Assembly: GCA_018266075.1 (NCBI GenBank)
Contig: JAFEBB010000062.1
Span: 1 to 42,970 of the forward strand
Length of the DNA: 42,970 nucleotides
Direction of reading: 5' to 3'
Source of the DNA: Deltaproteobacteria bacterium
GTDB taxonomy: Bacteria > Myxococcota > Myxococcia > Myxococcales > SZAS-1
Part shown: positions 1-42,970 of the stretch, piece after piece
Numbering within the stretch: the first letter of the stretch is position 1
Layout: every line of letters begins with the position of its first letter
Translations under genes and position numbers: made by a program
Notes under the pieces: model-generated
Databases searched by the model: none
What the model was told of the DNA's origin: nothing
What the model saw: the letters and a program-made list of their open reading frames with translations, nothing else

Positions 1-100
1 CTCCGGCGGACCCTCGGTTGAAGATTTCGCCGCCAAAATCTCCTCCGGCGGACCCCCGGTTGAAGATTTCGCCGCCAAAATCTCCTTCCGGCGAAACTTT
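1..100. repeat. 42-bp tandem repeat, two full copies plus a partial third
   Basis: A unit beginning CTCCGGCGGACC starts at 1 and again at 43, so the period is 42 bp (14 codons). A degenerate third start is at about 83. The two full copies differ by only a base or so. Two frames stay open across the copies because the period is a multiple of three, but both close soon after, and I see no ribosome binding site or start. It could be the end of a gene that starts outside the window, or an intergenic minisatellite. No convincing gene is visible from 1 to 306. Confidence 0.75.
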
Positions 101-122
101 CCTTCCGAAGGATCTCGGAAGG
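101..122. other. 8-bp inverted repeat (hairpin) upstream of the CHAP gene
   Basis: CCTTCCGA (101-108) pairs perfectly with TCGGAAGG (115-122) around a 6-nt loop. No T-run follows on the plus strand, so it is not a standard intrinsic terminator. It lies about 185 bp before the CHAP hydrolase start and could be an operator or part of a leader. Confidence 0.5.
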
Positions 123-306
123 GGATTTGGAGCGGAGATCGGGCCAGGACCCGAGAGAAGTTGCGAAGTTGTTGACCAACATCGACGTCGGAACTTCAGG
201 CAGTTGCGCCGGGTGATCTGTCAAGGACCATGTCGAACGTAAAGACACGCAACTTCCTCGAAGCGTCAGCGACAACGAATGCACGCTCTCGCCCCGAGGA
301 CCCGCC

Positions 307-1779
307 ATGAAGGTCTACGCCTCCCTGAACATCAACCCAGCCGCCGAGCCGACCCTGAGCCAGGGCAGCAAGGGCGGCGCGGTCACCGAGCTTCAGGAGG
401 CACTGGTCAACGCGGGCTACAACCCGAACGGCGTGGACGGCTCGTTCGGCCCGGGCACGCACGCGGCGGTCGTCGCCTTCCAGCGCGCGCACGGCCTCAC
501 CGCCGACGGCGTCGTGGGCCCCAACACCTGGCGCGCGCTCGCGGCGGCCAACAACGGCGCGTCGGCTCCGGCGCCCGCTCCGGTTGCGTCGTCGAGCGGC
601 GAGCCCCTGCTCCGCGAGGGCGCGTCCGGCGCGGCGGTGACCAAGCTCCAGCAAGAATTGACGGCGGACGGCTTCTCCACCGGCGGCGTCGACGGCTCGT
701 TCGGCGCGAAGACCCTTTCCGCGGTCGAGGCCTTCCAGCGCGCGCACGGCCTCTCCGCCGACGGCGTGGTGGGCGCGCAGACCTGGGGCGCCCTCGACGG
801 CGCCCACGGCTCGGCTCCCGCTCCGACCCCGACCAACACGAGCTCGGGCGGCGAGCCCACGCTGCACTCCGGCTCGAGCGGCGCGGCGGTCTCGACCATG
901 CAGCAGCTGCTCACCAACGCGGGCTACTCCACCGGCGGCGTGGACGGCTCGTTTGGCCAGAAGACGCTCGCCGCGCTCCTCAGCTTCCAGCACGCGCACG
1001 GCCTCTCCGCCGACGGCGTCTGCGGCCCGAACACCTGGGCGGCGCTCAAGGGCGCGCACAGCTCGACGGGCACCACGCCCTCGCCCGCCCCGAGCGGCGG
1101 CAGCCACGCGACGATCCAGCAAGGCGCCAAGGGCAGCGAGGTCACCGAGCTTCAGCAGCTTCTGAACAAGTACGGCTTCTCCTGCTCAGTCGACGGCAAC
1201 TTCGGCCCCGGCACCGCGGCGGAAGTCCGCGCGTACCAGAGCTCGCGCGGCCTCGGCGCAGACGGCGTGGTCGGCCCCGCCACCTGGAGCGCGCTCCTCT
1301 CCGGCGCGGGCGCGGTGCAGGGCCCGAGCAACCCCGGCGCGAGCGGCGACCTGCGGCAGCGCATCCTCGCGGTGGCCGAAGGCGAGATCGGCACCCTGGA
1401 GTACGGCGACACCAACAACGGCCCCTGCGCCAAGTACCCCGGCTACTTCGGCCGCGGCCCCGAGAGCTGGTGCGCCGACTTCGCGAGCTGGGTGCTCACC
1501 CACGCCGGCTACCCGTACAACGACGCGTGGTGCCCGGGCATCGTGTCCAACGCCAAGTCGAACGGCACCTGGACCCACTCCCCGCAGCCCGGCGACCTGG
1601 TGCTCTTCGACTGGAACGGCGACGGCGTGGCCGACCACGTGGGCATCGTGAAGAGCGTCAACGGCGACGGCAGCATCCAGACCATCGAGGGCAACTCGGA
1701 CAAGCCCGGCACGAGCCAGTCGGGCGTCTGGGAGCACACCCGGTACCCCAGCACCATCATGGGCTACGTGAACGTCTGA
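307..1779 (+). CDS. Peptidoglycan-binding (x4) CHAP-domain cell wall hydrolase
   Basis: This 490-residue protein probably cuts peptidoglycan (CHAP amidase or endopeptidase). Four PG_binding_1 repeats occupy roughly residues 17-80, 97-165, 180-250 and 262-340. Each carries the pattern LQ..L...GY...GVDGSFG..T..AV..FQ.AHGL.ADGVVG..TW.AL and is separated from the next by Ala/Pro/Ser linkers. The CHAP domain fills about 350-490, with Cys389 (in SWCADF), His444 (in ADHVGIV) and Asn463 (in EGNSD) in the expected catalytic order. There is no N-terminal signal peptide: the protein starts MKVYASLNINPAAEP, so release by lysis or a non-Sec route is possible. The gene stands alone on the plus strand. It could serve in cell wall turnover, predation or as a lysin-like enzyme; the sequence does not decide. 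Confidence 0.9.
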   Translation: MKVYASLNINPAAEPTLSQGSKGGAVTELQEALVNAGYNPNGVDGSFGPGTHAAVVAFQRAHGLTADGVVGPNTWRALAAANNGASAPAPAPVASSSGEPLLREGASGAAVTKLQQELTADGFSTGGVDGSFGAKTLSAVEAFQRAHGLSADGVVGAQTWGALDGAHGSAPAPTPTNTSSGGEPTLHSGSSGAAVSTMQQLLTNAGYSTGGVDGSFGQKTLAALLSFQHAHGLSADGVCGPNTWAALKGAHSSTGTTPSPAPSGGSHATIQQGAKGSEVTELQQLLNKYGFSCSVDGNFGPGTAAEVRAYQSSRGLGADGVVGPATWSALLSGAGAVQGPSNPGASGDLRQRILAVAEGEIGTLEYGDTNNGPCAKYPGYFGRGPESWCADFASWVLTHAGYPYNDAWCPGIVSNAKSNGTWTHSPQPGDLVLFDWNGDGVADHVGIVKSVNGDGSIQTIEGNSDKPGTSQSGVWEHTRYPSTIMGYVNV

Positions 1780-1851
1780 GGGGCACGAAGCTGGACGTTC
1801 GATCGCGGGCCGTGGGTCGTGGGTCGTTCGGCCGACTGCGGCGCGGTGATC

Positions 1852-1866
1852 TAGAGTGCGGCCACC
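1852..1866 (+). promoter_or_regulatory. Possible -10 box with near-leaderless start
   Basis: TAGAGT at 1852-1857 lies 9 nt before the methyltransferase ATG, and there is no Shine-Dalgarno sequence between them. A transcript starting about 7 nt after this box would begin within a few bases of the start codon. Confidence 0.35.
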
Positions 1867-2676
1867 ATGGCCGACACCACCACCGCGTTCACCGGAGACG
1901 TCCCCGAGAACTACGACCGCTTCATGGGCTCGATGTTCTTCGAGCCCTACGCGCGCGATGTCGCGCTCCGCGTGACCGCCACGAACCCGCGCGAGGTGCT
2001 GGAGCTCGCGTGCGGCACGGGCATCGTCACGGCAGCGCTGCGCGAAGCGCTCCCGGTGACCACCACCATCACCGCCACCGACTTGAACCCGGCGATGATC
2101 GCCTGCGCCCGAAGCAAGCGCACCATGCCCAGCGAGCTCCGCTGGCGCCAGGCCGACGCCCAGCAGCTCCCGTTCGAGGACGAGAGCTTCGACGTGGTCG
2201 TCTGCCAGTTCGGGTTCATGTTCCTGCCCGACAAGGCCCGCGGCCTGCGCGAGGCCTGCCGCGTGCTCCGGCGCGGCGGGCGACTGCTCTTCAGCACCTG
2301 GGACTCGCTTCAGGAGAACCCGCTCTGCGCCGAGGCGCACGGCTATTTGATCTCGCGTTTCCCTGACAACCCGCCGCAGTTCATGCTCACCCCCTTCGGC
2401 TGGTTCGACGTCGACGCCATCACCGAGCTGGTGCGCGGCGCCGGCTTCTCGCTCGTGCGCTCGGAGACGCTGCAGCTGCGCGCACGCACCCCGGCCGCGG
2501 ATCAGGCGGCGAGGGGGATGCTCGTGGGCTCGCCCGCAGCCGCACAGATCGTCGAGCGCGGCGTGCAGCCGGAAGAGCTGGTGCAGGGGTTCGCCAGCCG
2601 GCTTCGCAACCGCCACGGCGAGGGCGCCATCGACGTGCCCATGCAGGCCATCGTCTTCGACGCGGTCCGGACCTAG
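1867..2676 (+). CDS. Class I SAM-dependent methyltransferase
   Basis: The protein has 269 residues with the Rossmann methyltransferase fold. Motif I is ELACGTGIVTAAL at about residue 40. It is followed by an acidic TATDLNPAM strand, FEDESFDVVVCQFGFMF and the CRVLRRGGRLLFSTWDS region, as in UbiE/Methyltransf_11 proteins. The substrate cannot be read from the sequence; quinone, small-molecule or protein methylation are all possible. Its TAG stop overlaps the GTG start of the downstream amidohydrolase by one base, so the two are translationally coupled and probably made together. No Shine-Dalgarno is visible before the ATG; a TAGAGT box lies 9 nt upstream. Confidence 0.88.
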   Translation: MADTTTAFTGDVPENYDRFMGSMFFEPYARDVALRVTATNPREVLELACGTGIVTAALREALPVTTTITATDLNPAMIACARSKRTMPSELRWRQADAQQLPFEDESFDVVVCQFGFMFLPDKARGLREACRVLRRGGRLLFSTWDSLQENPLCAEAHGYLISRFPDNPPQFMLTPFGWFDVDAITELVRGAGFSLVRSETLQLRARTPAADQAARGMLVGSPAAAQIVERGVQPEELVQGFASRLRNRHGEGAIDVPMQAIVFDAVRT

Positions 2677-3227
2677 TGCCCAAGCGCTCGGACTTCGCGT
2701 ACGCCGCGCGCTACTGCGAGGAGAACGTCTGGAAGCTGCTCGAGCACCCGTCGCAGCCGGGCGAGGCGCGCTCTGCGGTCTTCATCACCAACGAGGACCG
2801 CGCGTGTCTGCTGTTTCGCCAGCGCGCCTCCGAGGTGCCCGATGAGCCCGTGGTCTGGGACTACCACGTGGTGCTGCTCGTGGAAGGCGCGCGGGCGCAG
2901 ATCTGGGACCTCGACACCACGCTCGAGTTTCCCTGCGACGCCGAGCGCTGGCTCTCCGAGACCTTTCCCGTCGCGGGCGCGATCGACGAGTCGCTCGAGC
3001 CGCGCTTCCGCGTGGTGCCCGAGGCGCTCTTTCGGGCGCGCTTCGCATCGGATCGCTCGCACATGCGTGACGCGCACGGGAACTGGTCCGCGCTGCCGCC
3101 GCCGTGGCCGCCGATTCGAACGCCCGACGCGACCATGACGCTCATGCAGTTCGTGGATCTGGCGACGCCGGGGCTCGGCGAGGTGCTCGACCTGCCCTCG
3201 CTCAGGGCCCGCATCCGTCGGACGTGA
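2676..3227 (+). CDS. Protein N-terminal glutamine amidohydrolase (NTAQ1 family)
   Basis: This 183-residue protein matches the NTAQ1 family, which deamidates an N-terminal Gln to Glu so that the protein can enter an N-degron pathway. Family signatures are seen along its full length: YCEENVWKLL with Cys14, VVWDYHVVLL with His64, the WDLDTTLEFPC segment with Asp78/Asp80, then FASDRSHM and GNWSALPPPWPPI. These match the order of the catalytic Cys, His and Asp known for the human enzyme. The GTG start overlaps the stop of the methyltransferase gene. The last 26 bp overlap, tail to tail, the 3' end of the minus-strand lipoprotein gene. It is far better known in eukaryotes; I see no other N-degron gene nearby. 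Confidence 0.9.
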   Translation: MPKRSDFAYAARYCEENVWKLLEHPSQPGEARSAVFITNEDRACLLFRQRASEVPDEPVVWDYHVVLLVEGARAQIWDLDTTLEFPCDAERWLSETFPVAGAIDESLEPRFRVVPEALFRARFASDRSHMRDAHGNWSALPPPWPPIRTPDATMTLMQFVDLATPGLGEVLDLPSLRARIRRT

Positions 3228-3831
3228 AGTCTCCCGAGAGCGGCAGCTCCCACTGCGTGACGGGATCGCCGAGGGTCACGTCGATGGAGCTGTCGAGGTG
3301 GCCGCCGTCGATGTCGCGCACGGTGATGTAGCCGGAGATGGCGAGGAGCGTGGCGCTGTTTCCCGTCGCGCGGTCGAACTCGATGAGCTGGGTGTACGCC
3401 TGCACCTGGTTCCCGTGGGTGAAGCCGATGAGGTAGCTGCCCGGCTGCACCGCGCTGCCGTCGAAGTTGCGGACGAAGCCGGTGAGCACGTGCGCCACCG
3501 CGGGCGGCGGGCCGAGCGAGCCGCCGTCGAGCGTGGCGGGGAAGCACTGCGACGCGTCGCTCACCTGGAAGGCCACGTAGTCGGCCGGGCCGCCGTCGGA
3601 TGCGACCTGAAGGATGGTCTGCGCGCTCACCACCGGAAACGCGTCGGCGCCGGTAAGTGTCCCTCGCGCCGTCGAGTACGTGACCGGCGGCGGCGGCGGG
3701 CCCGCGTCGTAGCCGGCGTCGATGGCCGGCGGATCGCCCGCGTCCGTGCCGCCGTCGGTCGCGGCCGGCGGATCGCCCGAGCAGCCCGCAAGCGCGAGCG
3801 CGACCCAAAGCCCCGCAAGCTTGATGGCCAT
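3202..3831 (-). CDS. Putative lipoprotein of unknown function
   Basis: The protein has 209 residues. A lipoprotein signal MAIKLAGLWVALALAGC ends in a clear lipobox (ALAGC, Cys17). A Pro/Asp/Gly-rich linker of the DGGTDAGDPP type follows; such linkers are common in Myxococcota lipoproteins. The rest has beta-rich character with no domain I recognise. The start is supported by GGGGAGGG a few bases upstream and a TAGATT -10-like box at 3857-3862. The gene is monocistronic and converges on the amidohydrolase gene with a 26-bp overlap. It is probably anchored in the outer membrane. Function unknown. Confidence 0.8.
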   Translation of the reverse strand: MAIKLAGLWVALALAGCSGDPPAATDGGTDAGDPPAIDAGYDAGPPPPPVTYSTARGTLTGADAFPVVSAQTILQVASDGGPADYVAFQVSDASQCFPATLDGGSLGPPPAVAHVLTGFVRNFDGSAVQPGSYLIGFTHGNQVQAYTQLIEFDRATGNSATLLAISGYITVRDIDGGHLDSSIDVTLGDPVTQWELPLSGDFTSDGCGP

Positions 3832-3989
3832 CCGCCCTCCCCGCCCGTCCGCGGCAAATCTAGGGCGCGACCGCTCGCCTGCCAGCCTGCCCGTCGGCGA
3901 CCGGACAGCGCGTGCGCACCTTTGCGCACCTGCCGTCGAATTCGCGTTTTCCGGTGCGGTAGGCTCCGAAGCTCGGGCCGGAGGTGCAC

Positions 3990-5123
3990 ATGCGTCGCGC
4001 GCTGCTGTCGATGGGGATGCTGGGCTTGGTCGCGGGTTGCCAGCCGCACGAGCTGGATCCGGTGCGGCCGGCGGCGGCGGTGATCGTCAACGTTCCGCCC
4101 ACGAAACCCCAGCTGGCGCCCGAGGTGCTGCTGGTGGTCGACCGCTCGGGTTCGATGGAGAACGCGGCGTCAGGCACGCAGACGAACAGCTGCGGGACAG
4201 CAGCCTCGTGCAAGTGGGACGACTTGCTCGCCGACATGGTCCAGGGCACGAGCGCGGGCCCCGGCTTCCTCGACAAGCTCCAGACGCTCTCGGCGCAGAA
4301 CGGCTCGTCGCAAGATCCCGTGCAGGTGGGCCTGGTGACGTTCGGCGACGGCGACTCGAGCTCCGCGGACAGCGCCTGCAAGCCGGGCATCATTCAGGTG
4401 CCCGTCGCCGGCAACACCGTCGACGCGGTGAAGACGGCGCTCCAGGCGATCTCTCCGGGTGGTGCCACGCCCACCGCCTCGACGCTCCAAGTGGCGGCCG
4501 GCGCCTTCAACAACGACGGCTTCACGCGCGAACGCTATGTGGTCCTGGTGACCGACGGCCTGCCCAACTGCAACGCCAACATCCCGCTCACCGTGGCGAC
4601 GTGCGGCGGCGATCTCTGCACCGAGGGCTGCTTCGGCACCGGCGGCGTGCCGTCCGATTCGCGCGACTGCCTCGACCAGGACAACTCCGTCGCGGCGGTG
4701 CAGAGCCTCGCGTCGGCGGGCGTGAAGACCTTCGTCATCGGCTTTGGCTCCGACACCAACACCGGCGCGGCGACTGGCGTCCTGAACGCGATGGCCAACG
4801 CGGGCGGCGAAGCGCAGTCGGCGCCGGCGACGACCGCGTACTACCAGGCGTCGTCGCAGGCCGATCTGCAGACCGCGCTGAACAAGATCATCGACGCCAT
4901 CGACGCGTGCACGGTCCCGCTGCCGACGTCGCCCATGCAGCTCGACGCCGTGGAGGTCGACGTGACCTTCTGCAGCGGTCAGAGCCAGATCCTCACCCCG
5001 GCGCAGTGGCAGCTGAGCGACTCGACGACGCTGAAGATCAAAGACCCGCAGATCTGCTCGCAGCTCCGGAACGCGGCCCCGGGCTGCGACGCGAGCGTGA
5101 AGGTCGACTTCGCGAAGCTCTGA
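3990..5123 (+). CDS. von Willebrand factor type A domain lipoprotein
   Basis: A 377-residue lipoprotein: the signal ends in LGLVAGC (Cys17), followed by a Pro-rich spacer. The vWA domain begins near residue 45 with EVLLVVDRSGSM, giving the MIDAS residues Asp51, Ser53 and Ser55. A GGATPT segment and an LVTDGLPNC strand supply the later metal-site Thr and Asp. Several Cys pairs lie around 195-225. I chose the ATG at 3990 because GGAGG ends 5 nt before it; a GTG at 3984 is in frame but overlaps that site. vWA lipoproteins of this type bind proteins or metal at the cell surface, and the partner is unknown. The gene ends 6 nt before the converging minus-strand gene. Confidence 0.87.
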   Translation: MRRALLSMGMLGLVAGCQPHELDPVRPAAAVIVNVPPTKPQLAPEVLLVVDRSGSMENAASGTQTNSCGTAASCKWDDLLADMVQGTSAGPGFLDKLQTLSAQNGSSQDPVQVGLVTFGDGDSSSADSACKPGIIQVPVAGNTVDAVKTALQAISPGGATPTASTLQVAAGAFNNDGFTRERYVVLVTDGLPNCNANIPLTVATCGGDLCTEGCFGTGGVPSDSRDCLDQDNSVAAVQSLASAGVKTFVIGFGSDTNTGAATGVLNAMANAGGEAQSAPATTAYYQASSQADLQTALNKIIDAIDACTVPLPTSPMQLDAVEVDVTFCSGQSQILTPAQWQLSDSTTLKIKDPQICSQLRNAAPGCDASVKVDFAKL

Positions 5124-5129
5124 GGCGCG

Positions 5130-5654
5130 CTACTTCCGCTTCGTCGGCGCCTGCGGCCGCTGGGCGATCACCACCTCGGCAGCGCGGCGGCCATCCTTGC
5201 CGACGTTGCAGTTCAGCTTGCCCTCGCTGGGCCCGAGCGCCCAGCTGGCGAAGAACGTGTTGCCCTCGGGCGAGCGGTCGATGCGGCCCGCCGGCCCCCA
5301 CTGCTCCTCGAGGTGCCGCAGGATGCGGTCGCAGCTGTCGAGGCTTCCCTGGCCCGGCGCCTGGCGGAAGATCACCGCGCGCAGCTTCTGGTCGCCATCG
5401 AAGAAGAAGCCGCCCTTGAACGGCGCCACCATCTGGATGGGCAGCGCGTCGCTCAGCGCCATCTTCTCGCGCCACTTGTCGTACGCGTCGCGTGAGGTGG
5501 GCGTGCGCACGATGCGCGTCTCCTGGGCCAGGACCTCGTCCTCGGTCTGGCCCCAGCGCCAGTTCTCGTAGCCCTCGAGGCTGACGCGGCTGGCAGCGAA
5601 CGCCGAGCCGCCCACCGAGAGCACCGCCACCAACGCAAGAACGAGCTTCCGCAT
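5130..5654 (-). CDS. Secreted hypothetical protein
   Basis: The protein has 174 residues with a Sec signal peptide MRKLVLALVAVLSVGGSAFA. The mature part starts near ASRVSLEGYENWRWGQ and contains YENWRWGQTEDEV and two Cys (in DSCDR and LNCNVG) that may form a disulfide. The start at 5654 is preferred over an upstream in-frame ATG because GGAGG lies 8 nt before it and the signal peptide begins there. I do not recognise a family. It is convergent with the vWA lipoprotein gene and has no operon partner. A periplasmic or secreted location is inferred from the signal peptide. Confidence 0.75.
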   Translation of the reverse strand: MRKLVLALVAVLSVGGSAFAASRVSLEGYENWRWGQTEDEVLAQETRIVRTPTSRDAYDKWREKMALSDALPIQMVAPFKGGFFFDGDQKLRAVIFRQAPGQGSLDSCDRILRHLEEQWGPAGRIDRSPEGNTFFASWALGPSEGKLNCNVGKDGRRAAEVVIAQRPQAPTKRK

Positions 5655-5736
5655 GGCACCCGCCTCCGAGCGAATCGCGGTCATTCTCCCGCAACTTGGC
5701 CACTCCGCGCGACTGTGGCTGGCCGCTGAAGGAATT

Positions 5737-6441
5737 TCAGACCGGCCCCAGCCGGGCGTTCAAGAACGCGTGCATCCCCTTGAGCGTGCCCATGGGGATC
5801 TCGTGGCCGCCGTCGTGCTGCACGAAGTCGAGCGACGCGCCCGACGCCTGGAGCACCTCGCGCAGCCGCACCGCGCCACCAAAGGGCAGAATCGGGTCGG
5901 CGGTGCCGTGGCTCTGGAACGCGTGCAGCGCCGCGCCCACCTTCGACGACGCCTCGCGCCACCGCGGCTCCGAAACCAGCGCGCCCGAGAGGATGCACAA
6001 GCCCGCGAACGGCTTCTCCGCGTGCAGCGCGACCTCCGTCGTCAACATCGCGCCTTGCGAGAACCCGCCGATGACCAGCTTCTCGCGCGAGATGCCGGGC
6101 AGCTTCTCGATGGCAGCGATGGCGTCGGTGAGCGCGCGCGCGGCCTCGGGCATGCCGGCCGGCGTCTCGCGGAACAGGTCGCCCACGCGGCCGCTCATCA
6201 CCGAGAGCTGCAGCCGCATGATGTCGATGTCCCACCACGCGCGACCGGGGATTCCCATGGCGCGCAGATCCTTCGGCGCCTCGGGGAAGAACCAGCGGCG
6301 CTTGAGGTCCGGGTCGAGCACCTCGGCGAGTGGAACGAGATCGTCGCCGGGCGCGCCGTAGCCGTGGCAGAGCAGCACCGCGCCGGCCTGGCCCGAGCCG
6401 AGCGTGCGCACCGTGAGCGATCCGAGCTGCAGCTTTTCCAT
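5737..6441 (-). CDS. Alpha/beta hydrolase, phospholipase/carboxylesterase family
   Basis: This 234-residue serine hydrolase resembles the Abhydrolase_2/YpfH carboxylesterases. An LLCHGYGAPGDD oxyanion segment lies near residue 25. The nucleophile elbow GGFSQGAM is near residue 130, a SHGTADPILPF segment carries the likely catalytic Asp, and a DGGHEIP segment near the end carries the His. The length is normal for the family. It starts 3 nt after the stop of the SDR gene, so the two form an operon. A substrate with a short acyl or lipid ester is likely. It has no signal peptide and is cytoplasmic. Confidence 0.88.
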   Translation of the reverse strand: MEKLQLGSLTVRTLGSGQAGAVLLCHGYGAPGDDLVPLAEVLDPDLKRRWFFPEAPKDLRAMGIPGRAWWDIDIMRLQLSVMSGRVGDLFRETPAGMPEAARALTDAIAAIEKLPGISREKLVIGGFSQGAMLTTEVALHAEKPFAGLCILSGALVSEPRWREASSKVGAALHAFQSHGTADPILPFGGAVRLREVLQASGASLDFVQHDGGHEIPMGTLKGMHAFLNARLGPV

Positions 6442-6444
6442 GGG

Positions 6445-7215
6445 CTAGCCCGTGATGATGGTGCCGCCGTCCACGACGAGCACCTGGCCGGTGACGTAGC
6501 TCGCCGCGTCGCTCGCCAGGTACACGGCGGCGCCGGCGATCTCGTCGGGCTGCGCGTGCCGGCCGAGCGAGGTGCGCTCCACGATGTGCTTCTTGAACTC
6601 GTCGTTCTGGACGATGGCGGCGGCGAACTTCGTCTCCACCAGGCCCGGCGCGATCGCGTTGACGCGAATGTTCGAGGCGCCCAGCTCCTGCGAGAGCGAC
6701 ATGGTCATCGAGATCACCGCGGCCTTGGTCATGCCGTACACGCCCTGGAACGGCGCGGCGCGCAGCCCGGCGATGCTGGCCACGTTGATGATCGAGCCCG
6801 GGGCGTTGCGCGCTTGCAGGTGCCGCGCGACCTCCCGCGTGGCGACGAAGTAGCCCTTGGCGTTCACCTCGAACGTCTTGTCCCAGGCCGAATCCTCGAT
6901 GTCGAGCATGGGCCCGAAGTAGGGATTCGTCGCGGCGTTGTTCACGAGCACGTCGATCTTGCCGAACTTGGCCACGGCCTGCTGCACCAGGTTCTTCAGC
7001 TCCTCGGGCTTGCCCGCGTGCGTGGCCACCGCGAGCGCCTTGCCTCCAGCCGCTTCGATCTTCGCGGCGACGGCGTGGAGCGCGTCCGGCTTGCGCGCGG
7101 CCAGCACCACGGCGGCGCCCGCTTCCGCCATGCGCACCGCGATCGCCTCGCCGATGCCGCGGCTCGCGCCGGTGACAATGGCGACCTTGTCTTTGAGGGA
7201 GAAGAGCTGGCTCAT
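6445..7215 (-). CDS. SDR-family NAD(P)-dependent oxidoreductase
   Basis: A classical short-chain dehydrogenase of 256 residues. The cofactor motif TGASRGIG is near residue 16, NNAAT near 93, and the active-site pattern is a Ser in NVASIAG with YGMTKAA. The C-terminal stretch is SYVTGQVLVVDGG. Members reduce 3-oxoacyl groups or oxidise secondary alcohols; the substrate here is unknown. It is the first gene of a two-gene operon with the esterase. No Shine-Dalgarno precedes the ATG. A CTGACG/TAAGGT pair with 18-nt spacing ends 8 nt before the start codon, which suggests a very short or absent leader. Confidence 0.92.
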   Translation of the reverse strand: MSQLFSLKDKVAIVTGASRGIGEAIAVRMAEAGAAVVLAARKPDALHAVAAKIEAAGGKALAVATHAGKPEELKNLVQQAVAKFGKIDVLVNNAATNPYFGPMLDIEDSAWDKTFEVNAKGYFVATREVARHLQARNAPGSIINVASIAGLRAAPFQGVYGMTKAAVISMTMSLSQELGASNIRVNAIAPGLVETKFAAAIVQNDEFKKHIVERTSLGRHAQPDEIAGAAVYLASDAASYVTGQVLVVDGGTIITG

Positions 7216-7352
7216 GGGCGCGCACCTTACCTCGGTGCGCGAGCGCGCGTCAGGGCTTCGGTGCGAGCGGCGACTCGGCGAGCGCCTTCCGCACCAGGAG
7301 CTGCCGCGTTCACCACGTGGCGTCCGTCACGGCGAGCGCGCCGAAGGTTTCT

Positions 7353-7364
7353 TATGATGCGGGC
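7353..7364 (+). promoter_or_regulatory. -10 box TATGAT six nt before the hemerythrin ATG (leaderless candidate)
   Basis: TATGAT (7353-7358), then GCGGGC, then the ATG at 7365. No Shine-Dalgarno is present. Usual -10 to start-site spacing would put transcription at or beside the ATG. The same layout is seen before the gene starting at 10814 (minus strand). No clear -35 box is visible. Confidence 0.45.
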
Positions 7365-7790
7365 ATGAACACGCTCGTCGAGACCCTGGAGACACAGCAC
7401 CGCGCGCTGGAGCGCCTGGTCGCGGAGGTCTTCGCGGCGCTGAAGGCGGGCGACGCGGCGGCCATCCCCGAGCCGCTCGGAAAGCTCGACCGCCTGCTCA
7501 CGCAGCACTTCAACCTCGAGCAGGCGCAGTTCTACCCCACGCTCAACGAGCTGGCCGCGACGGACCCGGCGATATCCACGGTGGCCCAGGCGTTCGCCAC
7601 GAACATGCAGACCATCGCCGGCGGCCTGCTCGGCTTCTTCAAGCGCCACCGTGGGCCGATCGATCTCGCCACCTTCGCGCCTGACTGGAAGAAGACGGTG
7701 GAGATCCTCTCGCGTCGCCTTGTCGACGAGGAGAAGACGCTGCACCCGCTCTTCGATCGCCTCACCGCGGCCGAAGCCAAGGCACACTGA
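7365..7790 (+). CDS. Hemerythrin-like (HHE domain) protein
   Basis: A 141-residue all-helical protein of the HHE cation-binding type. Expected iron ligands are seen in HRAL near residue 11, TQHFNLEQAQFYP near 46-58 and the FKRH and EEKTLHPLF segments. Such proteins bind a di-iron centre that carries or senses O2, NO or related species. It has no signal peptide and no membrane segment, and is presumably cytoplasmic. I prefer the ATG at 7365 over an upstream in-frame start because a TATGAT box overlaps the longer version and the family normally begins near this helix. The acyl-CoA dehydrogenase gene follows 38 nt downstream. Confidence 0.82.
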   Translation: MNTLVETLETQHRALERLVAEVFAALKAGDAAAIPEPLGKLDRLLTQHFNLEQAQFYPTLNELAATDPAISTVAQAFATNMQTIAGGLLGFFKRHRGPIDLATFAPDWKKTVEILSRRLVDEEKTLHPLFDRLTAAEAKAH

Positions 7791-7803
7791 GCCCTCCCGC
7801 TGG

Positions 7804-7824
7804 TAGATTGTCGCCCCCGGGAGG
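7804..7824 (+). promoter_or_regulatory. Possible -10 box and ribosome binding site of the acyl-CoA dehydrogenase gene
   Basis: GGTAGATT contains a TAGATT box at 7804-7809. GGGAGG (7819-7824) lies 4 nt before the ATG at 7829 and decides that start against an upstream in-frame TTG at 7808. Confidence 0.4.
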
Positions 7825-7828
7825 CTCC

Positions 7829-9049
7829 ATGGACTTCTCCATCCCCGAGCGCGTGGCCGCGCTCCTGCCGCCGATTCGCGAGTTCGTGAAGCACGAGCTC
7901 ATCCCTCTCGAGCGCGGGTTCGCCGAGCGCGGCTGGAACGCGTCGCTGCCCAAGATCACCGCCGTGCGCGAGAAGGTGAAGAAGCAGGGTTGGTTCGCGC
8001 CGCACGTCTCGAAGGACCACGGCGGGCTGGGGCTCTCGCTGCTCGAGTTCGCGTTCCTCTCCGAGGCGCTCGGCCAGACGCCGCTCGGCCACTACGCCTT
8101 CAACTGCAACGCGCCCGACATCGGCAACATGGAGCTGCTCGAGAAGTTCGGCAGCGAGGCGCAGAAGAAGAAGTGGCTGGAGCCGCTCTGGCGCGGCGAG
8201 CACCGCAGCTGCTTCAGCATGACCGAGCCCGATCACCCCGGCTCGAACCCCGCGTGGATGGGCACGATCGCCAGGAAGGACGGCGACCACTACGTCATCA
8301 ACGGGCGCAAGTGGTTCACGAGCAGCGCCGACGGCGCAGCGTTCGCCATCGTCATGGCCGTGACCGACCCGGAGAACGAGAACCCCTACGCGCGCGCGAG
8401 CCAGATCATCGTGCCCACGGACACCAAGGGCTTCCGGATCGTTCGTAACATTTCTGTTATGGGGGAAGCGGGCGAGGGCTATCCCAGCCACGCGGAGATT
8501 GCGTATGAGGATTGCCGGGTGCCGCGCGCGAACCTCCTCGGCGAAGAGGGCGCGGGCTTCGTGCTCGCGCAGGAGCGGCTCGGGCCGGGCCGCATCCACC
8601 ACTGCATGCGCTGGATTGGCATCTGCGAGCGCGCCTTCGAGCTCATGTGCCAGCGCGCGGTGGAGCGGGAGCTCTCGCCGGGCAAGCCGCTGGGAACGCG
8701 CGGCCCGGTGCAGACCTGGATCGCCGAGAGCCGCGCCGAGATCGACGCCTCGCGCCTGATGGTGCTTCAGGCCGCGTGGAAGATGGACCGCGACGGCCCG
8801 CACGCCGCGCGCGACGAGATCTCCACCATCAAGTTCTTCGTGGCCAACGTGCTGCAGCGCGTGCTCGACCGCGCGGTGCAGGCCCACGGCGCGCTCGGCC
8901 TGACCGACGACCTGCCGCTCGCGTACTGGTACCGCCACGAGCGCGCCGCGCGCATCTACGACGGCCCCGACGAGGTGCACCAAAGCTCACTCGCGCGCCG
9001 CATCCTGCGCGAGCGCGGCCTCGACACGCGCAAGGGCGGTGACAAGTGA
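7829..9049 (+). CDS. Acyl-CoA dehydrogenase (ACAD10/11-like)
   Basis: A 406-residue FAD-dependent acyl-CoA dehydrogenase. It has the helical N-terminal domain, the FSMTEPDHPGSNP and GRKWFTSSADGA flavin-binding strands around 130-175, and a C-terminal helical domain with QAHGALGL and the IYDGPDEVH signature. The overall pattern fits the ACAD10/11 branch. The last four bases (GTGA) overlap the start of a phosphotransferase gene. In animals the homologous pair is fused in ACAD11. In Pseudomonas the lva levulinate pathway uses a kinase/dehydrogenase pair on 4-hydroxyacyl-CoA. A role in 4-hydroxyacyl-CoA breakdown is therefore a reasonable inference. Codons 205-211 (8441-8461) are unusually AT-rich for this genome. 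Confidence 0.9.
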   Translation: MDFSIPERVAALLPPIREFVKHELIPLERGFAERGWNASLPKITAVREKVKKQGWFAPHVSKDHGGLGLSLLEFAFLSEALGQTPLGHYAFNCNAPDIGNMELLEKFGSEAQKKKWLEPLWRGEHRSCFSMTEPDHPGSNPAWMGTIARKDGDHYVINGRKWFTSSADGAAFAIVMAVTDPENENPYARASQIIVPTDTKGFRIVRNISVMGEAGEGYPSHAEIAYEDCRVPRANLLGEEGAGFVLAQERLGPGRIHHCMRWIGICERAFELMCQRAVERELSPGKPLGTRGPVQTWIAESRAEIDASRLMVLQAAWKMDRDGPHAARDEISTIKFFVANVLQRVLDRAVQAHGALGLTDDLPLAYWYRHERAARIYDGPDEVHQSSLARRILRERGLDTRKGGDK

Positions 9050-10131
9050 GCGCCCTCGATTCGGCACGGGCCGTCCGCTCGGGCGAGGAGCTGGATACGG
9101 AGAAGCTGCGCACGATCTTCGCGCAGAAGCTCCCCAAGCTCACCGGCGAGCTCACCGTGCAGCAGTTCCCGAAAGGGCACTCGAACTTAACCTATTTGTT
9201 AACGGTGGGAGACCAGGAGTTCGTGCTGCGCCGGCCGCCCAAGGGCGCCAAGCAGATCAAGGCCGGCCACGACATGAACCGCGAGTACACCGTGCTCACC
9301 CGTCTCCGGCGCGTGTACCCCAAGGTTCCCAAGGCGCTGTTCTACGTGGACGAGAACGAGAGCCCGTTCGACGTGGGCTTCTACGTGATGGAGCGCGTGC
9401 CCGGCGTGATCCTCCGCAACAAGCCGCCCGAGGGCTACGACCTGAACCCGGCGCTGATGCAGAAGCTCTCGGAGACGTTCGTGGACAACCTCGTGGCGCT
9501 GCACGCCATCAACCCCGCCAGCGCGCGGCTCGACGACTTCGGCAAGCCGGAGGGCTACGTGACCCGGCAGGTCGAGGGTTGGATCGAGCGCTACAACAAG
9601 GCCAAGACCGACGACGTCCCCGACATGGACACCCTCGCGGCCTGGATGCGCGCGCACCTGCCGCCGCAGCAGGCAGGCACGATAATCCATAATGATTATA
9701 AGTATGACAACCTGGTGCTCGACCCCGCGGACCTGACGAACATCCGCGCGGTGCTCGACTGGGAGATGGCCACGCTCGGGGATCCGCTCGCGGATCTGGG
9801 CACCGCCCTCGCCTACTGGTTCGAGCCCAGCGAGGCGGAAGTGGTCGGCTCGCTCGGATTGGGCCTGACCACCCTGCCCGGCAATCTGTCGCGCGAAGAG
9901 ATCGTGCAACGCTATGCCGCCAAGAGCGGGCGCGATGTATCGAATATTCTATTTTATTATGTCGCCGCGCTCCACAAGGTCGCGGTGATCGCCCAGCAGA
10001 TCTACTTCCGCTACAAGCAGGGGCTCACCCAGGACGAGCGCTTCGCGGGGATGCTCTTCGCCGTGCAGATGCTGTCGCAGGCCGGCGTGCGGGCCACGGA
10101 GCTCGGCCGCATCGGCAAGCTGCTGGGCTAG
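9046..10131 (+). CDS. APH-type phosphotransferase, likely acyl-CoA-pathway kinase (ACAD11/LvaA-like)
   Basis: A 361-residue aminoglycoside-phosphotransferase-fold kinase. Visible elements are GHSNLTYLL and FVLRRPP in the N-lobe, the catalytic loop HNDYKYDN (His215, Asp217, Asn222) and the metal-binding DWE (Asp238). This subgroup is not a drug-resistance enzyme. Coupled to an acyl-CoA dehydrogenase, it probably phosphorylates a hydroxyacyl-CoA so that the hydroxyl can leave. The GTG start overlaps the dehydrogenase stop by 4 bp. The last 4 bp overlap the tail of the converging histidine phosphatase gene. Three short AT-rich codon runs (9184-9204, 9682-9705, 9934-9960) sit on conserved segments, including the catalytic loop. 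Confidence 0.9.
   Translation: MSALDSARAVRSGEELDTEKLRTIFAQKLPKLTGELTVQQFPKGHSNLTYLLTVGDQEFVLRRPPKGAKQIKAGHDMNREYTVLTRLRRVYPKVPKALFYVDENESPFDVGFYVMERVPGVILRNKPPEGYDLNPALMQKLSETFVDNLVALHAINPASARLDDFGKPEGYVTRQVEGWIERYNKAKTDDVPDMDTLAAWMRAHLPPQQAGTIIHNDYKYDNLVLDPADLTNIRAVLDWEMATLGDPLADLGTALAYWFEPSEAEVVGSLGLGLTTLPGNLSREEIVQRYAAKSGRDVSNILFYYVAALHKVAVIAQQIYFRYKQGLTQDERFAGMLFAVQMLSQAGVRATELGRIGKLLG
9682..9699. other. AT-rich inverted repeat inside the kinase catalytic-loop codons
   Basis: ATAATC (9682-9687), a 6-nt loop CATAAT, and GATTAT (9694-9699) make a perfect 6-bp stem. The 24 nt from 9682 to 9705 contain only four G or C bases, against about 70 % G+C around them. It overlaps the HNDYKYDN codons. 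Confidence 0.55.
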
Positions 10132-10814
10132 ATGCCGGTGATCAGCTCGGGCGGCAGGTGACCCACGCCGTTGAAGCGCTTGAGCGTGAAGCGGTTGATC
10201 TCCTTCGAGCCGAAGCGCAGCTCGGTGATCGACGCGTTGTCCACCTGGAGCCCGAGCTCCACCGCGGCCACGTCGTCGAGGCCGAGCGCCTGGGCGACCG
10301 CGGCGCCAATGAAGCCGCCGGAGGTGAAGGCGATGGCAACGTCGGTGCCCGTGAGGTGCTTGCACAGCAGCTGCAGCCCGCGCCCCACGCGCGCGCGGAA
10401 CGCGCTGAAGTCCTCGCTCACCGGCGCCTGGATCCGGCCGAGCGCCCAGCCGCGCACCACCGAGGCCACCATGCGCGCCGGCGACGCGCGATCCGGATTG
10501 GCGAGGAGCGCGGTGGTCTCGGGATCGGCGGCGCTCGGATTGGCGAGCACATGCGCGACGACCTCGTGGCCCGCGTGCTCGGCGAGCTCCGCCAAGCTCC
10601 GCAGCGCGCCGCTCTCGCCCATGGCGAACTGCGCGGTGCGCACCTGGCGGATCAGCGGCCCCGCGTAGGTGCGCGAGAAGTCGACGCCCGCGTGCATCAG
10701 CGCCTCGCCCACGCGCGAGGCCTGCTTGCCGCCGATCTCGGAGAGGCCGTCGTAGCCGCCGGCCGTCGTGGGATCGCGACCTTGACCGTGGCGAATCAGC
10801 AGGAGCGCAGGCAT
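10128..10814 (-). CDS. Histidine phosphatase family protein (phosphoglycerate mutase-like)
   Basis: A 228-residue protein with the LLIRHGQG motif at residues 5-12, giving the phosphorylated His, and TYAGPLIRQVRTAQ as the second conserved Arg segment. The second catalytic His is probably in EHAGHEVVAHVLANP or near SGGFIGAAVAQ, where the usual GH is not intact. The substrate is unknown; this superfamily includes phosphosugar, nucleotide and phosphoprotein phosphatases such as SixA. A TATGAT box ends 6 nt before the ATG, with no Shine-Dalgarno. It is tail-to-tail with the kinase gene, with a 4-bp overlap. Confidence 0.82.
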   Translation of the reverse strand: MPALLLIRHGQGRDPTTAGGYDGLSEIGGKQASRVGEALMHAGVDFSRTYAGPLIRQVRTAQFAMGESGALRSLAELAEHAGHEVVAHVLANPSAADPETTALLANPDRASPARMVASVVRGWALGRIQAPVSEDFSAFRARVGRGLQLLCKHLTGTDVAIAFTSGGFIGAAVAQALGLDDVAAVELGLQVDNASITELRFGSKEINRFTLKRFNGVGHLPPELITGI

Positions 10815-10826
10815 GGCGACATCATA
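10815..10826 (-). promoter_or_regulatory. -10 box TATGAT six nt before the histidine phosphatase ATG (leaderless candidate)
   Basis: On the minus strand TATGAT (10826-10821) is followed by GTCGCC and the ATG at 10814. The distance and the lack of a Shine-Dalgarno match the hemerythrin gene exactly. Confidence 0.45.
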
Positions 10827-10883
10827 GGCGGGATCGCCACAGCGCTCCCGCGCTGACGCCGTGTAACAGAATTGTTTCTAAAC

Positions 10884-12167
10884 CTAGAACGCGTAGCCGA
10901 CCATCAAGCGTCCGCCGAGCAGCGTCTCGGTGGCGCCAGTGGCCTTGTAGACGCTGTTGGAGTCGAGGCTGAAGCCGGTGTGCGAGAGCTCGAAGAGGAG
11001 CTGCACGTCCACCTTGGGGATCACCTCGTAGCCGCCGCCGAGCTCCACCTCGAAGGCGCTCGCGCCGCCGCTGGGGAAGTAGCCCGCGCCGATGAGATCC
11101 GCCTTGGCCAGCACGACCTCGTAGTCGGCCTGGGCCAGGATGTGGAGCTTCTCCACCGGCGAGAGATCGGCCGCCACCCCGAAGCGCGGGCCGCCGGTGA
11201 CGATCTTGGGCAGGCCCTGGAACGCCGTGCCGTCCGACGCCGGATCCACCCGGAAGCCGGCGCGCCGGTAGCCCACGAACGGAATCACGCCGTACGCGCC
11301 GCCGCCGAGGTCGATGCGGTAGCGCAGATCCGCCGCGAAGACCGACGCGCGCGTGGGATGCGTCACGCCGCCGGTCACCGCGGACTTGAGGCCGACGGCG
11401 ATTCGGTAGTCGAGGTCGAGGCCCAGGCCGCGAACGGGGCTGTCCTGCCCGCCGAGCGGATACGAGACGAGCTGCAGCCGCGGCGAGTAGATCGCCGGCG
11501 CCGCGTACTCCGAGAGGTTCCCCGAGGTGAGGTTGCTGTAGCGCAGCGTGCGGTTCTCCACGTCGAGGCCCACCAGCACGTGCACCAACGGGAGATCGCC
11601 CTCGTCGTCGCCGTGCTTGGCCGCCGGCTTCTCGGCCTTCTCCTCTGCGACGGGCTTGGCCGGCGGCGGCGCGGGCTTCGGCTCGGGCTTGGGCGTGGCC
11701 GCGGCGGTCGGAGGCGGCGCAGGGGTCGGCGCAGGCGCAGGAGGCGGCGCTGCGACAGGCTCGGGCGCCGGCGCGGGCGCGGCCTCGGGCGGCGCGATGA
11801 CGTCGACGGTGTCTGCGCGGACGGCCGTCACATCCACCGGCTTCATCTTGTTCTTCACCAGCGCGAACGACCACGTCTTCGCCGGCGCGCCCGCATTGGT
11901 GTGCAGCTCGAGCTTCACCTTGCCCTTGGCGATGGTGCCGGTGATGACGCCGCCCACGTGCTCCTTGGCGGCCTTCTTCCAATCCATCTTCTTGGGCAGG
12001 CCGACCTTGGCCGTGGCAACGCAGCTCAGCTGGGCGCAGATCGCCTGGCGCAGCGGCTTGGTGACTGCGCCCTTCTTGTCGCCCTTGAGATCCGCGACCA
12101 CCACGTGCGGCGCCGCCCAGGCTGAAGACCAGGCGAGCAAGAGAGCCCACGGAAGAAGTTTGCGCAT
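10884..12167 (-). CDS. Outer-membrane beta-barrel protein with Pro/Ala-rich linker
   Basis: A 427-residue exported protein with signal peptide MRKLLPWALLLAWSSAWA. An N-terminal domain of about 100 residues (HVVVADLKGDKKGAV...) resembles exported domains common in Myxococcota. It is followed by a long Pro/Ala/Lys-rich linker (about 125-195) that could span periplasm or peptidoglycan. The C-terminal ~220 residues have alternating strands and end in GYAF, and a terminal Phe is typical of barrels inserted by BamA. The frame is open far upstream, but that stretch is the antisense of pntA; the ATG at 12167 starts the signal peptide. Divergent from pntA. Function unknown. Confidence 0.8.
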   Translation of the reverse strand: MRKLLPWALLLAWSSAWAAPHVVVADLKGDKKGAVTKPLRQAICAQLSCVATAKVGLPKKMDWKKAAKEHVGGVITGTIAKGKVKLELHTNAGAPAKTWSFALVKNKMKPVDVTAVRADTVDVIAPPEAAPAPAPEPVAAPPPAPAPTPAPPPTAAATPKPEPKPAPPPAKPVAEEKAEKPAAKHGDDEGDLPLVHVLVGLDVENRTLRYSNLTSGNLSEYAAPAIYSPRLQLVSYPLGGQDSPVRGLGLDLDYRIAVGLKSAVTGGVTHPTRASVFAADLRYRIDLGGGAYGVIPFVGYRRAGFRVDPASDGTAFQGLPKIVTGGPRFGVAADLSPVEKLHILAQADYEVVLAKADLIGAGYFPSGGASAFEVELGGGYEVIPKVDVQLLFELSHTGFSLDSNSVYKATGATETLLGGRLMVGYAF

Positions 12168-12267
12168 GGGCGCAGCATGCCAAAAAGACGACTTCGAGGC
12201 CCCCTGTTGTTGGCCTCCACAATTGGGCCGCTCTGAGCGAGAATGCCCCGCCCGGGCAGTCGCGTCC

Positions 12268-12309
12268 GGTGAAGCCGCGCCGCGTGCCGCCCTGGGGTGA
12301 AGCCGCGCG
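12268..12309. repeat. Short direct repeat in the pntA upstream region
   Basis: GGTGAAGCCGCGC occurs at about 12268 and again at about 12297, some 29 bp apart, between the divergent outer-membrane protein gene and pntA. It could be a duplicated operator or chance; the second copy holds an alternative GTG start for pntA. Confidence 0.4.
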
Positions 12310-12326
12310 ACGCATCGAGGTTCGCG

Positions 12327-13928
12327 GTGAAGGTCGGTATTCCGAAGGAGATCTTTCCCGGCGAGAAGCGCGTCGCGGCCACGCCCGCGAGCGTGAGCCG
12401 GCTGCGCAAGCTGGGCCATGAGGTTCAGGTCCAGGCCGGCGCAGGCGAAGGCGCCAACATCCCCGACGCCGCCTTCGCCGAGGCAGGGGCCACCGTCGTG
12501 CCCACCGCCGAGGCGCTGTACGCCGACGCGGAGCTGATCCTCAAGGTCCGCGCGCCGGAGCCGCTCCCCGACGGCAAGCGCCACGAGTCGGACCTCTTCA
12601 AGGAAGGCGCAGCGCTGGTGAGCTTCATCTGGCCCGCGCAGCACAAAGACCTGATCGAGAAGCTGGCCACGCGCAAGCTCACGGTGATGGCGCTCGATGC
12701 CGTGCCGCGCATCACCCGCGCGCAGAAGATGGACGCGCTCTCGGCGATGGCCAACCTCGCTGGCTACCGCTCGGTGCTCGAGGCCGCCAACCGCTACGGC
12801 CGCTTCTTCACCGGCCAGATGACCGCCGCCGGCAAGGTGAAGCCCGCGCAGGTGATGGTCATCGGCGCCGGCGTCGCGGGCCTCGCGGCGATTGGAACCG
12901 CGAAGAGCCTGGGCGCCGTGGTGCGCGCCTTCGACACCCGCCCGCCCGTGCGCGAGCAGGTGGAGAGCATGGGCGCCACGTTCATCCCCTTCGAGTTCAA
13001 GGAGACCACCGAGGGCGAAGGCGGCTACGCCAAGGAAGTGAGCGACGCGTACCTCGCCGCAGAGCAGGCGCTGCTCGCGCAGCACGCGAAGGAGGTGGAC
13101 ATCATCATCACCACCGCGCTCATCCCCGGGAAGCCAGCGCCCAAGCTGATCACCTCCGGCGCGGTCGTCTCGATGCGCCAGGGCTCGGTCATCGTCGACC
13201 TCTCTGCCGAGCAGGGCGGAAACTGCGCGCTCACCGAGCCGGACAAGGTCGTCGAGAAGTTCGGCGTGACCATCGTCGGCTACACCGACCTCACCTCGCG
13301 CATGGCGCTCCAGGCCAGCGAGCTGCTCGGGACGGTGATCACCAACCTCGTCGAGTCGGTGTGCAAGCTGGAGAAGCCCGCGGCCACCGCCGACGCGAAG
13401 GAGGCGCCGCCGCCCGTCGCCAAGCTCGCGCTCGACAAGGAAGACGAAGTGCACCGCGGCTGTCTCGTGCTCGAGCAAGGCGCGCTGATGTGGCCGCCAC
13501 CCAAGCCCGTGGTGCGCGCGGGCGCGCCGGTGCCCCAGCCCAAGCCGGCAGCCATCGCGCATCCTCCGCCGCAGGCCTCGAGCAAAGCCGGCGTGGTTCT
13601 CGGCGCGGGCATGGCCGTCGCGCTCGGCGCGGCTGGGCTCTTCGCGCCGCCCTCGTTTCTGCAGCACCTCACCGTGTTCCTGCTCGCGTGCGTCGTGGGC
13701 TGGCACGTGATCTGGAACGTGACGCCCGCGCTGCACACGCCGCTGATGAGCGTGACCAACGCCATCAGCGGGATCATCTTGATCGGCGGCATCCTCCTCT
13801 TGCGAGGCGGCGGCACGAGCATCGCGGTGATTTTGGCGAGCGTGTCGATCCTGCTCGCGGCGATCAACGTGTCGGGTGGGTTCCTGGTGTCACAACGCAT
13901 GTTGAAGATGTTCCGGAGGGCGCCATGA
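12327..13928 (+). CDS. pntA: NAD(P) transhydrogenase subunit alpha
   Basis: Subunit alpha of the proton-translocating transhydrogenase, which moves hydride between NADH and NADP+ using the proton gradient. The 533 residues contain the soluble NAD-binding domain (start [19 protein letters not shown]; dinucleotide motif [31 protein letters not shown]) up to about residue 370, a Pro-rich linker, and four membrane segments from about 445 to 525. This is the E. coli type, with the membrane part fused to alpha. The GTG at 12327 has GAGG 7 nt upstream; another GTG at 12297 is in frame. The stop overlaps the pntB start (ATGA). Confidence 0.95.
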
Positions 13929-15403
13929 GCGAGGCCTCCCTGCAGACGCTCGCGTACCTCGTCGCGGCGATCCTCTTCATCCTCAGCTTGCGCGGGCTCT
14001 CCAATCAGGAGTCCGCGCGGCGGGGCAACGCCTTCGGCGCCATCGGCATGCTCATCGCCGTGCTGGTGACGGGCATCGCCCTCTTCTCCGAGAACCACGC
14101 CGACAGCGCTGCACTCGGCGAATCCGCAGGCTGGCTCGGCGGCGCGATCGCCGTCGGGGCCATCATCGGCGCGGTGCTGGCCACGCGGGTGGCCATGACG
14201 TCGATGCCGGAGCTCACCGCGATCCTCCACAGCTTCGTGGGCGCGGCGGCGGTGCTGGTCGGAATTGCGAACTACCTGGGCAGCGAGCCGACCGGCCCGC
14301 TCGCAGGTCTCAAGAAGATGTTCGCCGAGGCGCCCGACACCGCGCACCTCGTGGAGATCTACGTCGGCGTCTTCGTGGGCGCGGTGACCTTCACCGGAAG
14401 CGTGATCGCCTTCTTCAAGCTGCGCGGCACCATTGGCTCCAAGCCGCTGGTCCTGCCCGGACGGCACCTGGTCAACGCGATCATGCTGCTCGGCAGCGTG
14501 GCGCTGGGCGTGCTCTTCGTGCAGGCGCATGGCACCGACGGCGTGGTCCCGCTGGTGGGCATGACGGCCATCGCGTGCGTGCTCGGCGCCCATTTGGTGA
14601 TGGCCATCGGCGGCGGCGACATGCCGGTCGTCGTCTCGCTGCTGAACTCGTACTCGGGCTGGGCCGCGGCGGCTGCGGGCTTCATGCTCAACAACGACCT
14701 GCTCATCATCACCGGCGCGCTCGTCGGTTCGAGCGGCGCGATCCTCAGCTACATCATGTGCAAGGCCATGAACCGCTCCATCTGGAACGTGGTCTTCGGC
14801 GGCTTCGGCAACGCCCCCGCGCCTTCGGCCAAGGGCGCCGCGCAGCCGCAGGGCACCGTCACCGAGACCAACATCGACGGCACCGCGCAAATGCTCCAGG
14901 CCGCGCGCAGCGTGATCGTGGTTCCCGGCTACGGCATGGCCGTGGCGCAGGCGCAGCACGCGGTGAAGGAGATCACCAGCGCGCTCGCCGAGCGCGGCTG
15001 CAAGGTGGCCTACGCGATCCACCCCGTCGCGGGACGACTGCCGGGCCACATGAACGTGCTCCTCGCCGAGGCCGGCGTCTCGTACGACATCGTCCACGAG
15101 ATGGAAGAGATCAACGACGACTTCGAGAAGACCGACGTGGTGCTGGTCATCGGCGCGAACGACATCGTGAACCCGAGCGCGCTCGAGGACGCGTCGAGCC
15201 CCATCTACGGCATGCCCGTGCTCGAGGCGTGGAAGGCCGCGAAGGTCGTGATGCTCAAGCGCAGCATGAACGCGGGCTACGCAGGCGTGGACAATCCGCT
15301 CGCGTATCGCGAGAACACGGTGATGCTCTTCGGCGACGCCAAGGCCACCGTGAACAAGCTGCTCGAGGCACTCCGCAAGACGGGCACCCAGGCCGCGGCG
15401 TAG
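13925..15403 (+). CDS. pntB: NAD(P) transhydrogenase subunit beta
   Basis: Subunit beta of the transhydrogenase, 492 residues. About nine hydrophobic segments (residues 10-300) form the proton channel. They include the [21 protein letters not shown] segment and [11 protein letters not shown]. The C-terminal soluble NADP-binding domain starts near 315, with [42 protein letters not shown] and [16 protein letters not shown]. The ATG overlaps the pntA stop by 4 bp. With pntA it forms a complete enzyme in the inner membrane. A thioesterase gene follows after 7 nt and is probably co-transcribed. Confidence 0.96.
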
Positions 15404-15410
15404 GAACGCC

Positions 15411-16205
15411 ATGTCGACCCGCGAGCTGCCCGCCGCGTTCTACCTGCGCGAGGGCGGCCGCTTCGTCTCGACGGTCGCGACGACCGGTCCGTGGGATGTG
15501 CGGTTTCAACACGGCAGCCCGCCGGTGGCGCTGCTCGCGCGCGAGCTGATGCGCGTGGCGCCGCGCGAGGACGTGCGGCTCGCGAACATCAGCATGGACT
15601 TCCTCGGGCCGGTGCCGGTGGCGCCGCTCGAGGTGCGCGCGGAGGTGGTGCGTCCCGGCAAGCGCGTGGAGCTGGTGCAAGCGATCGCGGTCGCCGACGG
15701 ACGCGAGGTGCTGCGCGCGAACGGCTGGCGAATGAGCGTCGCGCCGGGTCGCTCGCCGGAAGCCGGGACCGTTGAGCCTGCGCCGCCACTGCCGCCGACG
15801 TCGATCGACACCTTCTTCGAAGCGGTGCCGCACTTCGGCTACGGCGACGCGCTCGAGTGGCGCTTCGACCACGGCGACTTCAAGACGCTCGGGCCGGCGA
15901 CGGTCTGGACGCGGCCGCGCATCCCGCTCATCGCCGGCGAGCCTGACGACACCGTCACCCGCGCGCTGCTGATGGTCGACTCGGCCAACGGCATCAGCGC
16001 CGAGCTCGACTTGAGGAAGTTCTCGTTCGTGCCTGTGAACCTCAGCGTCGACATCGCCCGTGCGCCCGAAAAAGGTGAGTGGACGGGCATGAGCGCGAGC
16101 ACGCGCATCTCCGCCGACGGCACCGGCGCGACCGTGGCCCGGCTCTTCGATGTGCGTGGCACGTTCGGGTACGCGATGCAGGCGCTCTTCGTCGGGCCGC
16201 GTTAG
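15411..16205 (+). CDS. Acyl-CoA thioesterase, double hotdog fold
   Basis: A 264-residue protein resembling TesB-like (4HBT_3) acyl-CoA thioesterases. An N-terminal hotdog begins RFVSTVATTGPWDVRFQHGSPP and continues with ISMDFLGPVPVAPLEVRAEVVRPGKR. A second hotdog follows from about residue 135, with FEWRFDHGDF-like and GISAELDLRKFSFVPVNLSV segments. It would hydrolyse acyl-CoA to free acid and CoA in the cytoplasm. It lies 7 nt after pntB, the third gene of that operon, though a metabolic link to transhydrogenase is not obvious. The acyl-chain preference is unknown. Confidence 0.85.
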   Translation: MSTRELPAAFYLREGGRFVSTVATTGPWDVRFQHGSPPVALLARELMRVAPREDVRLANISMDFLGPVPVAPLEVRAEVVRPGKRVELVQAIAVADGREVLRANGWRMSVAPGRSPEAGTVEPAPPLPPTSIDTFFEAVPHFGYGDALEWRFDHGDFKTLGPATVWTRPRIPLIAGEPDDTVTRALLMVDSANGISAELDLRKFSFVPVNLSVDIARAPEKGEWTGMSASTRISADGTGATVARLFDVRGTFGYAMQALFVGPR

Positions 16206-16345
16206 ACGCCGACAATTCTTTCATCTTGACGATCGCTGCGTGCTTGCAGGCGACGGAACTTTCTGTCGAATGCCTCGGGGACGTGCGCCAGCCCGTCATT
16301 TCTTTCTGATGGAAAGGCCGTCGATGCGAGACGACGATGGTTCTT

Positions 16346-16714
16346 TCATGGAAACAAGGCCACGACGGCCGCCAGCACCAAGCCAAACGCGACCGCCTCG
16401 AGGTGCACCTTGCGCGCCTGACGCCTTACGGTGGCCAGGGTCTCGGCTTCCGCGATGCTCTCGGGCCCACCGTCCATGTCGCGCAGACCGCGCGAGGCGA
16501 GGTTCACTCAGGTGTGTTCTCTGGCCTGGAAGATGCCGACGCCGGCCATCCACAGCGGCAGGAACACCGGCAGCCGCCAGAGCCAGTGGACGTGCGTCGC
16601 CACCAGCGGCACCGCGACGGCGACGCCCAGCCCGAGCGCGATGAGCCCGAAGCGCATGCGCTTGGCGCGCTCGCGCGGGCCGATGTTGGCGATGCAGACG
16701 GCGCCCTCTTCCAT
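16346..16714 (-). CDS. Candidate selenoprotein: small three-segment membrane protein with in-frame UGA (Sec69)
   Basis: From the ATG at 16714 the frame runs 68 codons to a TGA at 16510-16508 and then continues without a break for 53 more codons to a TGA at 16348-16346. The first part (MEEGAVCIANIGPRERAKRM, then membrane segments at about 22-43 and 48-63) ends FQAREHT. After the TGA it reads VNLASRGLRDMDGG, then VRRQARKVHLEAV and a third membrane segment up to ALFP. Exactly 18 nt after the TGA begins a GGUCU loop closed by a perfect 6-bp stem, like the SECIS of E. coli fdhF. I infer Sec at residue 69, giving a 122-residue protein. Alternatives are a nonsense mutation of a Cys codon, or a separate small gene starting at the GTG directly after the TGA. 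It lies 24 nt downstream of the GerW gene in the same direction. Confidence 0.6.
16479..16495 (-). promoter_or_regulatory. SECIS-like hairpin following in-frame UGA
   Basis: In the transcript, UCGCGC-GGUCU-GCGCGA forms a perfect 6-bp stem with a 5-nt loop. The loop starts 18 nt after the UGA at 16510-16508. As I recall it, E. coli fdhF also has 18 nt between its Sec UGA and GGUCUGC, where the loop G and U contact SelB. The bulged U of the E. coli stem is not seen here. Confidence 0.55.
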
Positions 16715-16738
16715 GCGCCGATTCTGCCACCGCAGCGC

Positions 16739-17107
16739 TCAGTGCGTCCCGGTGAGCATCGACGTCAGCACGCCCATGACGCGCCCGATGGCCGAGGCGC
16801 CTTCGGTGGCGAAGGGCTTGCCCTTGGCGTCGATGTGAATGGGCGTGAAGACGACCTCGGTGCCGCTCTCGTGGATGAAACCCACCGGTTTCACATCGAT
16901 CCCGCCGCCACCGCCGCCGCCGAGGAAGCGCGCGAGCTTCCCGGCGCCCGGCATTCCCGAGCCGGCAGCCGCGGCCGCGAAGTTCACGGCGGCCACCGGG
17001 ATCACGGTGTGGCTCTCCAGCTTCACCGGCTGGGCGAAGATGGTCTTCGCGTTGCCTTCCTTCTCCAGCGTGGTCGCCACCTGCTTCATCATCTCGTCGA
17101 TGGACAT
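16739..17107 (-). CDS. GerW/YtfJ family protein
   Basis: A 122-residue protein of the GerW (YtfJ) family, known from Bacillus spore germination but widespread in non-spore-formers. It shows an N-terminal MSIDEMMKQVATTLEKEGNAKT helix region, then AQPVKLESHTVIPVAAVNF, a Gly-rich stretch containing GGGGGGG (about 66-75), and VKPVGFIHE...VVFTPIH. It has no signal peptide. The ATG at 17107 is fixed by AAGGAGG 6 nt upstream, the best ribosome binding site in the region. The candidate selenoprotein gene starts 24 nt after its stop, so they are likely co-transcribed. The biochemical role of the family is not settled. Confidence 0.88.
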   Translation of the reverse strand: MSIDEMMKQVATTLEKEGNAKTIFAQPVKLESHTVIPVAAVNFAAAAAGSGMPGAGKLARFLGGGGGGGIDVKPVGFIHESGTEVVFTPIHIDAKGKPFATEGASAIGRVMGVLTSMLTGTH

Positions 17108-17222
17108 GGCCTGCCTCCTTGGCCACGAACAGAGCAATTGGCGTACCGCGCGCGATCGCCCAGGGACGCGCGCGAAGCGGTGCAAAGCCTGCGTGGGGAG
17201 CGCGCGCGGCGCGAACTTCGCG

Positions 17223-18854
17223 TCAGGCCTCGGCGCGGGTGCGGTAGTTGGTCACGAGCGAGCTGACCTGCTCGCTCATGCCCTTCATGCTGCGCGAGGC
17301 GTTCTCGAGCTGCTGAATGCCCTCGACGGTCGTCTTCACCGCTCGGTCGATCTCGCGCATGGCCTCCCAGATCTGGTCCACGCCCACGCTCTGCTGGCGG
17401 AGCGAGTTGGCGATCTGGCGGGCGGCGCCGGAGCTCTCGTCGATGGCGGAGTTGAGGAGCGCGATGCTCTGACCGGCGCGGGTGGCGAGCTCCATGCTCA
17501 CCGCGGCCTTTCGGGTGCCCTCTTCGATGACGGTCATCGCCTGGCGGGTGGCGCGCTCGATGTCACCGAGGATGCTGCGCACCTGGCCGGTGGAGTCCTT
17601 GCTGCGCTCGGCGAGGCTGCGCACCTCGCGCGCGACGACGGCGAAACCGCGGCCGTGCTCGCCGGCCTTGGCGGCCTCGATGGCGGCGTTCAGCGCGAGC
17701 ACGTTCGACTGCTCCGCGAGATCGTTCACCGCGTCGATGATGGTGCCGATCTGCGCGGTGCGATCCACCAGCTCGAGGATGGTGCGGCTGGTGGCGAGCA
17801 CCTGGTCGCGCAGCTCCTCCATGGCGGCCACGCTCTCCTGCACCGCCGCGCGCCCGCTGCTGGAGGACTCCTCGCTCTTCTTGGCGAGATCGATCACCGC
17901 CTGGGCGCGCTCGGTGGTCTGGGTGAACGTGGCGCGCAGCTCGGCCACCGTGGCGCCGGTCTGGGCCACGCTCGAAGCCTGGCGCGCGGCGCTCTGGCTC
18001 TGGTGCGTCGACGAGCTCAGGATCTCGCCCGATGCCTGGGTCAGGGCGCGCGAGGTCTCCTGGAGCTTGGACACCATCGAGCCCATGCGCAGGGTCATCT
18101 CGGCGATGGCCTGCATGAGCCGGCCGATCTCGTCGGCGCCGTCGGGCTTGAGATCCGCGGTGAGCTCGCCCGAGGTCACGCGCTCGGCGAAGGCCACCAT
18201 GATGTTCAAGCGCCGCACGATGCCGGCGAAGAACACCAGGAACGCCACCACCAGCACCAGCGCGGTGGCGGTGATGGTGATGGCCGTCTGCCCGAGGAGC
18301 CGGCCGCGCGTGGCCGCGGAGGAGATGCCCACGGCCACCTTGCCCAGGTTCTTGCCCTGGTCTTTGGGCTCGTCGCCGCCGGAGTCGAAGTCGAGCTCGC
18401 CGCCGGCCTTCTTGGCCTCGCCGCCCGAGCGCTCCACCGCCTGGACCACGAAGAACACGTCGCCCAGCCGCAGCCCCGCGCCGCTCGAGAGCGCCTTGAG
18501 CTGCTCGGCGTCGAGGGCCTTGGAGCCGTCGCGATCGGACTCGCCCAGGAGCTGGTCCGCGCCGTCGAAGACCAGCACGTGGTGCACGTCGTCGTCGCCC
18601 TGCCGGGCCTCGTCGGCCACCCGCTTGGCGCCGGTCGCGTCTTTCAGGGAGAGCGCGAGGCGCAGGCCCTGGTGCTGCGAGAGCGTGCGGACCAGGTAGT
18701 GCCCGCGGCGCTGCACGTCCTCGTCGGCCGCGCTGCCGAACACGGTGCGGAACGCGATCGCGGCGATGCCCGCGGCCACCACCACGGCGCCGAGGAGGAT
18801 GAGGATGGCCCGCGCGCGCAGGCTCCTCGAGAACGACGTTGAACCGGTGGCCAT
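17223..18854 (-). CDS. Methyl-accepting chemotaxis protein
   Basis: A 543-residue transmembrane chemoreceptor. The first membrane segment is at about 15-36 and a periplasmic Cache-like sensor region runs from about 37 to 195, including [17 protein letters not shown]. The second membrane segment is near 200-222, followed by a HAMP domain to about 275. The cytoplasmic signalling hairpin has its tip at [20 protein letters not shown] and [11 protein letters not shown]. It feeds CheA/CheW signalling, with candidate methylation Glu residues near KKSEESSS. The gene starts 9 nt after the stop of a periplasmic binding protein gene, so the receptor may sense that protein in its ligand-bound form. No CheA, CheR or CheB gene is in the window. 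Confidence 0.93.
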
Positions 18855-18863
18855 GCCTCCACC

Positions 18864-19733
18864 TCAGCGGAAGACGTGAGTGCCAGCGCGCGCCACCGCC
18901 TCCGGGGGGACCTCCACGCCCAGGGCGCGCGCGGTGTTCAGGTTGAGCGAGAGGTCGCCGGGAGCGTACACCGGCGGGGGCGCGGGCACCCGTTTCTCGG
19001 CGGGCTTGGCCAACAGCTCCGCGGCCAGCTTGCCGGCGCGGTCGCCGGTGTCGGCGTAGTTCGGGCTCACCGAGGCCAGCGCGCCCGCCTGGGTGAAGCT
19101 CTCCAGAAAGCCCACCAGCGGCAGCCGCCGCTCGCTGGCCATGCCGAGCAGGTACGCCGAGAGCTCGCGCGAGTAGAGCTTGGGATCGGGCGGGAGCCAG
19201 AGCGCATCGAGCCCGGAGGCCATGCCCTCCACGGCGTCGCGCGCCTGGGCGCCGCCGAGCACGGCCTTCAGCACCAGCTGCAGGCCGGCGTTGTCGGCGG
19301 CCTTGCGCGCCCGGTCGACCCAGAGCGCGCTCGCCGCGGGGTCATAGACGACGCCCACCTTGTGAGCTTGAGGCAGCACCTCGCGGAGATCCGTGAGGGC
19401 CGCGCTCGGGTCCGCCTCGAGGGGCACGCCGGTGATCGTTCCCGAGAGATCGTTCTGGGTCACGCCCAGCACCATGCAGAAGACGATGGTGGCGTTGCCC
19501 GCGTGCTCGCGCGCGGCGGTGAGGGCCCTGCGACCCACCGCCACGACCACCGGTGCGCCCTGAAGCTTGGCCTCGAGGTCGGGCGCCGACGGCTCGACCT
19601 CCACGGCGTTGGAGAGGTGCGACTCGGCCGCCTTGGCCGCGACCCTGAACTGCTCCACCTTGCTCTCGACCACCACCACCGGCGGCGCCGCAGCTGCCAC
19701 CGCAGAGATGAGGCCCAGCGACATCACCAGCAC
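18864..19733 (-). CDS. ABC-type substrate-binding protein (PF04392/TrpX-like), copy 1
   Basis: A 289-residue periplasmic binding protein of the ABC_sub_bind (COG2984) type. Features are a hydrophobic signal of the LVMSLGLISAVAAAA type, PVVVAVGRRAL, FCMVLGVTQNDLSGTITGVP, KVGVVYDPAAS, ALWLPPDPKLY and a late VPPEAVARAGTHVFR. I chose the GTG at 19733 because GGGAGG lies 6 nt before it. No ABC permease or ATPase gene is nearby; binding proteins of this family often sit beside TonB receptors and sensory proteins instead. It is a tandem paralogue of the next gene, with the same motifs in the same order. It probably forms an operon with the chemoreceptor gene 9 nt downstream. Confidence 0.87.
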   Translation of the reverse strand: MLVMSLGLISAVAAAAPPVVVVESKVEQFRVAAKAAESHLSNAVEVEPSAPDLEAKLQGAPVVVAVGRRALTAAREHAGNATIVFCMVLGVTQNDLSGTITGVPLEADPSAALTDLREVLPQAHKVGVVYDPAASALWVDRARKAADNAGLQLVLKAVLGGAQARDAVEGMASGLDALWLPPDPKLYSRELSAYLLGMASERRLPLVGFLESFTQAGALASVSPNYADTGDRAGKLAAELLAKPAEKRVPAPPPVYAPGDLSLNLNTARALGVEVPPEAVARAGTHVFR

Positions 19734-19827
19734 GTCTTGCCTCCCGCTGCACTCCCACCCCGTCCCCGGCACCAGCCCATGCAGAACGACCACCGGGCGC
19801 AGGTGTTACGTCCGGGACGCAGGCGCA

Positions 19828-19851
19828 GTCAAACTTTGTCATTGATTTGAC
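19828..19851. promoter_or_regulatory. AT-rich inverted repeat upstream of binding-protein copy 1
   Basis: GTCAAA (19828-19833) and TTTGAC (19846-19851) form a 6-bp inverted repeat around 12 nt in an unusually AT-rich 24-bp stretch between the two paralogues. On the minus strand it contains a TTGACT -35-like box. It could be an operator or part of the promoter for the copy-1/chemoreceptor operon. Confidence 0.4.
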
Positions 19852-19882
19852 CGTTTGTCGCGCTCGAGCAACCCGCTTGGGG

Positions 19883-20749
19883 TCACCGATAGACGCGACT
19901 GCCGGCGTGGCTCACGGCGTCTGGCGGGACATCGATGCCGAGGGCATTCGCCGACTTGAGGTTCAGCGAGAGCTCACCGGGCGCGTACAAGGGCGGAGGC
20001 ACCGGGATGCGCTTGTCCTCGGGCAGCGCGGCGATGCCGGCGGCCACCTGGCCCGCGCGATCGCCCACGTCGGCGAAGCTGGCGCTCACCGCGGCCAGGG
20101 CGCCCTGGGCGGTGTGGCTCTCCACGAAGCTCACCAGCGGGACCTTGTTCTCGGCGGCCTCGCTGAGGACGTAGGTCGCCAGCTCCTCGGTGAAGAGCTT
20201 GGGATCGGGCGGGAGCCAGAGCACGTCGACCTTGTGGACCATGGCGTCGAAGGCATCGCGGGCCTCGGTGCCCTTGCTCACCGGCGCGAGGACCAGGGTG
20301 ATGCCCTTGGCCGCTGCGGCCGCGCGCGCGTGCTCGAGGTAGAGCCCCGACGCGTGGGGATCGAAGATCAGCCCCACGTGCTTCGCGTGCGGCAGCACGG
20401 TGAGGATCTGGTTGAGCACGGCAGCGGGATCGGCCTCGAGGGGCACGCCGGTCACGGTGCCCGAGAGATCCATGCGCGAGACGCCGAGCACCATGCAGAA
20501 GATCACTGGCTTCGCCGAGACGTGCTCGCGCGCCGCCTTGAGCGACTTGCGACCCACGGCGACCACGACCGAGGCGTCCTTGAGCTTGTCGGCGAGCGCG
20601 GGATCCGCAGGATCGACCTCTTGCGCGCCGGGTAGACGGCGCTCGGCGGCCTCGGCCGCGGCGCGAAACGGTGCCACGTCGTGCTCGAGCACGACCACCG
20701 GAGCCGCCGCGATGAGCGCGCGCAAGGCCAACACCACCGCCCCGCCCAT
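19883..20749 (-). CDS. ABC-type substrate-binding protein (PF04392/TrpX-like), copy 2
   Basis: A 288-residue paralogue of the downstream binding protein. The shared motifs VVVAVGRKSLKAAREH, FCMVLGVSRMDLSGTVTGVP, HVGLIFDPHASGLY, VLWLPPDPKLF and VPPDAVSHAGSRVYR occur in the same order. The signal is MGGAVVLALRALIAAAP. GGAGGGGG 8 nt upstream supports the ATG at 20749. It is divergent from the TonB receptor gene, sharing a ~180-bp intergenic region, so joint control is likely. A role as ligand-capturing partner of the receptor or chemoreceptor is inferred from context; the ligand is unknown. Confidence 0.87.
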   Translation of the reverse strand: MGGAVVLALRALIAAAPVVVLEHDVAPFRAAAEAAERRLPGAQEVDPADPALADKLKDASVVVAVGRKSLKAAREHVSAKPVIFCMVLGVSRMDLSGTVTGVPLEADPAAVLNQILTVLPHAKHVGLIFDPHASGLYLEHARAAAAAKGITLVLAPVSKGTEARDAFDAMVHKVDVLWLPPDPKLFTEELATYVLSEAAENKVPLVSFVESHTAQGALAAVSASFADVGDRAGQVAAGIAALPEDKRIPVPPPLYAPGELSLNLKSANALGIDVPPDAVSHAGSRVYR

Positions 20750-20932
20750 GTCCGCTTCCCCCTCCGGAGTACATACCGGAACCCACCCGAAGCGTAACCC
20801 CACGCGTAGAGATTCGATGTGATCGCTGGACATCCTGAAACCCTGCCGGGGGCGGGACGTCTTCTTTTCTGCGTTGTCGGCTTCGGGACGGTCTGCGATA
20901 AATCGACATCTCGTTGACGCGAGGGGGCCTCG

Positions 20933-22918
20933 ATGCGGGTGTGGTTGGGAGTTGTGGGCGCGCTGATCCTCCTGGGATCGAGCTCGGCGCTGGCGCAGTC
21001 GGAGGACGAGGCGGAGCTTCAGCTCTTCCAGCTCAGCGACCTGCTCAAGCAGCAGACCACCGTGGCCTCCACACGCGCGCTCACGGTGCGCGAGACGCCC
21101 GGCATCGTCACCGTGATCAGCCGCGACGAGATCCTGGCCGCGGGCGCGAAGGACCTGCTCGATGTGCTCATGCTGGTGCCGGGCTTCACGCCGGCCGTGG
21201 ATGTGGAAGGCGTGGTGGACGTGGGCGTGCGCGGGATCTGGGGCCACGAAGGCAAGATCCTCTTGCTCATCGACGGCGTGGAGATGAACGAGCTGCTCTA
21301 CTCCACCAACCAGCTCGGCCTGCACTACCCCGCCGACCAGATGGACTCGGTGGAGATCATCCGCGGGCCGGGCTCGGTGCGCTACGGCGGCTACGCCGAG
21401 CTCGCGGTGATCAACATCAAGACCGTGGGCGCCAAGCAGCTCCAGGGCGTGGAGCTCACCGCCGACGTGGGCACCACCGGCGACACGCCCGGCTCACGGA
21501 CGATGTCGGTGCTGGCAGCGGGCAAGATCGCAAGCTTGGGCGGCCTGCAGGTCAGCGCGGGCGCGTTCCTCGGCGAGGGCAACCGCTCCGACCGCGACTA
21601 CGTCGACCCTTACGGCACCACCACCAACCTGGCAGAGCGCAGCGCCATCCGGCCCGCGTACCTGAACCTGGGCCTGGAGTGGAAGGGCCTCAAGGTCCGC
21701 TACATCCACGACGGGTACAACATGGACCAGGTGGACTCGTACGGCGCATCCCAGGCCAACGCGACCACCATGGGCTTCACCGGCGACTACCTCGACGCCC
21801 AGTACGCCTGGCACCCCATCGGCAAGCTCACCGTGACGCCGGAGCTCTCGGTGCGTCGCCAGACGCCGTGGGAGACGATCGACGACACCTCCGAGGACTT
21901 CTACACGAAGTCCATCCAACGCTGGGAAGGCAGCCTGGTGGCCGACTACGACGTGCTGGACTCGCTCACCGTCACCGCCGGCGTGGACGCGTACTTCGAT
22001 CACGCCTGGCTGAACACGCTGGAGGCCGCGGGCTCGCAGACGCTCTTCAACGGCACCGACGCGAGCGTCTCGTACCACAACGTCGCCGCGCTCGCGGAGG
22101 TGGAGTGGTCGTCGTTCGTGGGCAACCTCACCGCGGGCCTGCGCTTCGAGGACCACAGCCAGTTCGGCACCTCGGTGGTGCCGCGCGTGGCGCTCACCAA
22201 GGCCATCGGCGACTTCCACTTCAAGCTGCTCGCGAGCCGCGCCTTCCGCGCGCCGGGCATCGAGAACATCAGCGAGGGCCAGAACGTGACGCCCGAGCAC
22301 ACCACCGCGCTCGAGGCCGAGGCCGGCTACGCCATCGCCAACACCCTCTTCGCCACTGTGAACGGGTTCAACACCATCGTCAGCGATCCCATCGTCTACG
22401 CGTACGACCCGACGACGGACAGCGAGTACTACAAGAACTTCAGCCAGACCGGCTCGCGCGGCTTCGAGGTGCAGCTCAAGCTGGTGACGCGCCGCCTGCG
22501 GGGCACGCTGAACTACTCGCTGGCGAGCATGACGCCCAACCAGGTGGACCTGTACGCGGTGCCCGGCAAGGCGTCGATGGTGCTGGGCATGCCCAACCAG
22601 AAGCTGGCGTTCTACGGGAGCGTCACGATCTGGCGCGACCTCACGTTCGATCCCACGCTGGTCTTCTTGAGCGAGCGCTACGGCTACGTGGGCGACGGCC
22701 AGGGCAACATGGTCATCACGCACTTCAACCCGCGCCTGCTGGCGAACGCGTTCCTCGGCTACAAGAACATCGGCGGAAGTGGTGTCGATCTGCACGTCGG
22801 CATCGAGAACCTCTTCGACCAGGACATCGCCTACCTGCAGCCCTACAACGGCGGCCACCCGCCGCTGCCTGGCTCGGGGCGCGAGTACACCGCGCGCGCG
22901 ACGGTGCACTTCGAATAG
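20933..22918 (+). CDS. TonB-dependent outer-membrane receptor
   Basis: A 661-residue receptor with signal peptide MRVWLGVVGALILLGSSSALA. The plug domain (about 45-165) has TRALTVRETPGIVTVISRDE, DLLDVLMLVPGF, LLLIDGVEMNELLY and VEIIRGPGSVRYGG. A 22-strand-type barrel follows, with recurrent aromatic strand ends, e.g. FKLLASRAFRAPGIENISEG and GFEVQLKLV, up to the C-terminal VHFE. The start has GAGGGGG 5 nt upstream. It imports a bulky ligand using TonB energy. Its divergent neighbours are two periplasmic binding proteins and a chemoreceptor, which suggests coupled uptake and sensing. Iron, vitamin or sugar ligands cannot be told apart. Confidence 0.94.
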   Translation: MRVWLGVVGALILLGSSSALAQSEDEAELQLFQLSDLLKQQTTVASTRALTVRETPGIVTVISRDEILAAGAKDLLDVLMLVPGFTPAVDVEGVVDVGVRGIWGHEGKILLLIDGVEMNELLYSTNQLGLHYPADQMDSVEIIRGPGSVRYGGYAELAVINIKTVGAKQLQGVELTADVGTTGDTPGSRTMSVLAAGKIASLGGLQVSAGAFLGEGNRSDRDYVDPYGTTTNLAERSAIRPAYLNLGLEWKGLKVRYIHDGYNMDQVDSYGASQANATTMGFTGDYLDAQYAWHPIGKLTVTPELSVRRQTPWETIDDTSEDFYTKSIQRWEGSLVADYDVLDSLTVTAGVDAYFDHAWLNTLEAAGSQTLFNGTDASVSYHNVAALAEVEWSSFVGNLTAGLRFEDHSQFGTSVVPRVALTKAIGDFHFKLLASRAFRAPGIENISEGQNVTPEHTTALEAEAGYAIANTLFATVNGFNTIVSDPIVYAYDPTTDSEYYKNFSQTGSRGFEVQLKLVTRRLRGTLNYSLASMTPNQVDLYAVPGKASMVLGMPNQKLAFYGSVTIWRDLTFDPTLVFLSERYGYVGDGQGNMVITHFNPRLLANAFLGYKNIGGSGVDLHVGIENLFDQDIAYLQPYNGGHPPLPGSGREYTARATVHFE

Positions 22919-22921
22919 CGG

Positions 22922-23359
22922 TCAGACGCCGGGACGCGCGCCCGCAGCCAGGTACGAGAAGCCCACGGCGAGCGTCCGGTAGCCCGCGACGAAGATCGGC
23001 AACGACACCGCCAGCGCGATCCAGCTGCTCGCGTGTGCGTGGCCCGCGGTCAGCTCGCCCAGGGCCAGCGCACAACCCGCGGGCGCGCCGATGAGCGCCA
23101 GCAGTGCGGCCGCGAAGAGCCCCGCGTACAGCAAGCAGGCCAGGCGCTCGCGCGGCGAGGAGCTCGGGTTGCCGGCGCCGAAGAGGCTGAAGGCGAGCAC
23201 CACCGGCGACGCGAGCACCACCACCCACGCCGAGATGAGCGACGCGCCGCTCAAGGCCACCGCCGCCACGCGCACCGATCGCGAGACGGCCATCAGCGCC
23301 GCCGCGAATCCGAGCAGCGGCAGCGCGCAGAAGGCCTCGATGCTCCAGGCGGCATGCAT
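22922..23359 (-). CDS. Hypothetical four-segment membrane protein
   Basis: The protein has 145 residues with four hydrophobic segments: around ALPLLGFAAALMAV, VALSGASLISAWVVVLASPVVLAF, LLYAGLFAAALLALIGAPAG and SWIALAVSLPIFVAGY. Loops are short and rich in Ser/Arg. I recognise no family. The ATG at 23359 is used; a TTG 18 nt upstream is in frame. It is tail-to-tail with the TonB receptor gene, with only 3 nt between stops, so the shared end leaves no room for a terminator. Confidence 0.65.
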   Translation of the reverse strand: MHAAWSIEAFCALPLLGFAAALMAVSRSVRVAAVALSGASLISAWVVVLASPVVLAFSLFGAGNPSSSPRERLACLLYAGLFAAALLALIGAPAGCALALGELTAGHAHASSWIALAVSLPIFVAGYRTLAVGFSYLAAGARPGV

Positions 23360-23461
23360 CCGCGCTGGGCTGTGCAATCCGCGCGCCCCGCCCGCTCGCG
23401 ACGGCGGCTCGCGGCTTTGGCCCCGCGCGACGTCGGCCGGCCAACGCGCGCCCGGAAACTT

Positions 23462-25789
23462 CTACGGCTCGCGCGACTGCAAGAGCCCGCTGGGCTGCTC
23501 TCCCACACTCGGCGCCACGCTGATCACCACGGACTTGCTCGCCGGCGTATTGCTCCGCGCCGCGGTGTGATCGAGCGGCACGAGCACGTTGGCCTCGGGA
23601 AAGTACGTGGCCGCACAACGCTTGGGGATGTTGTACGGCACGACCACGAAGCGCTTCGCCACGCGCGCTTCGCCCTGGAAGTGGCTGGTGAGGTCGACGA
23701 CCTGGCCCGCGTGCAGTCCGAGCGCGTCGATGTCGGCGGCGTTCAGGAACACGACGCGGCGGCCGTGACGAATGCCTCGGTAGCGATCATCGAGGCCGTA
23801 GATCGTCGTATTGTACTGATCGTGGCTTCGCACGGTCATCATCAAGAGCTGACCGGGCTCGAGCTTCAGCGCGGGCAGCGGGTGCACCGTGAAGCGCGCC
23901 TTGCCGATGTCGGTCTTGAACACGCCCTCGCGCGCGGCGTTCGGCAAGTAGAAGCCGCCGGCCTGACGCACCCGCGCGTTGTACCGCTCGAAGCCCGGGA
24001 TCACCTGCTCGATCAAGTCGCGGATGCGATCGTAGTCGTGGGTGAGCGCGCGCCAGTCCACGCGCGAGCGCGAACCGAGCGTGACCTGCGCGAGCGACGC
24101 GACGATGTCCACCTCGCTCTTGAGCGCCTCCGACGCCGGCGGCACGGCGCCGCGGCTCGCGTGCACCACGCCCATCGAGTTCTCCACGCTCACGAACTGC
24201 GGGCCGCCCTGCTGCACGTCGATCTCGGTTCGTCCGCGGCAGGGCAGGATGAGCGCGGTCTCGCCGTGCACCAGGTGCGCGCGGTTGAGCTTGGTCGAGA
24301 CGTGCGCGGTGAGCGTGCAGCGCCGCAGCGCGGTCGCGGTGAGCTCGGTGTCCGGCGTGGCCGAGAGGAAGTTGCCGCCGAGCGCGAAGAAGACTTTCAG
24401 ATTGCCGTCGCGCATCGCGCGGATGGTGTCGACGGTGTCGTGGCCGTGCTTCCGCGGCGGCTCGAACTGGAACACGCGCGCGAGGGCGTCGAGGAACTCG
24501 GGCTTGGGCCGCTCCCAGATGCCCATCGTGCGATCGCCCTGCACGTTCGAGTGCCCGCGCACCGGACACGCGCCCGCGCCCGGCTTTCCGACGCTGCCAC
24601 GCAGCAGGAGTAAGTTAACAATTTCTTGAATATTGCCGACGGCGTTCGCGTGCTGGGTCAACCCCATCGCCCAGCAGAAGATGATGCGCTCGCTCGTCCG
24701 AAGCAGCTCCGCGACCGGCTGCAGCTCCGCGCGGGTGATGCCCGAGAGCTCCTCCAGCTCGGCGTCGACGCGCGACATCACGTTGGCGCGATACGCCTCG
24801 AAGCCGTCGGTCCGCGCGTCGACGAACGCGCGATCAATCGCGTTCGCCTCGAGCAGCATCTTCCCCAGGAGCTGCAAGAGCGGCACGTCGCCGTTCACGC
24901 GAACCTGGAGCCAGTGGTGCGCCAGCGCCGTCCCCGGCCCGAGCAGCTTGAGCACCTCTTGCGGATGCTTGAAGCGGTTCAGCCCCGCCTCGGGAAGCGG
25001 GTTGATCGACACCAGCTTCGCTCCCGCGCGCGCGGCATCCTGCAGCGCGGTGAGCATGCGCGGGTGGTTCGTCCCCGGGTTCTGCCCGATGACGACGATC
25101 ACCTGCGCCTTGGGGAAGTCGTCGAGCTTCACCGTCCCCTTGCCGATGCCCAGCGTCTCCGAGAGCGCCGTGCCGCTCGACTCGTGGCACATGTTCGAGC
25201 AATCCGGGAGGTTGTTGGTCCCGAACTGGCGAACGAAGAGTTGATACAGGAAGGCCGCTTCGTTGCTGGTGCGGCCCGAGGTGTAGAACGCGGCCTCGTC
25301 GGGCGAGCCGAGCGCATTCAGCTCGCGGGCCACGAGCGCGAACGCCTCGTCCCACGAGATCGGCGCGTAGTGCGTGGCGCCTGGCCGAAGCACCAGCGGC
25401 TCCACCAGTCGCCCTTGCTGCCCGAGCCAGTGATCGCTCTGCTCGGCGAGGTCCTTCACGCTGTGCGCCGCGAAGAACGCAGCGCCGATGGTGTGCGCCG
25501 TCGCTTCTTCCGCGAGCGCCTTGGCGCCGTTCTCGCAGAACTCGGCCATCGACCGCTTGCCGTCGGGATCCGGCCAGGCACAGCCCGGACAGTCGAAGCC
25601 GTCGTGCTGGTTCATCTTCAGCAAGAGCCGCGCGCCGCGCACCGGACCGGGCGCCGCGAGCGCGAACTTCATCGAGCTGGCGATGGCCGGAATCCCGCCG
25701 GCGACGGTCGGAACCTTCGACACCGACACCGGCTCCGGCGCCTCGGGTGGCTGGGCGCGCGGAAGCTCGGTGTCGGGCGGACGTCGCAT
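23462..25789 (-). CDS. Molybdopterin oxidoreductase alpha subunit, FdhF/YdeP-like
   Basis: A 775-residue molybdenum enzyme of the FdhF/YdeP group. It has an N-terminal DCPGCAWPDPDG, then AFYTSGRTSNEAAFLYQLFVRQ, the active-site-region Cys201 in SNMCHESSG, VVIGQNPGTNHPRM, the GKPGAGACPVRGHSNVQGDRTMG segment, and a C-terminal cofactor domain with TVRSHDQYNTTIYG. Related YdeP proteins have an unclear reaction and are linked to acid resistance, so I do not call it formate dehydrogenase. No electron-transfer subunit is nearby. It starts 3 nt after the stop of the M16 peptidase gene. A very AT-rich codon run lies at 24611-24634. Confidence 0.88.
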   Translation of the reverse strand: MRRPPDTELPRAQPPEAPEPVSVSKVPTVAGGIPAIASSMKFALAAPGPVRGARLLLKMNQHDGFDCPGCAWPDPDGKRSMAEFCENGAKALAEEATAHTIGAAFFAAHSVKDLAEQSDHWLGQQGRLVEPLVLRPGATHYAPISWDEAFALVARELNALGSPDEAAFYTSGRTSNEAAFLYQLFVRQFGTNNLPDCSNMCHESSGTALSETLGIGKGTVKLDDFPKAQVIVVIGQNPGTNHPRMLTALQDAARAGAKLVSINPLPEAGLNRFKHPQEVLKLLGPGTALAHHWLQVRVNGDVPLLQLLGKMLLEANAIDRAFVDARTDGFEAYRANVMSRVDAELEELSGITRAELQPVAELLRTSERIIFCWAMGLTQHANAVGNIQEIVNLLLLRGSVGKPGAGACPVRGHSNVQGDRTMGIWERPKPEFLDALARVFQFEPPRKHGHDTVDTIRAMRDGNLKVFFALGGNFLSATPDTELTATALRRCTLTAHVSTKLNRAHLVHGETALILPCRGRTEIDVQQGGPQFVSVENSMGVVHASRGAVPPASEALKSEVDIVASLAQVTLGSRSRVDWRALTHDYDRIRDLIEQVIPGFERYNARVRQAGGFYLPNAAREGVFKTDIGKARFTVHPLPALKLEPGQLLMMTVRSHDQYNTTIYGLDDRYRGIRHGRRVVFLNAADIDALGLHAGQVVDLTSHFQGEARVAKRFVVVPYNIPKRCAATYFPEANVLVPLDHTAARSNTPASKSVVISVAPSVGEQPSGLLQSREP

Positions 25790-25792
25790 CGA

Positions 25793-28594
25793 CTACGTCT
25801 TGGTGGCGGCCTTGGTCTTGTCGGCCTTCGCCGCCGCGTCGTTCTTGTCGACCTCGACGTTGTAACCAGCCTGTTTCAATTGCGGCAGCACCTTGTCCGG
25901 GTCGCCGACGACCACCACGATCTCGTTGCCCACGTTGAGCGCCTTGGCCGTCGCCTGGATCGTCGCGGCGTCGAGCTTGCCCATGCTCTGCGGGTAGTTC
26001 TCGTAGAAGTCCTGCGCCCAGTGGTGCTCGATGGCGCGCTGAGCGGCCTCACTGGCGCCGTTCACCTGGTCGAACTGGGTGGCGTAGCTGCGCGCGAGCT
26101 GCATGCGCGCGCGGGCGACGTCCTGGTCGGAGAGCGGCTTGTCGCGCATGGCGGTCATCGCGTCGAGGAAGGCCTGCACCGCGCGCGCGGCGGCCGACTG
26201 GTCCACCGCGGTCGTCAAACCGAGCACGTCGGCCAACGCCAGGTCGTGGCCGGGGCTCCAGGGGTACACGCCGTAGGTCACGCCCTGCTTCTCGCGCAGG
26301 TTCTTGGTGAGATCCGTCGAGAGGTACCAGCGCATGGCGCTGATGGCCGCGCGCTGATCCGCATTGGCGCTGGGCATGCCCAAGGCCAAGGTGATCTCCG
26401 CCTGGGTGGCGTGCGGGCGGCTCACGAAGATGATGCGACGCTTGGGCGCGAAAGCGAGCGAGCCCTGCACCGCGCCGATCGCCGTGGGCGCCGCGTGCCA
26501 GCTGCCCAGGAAGCCCTCGATCTGGTCCCAGAGCTCGGGGCTGGGCTCCACCTGGCCCACGATGAGCAGCGTGCTGCGCGAGGGGCGGAGCACGTCCTTG
26601 AGCCAGGCGTCGCCCGCGGAGTGATCGAGGTCGGCGAACTCGGCGGCCGTGGTGATGTGGCCGTAGGGGTGGTTGGGGAAGAGCCCGTTCTCCAGCACCG
26701 CCCAGCCGCGATCGTGCGGCCGCTTGTCGCTGGCCTCCTGGTCCGACTTCATCTGGCGCGCCTCGGCGTCGAAGATCGCGCCGTCGGTGCCGGGCGAGTC
26801 GAGCCACTGCGACGCGTCGGCGAGCAGGTGCGGCAGGTTGCCCGCGGGCGCCTCGCCGCCGAAGACGATGTGCTCGCCGTCGCTGAAGTCTTGAATCGGC
26901 TGCGCGCCGACCTTCATCCAGTGCGTCTGGCTCTCCTGGTTGAAGCCGTGCCACGACGCCGCGAGCTCCACCTTGCGCAGCGCGCGCGAGGCCTGGCCCT
27001 CGGCCGCGGGCGCGTCGACGATGAGCCGCACGTCCACGATGGGGATCGACCCGCGCTTGGCGACGATGACCTTGAGGCCGTTGCTCAAGGTCTTGGTCTC
27101 GACCTTGTCGAGGCCAGGCTTGCCGGCCACCGCAGCGATCTGCTCCGGCGTGACGCTGAGCGCCGAGCTGCCGGTGTCCACGTCCATGGCCTCGCCCACC
27201 TTGGGCGCGGCCTCGTTCTTCACGGTGACGCTCACGTCCTTCTCGGGCGCCACCAGCATGGAGATGGTGCGCTTGCGGCTGATGTACTTGTAGGCGAACG
27301 AGGTCACGTCGCCGTAGCTCAGCTCGTTGATCTGCGCGGACATGCCCGAGAGGTAGTCCGGGTTGCCGGTGAGGCGAAGGAACTGGGCGATGGGCGCGCC
27401 GTTGATCTGCTCCACCGACTTGTAGAGCTCGGCCATCATCCGGCCGCGCACCAGGTTGGTCTGGTACTTGAGCCCGAACGCCTCGTCCTTGTCGGCGAAG
27501 GTGATGAGCTGGTCCTTGATGATCTCCGAGATGGCCTGGGCGTCGTCGGCGCTCTCCAGGGTCACGGTGCAGATGAGCATGCCCGCGTCCTCGTTGGGAT
27601 CGAGCTGGCAGCCCACGTCGTCCACGCGCTTGTCGTCGCCGAGGCGCTGAGCGAGCAATCCGTTGAGGGTGGCCGCCACCGCCTCCGCGTGCGGGAACTC
27701 GGGCGAGGCCTGGCCGGGGATGGTCCACGCCATCCAGAGCGTGGGCTGCTCCACCGGCGCGTGCTTCACGATCATCGGCGCGTTCTCGGCCGGGTCCTTC
27801 GGCATGCCGATGGTCGCGCGCTGCTTGTACGGAACCGGCGGCTTGCCCTCTTCACCCTTGGCCAGGTGGCCGAACGCCGCGCCCACGAACTTGTAGACGT
27901 CCTCGGCCTTCTTCGGGCCGGTGACCACGATGATGGTGGTCTCGGGCGTGTAGTAGCTCTTGTACCAGTTGCGCACGTCGTCGAGCTTCATCTTGCGAAG
28001 CCCGTCCACGCTGCCCGCGACCTCGGCGCCGTAGGGGTTGTTGGGGAACGCCGCCTCGGTGAGCCAGCTCAGCGACATGCCCTGGGTGTCGGTCTCGAGC
28101 CGCTGGCGGTACTCGCTGACCACCACCTCGCGCTCACTCTGGAAGTCCGAGTCGGGCACGTTGGCGAGCGGGTCGCGCATGCGCTCGGCCTCGAGGGCCA
28201 CCATGTTGTTGAACTGATCGAGCTTGGCGATCTCGAAGTAGTCGGTGTTGTCGGCGGTGGTGAAGGCGTTGAACTCCACGCCCGCGGCGAGCAGGCGCTC
28301 CCACACGCTGGGCGTGTTCGGGCCGCGCTGGCGGCCCTTGAACATCATGTGCTCCGCGAGGTGCGCCAGGCCGCCCTGCCCCGGGCCTTCGTCGCGCCCG
28401 CCGATGGCGTGCGAGACGTCGATCATGAACTCCTTCGCGTTCGGGTCCTCGTAGACCACCAGCCGCATGCCGGTCGGGTACGTGAACTCGAAGCCCTTGG
28501 TCTTGATGGGCGGAGCGAGCGGCTTGTCGGGCGGGAGGTTCGGGCGGCACGCGGTGAGCGCGACGGCGGCAACGAGGAACGGGGTGGCGCGCAT
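25793..28594 (-). CDS. M16 (insulinase/pitrilysin) family zinc peptidase lipoprotein
   Basis: A 933-residue lipoprotein with signal MRATPFLVAAVALTAC (Cys16) and two M16 halves. The N-terminal half carries the inverted zinc motif HLAEH (His78, Glu81, His82), followed by the usual LEAERM segment with the third ligand Glu. The C-terminal half lacks a zinc motif and acts as the closing lid, with DVRLIVDAPAAEG and GVTYGVYPWSPG. Such proteins cut peptides in a closed chamber and are here probably anchored in the outer membrane or periplasm. The gene is followed after 3 nt by the molybdoenzyme gene. A GGTAGAAC box lies upstream near 28620. Confidence 0.92.
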   Translation of the reverse strand: MRATPFLVAAVALTACRPNLPPDKPLAPPIKTKGFEFTYPTGMRLVVYEDPNAKEFMIDVSHAIGGRDEGPGQGGLAHLAEHMMFKGRQRGPNTPSVWERLLAAGVEFNAFTTADNTDYFEIAKLDQFNNMVALEAERMRDPLANVPDSDFQSEREVVVSEYRQRLETDTQGMSLSWLTEAAFPNNPYGAEVAGSVDGLRKMKLDDVRNWYKSYYTPETTIIVVTGPKKAEDVYKFVGAAFGHLAKGEEGKPPVPYKQRATIGMPKDPAENAPMIVKHAPVEQPTLWMAWTIPGQASPEFPHAEAVAATLNGLLAQRLGDDKRVDDVGCQLDPNEDAGMLICTVTLESADDAQAISEIIKDQLITFADKDEAFGLKYQTNLVRGRMMAELYKSVEQINGAPIAQFLRLTGNPDYLSGMSAQINELSYGDVTSFAYKYISRKRTISMLVAPEKDVSVTVKNEAAPKVGEAMDVDTGSSALSVTPEQIAAVAGKPGLDKVETKTLSNGLKVIVAKRGSIPIVDVRLIVDAPAAEGQASRALRKVELAASWHGFNQESQTHWMKVGAQPIQDFSDGEHIVFGGEAPAGNLPHLLADASQWLDSPGTDGAIFDAEARQMKSDQEASDKRPHDRGWAVLENGLFPNHPYGHITTAAEFADLDHSAGDAWLKDVLRPSRSTLLIVGQVEPSPELWDQIEGFLGSWHAAPTAIGAVQGSLAFAPKRRIIFVSRPHATQAEITLALGMPSANADQRAAISAMRWYLSTDLTKNLREKQGVTYGVYPWSPGHDLALADVLGLTTAVDQSAAARAVQAFLDAMTAMRDKPLSDQDVARARMQLARSYATQFDQVNGASEAAQRAIEHHWAQDFYENYPQSMGKLDAATIQATAKALNVGNEIVVVVGDPDKVLPQLKQAGYNVEVDKNDAAAKADKTKAATKT

Positions 28595-28716
28595 GGGGGC
28601 CTCGGATCGAAGGGGGCGGTTCTACCAAGCAGCGGCCCCGCAGGCGACGGGTCACCGAGCGGCTCACCGGGCCCCGGATCCAAGAGGGTCCTGACAGATA
28701 CTTTCGATCGCGAGTT

Positions 28717-29880
28717 TCAGGGCGCGGGCGTCGCCAGCGGCAGCCGGATGCAGACCCGCGTGCCCAGCCCGGGGCCGCTCTGAAGCTCGATGGTGCCGCG
28801 GTGCTGCTCCACGATGCTCCGCACGATGTACAGCCCGAGCCCCAGCCCGCGGACGTGGTTGGCGTTGGTGGCCCGCCGGAAGCGCTCGAAGGGCGAGCCG
28901 CGCACCTCGTCGGGGATGCCCGGCCCGGTGTCGTGCACGGAGAGCTCCGCGAAGCCATCGCGCGTCGACGCGCGGACCTCCACCTCCGAGCCCGGCGCGT
29001 ACTTCACGATGTTGGAGACCAGGTTCACCAGGATCTGCTCGAGGCGGGTGACGTCCCAGGTGCCGGTGACGTCGCGCTCGAGCTCCAGCTTCAGGCTGCA
29101 CTTCGCCTCGGTGAGCTGGGGCGAGAGCTGCTGCAGCACCTCGCTCACCAGCGTGGACAGGTTCATGGGCGCCAGCCGCAGCCGCAGCTGGCGCGTCTGG
29201 ATGCTGGAGGCGTCGAGCAGGTCCTCGATGAGCCCGTCGAGGCGGTCCACCTGGCGCTGGGTGATGCGCAAGAGGTCCGCGATGGACTCGAGGTTGGGCG
29301 CGCCGGCGCGCTGGATGGCGCGCTCGACGGAGGAGAGCCGCAGCTTCAGCGACGTCAGCGGCGTCTTCAGCTCGTGCGAGGCGATGGACATGAACACGTC
29401 GCGCGACGACACGGCCTCGGCCAGCTCCGCGGTGCGCTGCGCCACCCGCGCCTCGAGATCCTCGCGGGCGCGCACGAGCTCCGCCTCGGCCGCTTGCTGC
29501 TCGGTGATGTCCTGGCAGACGCCGATCATCCGCACCGGCTGGCCGGCGTCGTCGAGAAAGACCCGGCCGCAGCTGCGGAGCACGCGCTCGCTGCCGTCCT
29601 TGCGCTGGATGCGCTCCTGGTTCTCGAACTCCGAGCGCTGCGCCATCGCCCCCTGCACCACGCGAGCGACCGCGTCCCGATCGCTCGGGTGCACGTGATT
29701 CAGGTACGTCTCGAAGGTGATGGGGATCTCGCCGGGCTCGTAGCCGTACAGCCGGTACATCTGCTCGGACCAGCGCACGGCGTCCTGACGGATGTCCCAC
29801 TCCCAGCTGCCCAGCCGGGCCAGGCTCTGGGCCTGCTTGAGCAGGAACTCGCTGCTGTCTGCCGGAAGCGGAGCGTGCAT
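28717..29880 (-). CDS. PAS-domain sensor histidine kinase
   Basis: A 387-residue soluble histidine kinase. The PAS/PAC domain is at about 18-128 (SWEWDIRQDAVRWSEQMYRLYG; VCQDITEQQ). A short coiled coil, a HisKA domain with SIASHELKTPLTSL (His169) and an HATPase domain with NLVSNIVKYAPGSEV, HDTGPGIP and GLGLGLYIV follow. It has no membrane segment or signal peptide, so it senses a cytoplasmic cue. It is an orphan: no response regulator gene is adjacent, as is frequent in Myxococcota. The first gene upstream on the same strand is more than 30 bp outside a possible operon, so it is monocistronic. A TTGACA hexamer lies upstream at 30039-30034. Confidence 0.92.
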   Translation of the reverse strand: MHAPLPADSSEFLLKQAQSLARLGSWEWDIRQDAVRWSEQMYRLYGYEPGEIPITFETYLNHVHPSDRDAVARVVQGAMAQRSEFENQERIQRKDGSERVLRSCGRVFLDDAGQPVRMIGVCQDITEQQAAEAELVRAREDLEARVAQRTAELAEAVSSRDVFMSIASHELKTPLTSLKLRLSSVERAIQRAGAPNLESIADLLRITQRQVDRLDGLIEDLLDASSIQTRQLRLRLAPMNLSTLVSEVLQQLSPQLTEAKCSLKLELERDVTGTWDVTRLEQILVNLVSNIVKYAPGSEVEVRASTRDGFAELSVHDTGPGIPDEVRGSPFERFRRATNANHVRGLGLGLYIVRSIVEQHRGTIELQSGPGLGTRVCIRLPLATPAP

Positions 29881-30033
29881 GGTTCAAGGTGCTCGGCGCG
29901 GGGCAAACGCCGGCTGAGACAAAGCGCGCCCGCGCGCCAGGCGCGCGAGTGACGCTTCTCTTCGAGAACCCCCCGCGCGGCGCGGCGTGACCGCATCCAA
30001 CGCGGGCTGCATTGGGCCTAGACGCAACGCGCC

Positions 30034-30039
30034 TGTCAA
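30034..30039 (-). promoter_or_regulatory. Possible -35 box TTGACA upstream of the histidine kinase gene
   Basis: A consensus TTGACA is read on the minus strand in the 228-bp region upstream of the kinase gene. At 17-18 nt spacing the -10 region reads CCAATG, a poor match, so this is only tentative. Confidence 0.25.
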
Positions 30040-30047
30040 GGGAGCGA

Positions 30048-30098
30048 GCCCTCAGGTCCCTGAGGCAGCGGGCTTCTCCACGTCGGAAGACTGCGGCG
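30048..30098 (+). repeat. Dispersed ~51-bp repeat, copy A
   Basis: It starts GCCCTCAGG-T-CCCTGAG, a palindromic hairpin, and ends TCGGAAGACTGCGGCG. A second copy in the same orientation is at 33667-33718. The first 17 bases match 16/17 and the last 16 match 15/16, with a diverged middle and one indel. It lies just past the stop of the DsrE gene. Confidence 0.65.
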
Positions 30099-30108
30099 AG
30101 GCGGCGCC

Positions 30109-30609
30109 TCAGGTGAAGATGATCTGCGCGCCCTCCGCGAGCTCGTAGAAGTCGCCCGCGGTGATCACGTCCTTCACCTGCGAGACGAGCTCCTCCTGGG
30201 TGCGCTTGAACATCTTCATGGCCAGCTCGCAGGCGTAGAGCTGCGCGCCCGACTCGTCGAGGATGGCCAGCATGTCGCGCACGGTGGGCAGGTCGAGGTC
30301 CTCCATCTGCTTCTTCATCATCTTCGCGGCGAGCGACTCCATGCCGGGCAGGCCCGCCACCAGGGTGGGCATGGGGCCGCTGGGATTGCCGGCCATGTTC
30401 ACGTGCAGGTGATCCACCCGCTTCTCGGTGATCACGTCCAGGCCCCAGAAGGTGAAGAACACGAACGCCTCGATGCCCGACTGCCGCGCGGCGTTCGCGA
30501 GGATGAGCGCCGGGTAGGCCTCGTCGAGCCCGCCGTGCGAGCAGATGATGGCCACCTTGCGTTGGGTGGCGGCGACAGGCGTCTCAGCGGGGGCGGTCTC
30601 TGCGGTCAT
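30109..30609 (-). CDS. DsrE/DsrF-like sulfur-carrier family protein
   Basis: A 166-residue DsrE-fold protein. It begins after a Thr/Ala-rich tail with RKVAIICSHGGLDEAYPALILANAARQ and continues FVFFTFWGLDVITEKR. Cys residues lie in IICSHG and LYACELAMKMF; the second is at the position expected for the persulfide-carrying Cys of the family. It is the third gene of the operon SQR-like flavoprotein, DUF1641-DsrC fusion, DsrE, a set linked to sulfane sulfur handling. It starts 24 nt after the fusion gene. It would pass sulfane sulfur between the flavoprotein and the DsrC-like Cys in the cytoplasm. Its direct reaction is not known. Confidence 0.88.
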   Translation of the reverse strand: MTAETAPAETPVAATQRKVAIICSHGGLDEAYPALILANAARQSGIEAFVFFTFWGLDVITEKRVDHLHVNMAGNPSGPMPTLVAGLPGMESLAAKMMKKQMEDLDLPTVRDMLAILDESGAQLYACELAMKMFKRTQEELVSQVKDVITAGDFYELAEGAQIIFT

Positions 30610-30633
30610 GGCGAGCTCCTGGAAGGAAAAGGT

Positions 30634-31617
30634 TCAAATGCAGCCCACGGGCTTGGGCAGGCCCGCGATCTTGGCGACGGTGCGGCCGGGCGCCTTGGGG
30701 AAGAGGCTGTAGAGATCCTTGGTGCTCACCTGGCTGACCTGGGTGAGCCGGCGGATGTTGGGCGACATGCCCGTCTTGGCGAAGTCGTCGCGGGCGGCGT
30801 TGAGCACCGCCCAGCGCGCGTCGTCGAGGGCCACGCCCTGGGTGGCGGCGAGCGTCTCCGCCAGGCCCCGGGTCCAGGCCTTGGGGTCGGCGAGGTGGCC
30901 GTCGGCGGTGAAGGCCACGCCGTCGATGAGCGTGGTGGCCGGCTTGGCCGCCGCCATCGCCGTCGGCTTGACGGGCGCGGCGTGCGATGGAGCTCCATCG
31001 GGCCGGGCGTGTCCATGGCGCGCCGCGGGCGTCGCCGCGCGCACCGGCCGCTCGATGCCCAGCACCTTGCGCTTGCTCTTGGGCGCGAGCACCGCGGCCA
31101 GCCTGGCCTTCTGCGTGGCCTCGGCGACGGGCCGCGCGGTCATGGCCTGCACGCCCTGGCCCACCTTGCGCAGGATCTCCATGAGCACGGCCATGCCCCG
31201 CTGCACCTCGTCGCTGCGGGTGGCGCGCACCATGCCCAGCAGCCCCAGCGGCTCGGTCTGGTCGGCGCGGGCCACCACCGCCGAGGTGTCGGAGAGCAGC
31301 TTGAGCACCTCGGGCTGGGTGAGGGCCCGCACCGTGTCCAGGATGCCCACCAGCGCGTCGGCGAACTGGCGCACGTCATCGGCGGAGTAGCCCTCCACCA
31401 CCCGCTGGCCCGCGAGGAGCAGCTCGCGGCCAAAGTCGAAGTAGCCCTTCTTCTCCAGCTCGTCGAAGCGGGCCACCGCCGTGGACATCACCTCCTTGAG
31501 GAGGGGGCCGGCCTCGTCGAAGAGCGCCTGGCGCTTCTTCTCCTGCTGCACCAGGAAGGCCACCTGCGCGCTCAGGGTCTCGAGCTTGTCGTCCATGCTT
31601 TGAGTCTGGGAGTTCAT
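30634..31617 (-). CDS. DUF1641 - DsrC/TusE fusion protein
   Basis: A 327-residue protein with two parts. Residues 1 to about 165 are helical and match DUF1641, e.g. EKKGYFDFGRELLLAGQRVV, found beside SQR-like genes. A basic Pro/Ala/His-rich linker follows (about 170-225). Residues about 228-327 are a DsrC/TusE domain: DGHLADPKAWTRGLAETLA, DDARWAVLNAARDDF, MSPNIRRL and the C-terminal arm KIAGLPKPVGCI. The penultimate Cys (CysA) is kept. The second Cys of true DsrC, 11 residues earlier, is Ala here, so it behaves as a one-Cys, TusE-like carrier. I chose the ATG at 31617, with GAGGA 4 nt upstream and 14 nt after the flavoprotein stop. Confidence 0.88.
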   Translation of the reverse strand: MNSQTQSMDDKLETLSAQVAFLVQQEKKRQALFDEAGPLLKEVMSTAVARFDELEKKGYFDFGRELLLAGQRVVEGYSADDVRQFADALVGILDTVRALTQPEVLKLLSDTSAVVARADQTEPLGLLGMVRATRSDEVQRGMAVLMEILRKVGQGVQAMTARPVAEATQKARLAAVLAPKSKRKVLGIERPVRAATPAARHGHARPDGAPSHAAPVKPTAMAAAKPATTLIDGVAFTADGHLADPKAWTRGLAETLAATQGVALDDARWAVLNAARDDFAKTGMSPNIRRLTQVSQVSTKDLYSLFPKAPGRTVAKIAGLPKPVGCI

Positions 31618-31631
31618 GGTTCCTCGCGAGG

Positions 31632-32864
31632 CTAGGCGGCCCACTTGCCGGCCATGAGCATGCGGTCGTCGATGGGCAGCTCCTTGCCCGGGAGCAGCGC
31701 GTTCCAGTACAGCCACTTGAAGGCCAGCTTTCCCCAGTGGTTGGTGGCGCTCTCCTCCAGCAGGGTGAAGGGGCCCACGCCCGGCAGGGGGAAGCGGCCG
31801 GGGAGCGGCTCGGTCTCGTAGTTGAAGTCGATGAGCATCGCCTTGCCGCGGCCGGTCTCGATGAAGCAGTTGGTGTGGCCGTCGAAGCTGGCGGCGAGCG
31901 GCTTGCCGGCGATGAAGCGGAGCACGTTCTCCAGGAGCGTCGCCGACTGGAAGTGCGCCACCGCGCCCGCCTTCGACGCCGGCAGGTCGGTGGCGTCGCC
32001 GATGGTGAAGACCTCGGGGAAGGCCTTGCTCTGCAGGGTGTGCTTGTCGGTGGGCACCCAGCCCGAGGCATCGCCCAGGCCGGAGCGGCGGATGACGTCG
32101 TCGCCGCCGTGCACCGGGACGGTCACCAGGAGGTCGTAGCCCGTCTCCCGGCCGTCGTAGCTCTTGAGGGTGCGCTTCTCGCCGTCCACGGAGGCGACGC
32201 TGAAGTCGCCCATCACCTCGATGCCGCGCTGCTCGAGCATGCTGCCCAGCAGCGCCGAGGCCTTGGGCTTGGTGAACGCGCCCTCGAGCGGCGTGGCGTA
32301 CACCAGCTTCACCTTCTCGCGCAGGCCGCGCGCGGCGAAGAAGGCCTCGGCCAGGAAGGTGAACTCCAGCGGCGCCACCGGGCACTTGATGGGCATCTCC
32401 GCCACGTTCACCACCACCCGGCCCCCGCGGAAGCCGTCGAGCGCCGCGGCCAGGGCCTTGCTGCCCTCGAGGGTGTAGAAGTCGAAGGCGGTCTTGCGCC
32501 AACCGAACCCGGTGAGCCCCGCCGTCTGCTCGGGGATGACGCGGCTCCCCGTGGCCACGATGAGCACGTCGTAGGCGATGGACTCGCCCCCGCGCAGCAC
32601 CACCCGCTTCTCCGCCGGCGCCAGCTGGTCGATCTCCGCCAGCCGCAGATCCACGCGCGGGTCGAGCGTGTCCGGGCGCGGCTTGAGCAGGTCGGCTTCG
32701 GCGTAGGTGCCGAAGGGCAGGAGCAAGAGGCCGGGCTGGTAGAGGTGCTGGGCGTCGCGGTCGATCACCGTGACCTGCCACGCCTGCTCGGGCAAGGCGC
32801 GGACGAGCTTGTTGGCCATCATGGTCCCGCCGGTGCCGGCGCCGAGAATGGCGATGCGCTTCAT
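31632..32864 (-). CDS. Sulfide:quinone reductase-like FAD oxidoreductase
   Basis: A 410-residue flavoprotein of the SQR/FCSD type. The FAD motif GAGTGGTMMANKL is near residue 8, the YDVLIVATGS strand near 98, and the FTIGDATDLPASKAG FAD-binding stretch near 286. Cys161 (in PIKCPVAPLEF) and Cys333 (in TNCFIETG) sit where redox Cys of SQR are expected. It probably oxidises sulfide or a persulfide and passes electrons to quinone at the inner membrane. It heads an operon with the DUF1641-DsrC fusion and DsrE. Reading frames remain open far upstream, but the FAD motif and a GGGAG site fix the ATG at 32864. Confidence 0.9.
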   Translation of the reverse strand: MKRIAILGAGTGGTMMANKLVRALPEQAWQVTVIDRDAQHLYQPGLLLLPFGTYAEADLLKPRPDTLDPRVDLRLAEIDQLAPAEKRVVLRGGESIAYDVLIVATGSRVIPEQTAGLTGFGWRKTAFDFYTLEGSKALAAALDGFRGGRVVVNVAEMPIKCPVAPLEFTFLAEAFFAARGLREKVKLVYATPLEGAFTKPKASALLGSMLEQRGIEVMGDFSVASVDGEKRTLKSYDGRETGYDLLVTVPVHGGDDVIRRSGLGDASGWVPTDKHTLQSKAFPEVFTIGDATDLPASKAGAVAHFQSATLLENVLRFIAGKPLAASFDGHTNCFIETGRGKAMLIDFNYETEPLPGRFPLPGVGPFTLLEESATNHWGKLAFKWLYWNALLPGKELPIDDRMLMAGKWAA

Positions 32865-33051
32865 GGTTGGGCTCCCTCTTCCGTCGCCGCGGCGACCGCT
32901 GCGAGCCCATTTCAACCTTCGGGCCAGCCCACCGGCCGGGGGCCGCGTGCCGGCGGACGCGCACGGGTTGCGCGCCCAGCCCCGGAAGGAAGCGTCGGCG
33001 CCAAGTCTGCGCGCGGCGAGGCGGGGTGTGTACCCGGCGCTCGCGCTCCCC

Positions 33052-33612
33052 ATGGCCGCAGAGGTGCGCGGCAGTGTCCGCGAGCTGCTCAACGTGGCTC
33101 GAGCGCAGAAATCGATTGAGGCGATCCTCGCCTCGCTGGGTCCTTTGGCCGATCGTTCGTCGGCCAGCTTGGCTTCGATCCAAGCCCAATGGGATCGCGT
33201 GCAAGCCCGCGATCGAGCCTCGTCCGCCCGGCTGGCTCGCATCCAAGCCCAACCGGATCACATCCAAACCCGTAGACGAGTCTCGCCGGCCAATTTGGAT
33301 TCGATCCAAGCCCAATTGGATCACATCAAAACCCGTAGACGAGTCTCGTCGGCCAAATTGGATTCGATCCAAGCCCGGCCGGCTCTCATCCAAACCCTCG
33401 AGCGAGTCTCGCGCGCCCGGCTGGCTTGCATCCGAGCCCAACGGGATCACATCCAAACCCGTAGACGAGTCTCGTCGGCCAGCTCGGATCCGAGCCGAGC
33501 CCAACCGGATCACATCAAAGCCCGAAGGGGAGGCTCGTCGGCCAGCTTGGATCCGAGCCGAGCCCAAGTGGATTACATCCAAGCCCGCGAGCGAGTCTCG
33601 TCAGCCCAATGA
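33052..33612 (+). CDS. Possible coiled-coil protein encoded by the 63-bp repeat array
   Basis: An open frame of 186 codons from ATG 33052. After MAAEVRGSVRELLNVARAQK it reads seven 21-residue repeats like LDSIQAQLDHIKTRR-RVSSAK. Each repeat spans three heptads with L/I at a and d positions in two of them, as in a coiled coil. Indels in the array are multiples of three, which fits coding. No Shine-Dalgarno precedes this ATG; a GTG near 33034 is an alternative. Two other frames are also open because the period is a multiple of three, including a minus-strand one. It is divergent from the sulfur operon. I recognise no family, and some repeats carry Pro, which argues against a perfect coil. Confidence 0.4.
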   Translation: MAAEVRGSVRELLNVARAQKSIEAILASLGPLADRSSASLASIQAQWDRVQARDRASSARLARIQAQPDHIQTRRRVSPANLDSIQAQLDHIKTRRRVSSAKLDSIQARPALIQTLERVSRARLACIRAQRDHIQTRRRVSSASSDPSRAQPDHIKARRGGSSASLDPSRAQVDYIQARERVSSAQ

Positions 33613-33654
33613 GATCGAGCTCCGCCCTCTCTTGGATTCGATCCAAGCCCGGGC
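33154..33654. repeat. 63-bp tandem repeat array, eight units with paired hairpins
   Basis: The marker CGAGTCTCG, or a close variant, recurs at 33214, 33277, 33340, 33403, 33466, 33529 and 33592, always 63 bp apart. The first unit, from 33154, is 60 bp. Units 3 and 4 are the most alike and outer units are degenerate. Many units contain two near-palindromes, TTGGAT-TCG-ATCCAA and TTGGAT-CAC-ATCCAA, 21 bp apart. There are no unique spacers, so it is not a CRISPR array. Confidence 0.9.
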
Positions 33655-33666
33655 TGCTCAGGCAAC

Positions 33667-33718
33667 GCCCTCAGGACCCTGAGAGCCCCCGCGTTCTTCG
33701 CTTCGGAAAACTGCGGCG
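33667..33718 (+). repeat. Dispersed ~51-bp repeat, copy B
   Basis: Same-orientation partner of the element at 30048-30098: GCCCTCAGG-A-CCCTGAG at the start and TCGGAAAACTGCGGCG at the end. The start folds as CTCAGG/CCTGAG. Together the two copies bracket the sulfur operon and the tandem array. Confidence 0.65.
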
Positions 33719-33744
33719 GCGTGCGCGCGGGCTCGCGCAAGTGT

Positions 33745-33823
33745 CCGGAATTTCCGGCGGTGAGCCAGGGCACGCCAGTTGCCTTGTGGGCCCGCGCCAT
33801 TCGCGATCGCCGTCCTGGACGGC
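33745..33823. promoter_or_regulatory. Two small palindromes upstream of the beta-propeller gene
   Basis: CCGGAA-T-TTCCGG lies at 33745-33757 and GCCGTCC-T-GGACGGC at 33809-33823. Both lie in the ~310-bp stretch without a gene (33613-33921) before the beta-propeller lipoprotein. They could be operators; nothing else is visible there apart from repeat copy B. Confidence 0.35.
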
Positions 33824-33921
33824 GCCCTCGGATGGGGCCACGCCGGGTTCTGCAACACGGGATTGAAGCTTCGCACCGCGCCAGACACCCAGCCGTCGAC
33901 GACGCCGGGAGGAACTCCAAC

Positions 33922-36900
33922 ATGAAGCGCGCAATCGTGATGCTGGTCACCGCGACCGCAACCCTTGGGCTCATGGCCTGTGGCGGGGACAAGAAGACGC
34001 TGGCCGGTAACACGGGCACCACCACCGGCACCAACGGCCATGTGCCGACGTACGGCGTGGGCTCGTCGGAGTTCGTCTCCAAGGCGCCCGGCTATGGCGG
34101 CGGCGGCGCGCCCGGCACGGTCAACGACGGCGCAGGTGGAGAGACCACCGGCGGCGCCACGAGCGGCGGCGCCACGGGCAGCAACGGCACCGGCACCTCG
34201 GGCGGGACGGGCGGCAGCGGCTCGAGCGCCCCGCGCGGCATCCAGGAGGCCGACATCTACAAGGTCGCGGGCAACACCCTCTACGTGCTGAACCAGTACC
34301 GCGGCCTGCAGATCATCGACGTCACCGACCTCACGCACCCCAACCTGCTCGCCAAGGTTCCCGTGGTGGGCACGCCGAAGGACCTCTACGTCGAGGGCAA
34401 CGTGGCGTACGTGGTCGTGAGCGACTCCTTCTATTACGGCTGGGGCCCGTACATGAATGGTGGCGTCGAGGGCGATGGCGACGCGGCCATGGCCACGCCG
34501 TGGATCGGCTCGCAGGTCTGGGCCGTGGACGTGACCACGCCCGCGCAGCCGGTGGTGCTCAGCAAGCTTCCCGTCGACGGCGAGGTGGATGAGTCGCGCA
34601 TCGTGGGCAACGTGCTCTACGTCGTGTCCAACGTGTGGGGCTACTACGAGTGGGACTGGTCGCAGAGCTACGAGAGCCTCACCTACGTCCAGAGCTTCGA
34701 CCTCACCGATCCCACGCACCTCAAGAGCGTGCAGCGCCTCGACTTCCCCGCCGACGGCTGGAGCATCCACGCCAACGTCACCGAGAGCCGCATCGTGCTC
34801 AGCGAGTCGGGCTGGAACTACGACCCCGACGCGGGCACGGACACGCCCATCACCCAGTTCATGCCCATCGACATCACCGATCCCGCGGGCGCCATGAACC
34901 TCGGAACCAGCTTCAGCACCGAGGGCCAGGTGCAGGACCGCTGGGCGCTCGACTACGACGCGTCGACGCAGCTCTTCCGCGCCGTGCTCCAGAACGACTG
35001 GGGCAACGCGGGCGGCTCGCTGCAGATCTGGAGCGCGCCCGACGTGAACACCGCCTCGCACGTGGGCTCGCTGGCGCTGAACGTGGCCGAGTCCATCACC
35101 GCGGCCAGCTTCGACGGCCCGCGCGCGTACATCGTGAGCGCCTACTGCACGGATCCGCTCTGGATCATCGACACCAGCAACCCCGCGCAGCCGGTGGTGA
35201 AGGGCTCGGTGCAGATGTCGGGCGCGCTCGACTTCATCCTGCCCCGCGGCAACCAGCTCCTCGCGCTCGGCCATGACTCCGACGGCTGCATGGCCTGGGA
35301 AGGCACCGGCCAGCTCGCGGTCTCGCTCTTCGACGTGACCGATCCCACGCAGCCGACGATGCTCTCGCGCGTCGACTTCGGGCAGCAGTACAGCTACCTC
35401 AACGTCAGCAACGACGACTTCCGCAAGGCGTTCCAGGTGCTCGACGACCAGGGCCTCATCCTGGTGCCCTTCCAGAGCTGGGACCAGACCAACTGGACCT
35501 ACGCCGGCGGCACGCAGCTCATCGACCTCGGCGCGAACGCGCTCACCCTGCGCGGCTTCGCGGAGCACGCGGGCAACATCGAGCGCGCGTTCCCGGTGCA
35601 GGACAAGCTCGCGGCGCTCTCCGACCGCAGCCTGCAGATCCTCGACGCCACCAACCGCGACGCGCCGTCGACGGTGGCCACGCTGGATCTCGCACGGCCG
35701 GTCATCAACCTGGCCGTGGTGAATGGCAAGGCCGTGGAGCTCAGCGGGGACTGGTCGCTCGGCGACACGGTGCTCGCGGTGACCGACGCGGCCACGCCGG
35801 ACCAGGGCGTGCCCGACGCGACCGTGGATCTCGTGGCGCCCTACGCGCGCATGTACCAGGACGGCAACATCATGTGGGTGCTCGCGCAGGACTACTCGAA
35901 CAACAAGGCGTGGATTCAGGGCGTGGATATCTCGAACCCGGCCTCGCCCACGCTGCGCGGCCGCCTGGATCTGGATCCGAGCACCATCGGCTACGTCTAC
36001 GGCGACTCCTGGAGCTGGGGCTACGGCGCCGAGGCGGTGCAGGTGGGCCACTCGCTGGTGCTCCACAACGAGTTCTACGGCTGCTGGGAGTACTGCGGCA
36101 CCGGCTACGTGCAGCAGCCCGACAACATCCAGGTCATCGACCTCTCCAACCCGGACGCGCCGAGCCTCTCGCCGGCGGTCGCGCTCTCGGGCAGCGACTG
36201 GAGCTGGGGCCTCACCGCCGTCGGCAACTACGCGTGGATCACGCACTACCAGTGGTGGGACTACAACGGCGGCTGGGTGAAGTACTACGTCGACCGCATC
36301 GACGTGACGGACCCGGCGCACCCCAAGGTCGTGGAGAGCATCAACGTGCCGGGCGTGTTCTTCAGCGCCTCGGCCGACGGCAAGACCATCTACACGCAGG
36401 ACGTGGAGTGGAACCAGGGCGCGAACTACAGCTACACGGCCACGACCTACGTGAACGCGCTGCAGCTGCTCGGCAACGGCACGGCGGTGCTCACCGGCAC
36501 GGTGTCCTTGAACGGCTACCCCGACGGCGCGACGGTGGACGGCTCGCACGCGTACGTGGAGACCTGGAACTACGGCAACTCCACCTCGAGCGCGTCACTG
36601 GTCACCATCGACCTGAACCAGATGAGCGTGACCAACACGCAGCAGATCGGCTCGAGCTGGAGCTGGCTGCGCAAGGTTGCGGGCGGCAAGCTCTTCCTCG
36701 ACGCCAGCTGGTACGACGAGAGCATCCTCATCTACGACCTGGCGGACCCGGCGAACCCGAGCTTCCAGGGCGACGTGCAGACCGCAGGCTGGGTGAATGA
36801 CATCGTCGTCGACGGCAACACCGCGTACCTGCCCTCGGGCTACTACGGCGTGCCGGTGCTGGACCTCACGCCGGGCTCGCAGCTGCCTCCGGGGATTTGA
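33922..36900 (+). CDS. Large beta-propeller domain lipoprotein
   Basis: A 992-residue surface lipoprotein. The signal MKRAIVMLVTATATLGLMAC ends at Cys20. A low-complexity Gly/Thr/Ser linker follows to about residue 108. The rest is a long series of propeller-type repeats of the form L.IIDVTDL.HP.LLAKVPVVG.PKDLYVEGNVAYVVV, rich in Trp/Tyr and Asp-Pro turns. It matches secreted beta-propeller proteins (PF09826/LVIVD-like), starting with GIQEADIYKVAGNTLYVL. GGGAGG lies 9 nt before the ATG at 33922. It probably binds other surface proteins or glycans; no catalytic site is seen. The gene is monocistronic and ends at a strong terminator. Confidence 0.9.
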   Translation: MKRAIVMLVTATATLGLMACGGDKKTLAGNTGTTTGTNGHVPTYGVGSSEFVSKAPGYGGGGAPGTVNDGAGGETTGGATSGGATGSNGTGTSGGTGGSGSSAPRGIQEADIYKVAGNTLYVLNQYRGLQIIDVTDLTHPNLLAKVPVVGTPKDLYVEGNVAYVVVSDSFYYGWGPYMNGGVEGDGDAAMATPWIGSQVWAVDVTTPAQPVVLSKLPVDGEVDESRIVGNVLYVVSNVWGYYEWDWSQSYESLTYVQSFDLTDPTHLKSVQRLDFPADGWSIHANVTESRIVLSESGWNYDPDAGTDTPITQFMPIDITDPAGAMNLGTSFSTEGQVQDRWALDYDASTQLFRAVLQNDWGNAGGSLQIWSAPDVNTASHVGSLALNVAESITAASFDGPRAYIVSAYCTDPLWIIDTSNPAQPVVKGSVQMSGALDFILPRGNQLLALGHDSDGCMAWEGTGQLAVSLFDVTDPTQPTMLSRVDFGQQYSYLNVSNDDFRKAFQVLDDQGLILVPFQSWDQTNWTYAGGTQLIDLGANALTLRGFAEHAGNIERAFPVQDKLAALSDRSLQILDATNRDAPSTVATLDLARPVINLAVVNGKAVELSGDWSLGDTVLAVTDAATPDQGVPDATVDLVAPYARMYQDGNIMWVLAQDYSNNKAWIQGVDISNPASPTLRGRLDLDPSTIGYVYGDSWSWGYGAEAVQVGHSLVLHNEFYGCWEYCGTGYVQQPDNIQVIDLSNPDAPSLSPAVALSGSDWSWGLTAVGNYAWITHYQWWDYNGGWVKYYVDRIDVTDPAHPKVVESINVPGVFFSASADGKTIYTQDVEWNQGANYSYTATTYVNALQLLGNGTAVLTGTVSLNGYPDGATVDGSHAYVETWNYGNSTSSASLVTIDLNQMSVTNTQQIGSSWSWLRKVAGGKLFLDASWYDESILIYDLADPANPSFQGDVQTAGWVNDIVVDGNTAYLPSGYYGVPVLDLTPGSQLPPGI

Positions 36901-36919
36901 CCGGAATGTGAAGAATGGG

Positions 36920-36956
36920 CGCCCCGTCTCCGTGAGGAGGCGGGGCGTTCTCGTTT
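36920..36956 (+). terminator. Intrinsic terminator of the beta-propeller gene
   Basis: CGCCCCGTCTCC (36920-36931) pairs with GGAGGCGGGGCG (36936-36947) through 12 pairs, one of them G-U, closed by a GTGA (GNRA) loop and followed by TTCTCGTTT. It lies 20 nt after the stop at 36900 and just before the stop of the converging peptidase gene. Confidence 0.85.
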
Positions 36957-38278
36957 CAGAGCGCGTCGGTCATGGCCTCGTCGAGCGCGTCGAGGGTCAG
37001 CCCATAGTCGCTCTGGAGCATCGCCTCCAGGCTCTGGGTCTTGAGGTGGCCCAACGCAGCGGTGAAGCCGTCGTAGTCGTGGGCCTCGAGCAGGACCGCC
37101 ACCGCCAACGTGGACTCCGCATAGGCCAGCCCCACGTCGCGCCGAAGCAGATCCAGCCGTCCGTCGAGCTCGCGCACCGATGGAAGCTGGTTCTTCCGCT
37201 TCAGCCAGCTCAACACCGGGCGAGGGTCTTCGATCCCCTTCTTGCCCACGTACGCCAGCCGGACGTTCTCGGCGATGCCCTCGTTCATCCACCGCGGGAG
37301 CTTGCCGCCGGAGAGGTCCCCCGCCACGGTGTGCGTGAACTCGTGAATCATCGTCACGGTGAAGTCGCGATCGATCTTCAGGCCGCAGTTCACGACGATT
37401 TCCTTGCCGTTCCAATAGCCACCCGCGTTGGCCTGGCCCGTGCCCTTGTGCTTCTCCGCGTACTCGTTCTTGTCCATCAAGACGACCTTCGTCTTCACGG
37501 GCCGCTCGTAGCCGAGCTTGCTCGAGACGAATGCGTAGGTCGTCTCCAACGACTTCTCCACATCTCCCTCGAAGCTGAACATGCCGCCGCCGCGGCGGGT
37601 CAGGCTCTCCGAGTAGGTGAAGACGAAGTGGTCCGACTCGACGCGCGAGAGCTCCTCCGAAGCGACAATTGAACCTGCGTCCAGCGGCGCCGCCGGCACG
37701 TCGCGGGCCGGGGCGGCCGGCATTTGGATGGTCGGGGGCTCTGCCGCGCGTTGGCGAAGATCGGCAGCCATCGCCTCGCGCGACTTGGTCCAACCGGCGC
37801 TGGCCTGGAGCAGCTTGTCACCGGCGCCAGGGACGTGGGCCTGGGTCGCGCGCTGGAACATGGCCAGCGCCACCGCGTAGTCGTGCTCTTCCATGGCGAG
37901 GTCGCCGCGTCCAAGCAGCGCCTCGGGAAACGCCGGTGCGAGGGAGAGCGCCGCCTCGAAGTGGCTCGCCGCGTCGCCGCGGAGCTCGAGGCCGAGCTCG
38001 AGCTGCGCCAGGAGCGTGAGGTGCGGTGCGGTTCGGTCGAGCTGGGCGGCCTTCTCGGCGAGCGCCACGGCCACGTTGAGATCATCCCGGCTCGCCTGCG
38101 CGCCCTGGACGAGCGCGAGCGCCACCGCCTTGCGGTCCGCGTCCTTGTAGTCGGCTGGTGTGACCGCGCCGAACTCCATCAGCAGCGCATCGGCGTCCTT
38201 CTTGGCGGCGAGGGCCTTCGCACGCGAGGCCGGAGGCGCAGCGAGCAGTGCAATCGCGAGGAGAATCGGCGGCGTCAT
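36956..38278 (-). CDS. TPR-containing MA-clan zinc peptidase, exported
   Basis: A 440-residue protein with a short signal-like N-terminus (MTPPILLAIALLAAPPASRA). TPR-like helical repeats lie at about 25-165 (e.g. HLTLLAQLELGLELRGDAASH). A peptidase MA domain begins near 215 and contains the zinc motif HEFTH in TVTMIHEFTHTVAG, with a downstream WMNEGIAE supplying the third ligand Glu. It is probably a periplasmic metallopeptidase; the substrate is unknown. It is the last of five co-oriented genes that start with an ECF sigma factor, with an 87-nt gap to its upstream neighbour, so it may have its own promoter. Confidence 0.87.
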   Translation of the reverse strand: MTPPILLAIALLAAPPASRAKALAAKKDADALLMEFGAVTPADYKDADRKAVALALVQGAQASRDDLNVAVALAEKAAQLDRTAPHLTLLAQLELGLELRGDAASHFEAALSLAPAFPEALLGRGDLAMEEHDYAVALAMFQRATQAHVPGAGDKLLQASAGWTKSREAMAADLRQRAAEPPTIQMPAAPARDVPAAPLDAGSIVASEELSRVESDHFVFTYSESLTRRGGGMFSFEGDVEKSLETTYAFVSSKLGYERPVKTKVVLMDKNEYAEKHKGTGQANAGGYWNGKEIVVNCGLKIDRDFTVTMIHEFTHTVAGDLSGGKLPRWMNEGIAENVRLAYVGKKGIEDPRPVLSWLKRKNQLPSVRELDGRLDLLRRDVGLAYAESTLAVAVLLEAHDYDGFTAALGHLKTQSLEAMLQSDYGLTLDALDEAMTDAL

Positions 38279-38365
38279 CGGCGGGGCAGGTGCACGCCCC
38301 GTGGCCCACGATACGCGAAACTCGTGGTGGCTGTGGAGATCCAGAAATAGGCGCCGGGCGAGTCG

Positions 38366-39451
38366 CTACTCCCGGCAAACGCCCGGGCCGCCATCGACCT
38401 CGCACTCCCAGCCCACCGGGCAGTCCAGCGGGCTCGCGCAACCCACGGTGCATATCCCGTCGATGCAGCTGCCGTGCACCAGGCCCGCCATCGTGCAGTC
38501 CGCGTCCTGCTGGCACTGGCCGCCGAGGCCGCCGCCGCCCTCGCAGGAGGTGATCTCGCTGTCCTGCGGCACGCAGAGCCCGCCCGTGCAGCGGAAGCCG
38601 TAGTCGCTCGGGTGTCCGCAAGGCTGACCGCAGTCCGCGTCCTGCTGGCAGGCGAACTCGCAGATCATCGAGCTGAACGCGCTCACGCACCGCCCGCCCG
38701 GGCCGCAGTCGAAGTCGCCCGCGCACGTGGCGCAGCCTTGCACCTGTGCCACGCACTGGTGCTCGTGGCACACGCTGCCCGGGCCGCCGCAGTCCTGGTC
38801 CTGCACGCACGCGTAGCACTGGCCGTCGTTCGGGTCGCAGTGCAGACCGTTGTTGCAGCCCGCGCCGGTGCGGCAGTCCCAGCCGCCGTCGGTGTCACCC
38901 TCGCCGCCGTCGGAGTCGAAGTCGAAGTGGTCGTCGTGCTCGGCTTCGCTGCTCTCCGAGCAGCTCGAGTGCGCGTCGGTCTCGCCGCTCGCGAGCACCA
39001 CCTGCAGCTCGTAGCAGCCCACGGGCAGCGCGCCGAGTCGGGCCACGCCGTCGTCGCCGGTCACGCCCGAGAGCGGCGTTCCGACGATGGAGACCTGCGC
39101 GCCGCTCGCGTTGGCGAACGCGCGGCGCACGTTGATGACGAAGCCGGGCGCGGCGCTCAGGTTGAGCGCGCCCACATTGGCGCCGCCTGCGGCCATGGTC
39201 CCGCCGCCCTGGCCGGCGCTCGCCGACGCGCTGGCCACGAGCTGGAACGGACCGAGCGGTACGTTCGCAATGGTGAACGAGCCATCGGCGGCGCTGGTGG
39301 TCGCGAGCTCGTGGTGACCAGAGATGAACACCAGCGCCTGTGCGCTCCCCGCCCCGACGAGCTGGCCGGAGACCGAGCCCTGCTCGAGGGGTTTGTTGTT
39401 CAAGCCGCCCACGCACCCGGCGAGGGCAAGCAGGATCACCGCGCGCCGCAT
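38366..39451 (-). CDS. Cys-rich lipoprotein with carboxypeptidase-regulatory-like domain
   Basis: A 361-residue lipoprotein: signal MRRAVILLALAGC (Cys13). Residues about 25-160 form a beta-sandwich-like domain of the carboxypeptidase-regulatory type (GSVSGQLVGAG..., DGSFTIANVPLGPFQLVA). An acidic Asp/Glu/Gly/His stretch follows near 165-190 (SSEAEHDDHFDFDSDGG), possibly metal-binding. The last ~165 residues hold about 25 Cys in short DxDC repeats (QDQDCGGPGSVC, QQDADCGQPC), as in Myxococcota surface proteins. The start ATG at 39451 gives the lipobox. It lies 41 nt downstream of the caspase gene. It is probably a disulfide-rigid surface stalk or binding protein; function unknown. Confidence 0.82.
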   Translation of the reverse strand: MRRAVILLALAGCVGGLNNKPLEQGSVSGQLVGAGSAQALVFISGHHELATTSAADGSFTIANVPLGPFQLVASASASAGQGGGTMAAGGANVGALNLSAAPGFVINVRRAFANASGAQVSIVGTPLSGVTGDDGVARLGALPVGCYELQVVLASGETDAHSSCSESSEAEHDDHFDFDSDGGEGDTDGGWDCRTGAGCNNGLHCDPNDGQCYACVQDQDCGGPGSVCHEHQCVAQVQGCATCAGDFDCGPGGRCVSAFSSMICEFACQQDADCGQPCGHPSDYGFRCTGGLCVPQDSEITSCEGGGGLGGQCQQDADCTMAGLVHGSCIDGICTVGCASPLDCPVGWECEVDGGPGVCRE

Positions 39452-39492
39452 GTTCCCTAGACCCGCGGAGGGTCGCTGGCGTTCACGCGCGC

Positions 39493-41157
39493 TCATGGCC
39501 GCCACCCCAGCCCAGCCCAGAGCGCGCCCTGGCCCAGGATCCGCGACTGCGCATCGACGGCGATGACCTCCGCCGACACGTCCGCACGCACGAAGAGCTC
39601 GAGCCGCTCCGACACGGGCAGGGAGAGCCCACCCGTCAAGCCGGGGCTGACCACGAAGTAGCTCTGCGTGGTCTGGAACGTCGCGAGGTCAAAGCGGCGC
39701 TGCAGGTACACGGCGCCGATGCGCGGCCCGGCGTCGAGGTGCACCGGTCCAATGCGCGCGCCGTACGTCGCCGACGTGCCCAGCTGCAGCCCGAGGTAGT
39801 GGAAGGGAACGCTCTGCCCGGCCTGCTCCATGGCGGCCGTCTGCAGCGTCCGCGTGCCCGCGGCCACGGCGCCGTCGAAGCGCAGGCCCACGCGCCTGGC
39901 GATGGCGCCGTCCCACGCGAGCGAGAGCTGCAGGGCGGGCGTGGGACCGGCGACCGTGCGACTGGCGTCGGCGTCGAGGAAGCCCTGGTAGCCGACCGCG
40001 GCGCCGAGCAGGAACGGCGAGTTGCCGTGGCGCGCGAGCAGATCGCCGACGTCCACGCGCTCGCCGAGCCCGAGGTTCATGTTGGTGTCGAGCACCGGCG
40101 CGCCATCGCCCTTGAGGATCTGCACGCGGTGGCTGCCCGCCGCGAGCGACTGCCCGCCCGGGAGCGCCATCGCCTCGTCGCCGTCGACGCGCAGCGAGAG
40201 CCCATCGAGCGACGCTTCATAACCAAAAAGCTCAGGTTGCCCGAGGCGATCGATCTTGCCCTCGAGCACCACCGGATCCGCGCCGACCTCGAGGATGCGC
40301 GCGCTCGGCTTCTGTTCCCCGTGCGTGAAGGCATAGGTGCGGCGCCGCGCGTAGTCATGCGCTTCGGTGGCGGTCACGGCGCCGTCGCCATTGCGATCCG
40401 CCGGACGCTCGAGCGCCTCGACGAGGAAGTGGGTGTAGATGTCGTTTCCGAGCGCCTCGTCCTCGCGCGCGGTCTCGCCCCAGTCGCACGCGGCCAGCAC
40501 GATCGACGCGCGGCTCTGCTCCTCGAGCGGCCGCGGGAAGAAGTCGGCCTTGGTGCCCTCGAGCTCCTTCTCCACGTCCGGCGGAAGCAGCGACTTGCCT
40601 GCGCCCGAGTGGCACATGGCGAGCACCAGGACTTTTCGCCGCGAAGGGAGCTTCTCCAGCTCGCGCTCGACGTCGTCCATCTCCAGGCCCGTGGACTTCA
40701 CGTCGCCGATGCGCGTGTCGGAGGCGACCACGTAGCGCTTGAGCGAACCGGACGCGTCGCGCGCGAGCGTGCCGTGGGTGGAGAAGTAGACGAGCACCAC
40801 GTCGTCGGGCGAGGTGTTGCGCGTCGCGAGCTCGCGAATCGAACCGAGCAGCGCCTCGCGGCGGCTCTCCTCGGGCGTGGTGCGCACCGCGACGTCGAAG
40901 CCGCCGCGCGCCGGGTCCGCGAGCACCCGCGCGAGATCGGTCGCGTCCTTGCTGGCGAAGCGCAGCCCGCGCCAACCCGCGTCGTCGAAGGTGTCGATGC
41001 CCACCACGAGCGCGAGGCGCTTTCCGGCATGGGCGGCGTCGAGCGCCTCCGGCTTTACCTTGAGCGCGACCATGTCGCCCTTCTCCGTCTGCGCCGAAGC
41101 GCACGCGAAGAGCAGCAAGCAGGCCGCAAGGAGCGGCGTATGCGGGTGGCGCCGCAT
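39493..41157 (-). CDS. Caspase-like (C14) lipoprotein with EF-hand and C-terminal barrel-like domain
   Basis: A 554-residue protein. The N-terminus MRRHPHTPLLAACLLLFAC looks like a lipoprotein signal (Cys19, weak lipobox). The caspase p20-like domain (about 45-250) starts KRLALVVGIDTF and has the His in VYFSTHG (His128) and the nucleophile in LAMCHSG (Cys182). A canonical 12-residue EF-hand loop DRNGDGAVTATE follows at 254-265. From about 295 a beta-sandwich stretch leads to a ~230-residue strand-rich region (FLLGAAVGYQGF...LWAGLGWRP) that resembles an outer-membrane barrel. It lies 23 nt downstream of the anti-sigma gene. A GTG 9 nt upstream is an alternative start. Substrates are unknown; related bacterial caspases cleave after Arg or Lys. 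Confidence 0.85.
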   Translation of the reverse strand: MRRHPHTPLLAACLLLFACASAQTEKGDMVALKVKPEALDAAHAGKRLALVVGIDTFDDAGWRGLRFASKDATDLARVLADPARGGFDVAVRTTPEESRREALLGSIRELATRNTSPDDVVLVYFSTHGTLARDASGSLKRYVVASDTRIGDVKSTGLEMDDVERELEKLPSRRKVLVLAMCHSGAGKSLLPPDVEKELEGTKADFFPRPLEEQSRASIVLAACDWGETAREDEALGNDIYTHFLVEALERPADRNGDGAVTATEAHDYARRRTYAFTHGEQKPSARILEVGADPVVLEGKIDRLGQPELFGYEASLDGLSLRVDGDEAMALPGGQSLAAGSHRVQILKGDGAPVLDTNMNLGLGERVDVGDLLARHGNSPFLLGAAVGYQGFLDADASRTVAGPTPALQLSLAWDGAIARRVGLRFDGAVAAGTRTLQTAAMEQAGQSVPFHYLGLQLGTSATYGARIGPVHLDAGPRIGAVYLQRRFDLATFQTTQSYFVVSPGLTGGLSLPVSERLELFVRADVSAEVIAVDAQSRILGQGALWAGLGWRP

Positions 41158-41180
41158 GGCGTTCACGCCCTCAATGCTAC

Positions 41181-41915
41181 CTATCTCCGAACGACCACGT
41201 CGAATGCAGCGGTCGCGGCCCCTGAAATTGCCTCTCCCCGTGCGGCGGCGCGGGCCTCGTCGGCGGTGAGGGCGCGCTCGCTGGCCACCACGGCCACGTG
41301 CTGCGTGCCCACCTGGCCGTGCAAGGCCACGCCTGCAAGCTGCCCGCCGTGATGCAAGTCGTGGACGCCGCCTTCCACCGGCTCGTTGAGCAGCAACACC
41401 TCGGCATCGCCGGTTCCGGCACGCACCACGCTCACCTGGAGCGCGCGCGGCAGCTCCACGCGCAGCGAGAGCGACGCGTCTTCGGGATAGGCCGAGCCGC
41501 GCACACCGCGCTCGACCTTGCCATCCGGATGCACCACCGCGAACGACGCCGACACGGAGAGCGACGCCGCGCCCTTGACGCCGTCGTCCACTGGCGGGCC
41601 GGGACGAAGCACGATCGCGAATCCCACCGCGGCCGCGAGCGCAGCGCCCACGGCAATCGGCGCGAACCAGCGCCGACGCGGCGCGCCCACGCGGGTCAGG
41701 ATCTTCTCGACGGCTCCCGGTCGAATCGGCGTCGCCTTCGCGTTCGCGAGCAGCAGCGCGTCCACCGCGCCATCGAGCGCGTCGGCACCGTCGAGCGCTT
41801 GCACCCGCTCGGAACACACGTCGCAGCCGGCACGCAAGTGCTCGCGGAGCTCAGCGTCCATCGACGCTGGCGCGGCGAGGAGCGCGCGATACGAAGCTTC
41901 GTCGAGGTGCTTCAT
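41181..41915 (-). CDS. Membrane anti-sigma factor (zinc-finger type)
   Basis: A 244-residue single-pass membrane protein. The N-terminal cytoplasmic part (1-~85) includes ELREHLRAGCDVC, a zf-HC2-like zinc site but with one extra residue between His and the first Cys. A membrane segment FAPIAVGAALAAAVGFAIVL is at about 84-103. The C-terminal ~140 residues are periplasmic and beta-rich (SLSVSASFAVVHPDGKVERG). It would hold the ECF sigma factor at the membrane until a periplasmic signal releases it. Its ATG overlaps the sigma stop by 4 bp (ATGA), which couples their translation. The periplasmic domain is a possible target of the caspase encoded 23 nt downstream, which is conjecture. Confidence 0.85.
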   Translation of the reverse strand: MKHLDEASYRALLAAPASMDAELREHLRAGCDVCSERVQALDGADALDGAVDALLLANAKATPIRPGAVEKILTRVGAPRRRWFAPIAVGAALAAAVGFAIVLRPGPPVDDGVKGAASLSVSASFAVVHPDGKVERGVRGSAYPEDASLSLRVELPRALQVSVVRAGTGDAEVLLLNEPVEGGVHDLHHGGQLAGVALHGQVGTQHVAVVASERALTADEARAAARGEAISGAATAAFDVVVRR

Positions 41916-42511
41916 GTGCCCACCTTCTTTCCCCTCGGCGATGCGTCGTCGTCGTCGGCGCCGAGCCGGGCCAGCAGTTGCAGCTTCACGCGCGCGCGAA
42001 AGCGCTCCAGTCGCATGGCGACGGCGCTCTTCGTCTCCTGGTTGCGGTCGGCGATCTCGCGAAGGCTGAGCTCGCCCTCGAGGTAGAAGAGGGTCACCGT
42101 CTGCTTCTCGGCGCCCTCGGGCAGCGACGCGATCAGCTCGCGCACGATGTGCCGCTCCTGCTCCGCGGCGAGCTGCACCACCGGGGGCGGCGCCACCTCT
42201 TCGAGCGGCAGGCGCGCCAGCTCCGCGTGCACGCGTCCCTCGGCCTGGCGAGTCGCATGTCGGCTCAAGCAGCGGTTCCGCGCGATTTGAAGCAGCCAGG
42301 GCCGGAACTGCTCCGGGTCGCGGAGCCGGGAGAGCGCGTTGAACGCACGGATGAAGGTCTCCTGGACCACGTCGGCCACCTCGTCGGCGTCGAGCCTCCC
42401 GAACCCCTCCACCAACCTGGCGACCTGCGCGTGGTGGCGCTCGAAGAGCGCACGGTAGGCCTCCCGGCTGCCGCGGGCGGCCTGCTGCACGAGCGTGGCG
42501 TCGTCACTCAT
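41912..42511 (-). CDS. ECF-type RNA polymerase sigma-70 factor
   Basis: A 199-residue ECF sigma factor. Region 2 has EAYRALFERHHAQVARLVEG and EVADVVQETFIRAFNALSRLRDPEQFRPWLLQIARNRCL. Region 4 has SLPEGAEKQTVTLFYLEGELSLREIADRNQETKSAVAMRLERFRARV in segments, with the helix-turn-helix near 150-175. I start it at ATG 42511 (MSDDATLVQQAARGS); a GTG at 42544 is possible, and neither has a clear Shine-Dalgarno. It is the first gene of the operon with the anti-sigma factor and caspase, and by analogy likely drives its own promoter. A perfect 9-bp inverted repeat lies 45 bp upstream. Confidence 0.93.
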   Translation of the reverse strand: MSDDATLVQQAARGSREAYRALFERHHAQVARLVEGFGRLDADEVADVVQETFIRAFNALSRLRDPEQFRPWLLQIARNRCLSRHATRQAEGRVHAELARLPLEEVAPPPVVQLAAEQERHIVRELIASLPEGAEKQTVTLFYLEGELSLREIADRNQETKSAVAMRLERFRARVKLQLLARLGADDDDASPRGKKVGT

Positions 42512-42555
42512 GTCGCCAGGGGGAAGACCCGGCGAGGAGACCACCGTTCACGCCC

Positions 42556-42588
42556 GCTGCGAAGCCCCCAAGCGGCATCCTTCGCAGC
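42556..42588. promoter_or_regulatory. 9-bp inverted repeat between the ECF sigma operon and the RND pump gene
   Basis: GCTGCGAAG (42556-42564) and CTTCGCAGC (42580-42588) are perfect complements around 15 nt. They lie in the 284-bp divergent region between the sigma gene and the CusA/CzcA start. A regulatory site or hairpin is possible; no T-run follows on either side. Confidence 0.45.
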
Positions 42589-42795
42589 CCCACGACGCCG
42601 GGAAGACCTGCTCGCCCCAGGCGCGTTCACACGGCCGGCCGCCCGCTGGGTTGCCTCAGCGGCGTGTCGCGCCCTCAAGAGGCTTGCACCCGAAGCCGAG
42701 CCGCATCCTGAAAGGTTCTTGGCGATCCGCGTCGCATCCCCTGCGGAACCCCCGAATCTCCAGCCTGGCCGGGTGCTTGCACAGGCGCACGCCGC

Positions 42796-42970
42796 ATGCT
42801 CGAGCGCCTCATCGAGTTCTCGCTGAAGCAGCGGCTGGCGGTGATTCTCTTCGCCCTCGGCTTCGCGGGCTTTGGCGTCTACGCCTTCACCCAGCTGCCC
42901 ATCGAAGCGTTCCCCGACGTCACCGACACCCAGGTGCAGGTGATCACCCTCTTCTCGGGCCACGCGCCGG
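42796..42970 (+). CDS. CusA/CzcA-family RND heavy-metal efflux pump, N-terminal fragment
   Basis: Only the first 58 codons are in the window, and the gene runs off the right edge. They read MLERLIEFSLKQRLAVILFA, then a first membrane segment, then FTQLPIEAFPDVTDTQVQVIT, the well-conserved N-terminus of CusA/CzcA/HME-RND pumps of about 1,040 residues. The family exports mono- or divalent metal ions from periplasm or cytoplasm as the inner-membrane part of a tripartite system. Metal specificity cannot be read from this part. The ATG has no obvious Shine-Dalgarno. It is divergent from the ECF sigma operon. Confidence 0.9.
   Translation, partial: MLERLIEFSLKQRLAVILFALGFAGFGVYAFTQLPIEAFPDVTDTQVQVITLFSGHAP

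Follow-up and report, generated by a model that had tools for sequence, protein, structure and literature searches.

An in-frame UGA in a myxobacterium-like genome points to a new family of three-helix membrane selenoproteins

Formate dehydrogenase H (fdhF) is decoded by SelB with the aid of an in-frame SECIS, a hairpin that in fdhF has a bulged U. Bacterial SECIS (bSECIS) elements are described by a set of constraints (PMC13188914): a loop of 3–9 nt, a stem of 4–16 bp, a G in the first two loop positions, a UGA-to-loop distance of 16–37 nt and an MFE of at most -7.5 kcal/mol. The selenoprotein families listed in the same 2026 review include polytopic membrane proteins with Sec, namely YeeE/YedE (PF04143), the mercuric transport protein (PF02411) and the SO_0444 family transporter (NF033936), and a groundwater-metagenome study cited there reports unnamed selenoprotein candidates. 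A further point of reference is the transmembrane domain of E. coli YgaP, in which SCN- binding elicits a response at Cys159, located where helix 2 ends (PMC4730233).

The window, by which we mean the whole stretch of DNA analysed here, comprises 42,970 nt of a Deltaproteobacteria bacterium (Myxococcales; SZAS-1; assembly GCA_018266075.1, contig JAFEBB010000062.1, positions 1 to 42,970). The features discussed below are:

16346..16714, minus strand: putative gene for a 122-aa selenoprotein containing Sec69; the coordinates include the stop codon
16508..16510, minus strand: in-frame UGA, read as Sec69; TGA in the same column of four homologues and Cys in ten
16479..16495, minus strand: SECIS-type hairpin, stem UCGCGC/GCGCGA, loop GGUCU, the loop lying 18 nt after the UGA
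16595..16678, minus strand: residues 13-40, predicted as transmembrane helix 1 and including its basic start (AlphaFold2 helix 13-39; hydropathy)
16517..16585, minus strand: residues 44-66, predicted as transmembrane helix 2, in which Pro53 and Gln63 are invariant (AlphaFold2, hydropathy, alignment)
16355..16447, minus strand: helix 90-120 after the UGA, a basic amphipathic start followed by predicted transmembrane helix 3 (AlphaFold2, hydropathy)
16739..17107, minus strand: GerW/YtfJ-like protein gene (PF09579, 30.8 bits), upstream of the selenoprotein gene and in the same direction

The minus-strand frame from 16714 to 16346 is open over 122 codons with the TGA at 16510-16508 as its sole interruption, after which 53 more codons lead to the terminal TGA at 16348-16346; the frame that the initial annotation had described, starting at ATG 16714, thus held. 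This ATG is the only ATG, GTG or TTG start before the UGA that closely follows the preceding in-frame stop. Standard gene calling returns only a 68-residue ORF. UGA serves as an ordinary stop at the end of both the selenoprotein gene and the preceding gene. The GerW/YtfJ-like gene and the selenoprotein gene are possibly co-transcribed; gene-context comparison found no neighbours shared across the family, the GerW/YtfJ-like gene included, and a DoxX-like gene lies downstream only in two loci of a single genus (L093 and L094). The GerW/YtfJ family is named for sporulation, and here, in a genome that is myxobacterium-like, a member precedes the selenoprotein gene by 24 nt. Elsewhere in the window, two adjacent and similar ABC-type substrate-binding-like proteins (18864-19733 and 19883-20749, minus strand) form an apparent tandem duplication adjoined by a TonB-receptor-like gene.

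The reading of this UGA as Sec rests first on the homologues. Of 145 genomes of the order that were searched, 12 contain relatives, the window's own genome counted. Four homologues from other genomes (L003-L006), 42-49% identical to the window protein, carry a single internal TGA in exactly the same column, within the motif FQAxxxT-U-xxLASRGxRDxD, while six (L002 and L007-L011) have TGC at this column and four more distant members (L050, L051, L052 and L054) also have Cys. Only five columns are invariant in the 15-sequence alignment of the five TGA genes and ten Cys homologues: Asn10, Arg19, Pro53, Gln63 and Cys/Sec69. Both Sec and Cys members have the third helix downstream of the UGA position, and the five TGA genes span five genomes and three genera. 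Since the column holds either TGA or Cys and the continuation is conserved, the classical Sec/Cys pair criterion is satisfied. Cys7 is near-invariant in close members and is missing in L004, L051 and L052; the L004 protein contains its Sec but not a single Cys. Comparison of dN/dS upstream and downstream of the UGA gave only weak evidence, the sequences being too divergent to decide, and the tree leaves a single origin of Sec unresolved. A plasmid search by tblastn found no homologue, and a single-sequence search of genome contigs found one, although this single-query scan leaves the reach beyond the phylum largely uncovered.

The second line of evidence is the hairpin. It meets every bSECIS constraint given above, with a 5-nt loop, 6 bp and a folding energy of -10.0 kcal/mol for the 19-nt hairpin, which folds better than shuffled sequences (z -2.66); a 48-nt segment does not (z 0.32). 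The initial annotation had proposed the hairpin UCGCGC-GGUCU-GCGCGA 18 nt after the UGA and suggested folding and scoring it. The hairpin held and scored in favour, with the correction that 18 nt is the distance from UGA to loop, the stem beginning after 12 nt. The bulged U of fdhF is absent. Considered alone the hairpin is not beyond chance: a comparable one follows 19 of the 871 TGA triplets in the window (2.2%), and 3 of the 110 that have an open frame both before and after them, although GGTC[T/A] at +18 with 6 bp occurs in the window only at TGA 16510-16508. The TGA, the downstream frame and the hairpin recur together in four other genomes, and the combination is therefore far beyond chance. 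All five TGA genes have TCGCGCGGTC[T/A]GCGCGA at equal spacing, with one loop base varying, and the same hairpin is found in a truncated sixth gene (L104, in G124) whose contig ends just after the expected UGA. The hairpin was not found in the Cys homologues, the Cys gene L002 having only a degenerate version. All hairpin genes encode the loop Gly by GGT, which accounts for only 3-10% of Gly codons in those genomes where a count was possible. Synonymous invariance in hairpin codons relative to the rest shows only a marginal excess (Fisher p 0.04), in part owing to the small number of fully conserved codons. Part of the stem encodes a semi-conserved RGxR motif. No compensatory base-pair changes were seen, the stem being invariant among the TGA genes. 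An Rfam scan around the gene gave one chance match only.

The window's genome also encodes the machinery that such decoding requires, with selA (558 bits), selB (300 bits), selD (384.8 bits) and one tRNA-Sec (selC, 71.8 bits, anticodon tca) all above cut-off. It further contains a SelW-like (Rdx, PF10262) selenoprotein (L108, C19:86756-86959) with a CTSU motif (ITYCTSUGY) and its own 7-bp SECIS-like hairpin, and TGA forms of this SelW-like gene are found in three related genomes. Machinery and another client are thus present. Genomes with Cys versions of the new protein mostly carry Sec machinery too, so its presence does not discriminate between them and the choice of Sec or Cys is made gene by gene. 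In the same genome SelD has Cys (GAGCACKI), and so does the best match to formate dehydrogenase (ARVCHAP). As separate observations, an FdhF-like molybdopterin oxidoreductase in the window (23462-25789, minus strand) carries Cys (NMCHESSG) at a site that is frequently Sec in formate dehydrogenases; in G123 the SelD match (L061) has an in-frame TGA and is probably a Sec form, in contrast to the Cys form in the window's genome; and two formate-dehydrogenase-like matches in G123 (C131:6716-7489 and C91:15800-16540), with one in-frame TGA each, are likely selenoproteins.

Several lines of evidence thus indicate that this is very likely a functional selenoprotein gene in which UGA codon 69 specifies Sec. 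The Sec/Cys column, the SECIS and the machinery come from comparative sequence; read-through in vivo is inferred, and no expression or protein data bear on it. The initial annotation had placed Sec69 in a 122-residue protein, expected Cys in homologues and called for a check for selA, selB, selC and selD in the same genome. All of this is supported: homologues have Cys (TGC) or TGA aligned and continue past the UGA, all four genes were found, and every proposed check that could be run came out in favour. None of the outcomes it named as refuting (homologues ending at the UGA, absence of selB/selC, or a TGA that is an error for TGC) holds. In the mechanism we propose, the ribosome would reach the UGA at codon 69, and SelB with Sec-tRNA-Sec, bound to the downstream hairpin with its GGU-containing loop, would insert selenocysteine. 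Translation of the remaining 53 codons would then yield an inner-membrane protein of 122 residues and three transmembrane helices, in which Sec69 would occupy, on the predicted cytosolic membrane face, the place of the invariant Cys in other homologues.

The structure is predicted with confidence on both sides of the UGA. AlphaFold2, given the 15-row alignment with Cys substituted for Sec, produced a full-length model (mean pLDDT 91.7, pTM 0.81) with helices at 13-39, 44-66, 70-74 and 90-120 and short strands at 77-79 and 84-86, and hydropathy indicates three membrane segments. Sec69 directly follows helix 2 in the motif GxFQAxxxTU. Basic stretches precede helices 1 and 3 and follow helix 2. 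The positive-inside rule links basic stretches to the cytosolic side, and from these we infer an N-in, C-out topology with Sec69 on the cytosolic face. A PDB sequence search returned a sole, unrelated match (E 1.1), Foldseek against PDB and viral models returned nothing at E <= 0.001, and the best VIA-align structural comparison (Z 6.3) is ordinary for helical bundles and identifies no convincing solved relative.

We consider it very likely that this three-helix membrane protein, with Sec just after helix 2, represents a new selenoprotein family, although an earlier unnamed sighting cannot be excluded. No model in Pfam and NCBIfam scans reaches cut-off and no sensible family recurs among relatives; NCBIfam selenoprotein models (for example DG NF049953, GOS_B NF041374 and GOS_C NF045500) are unmatched among the 15 members at E up to 1. 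No entry among the 119 families of PMC13188914 corresponds to it; the initial annotation likewise knew of no described selenoprotein of this type. In the literature searched, no paper treats DUF2892 together with selenocysteine. The decoding mechanism is already known; the novelty lies in the protein family as a selenoprotein.

Function is purely inferred, without a conserved gene neighbourhood or a convincing solved structural relative to guide it. One proposal, which we put forward tentatively and with the balance leaning slightly against it, is that a reaction at the membrane surface relies on Sec69 as its only redox-active nucleophile. Sec69 would reduce a peroxide, disulfide or persulfide, and a cellular thiol, or Cys7 in members that have it, would then resolve it. 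L004 lacks any Cys besides its Sec and L051 and L052 lack Cys7, and therefore not all members can depend on an internal partner thiol. The simplest model would be a lone Sec that acts as nucleophile and is resolved by a cellular thiol, though we hold this inference with less than even confidence. A Cys7-Sec69 selenenylsulfide was considered as a general mechanism and dropped, since Cys7 is missing in the same three members. A bolder reading, also held with less than even confidence, would make the protein the founding member of a small membrane enzyme class with one Sec and no obligatory partner Cys, in which Sec works at the cytosolic membrane surface beside the invariant helix 2 Gln and Pro, perhaps as a membrane peroxidase, a persulfide reductase or a selenium relay.

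The alternative that survives best concerns function only and leaves the selenoprotein reading intact. The protein may be a real selenoprotein that is not a redox enzyme, possibly a YgaP-TM/DUF2892-like membrane helper in which Sec69 would bind or relay sulfane sulfur, selenium, thiocyanate or a metal at the membrane. In its favour, the sequence ahead of helix 1, N-[IV]-G-x3-R-x2-R, is similar to that of PF11127, this model matches 5 of 11 members (best E 0.03), profile-profile comparison gives a weak match in register (E 0.0032, HH probability only 10%), and in YgaP the SCN--responsive Cys159 stands at the end of helix 2. Against it, the PF11127 score of 14.8 bits is below the gathering cut-off of 25.3, the GxCPxY cysteine of PF11127 is missing and the new family has a third helix. 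Distant kinship to YgaP-like_TM (DUF2892) is suggested but not shown.

Of the rivals to the selenoprotein reading itself, the first takes the UGA as a genuine stop, giving a 68-residue two-helix product with a decaying remnant downstream. Standard gene calling does output that ORF, but the open frame and third helix are kept in five TGA genes from three genera, the UGA falls exactly on the invariant Cys and the hairpin is conserved, which makes this very unlikely. Read-through as another amino acid, by general leakiness or a reassigned code, is similarly improbable: an in-frame UGA with a conserved continuation fits any read-through, yet Cys is without exception the residue aligned with it, the hairpin conforms to a SECIS, the genome has full Sec machinery and another selenoprotein, and UGA is a stop elsewhere. 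An error in sequencing or assembly that turned TGC into TGA is all but excluded, for although the window's genome is a draft of 166 contigs, TGA stands at the same column in the independent assemblies G123, G132, G134 and G137.

With the selenoprotein reading preferred, several consequences follow. Each new selenoprotein family flags a redox-active residue otherwise missed by sequence searches, and a likely active site is now assigned to a family of unknown function. The known myxobacterial selenoproteome is widened by a compact three-helix membrane protein without a thioredoxin fold or established relative, of which gene calling would leave a 68-residue stub. Natural Sec/Cys pairs are available for testing selenium's contribution in a membrane setting.

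Compared with described systems, the locus resembles fdhF in its UGA, its directly downstream hairpin and the spacing of its GGU-type loop, and it shares with SelB-decoded selenoproteins selABCD in the genome and Cys homologues. It differs from known members of that group as a new protein without a thioredoxin fold, CxxU or UxxC motif. Like the polytopic Sec proteins PF04143, PF02411 and NF033936 it is a membrane protein, but Pfam and NCBIfam scans show no sequence match to these and their Sec motifs differ. With YgaP-like_TM (DUF2892, PF11127) it has in common an N-x-G-x3-R-x2-R start, two short helices and a Cys just after helix 2, whereas its spacing is different, it has an extra third helix and it lacks the GxCPxY Cys.
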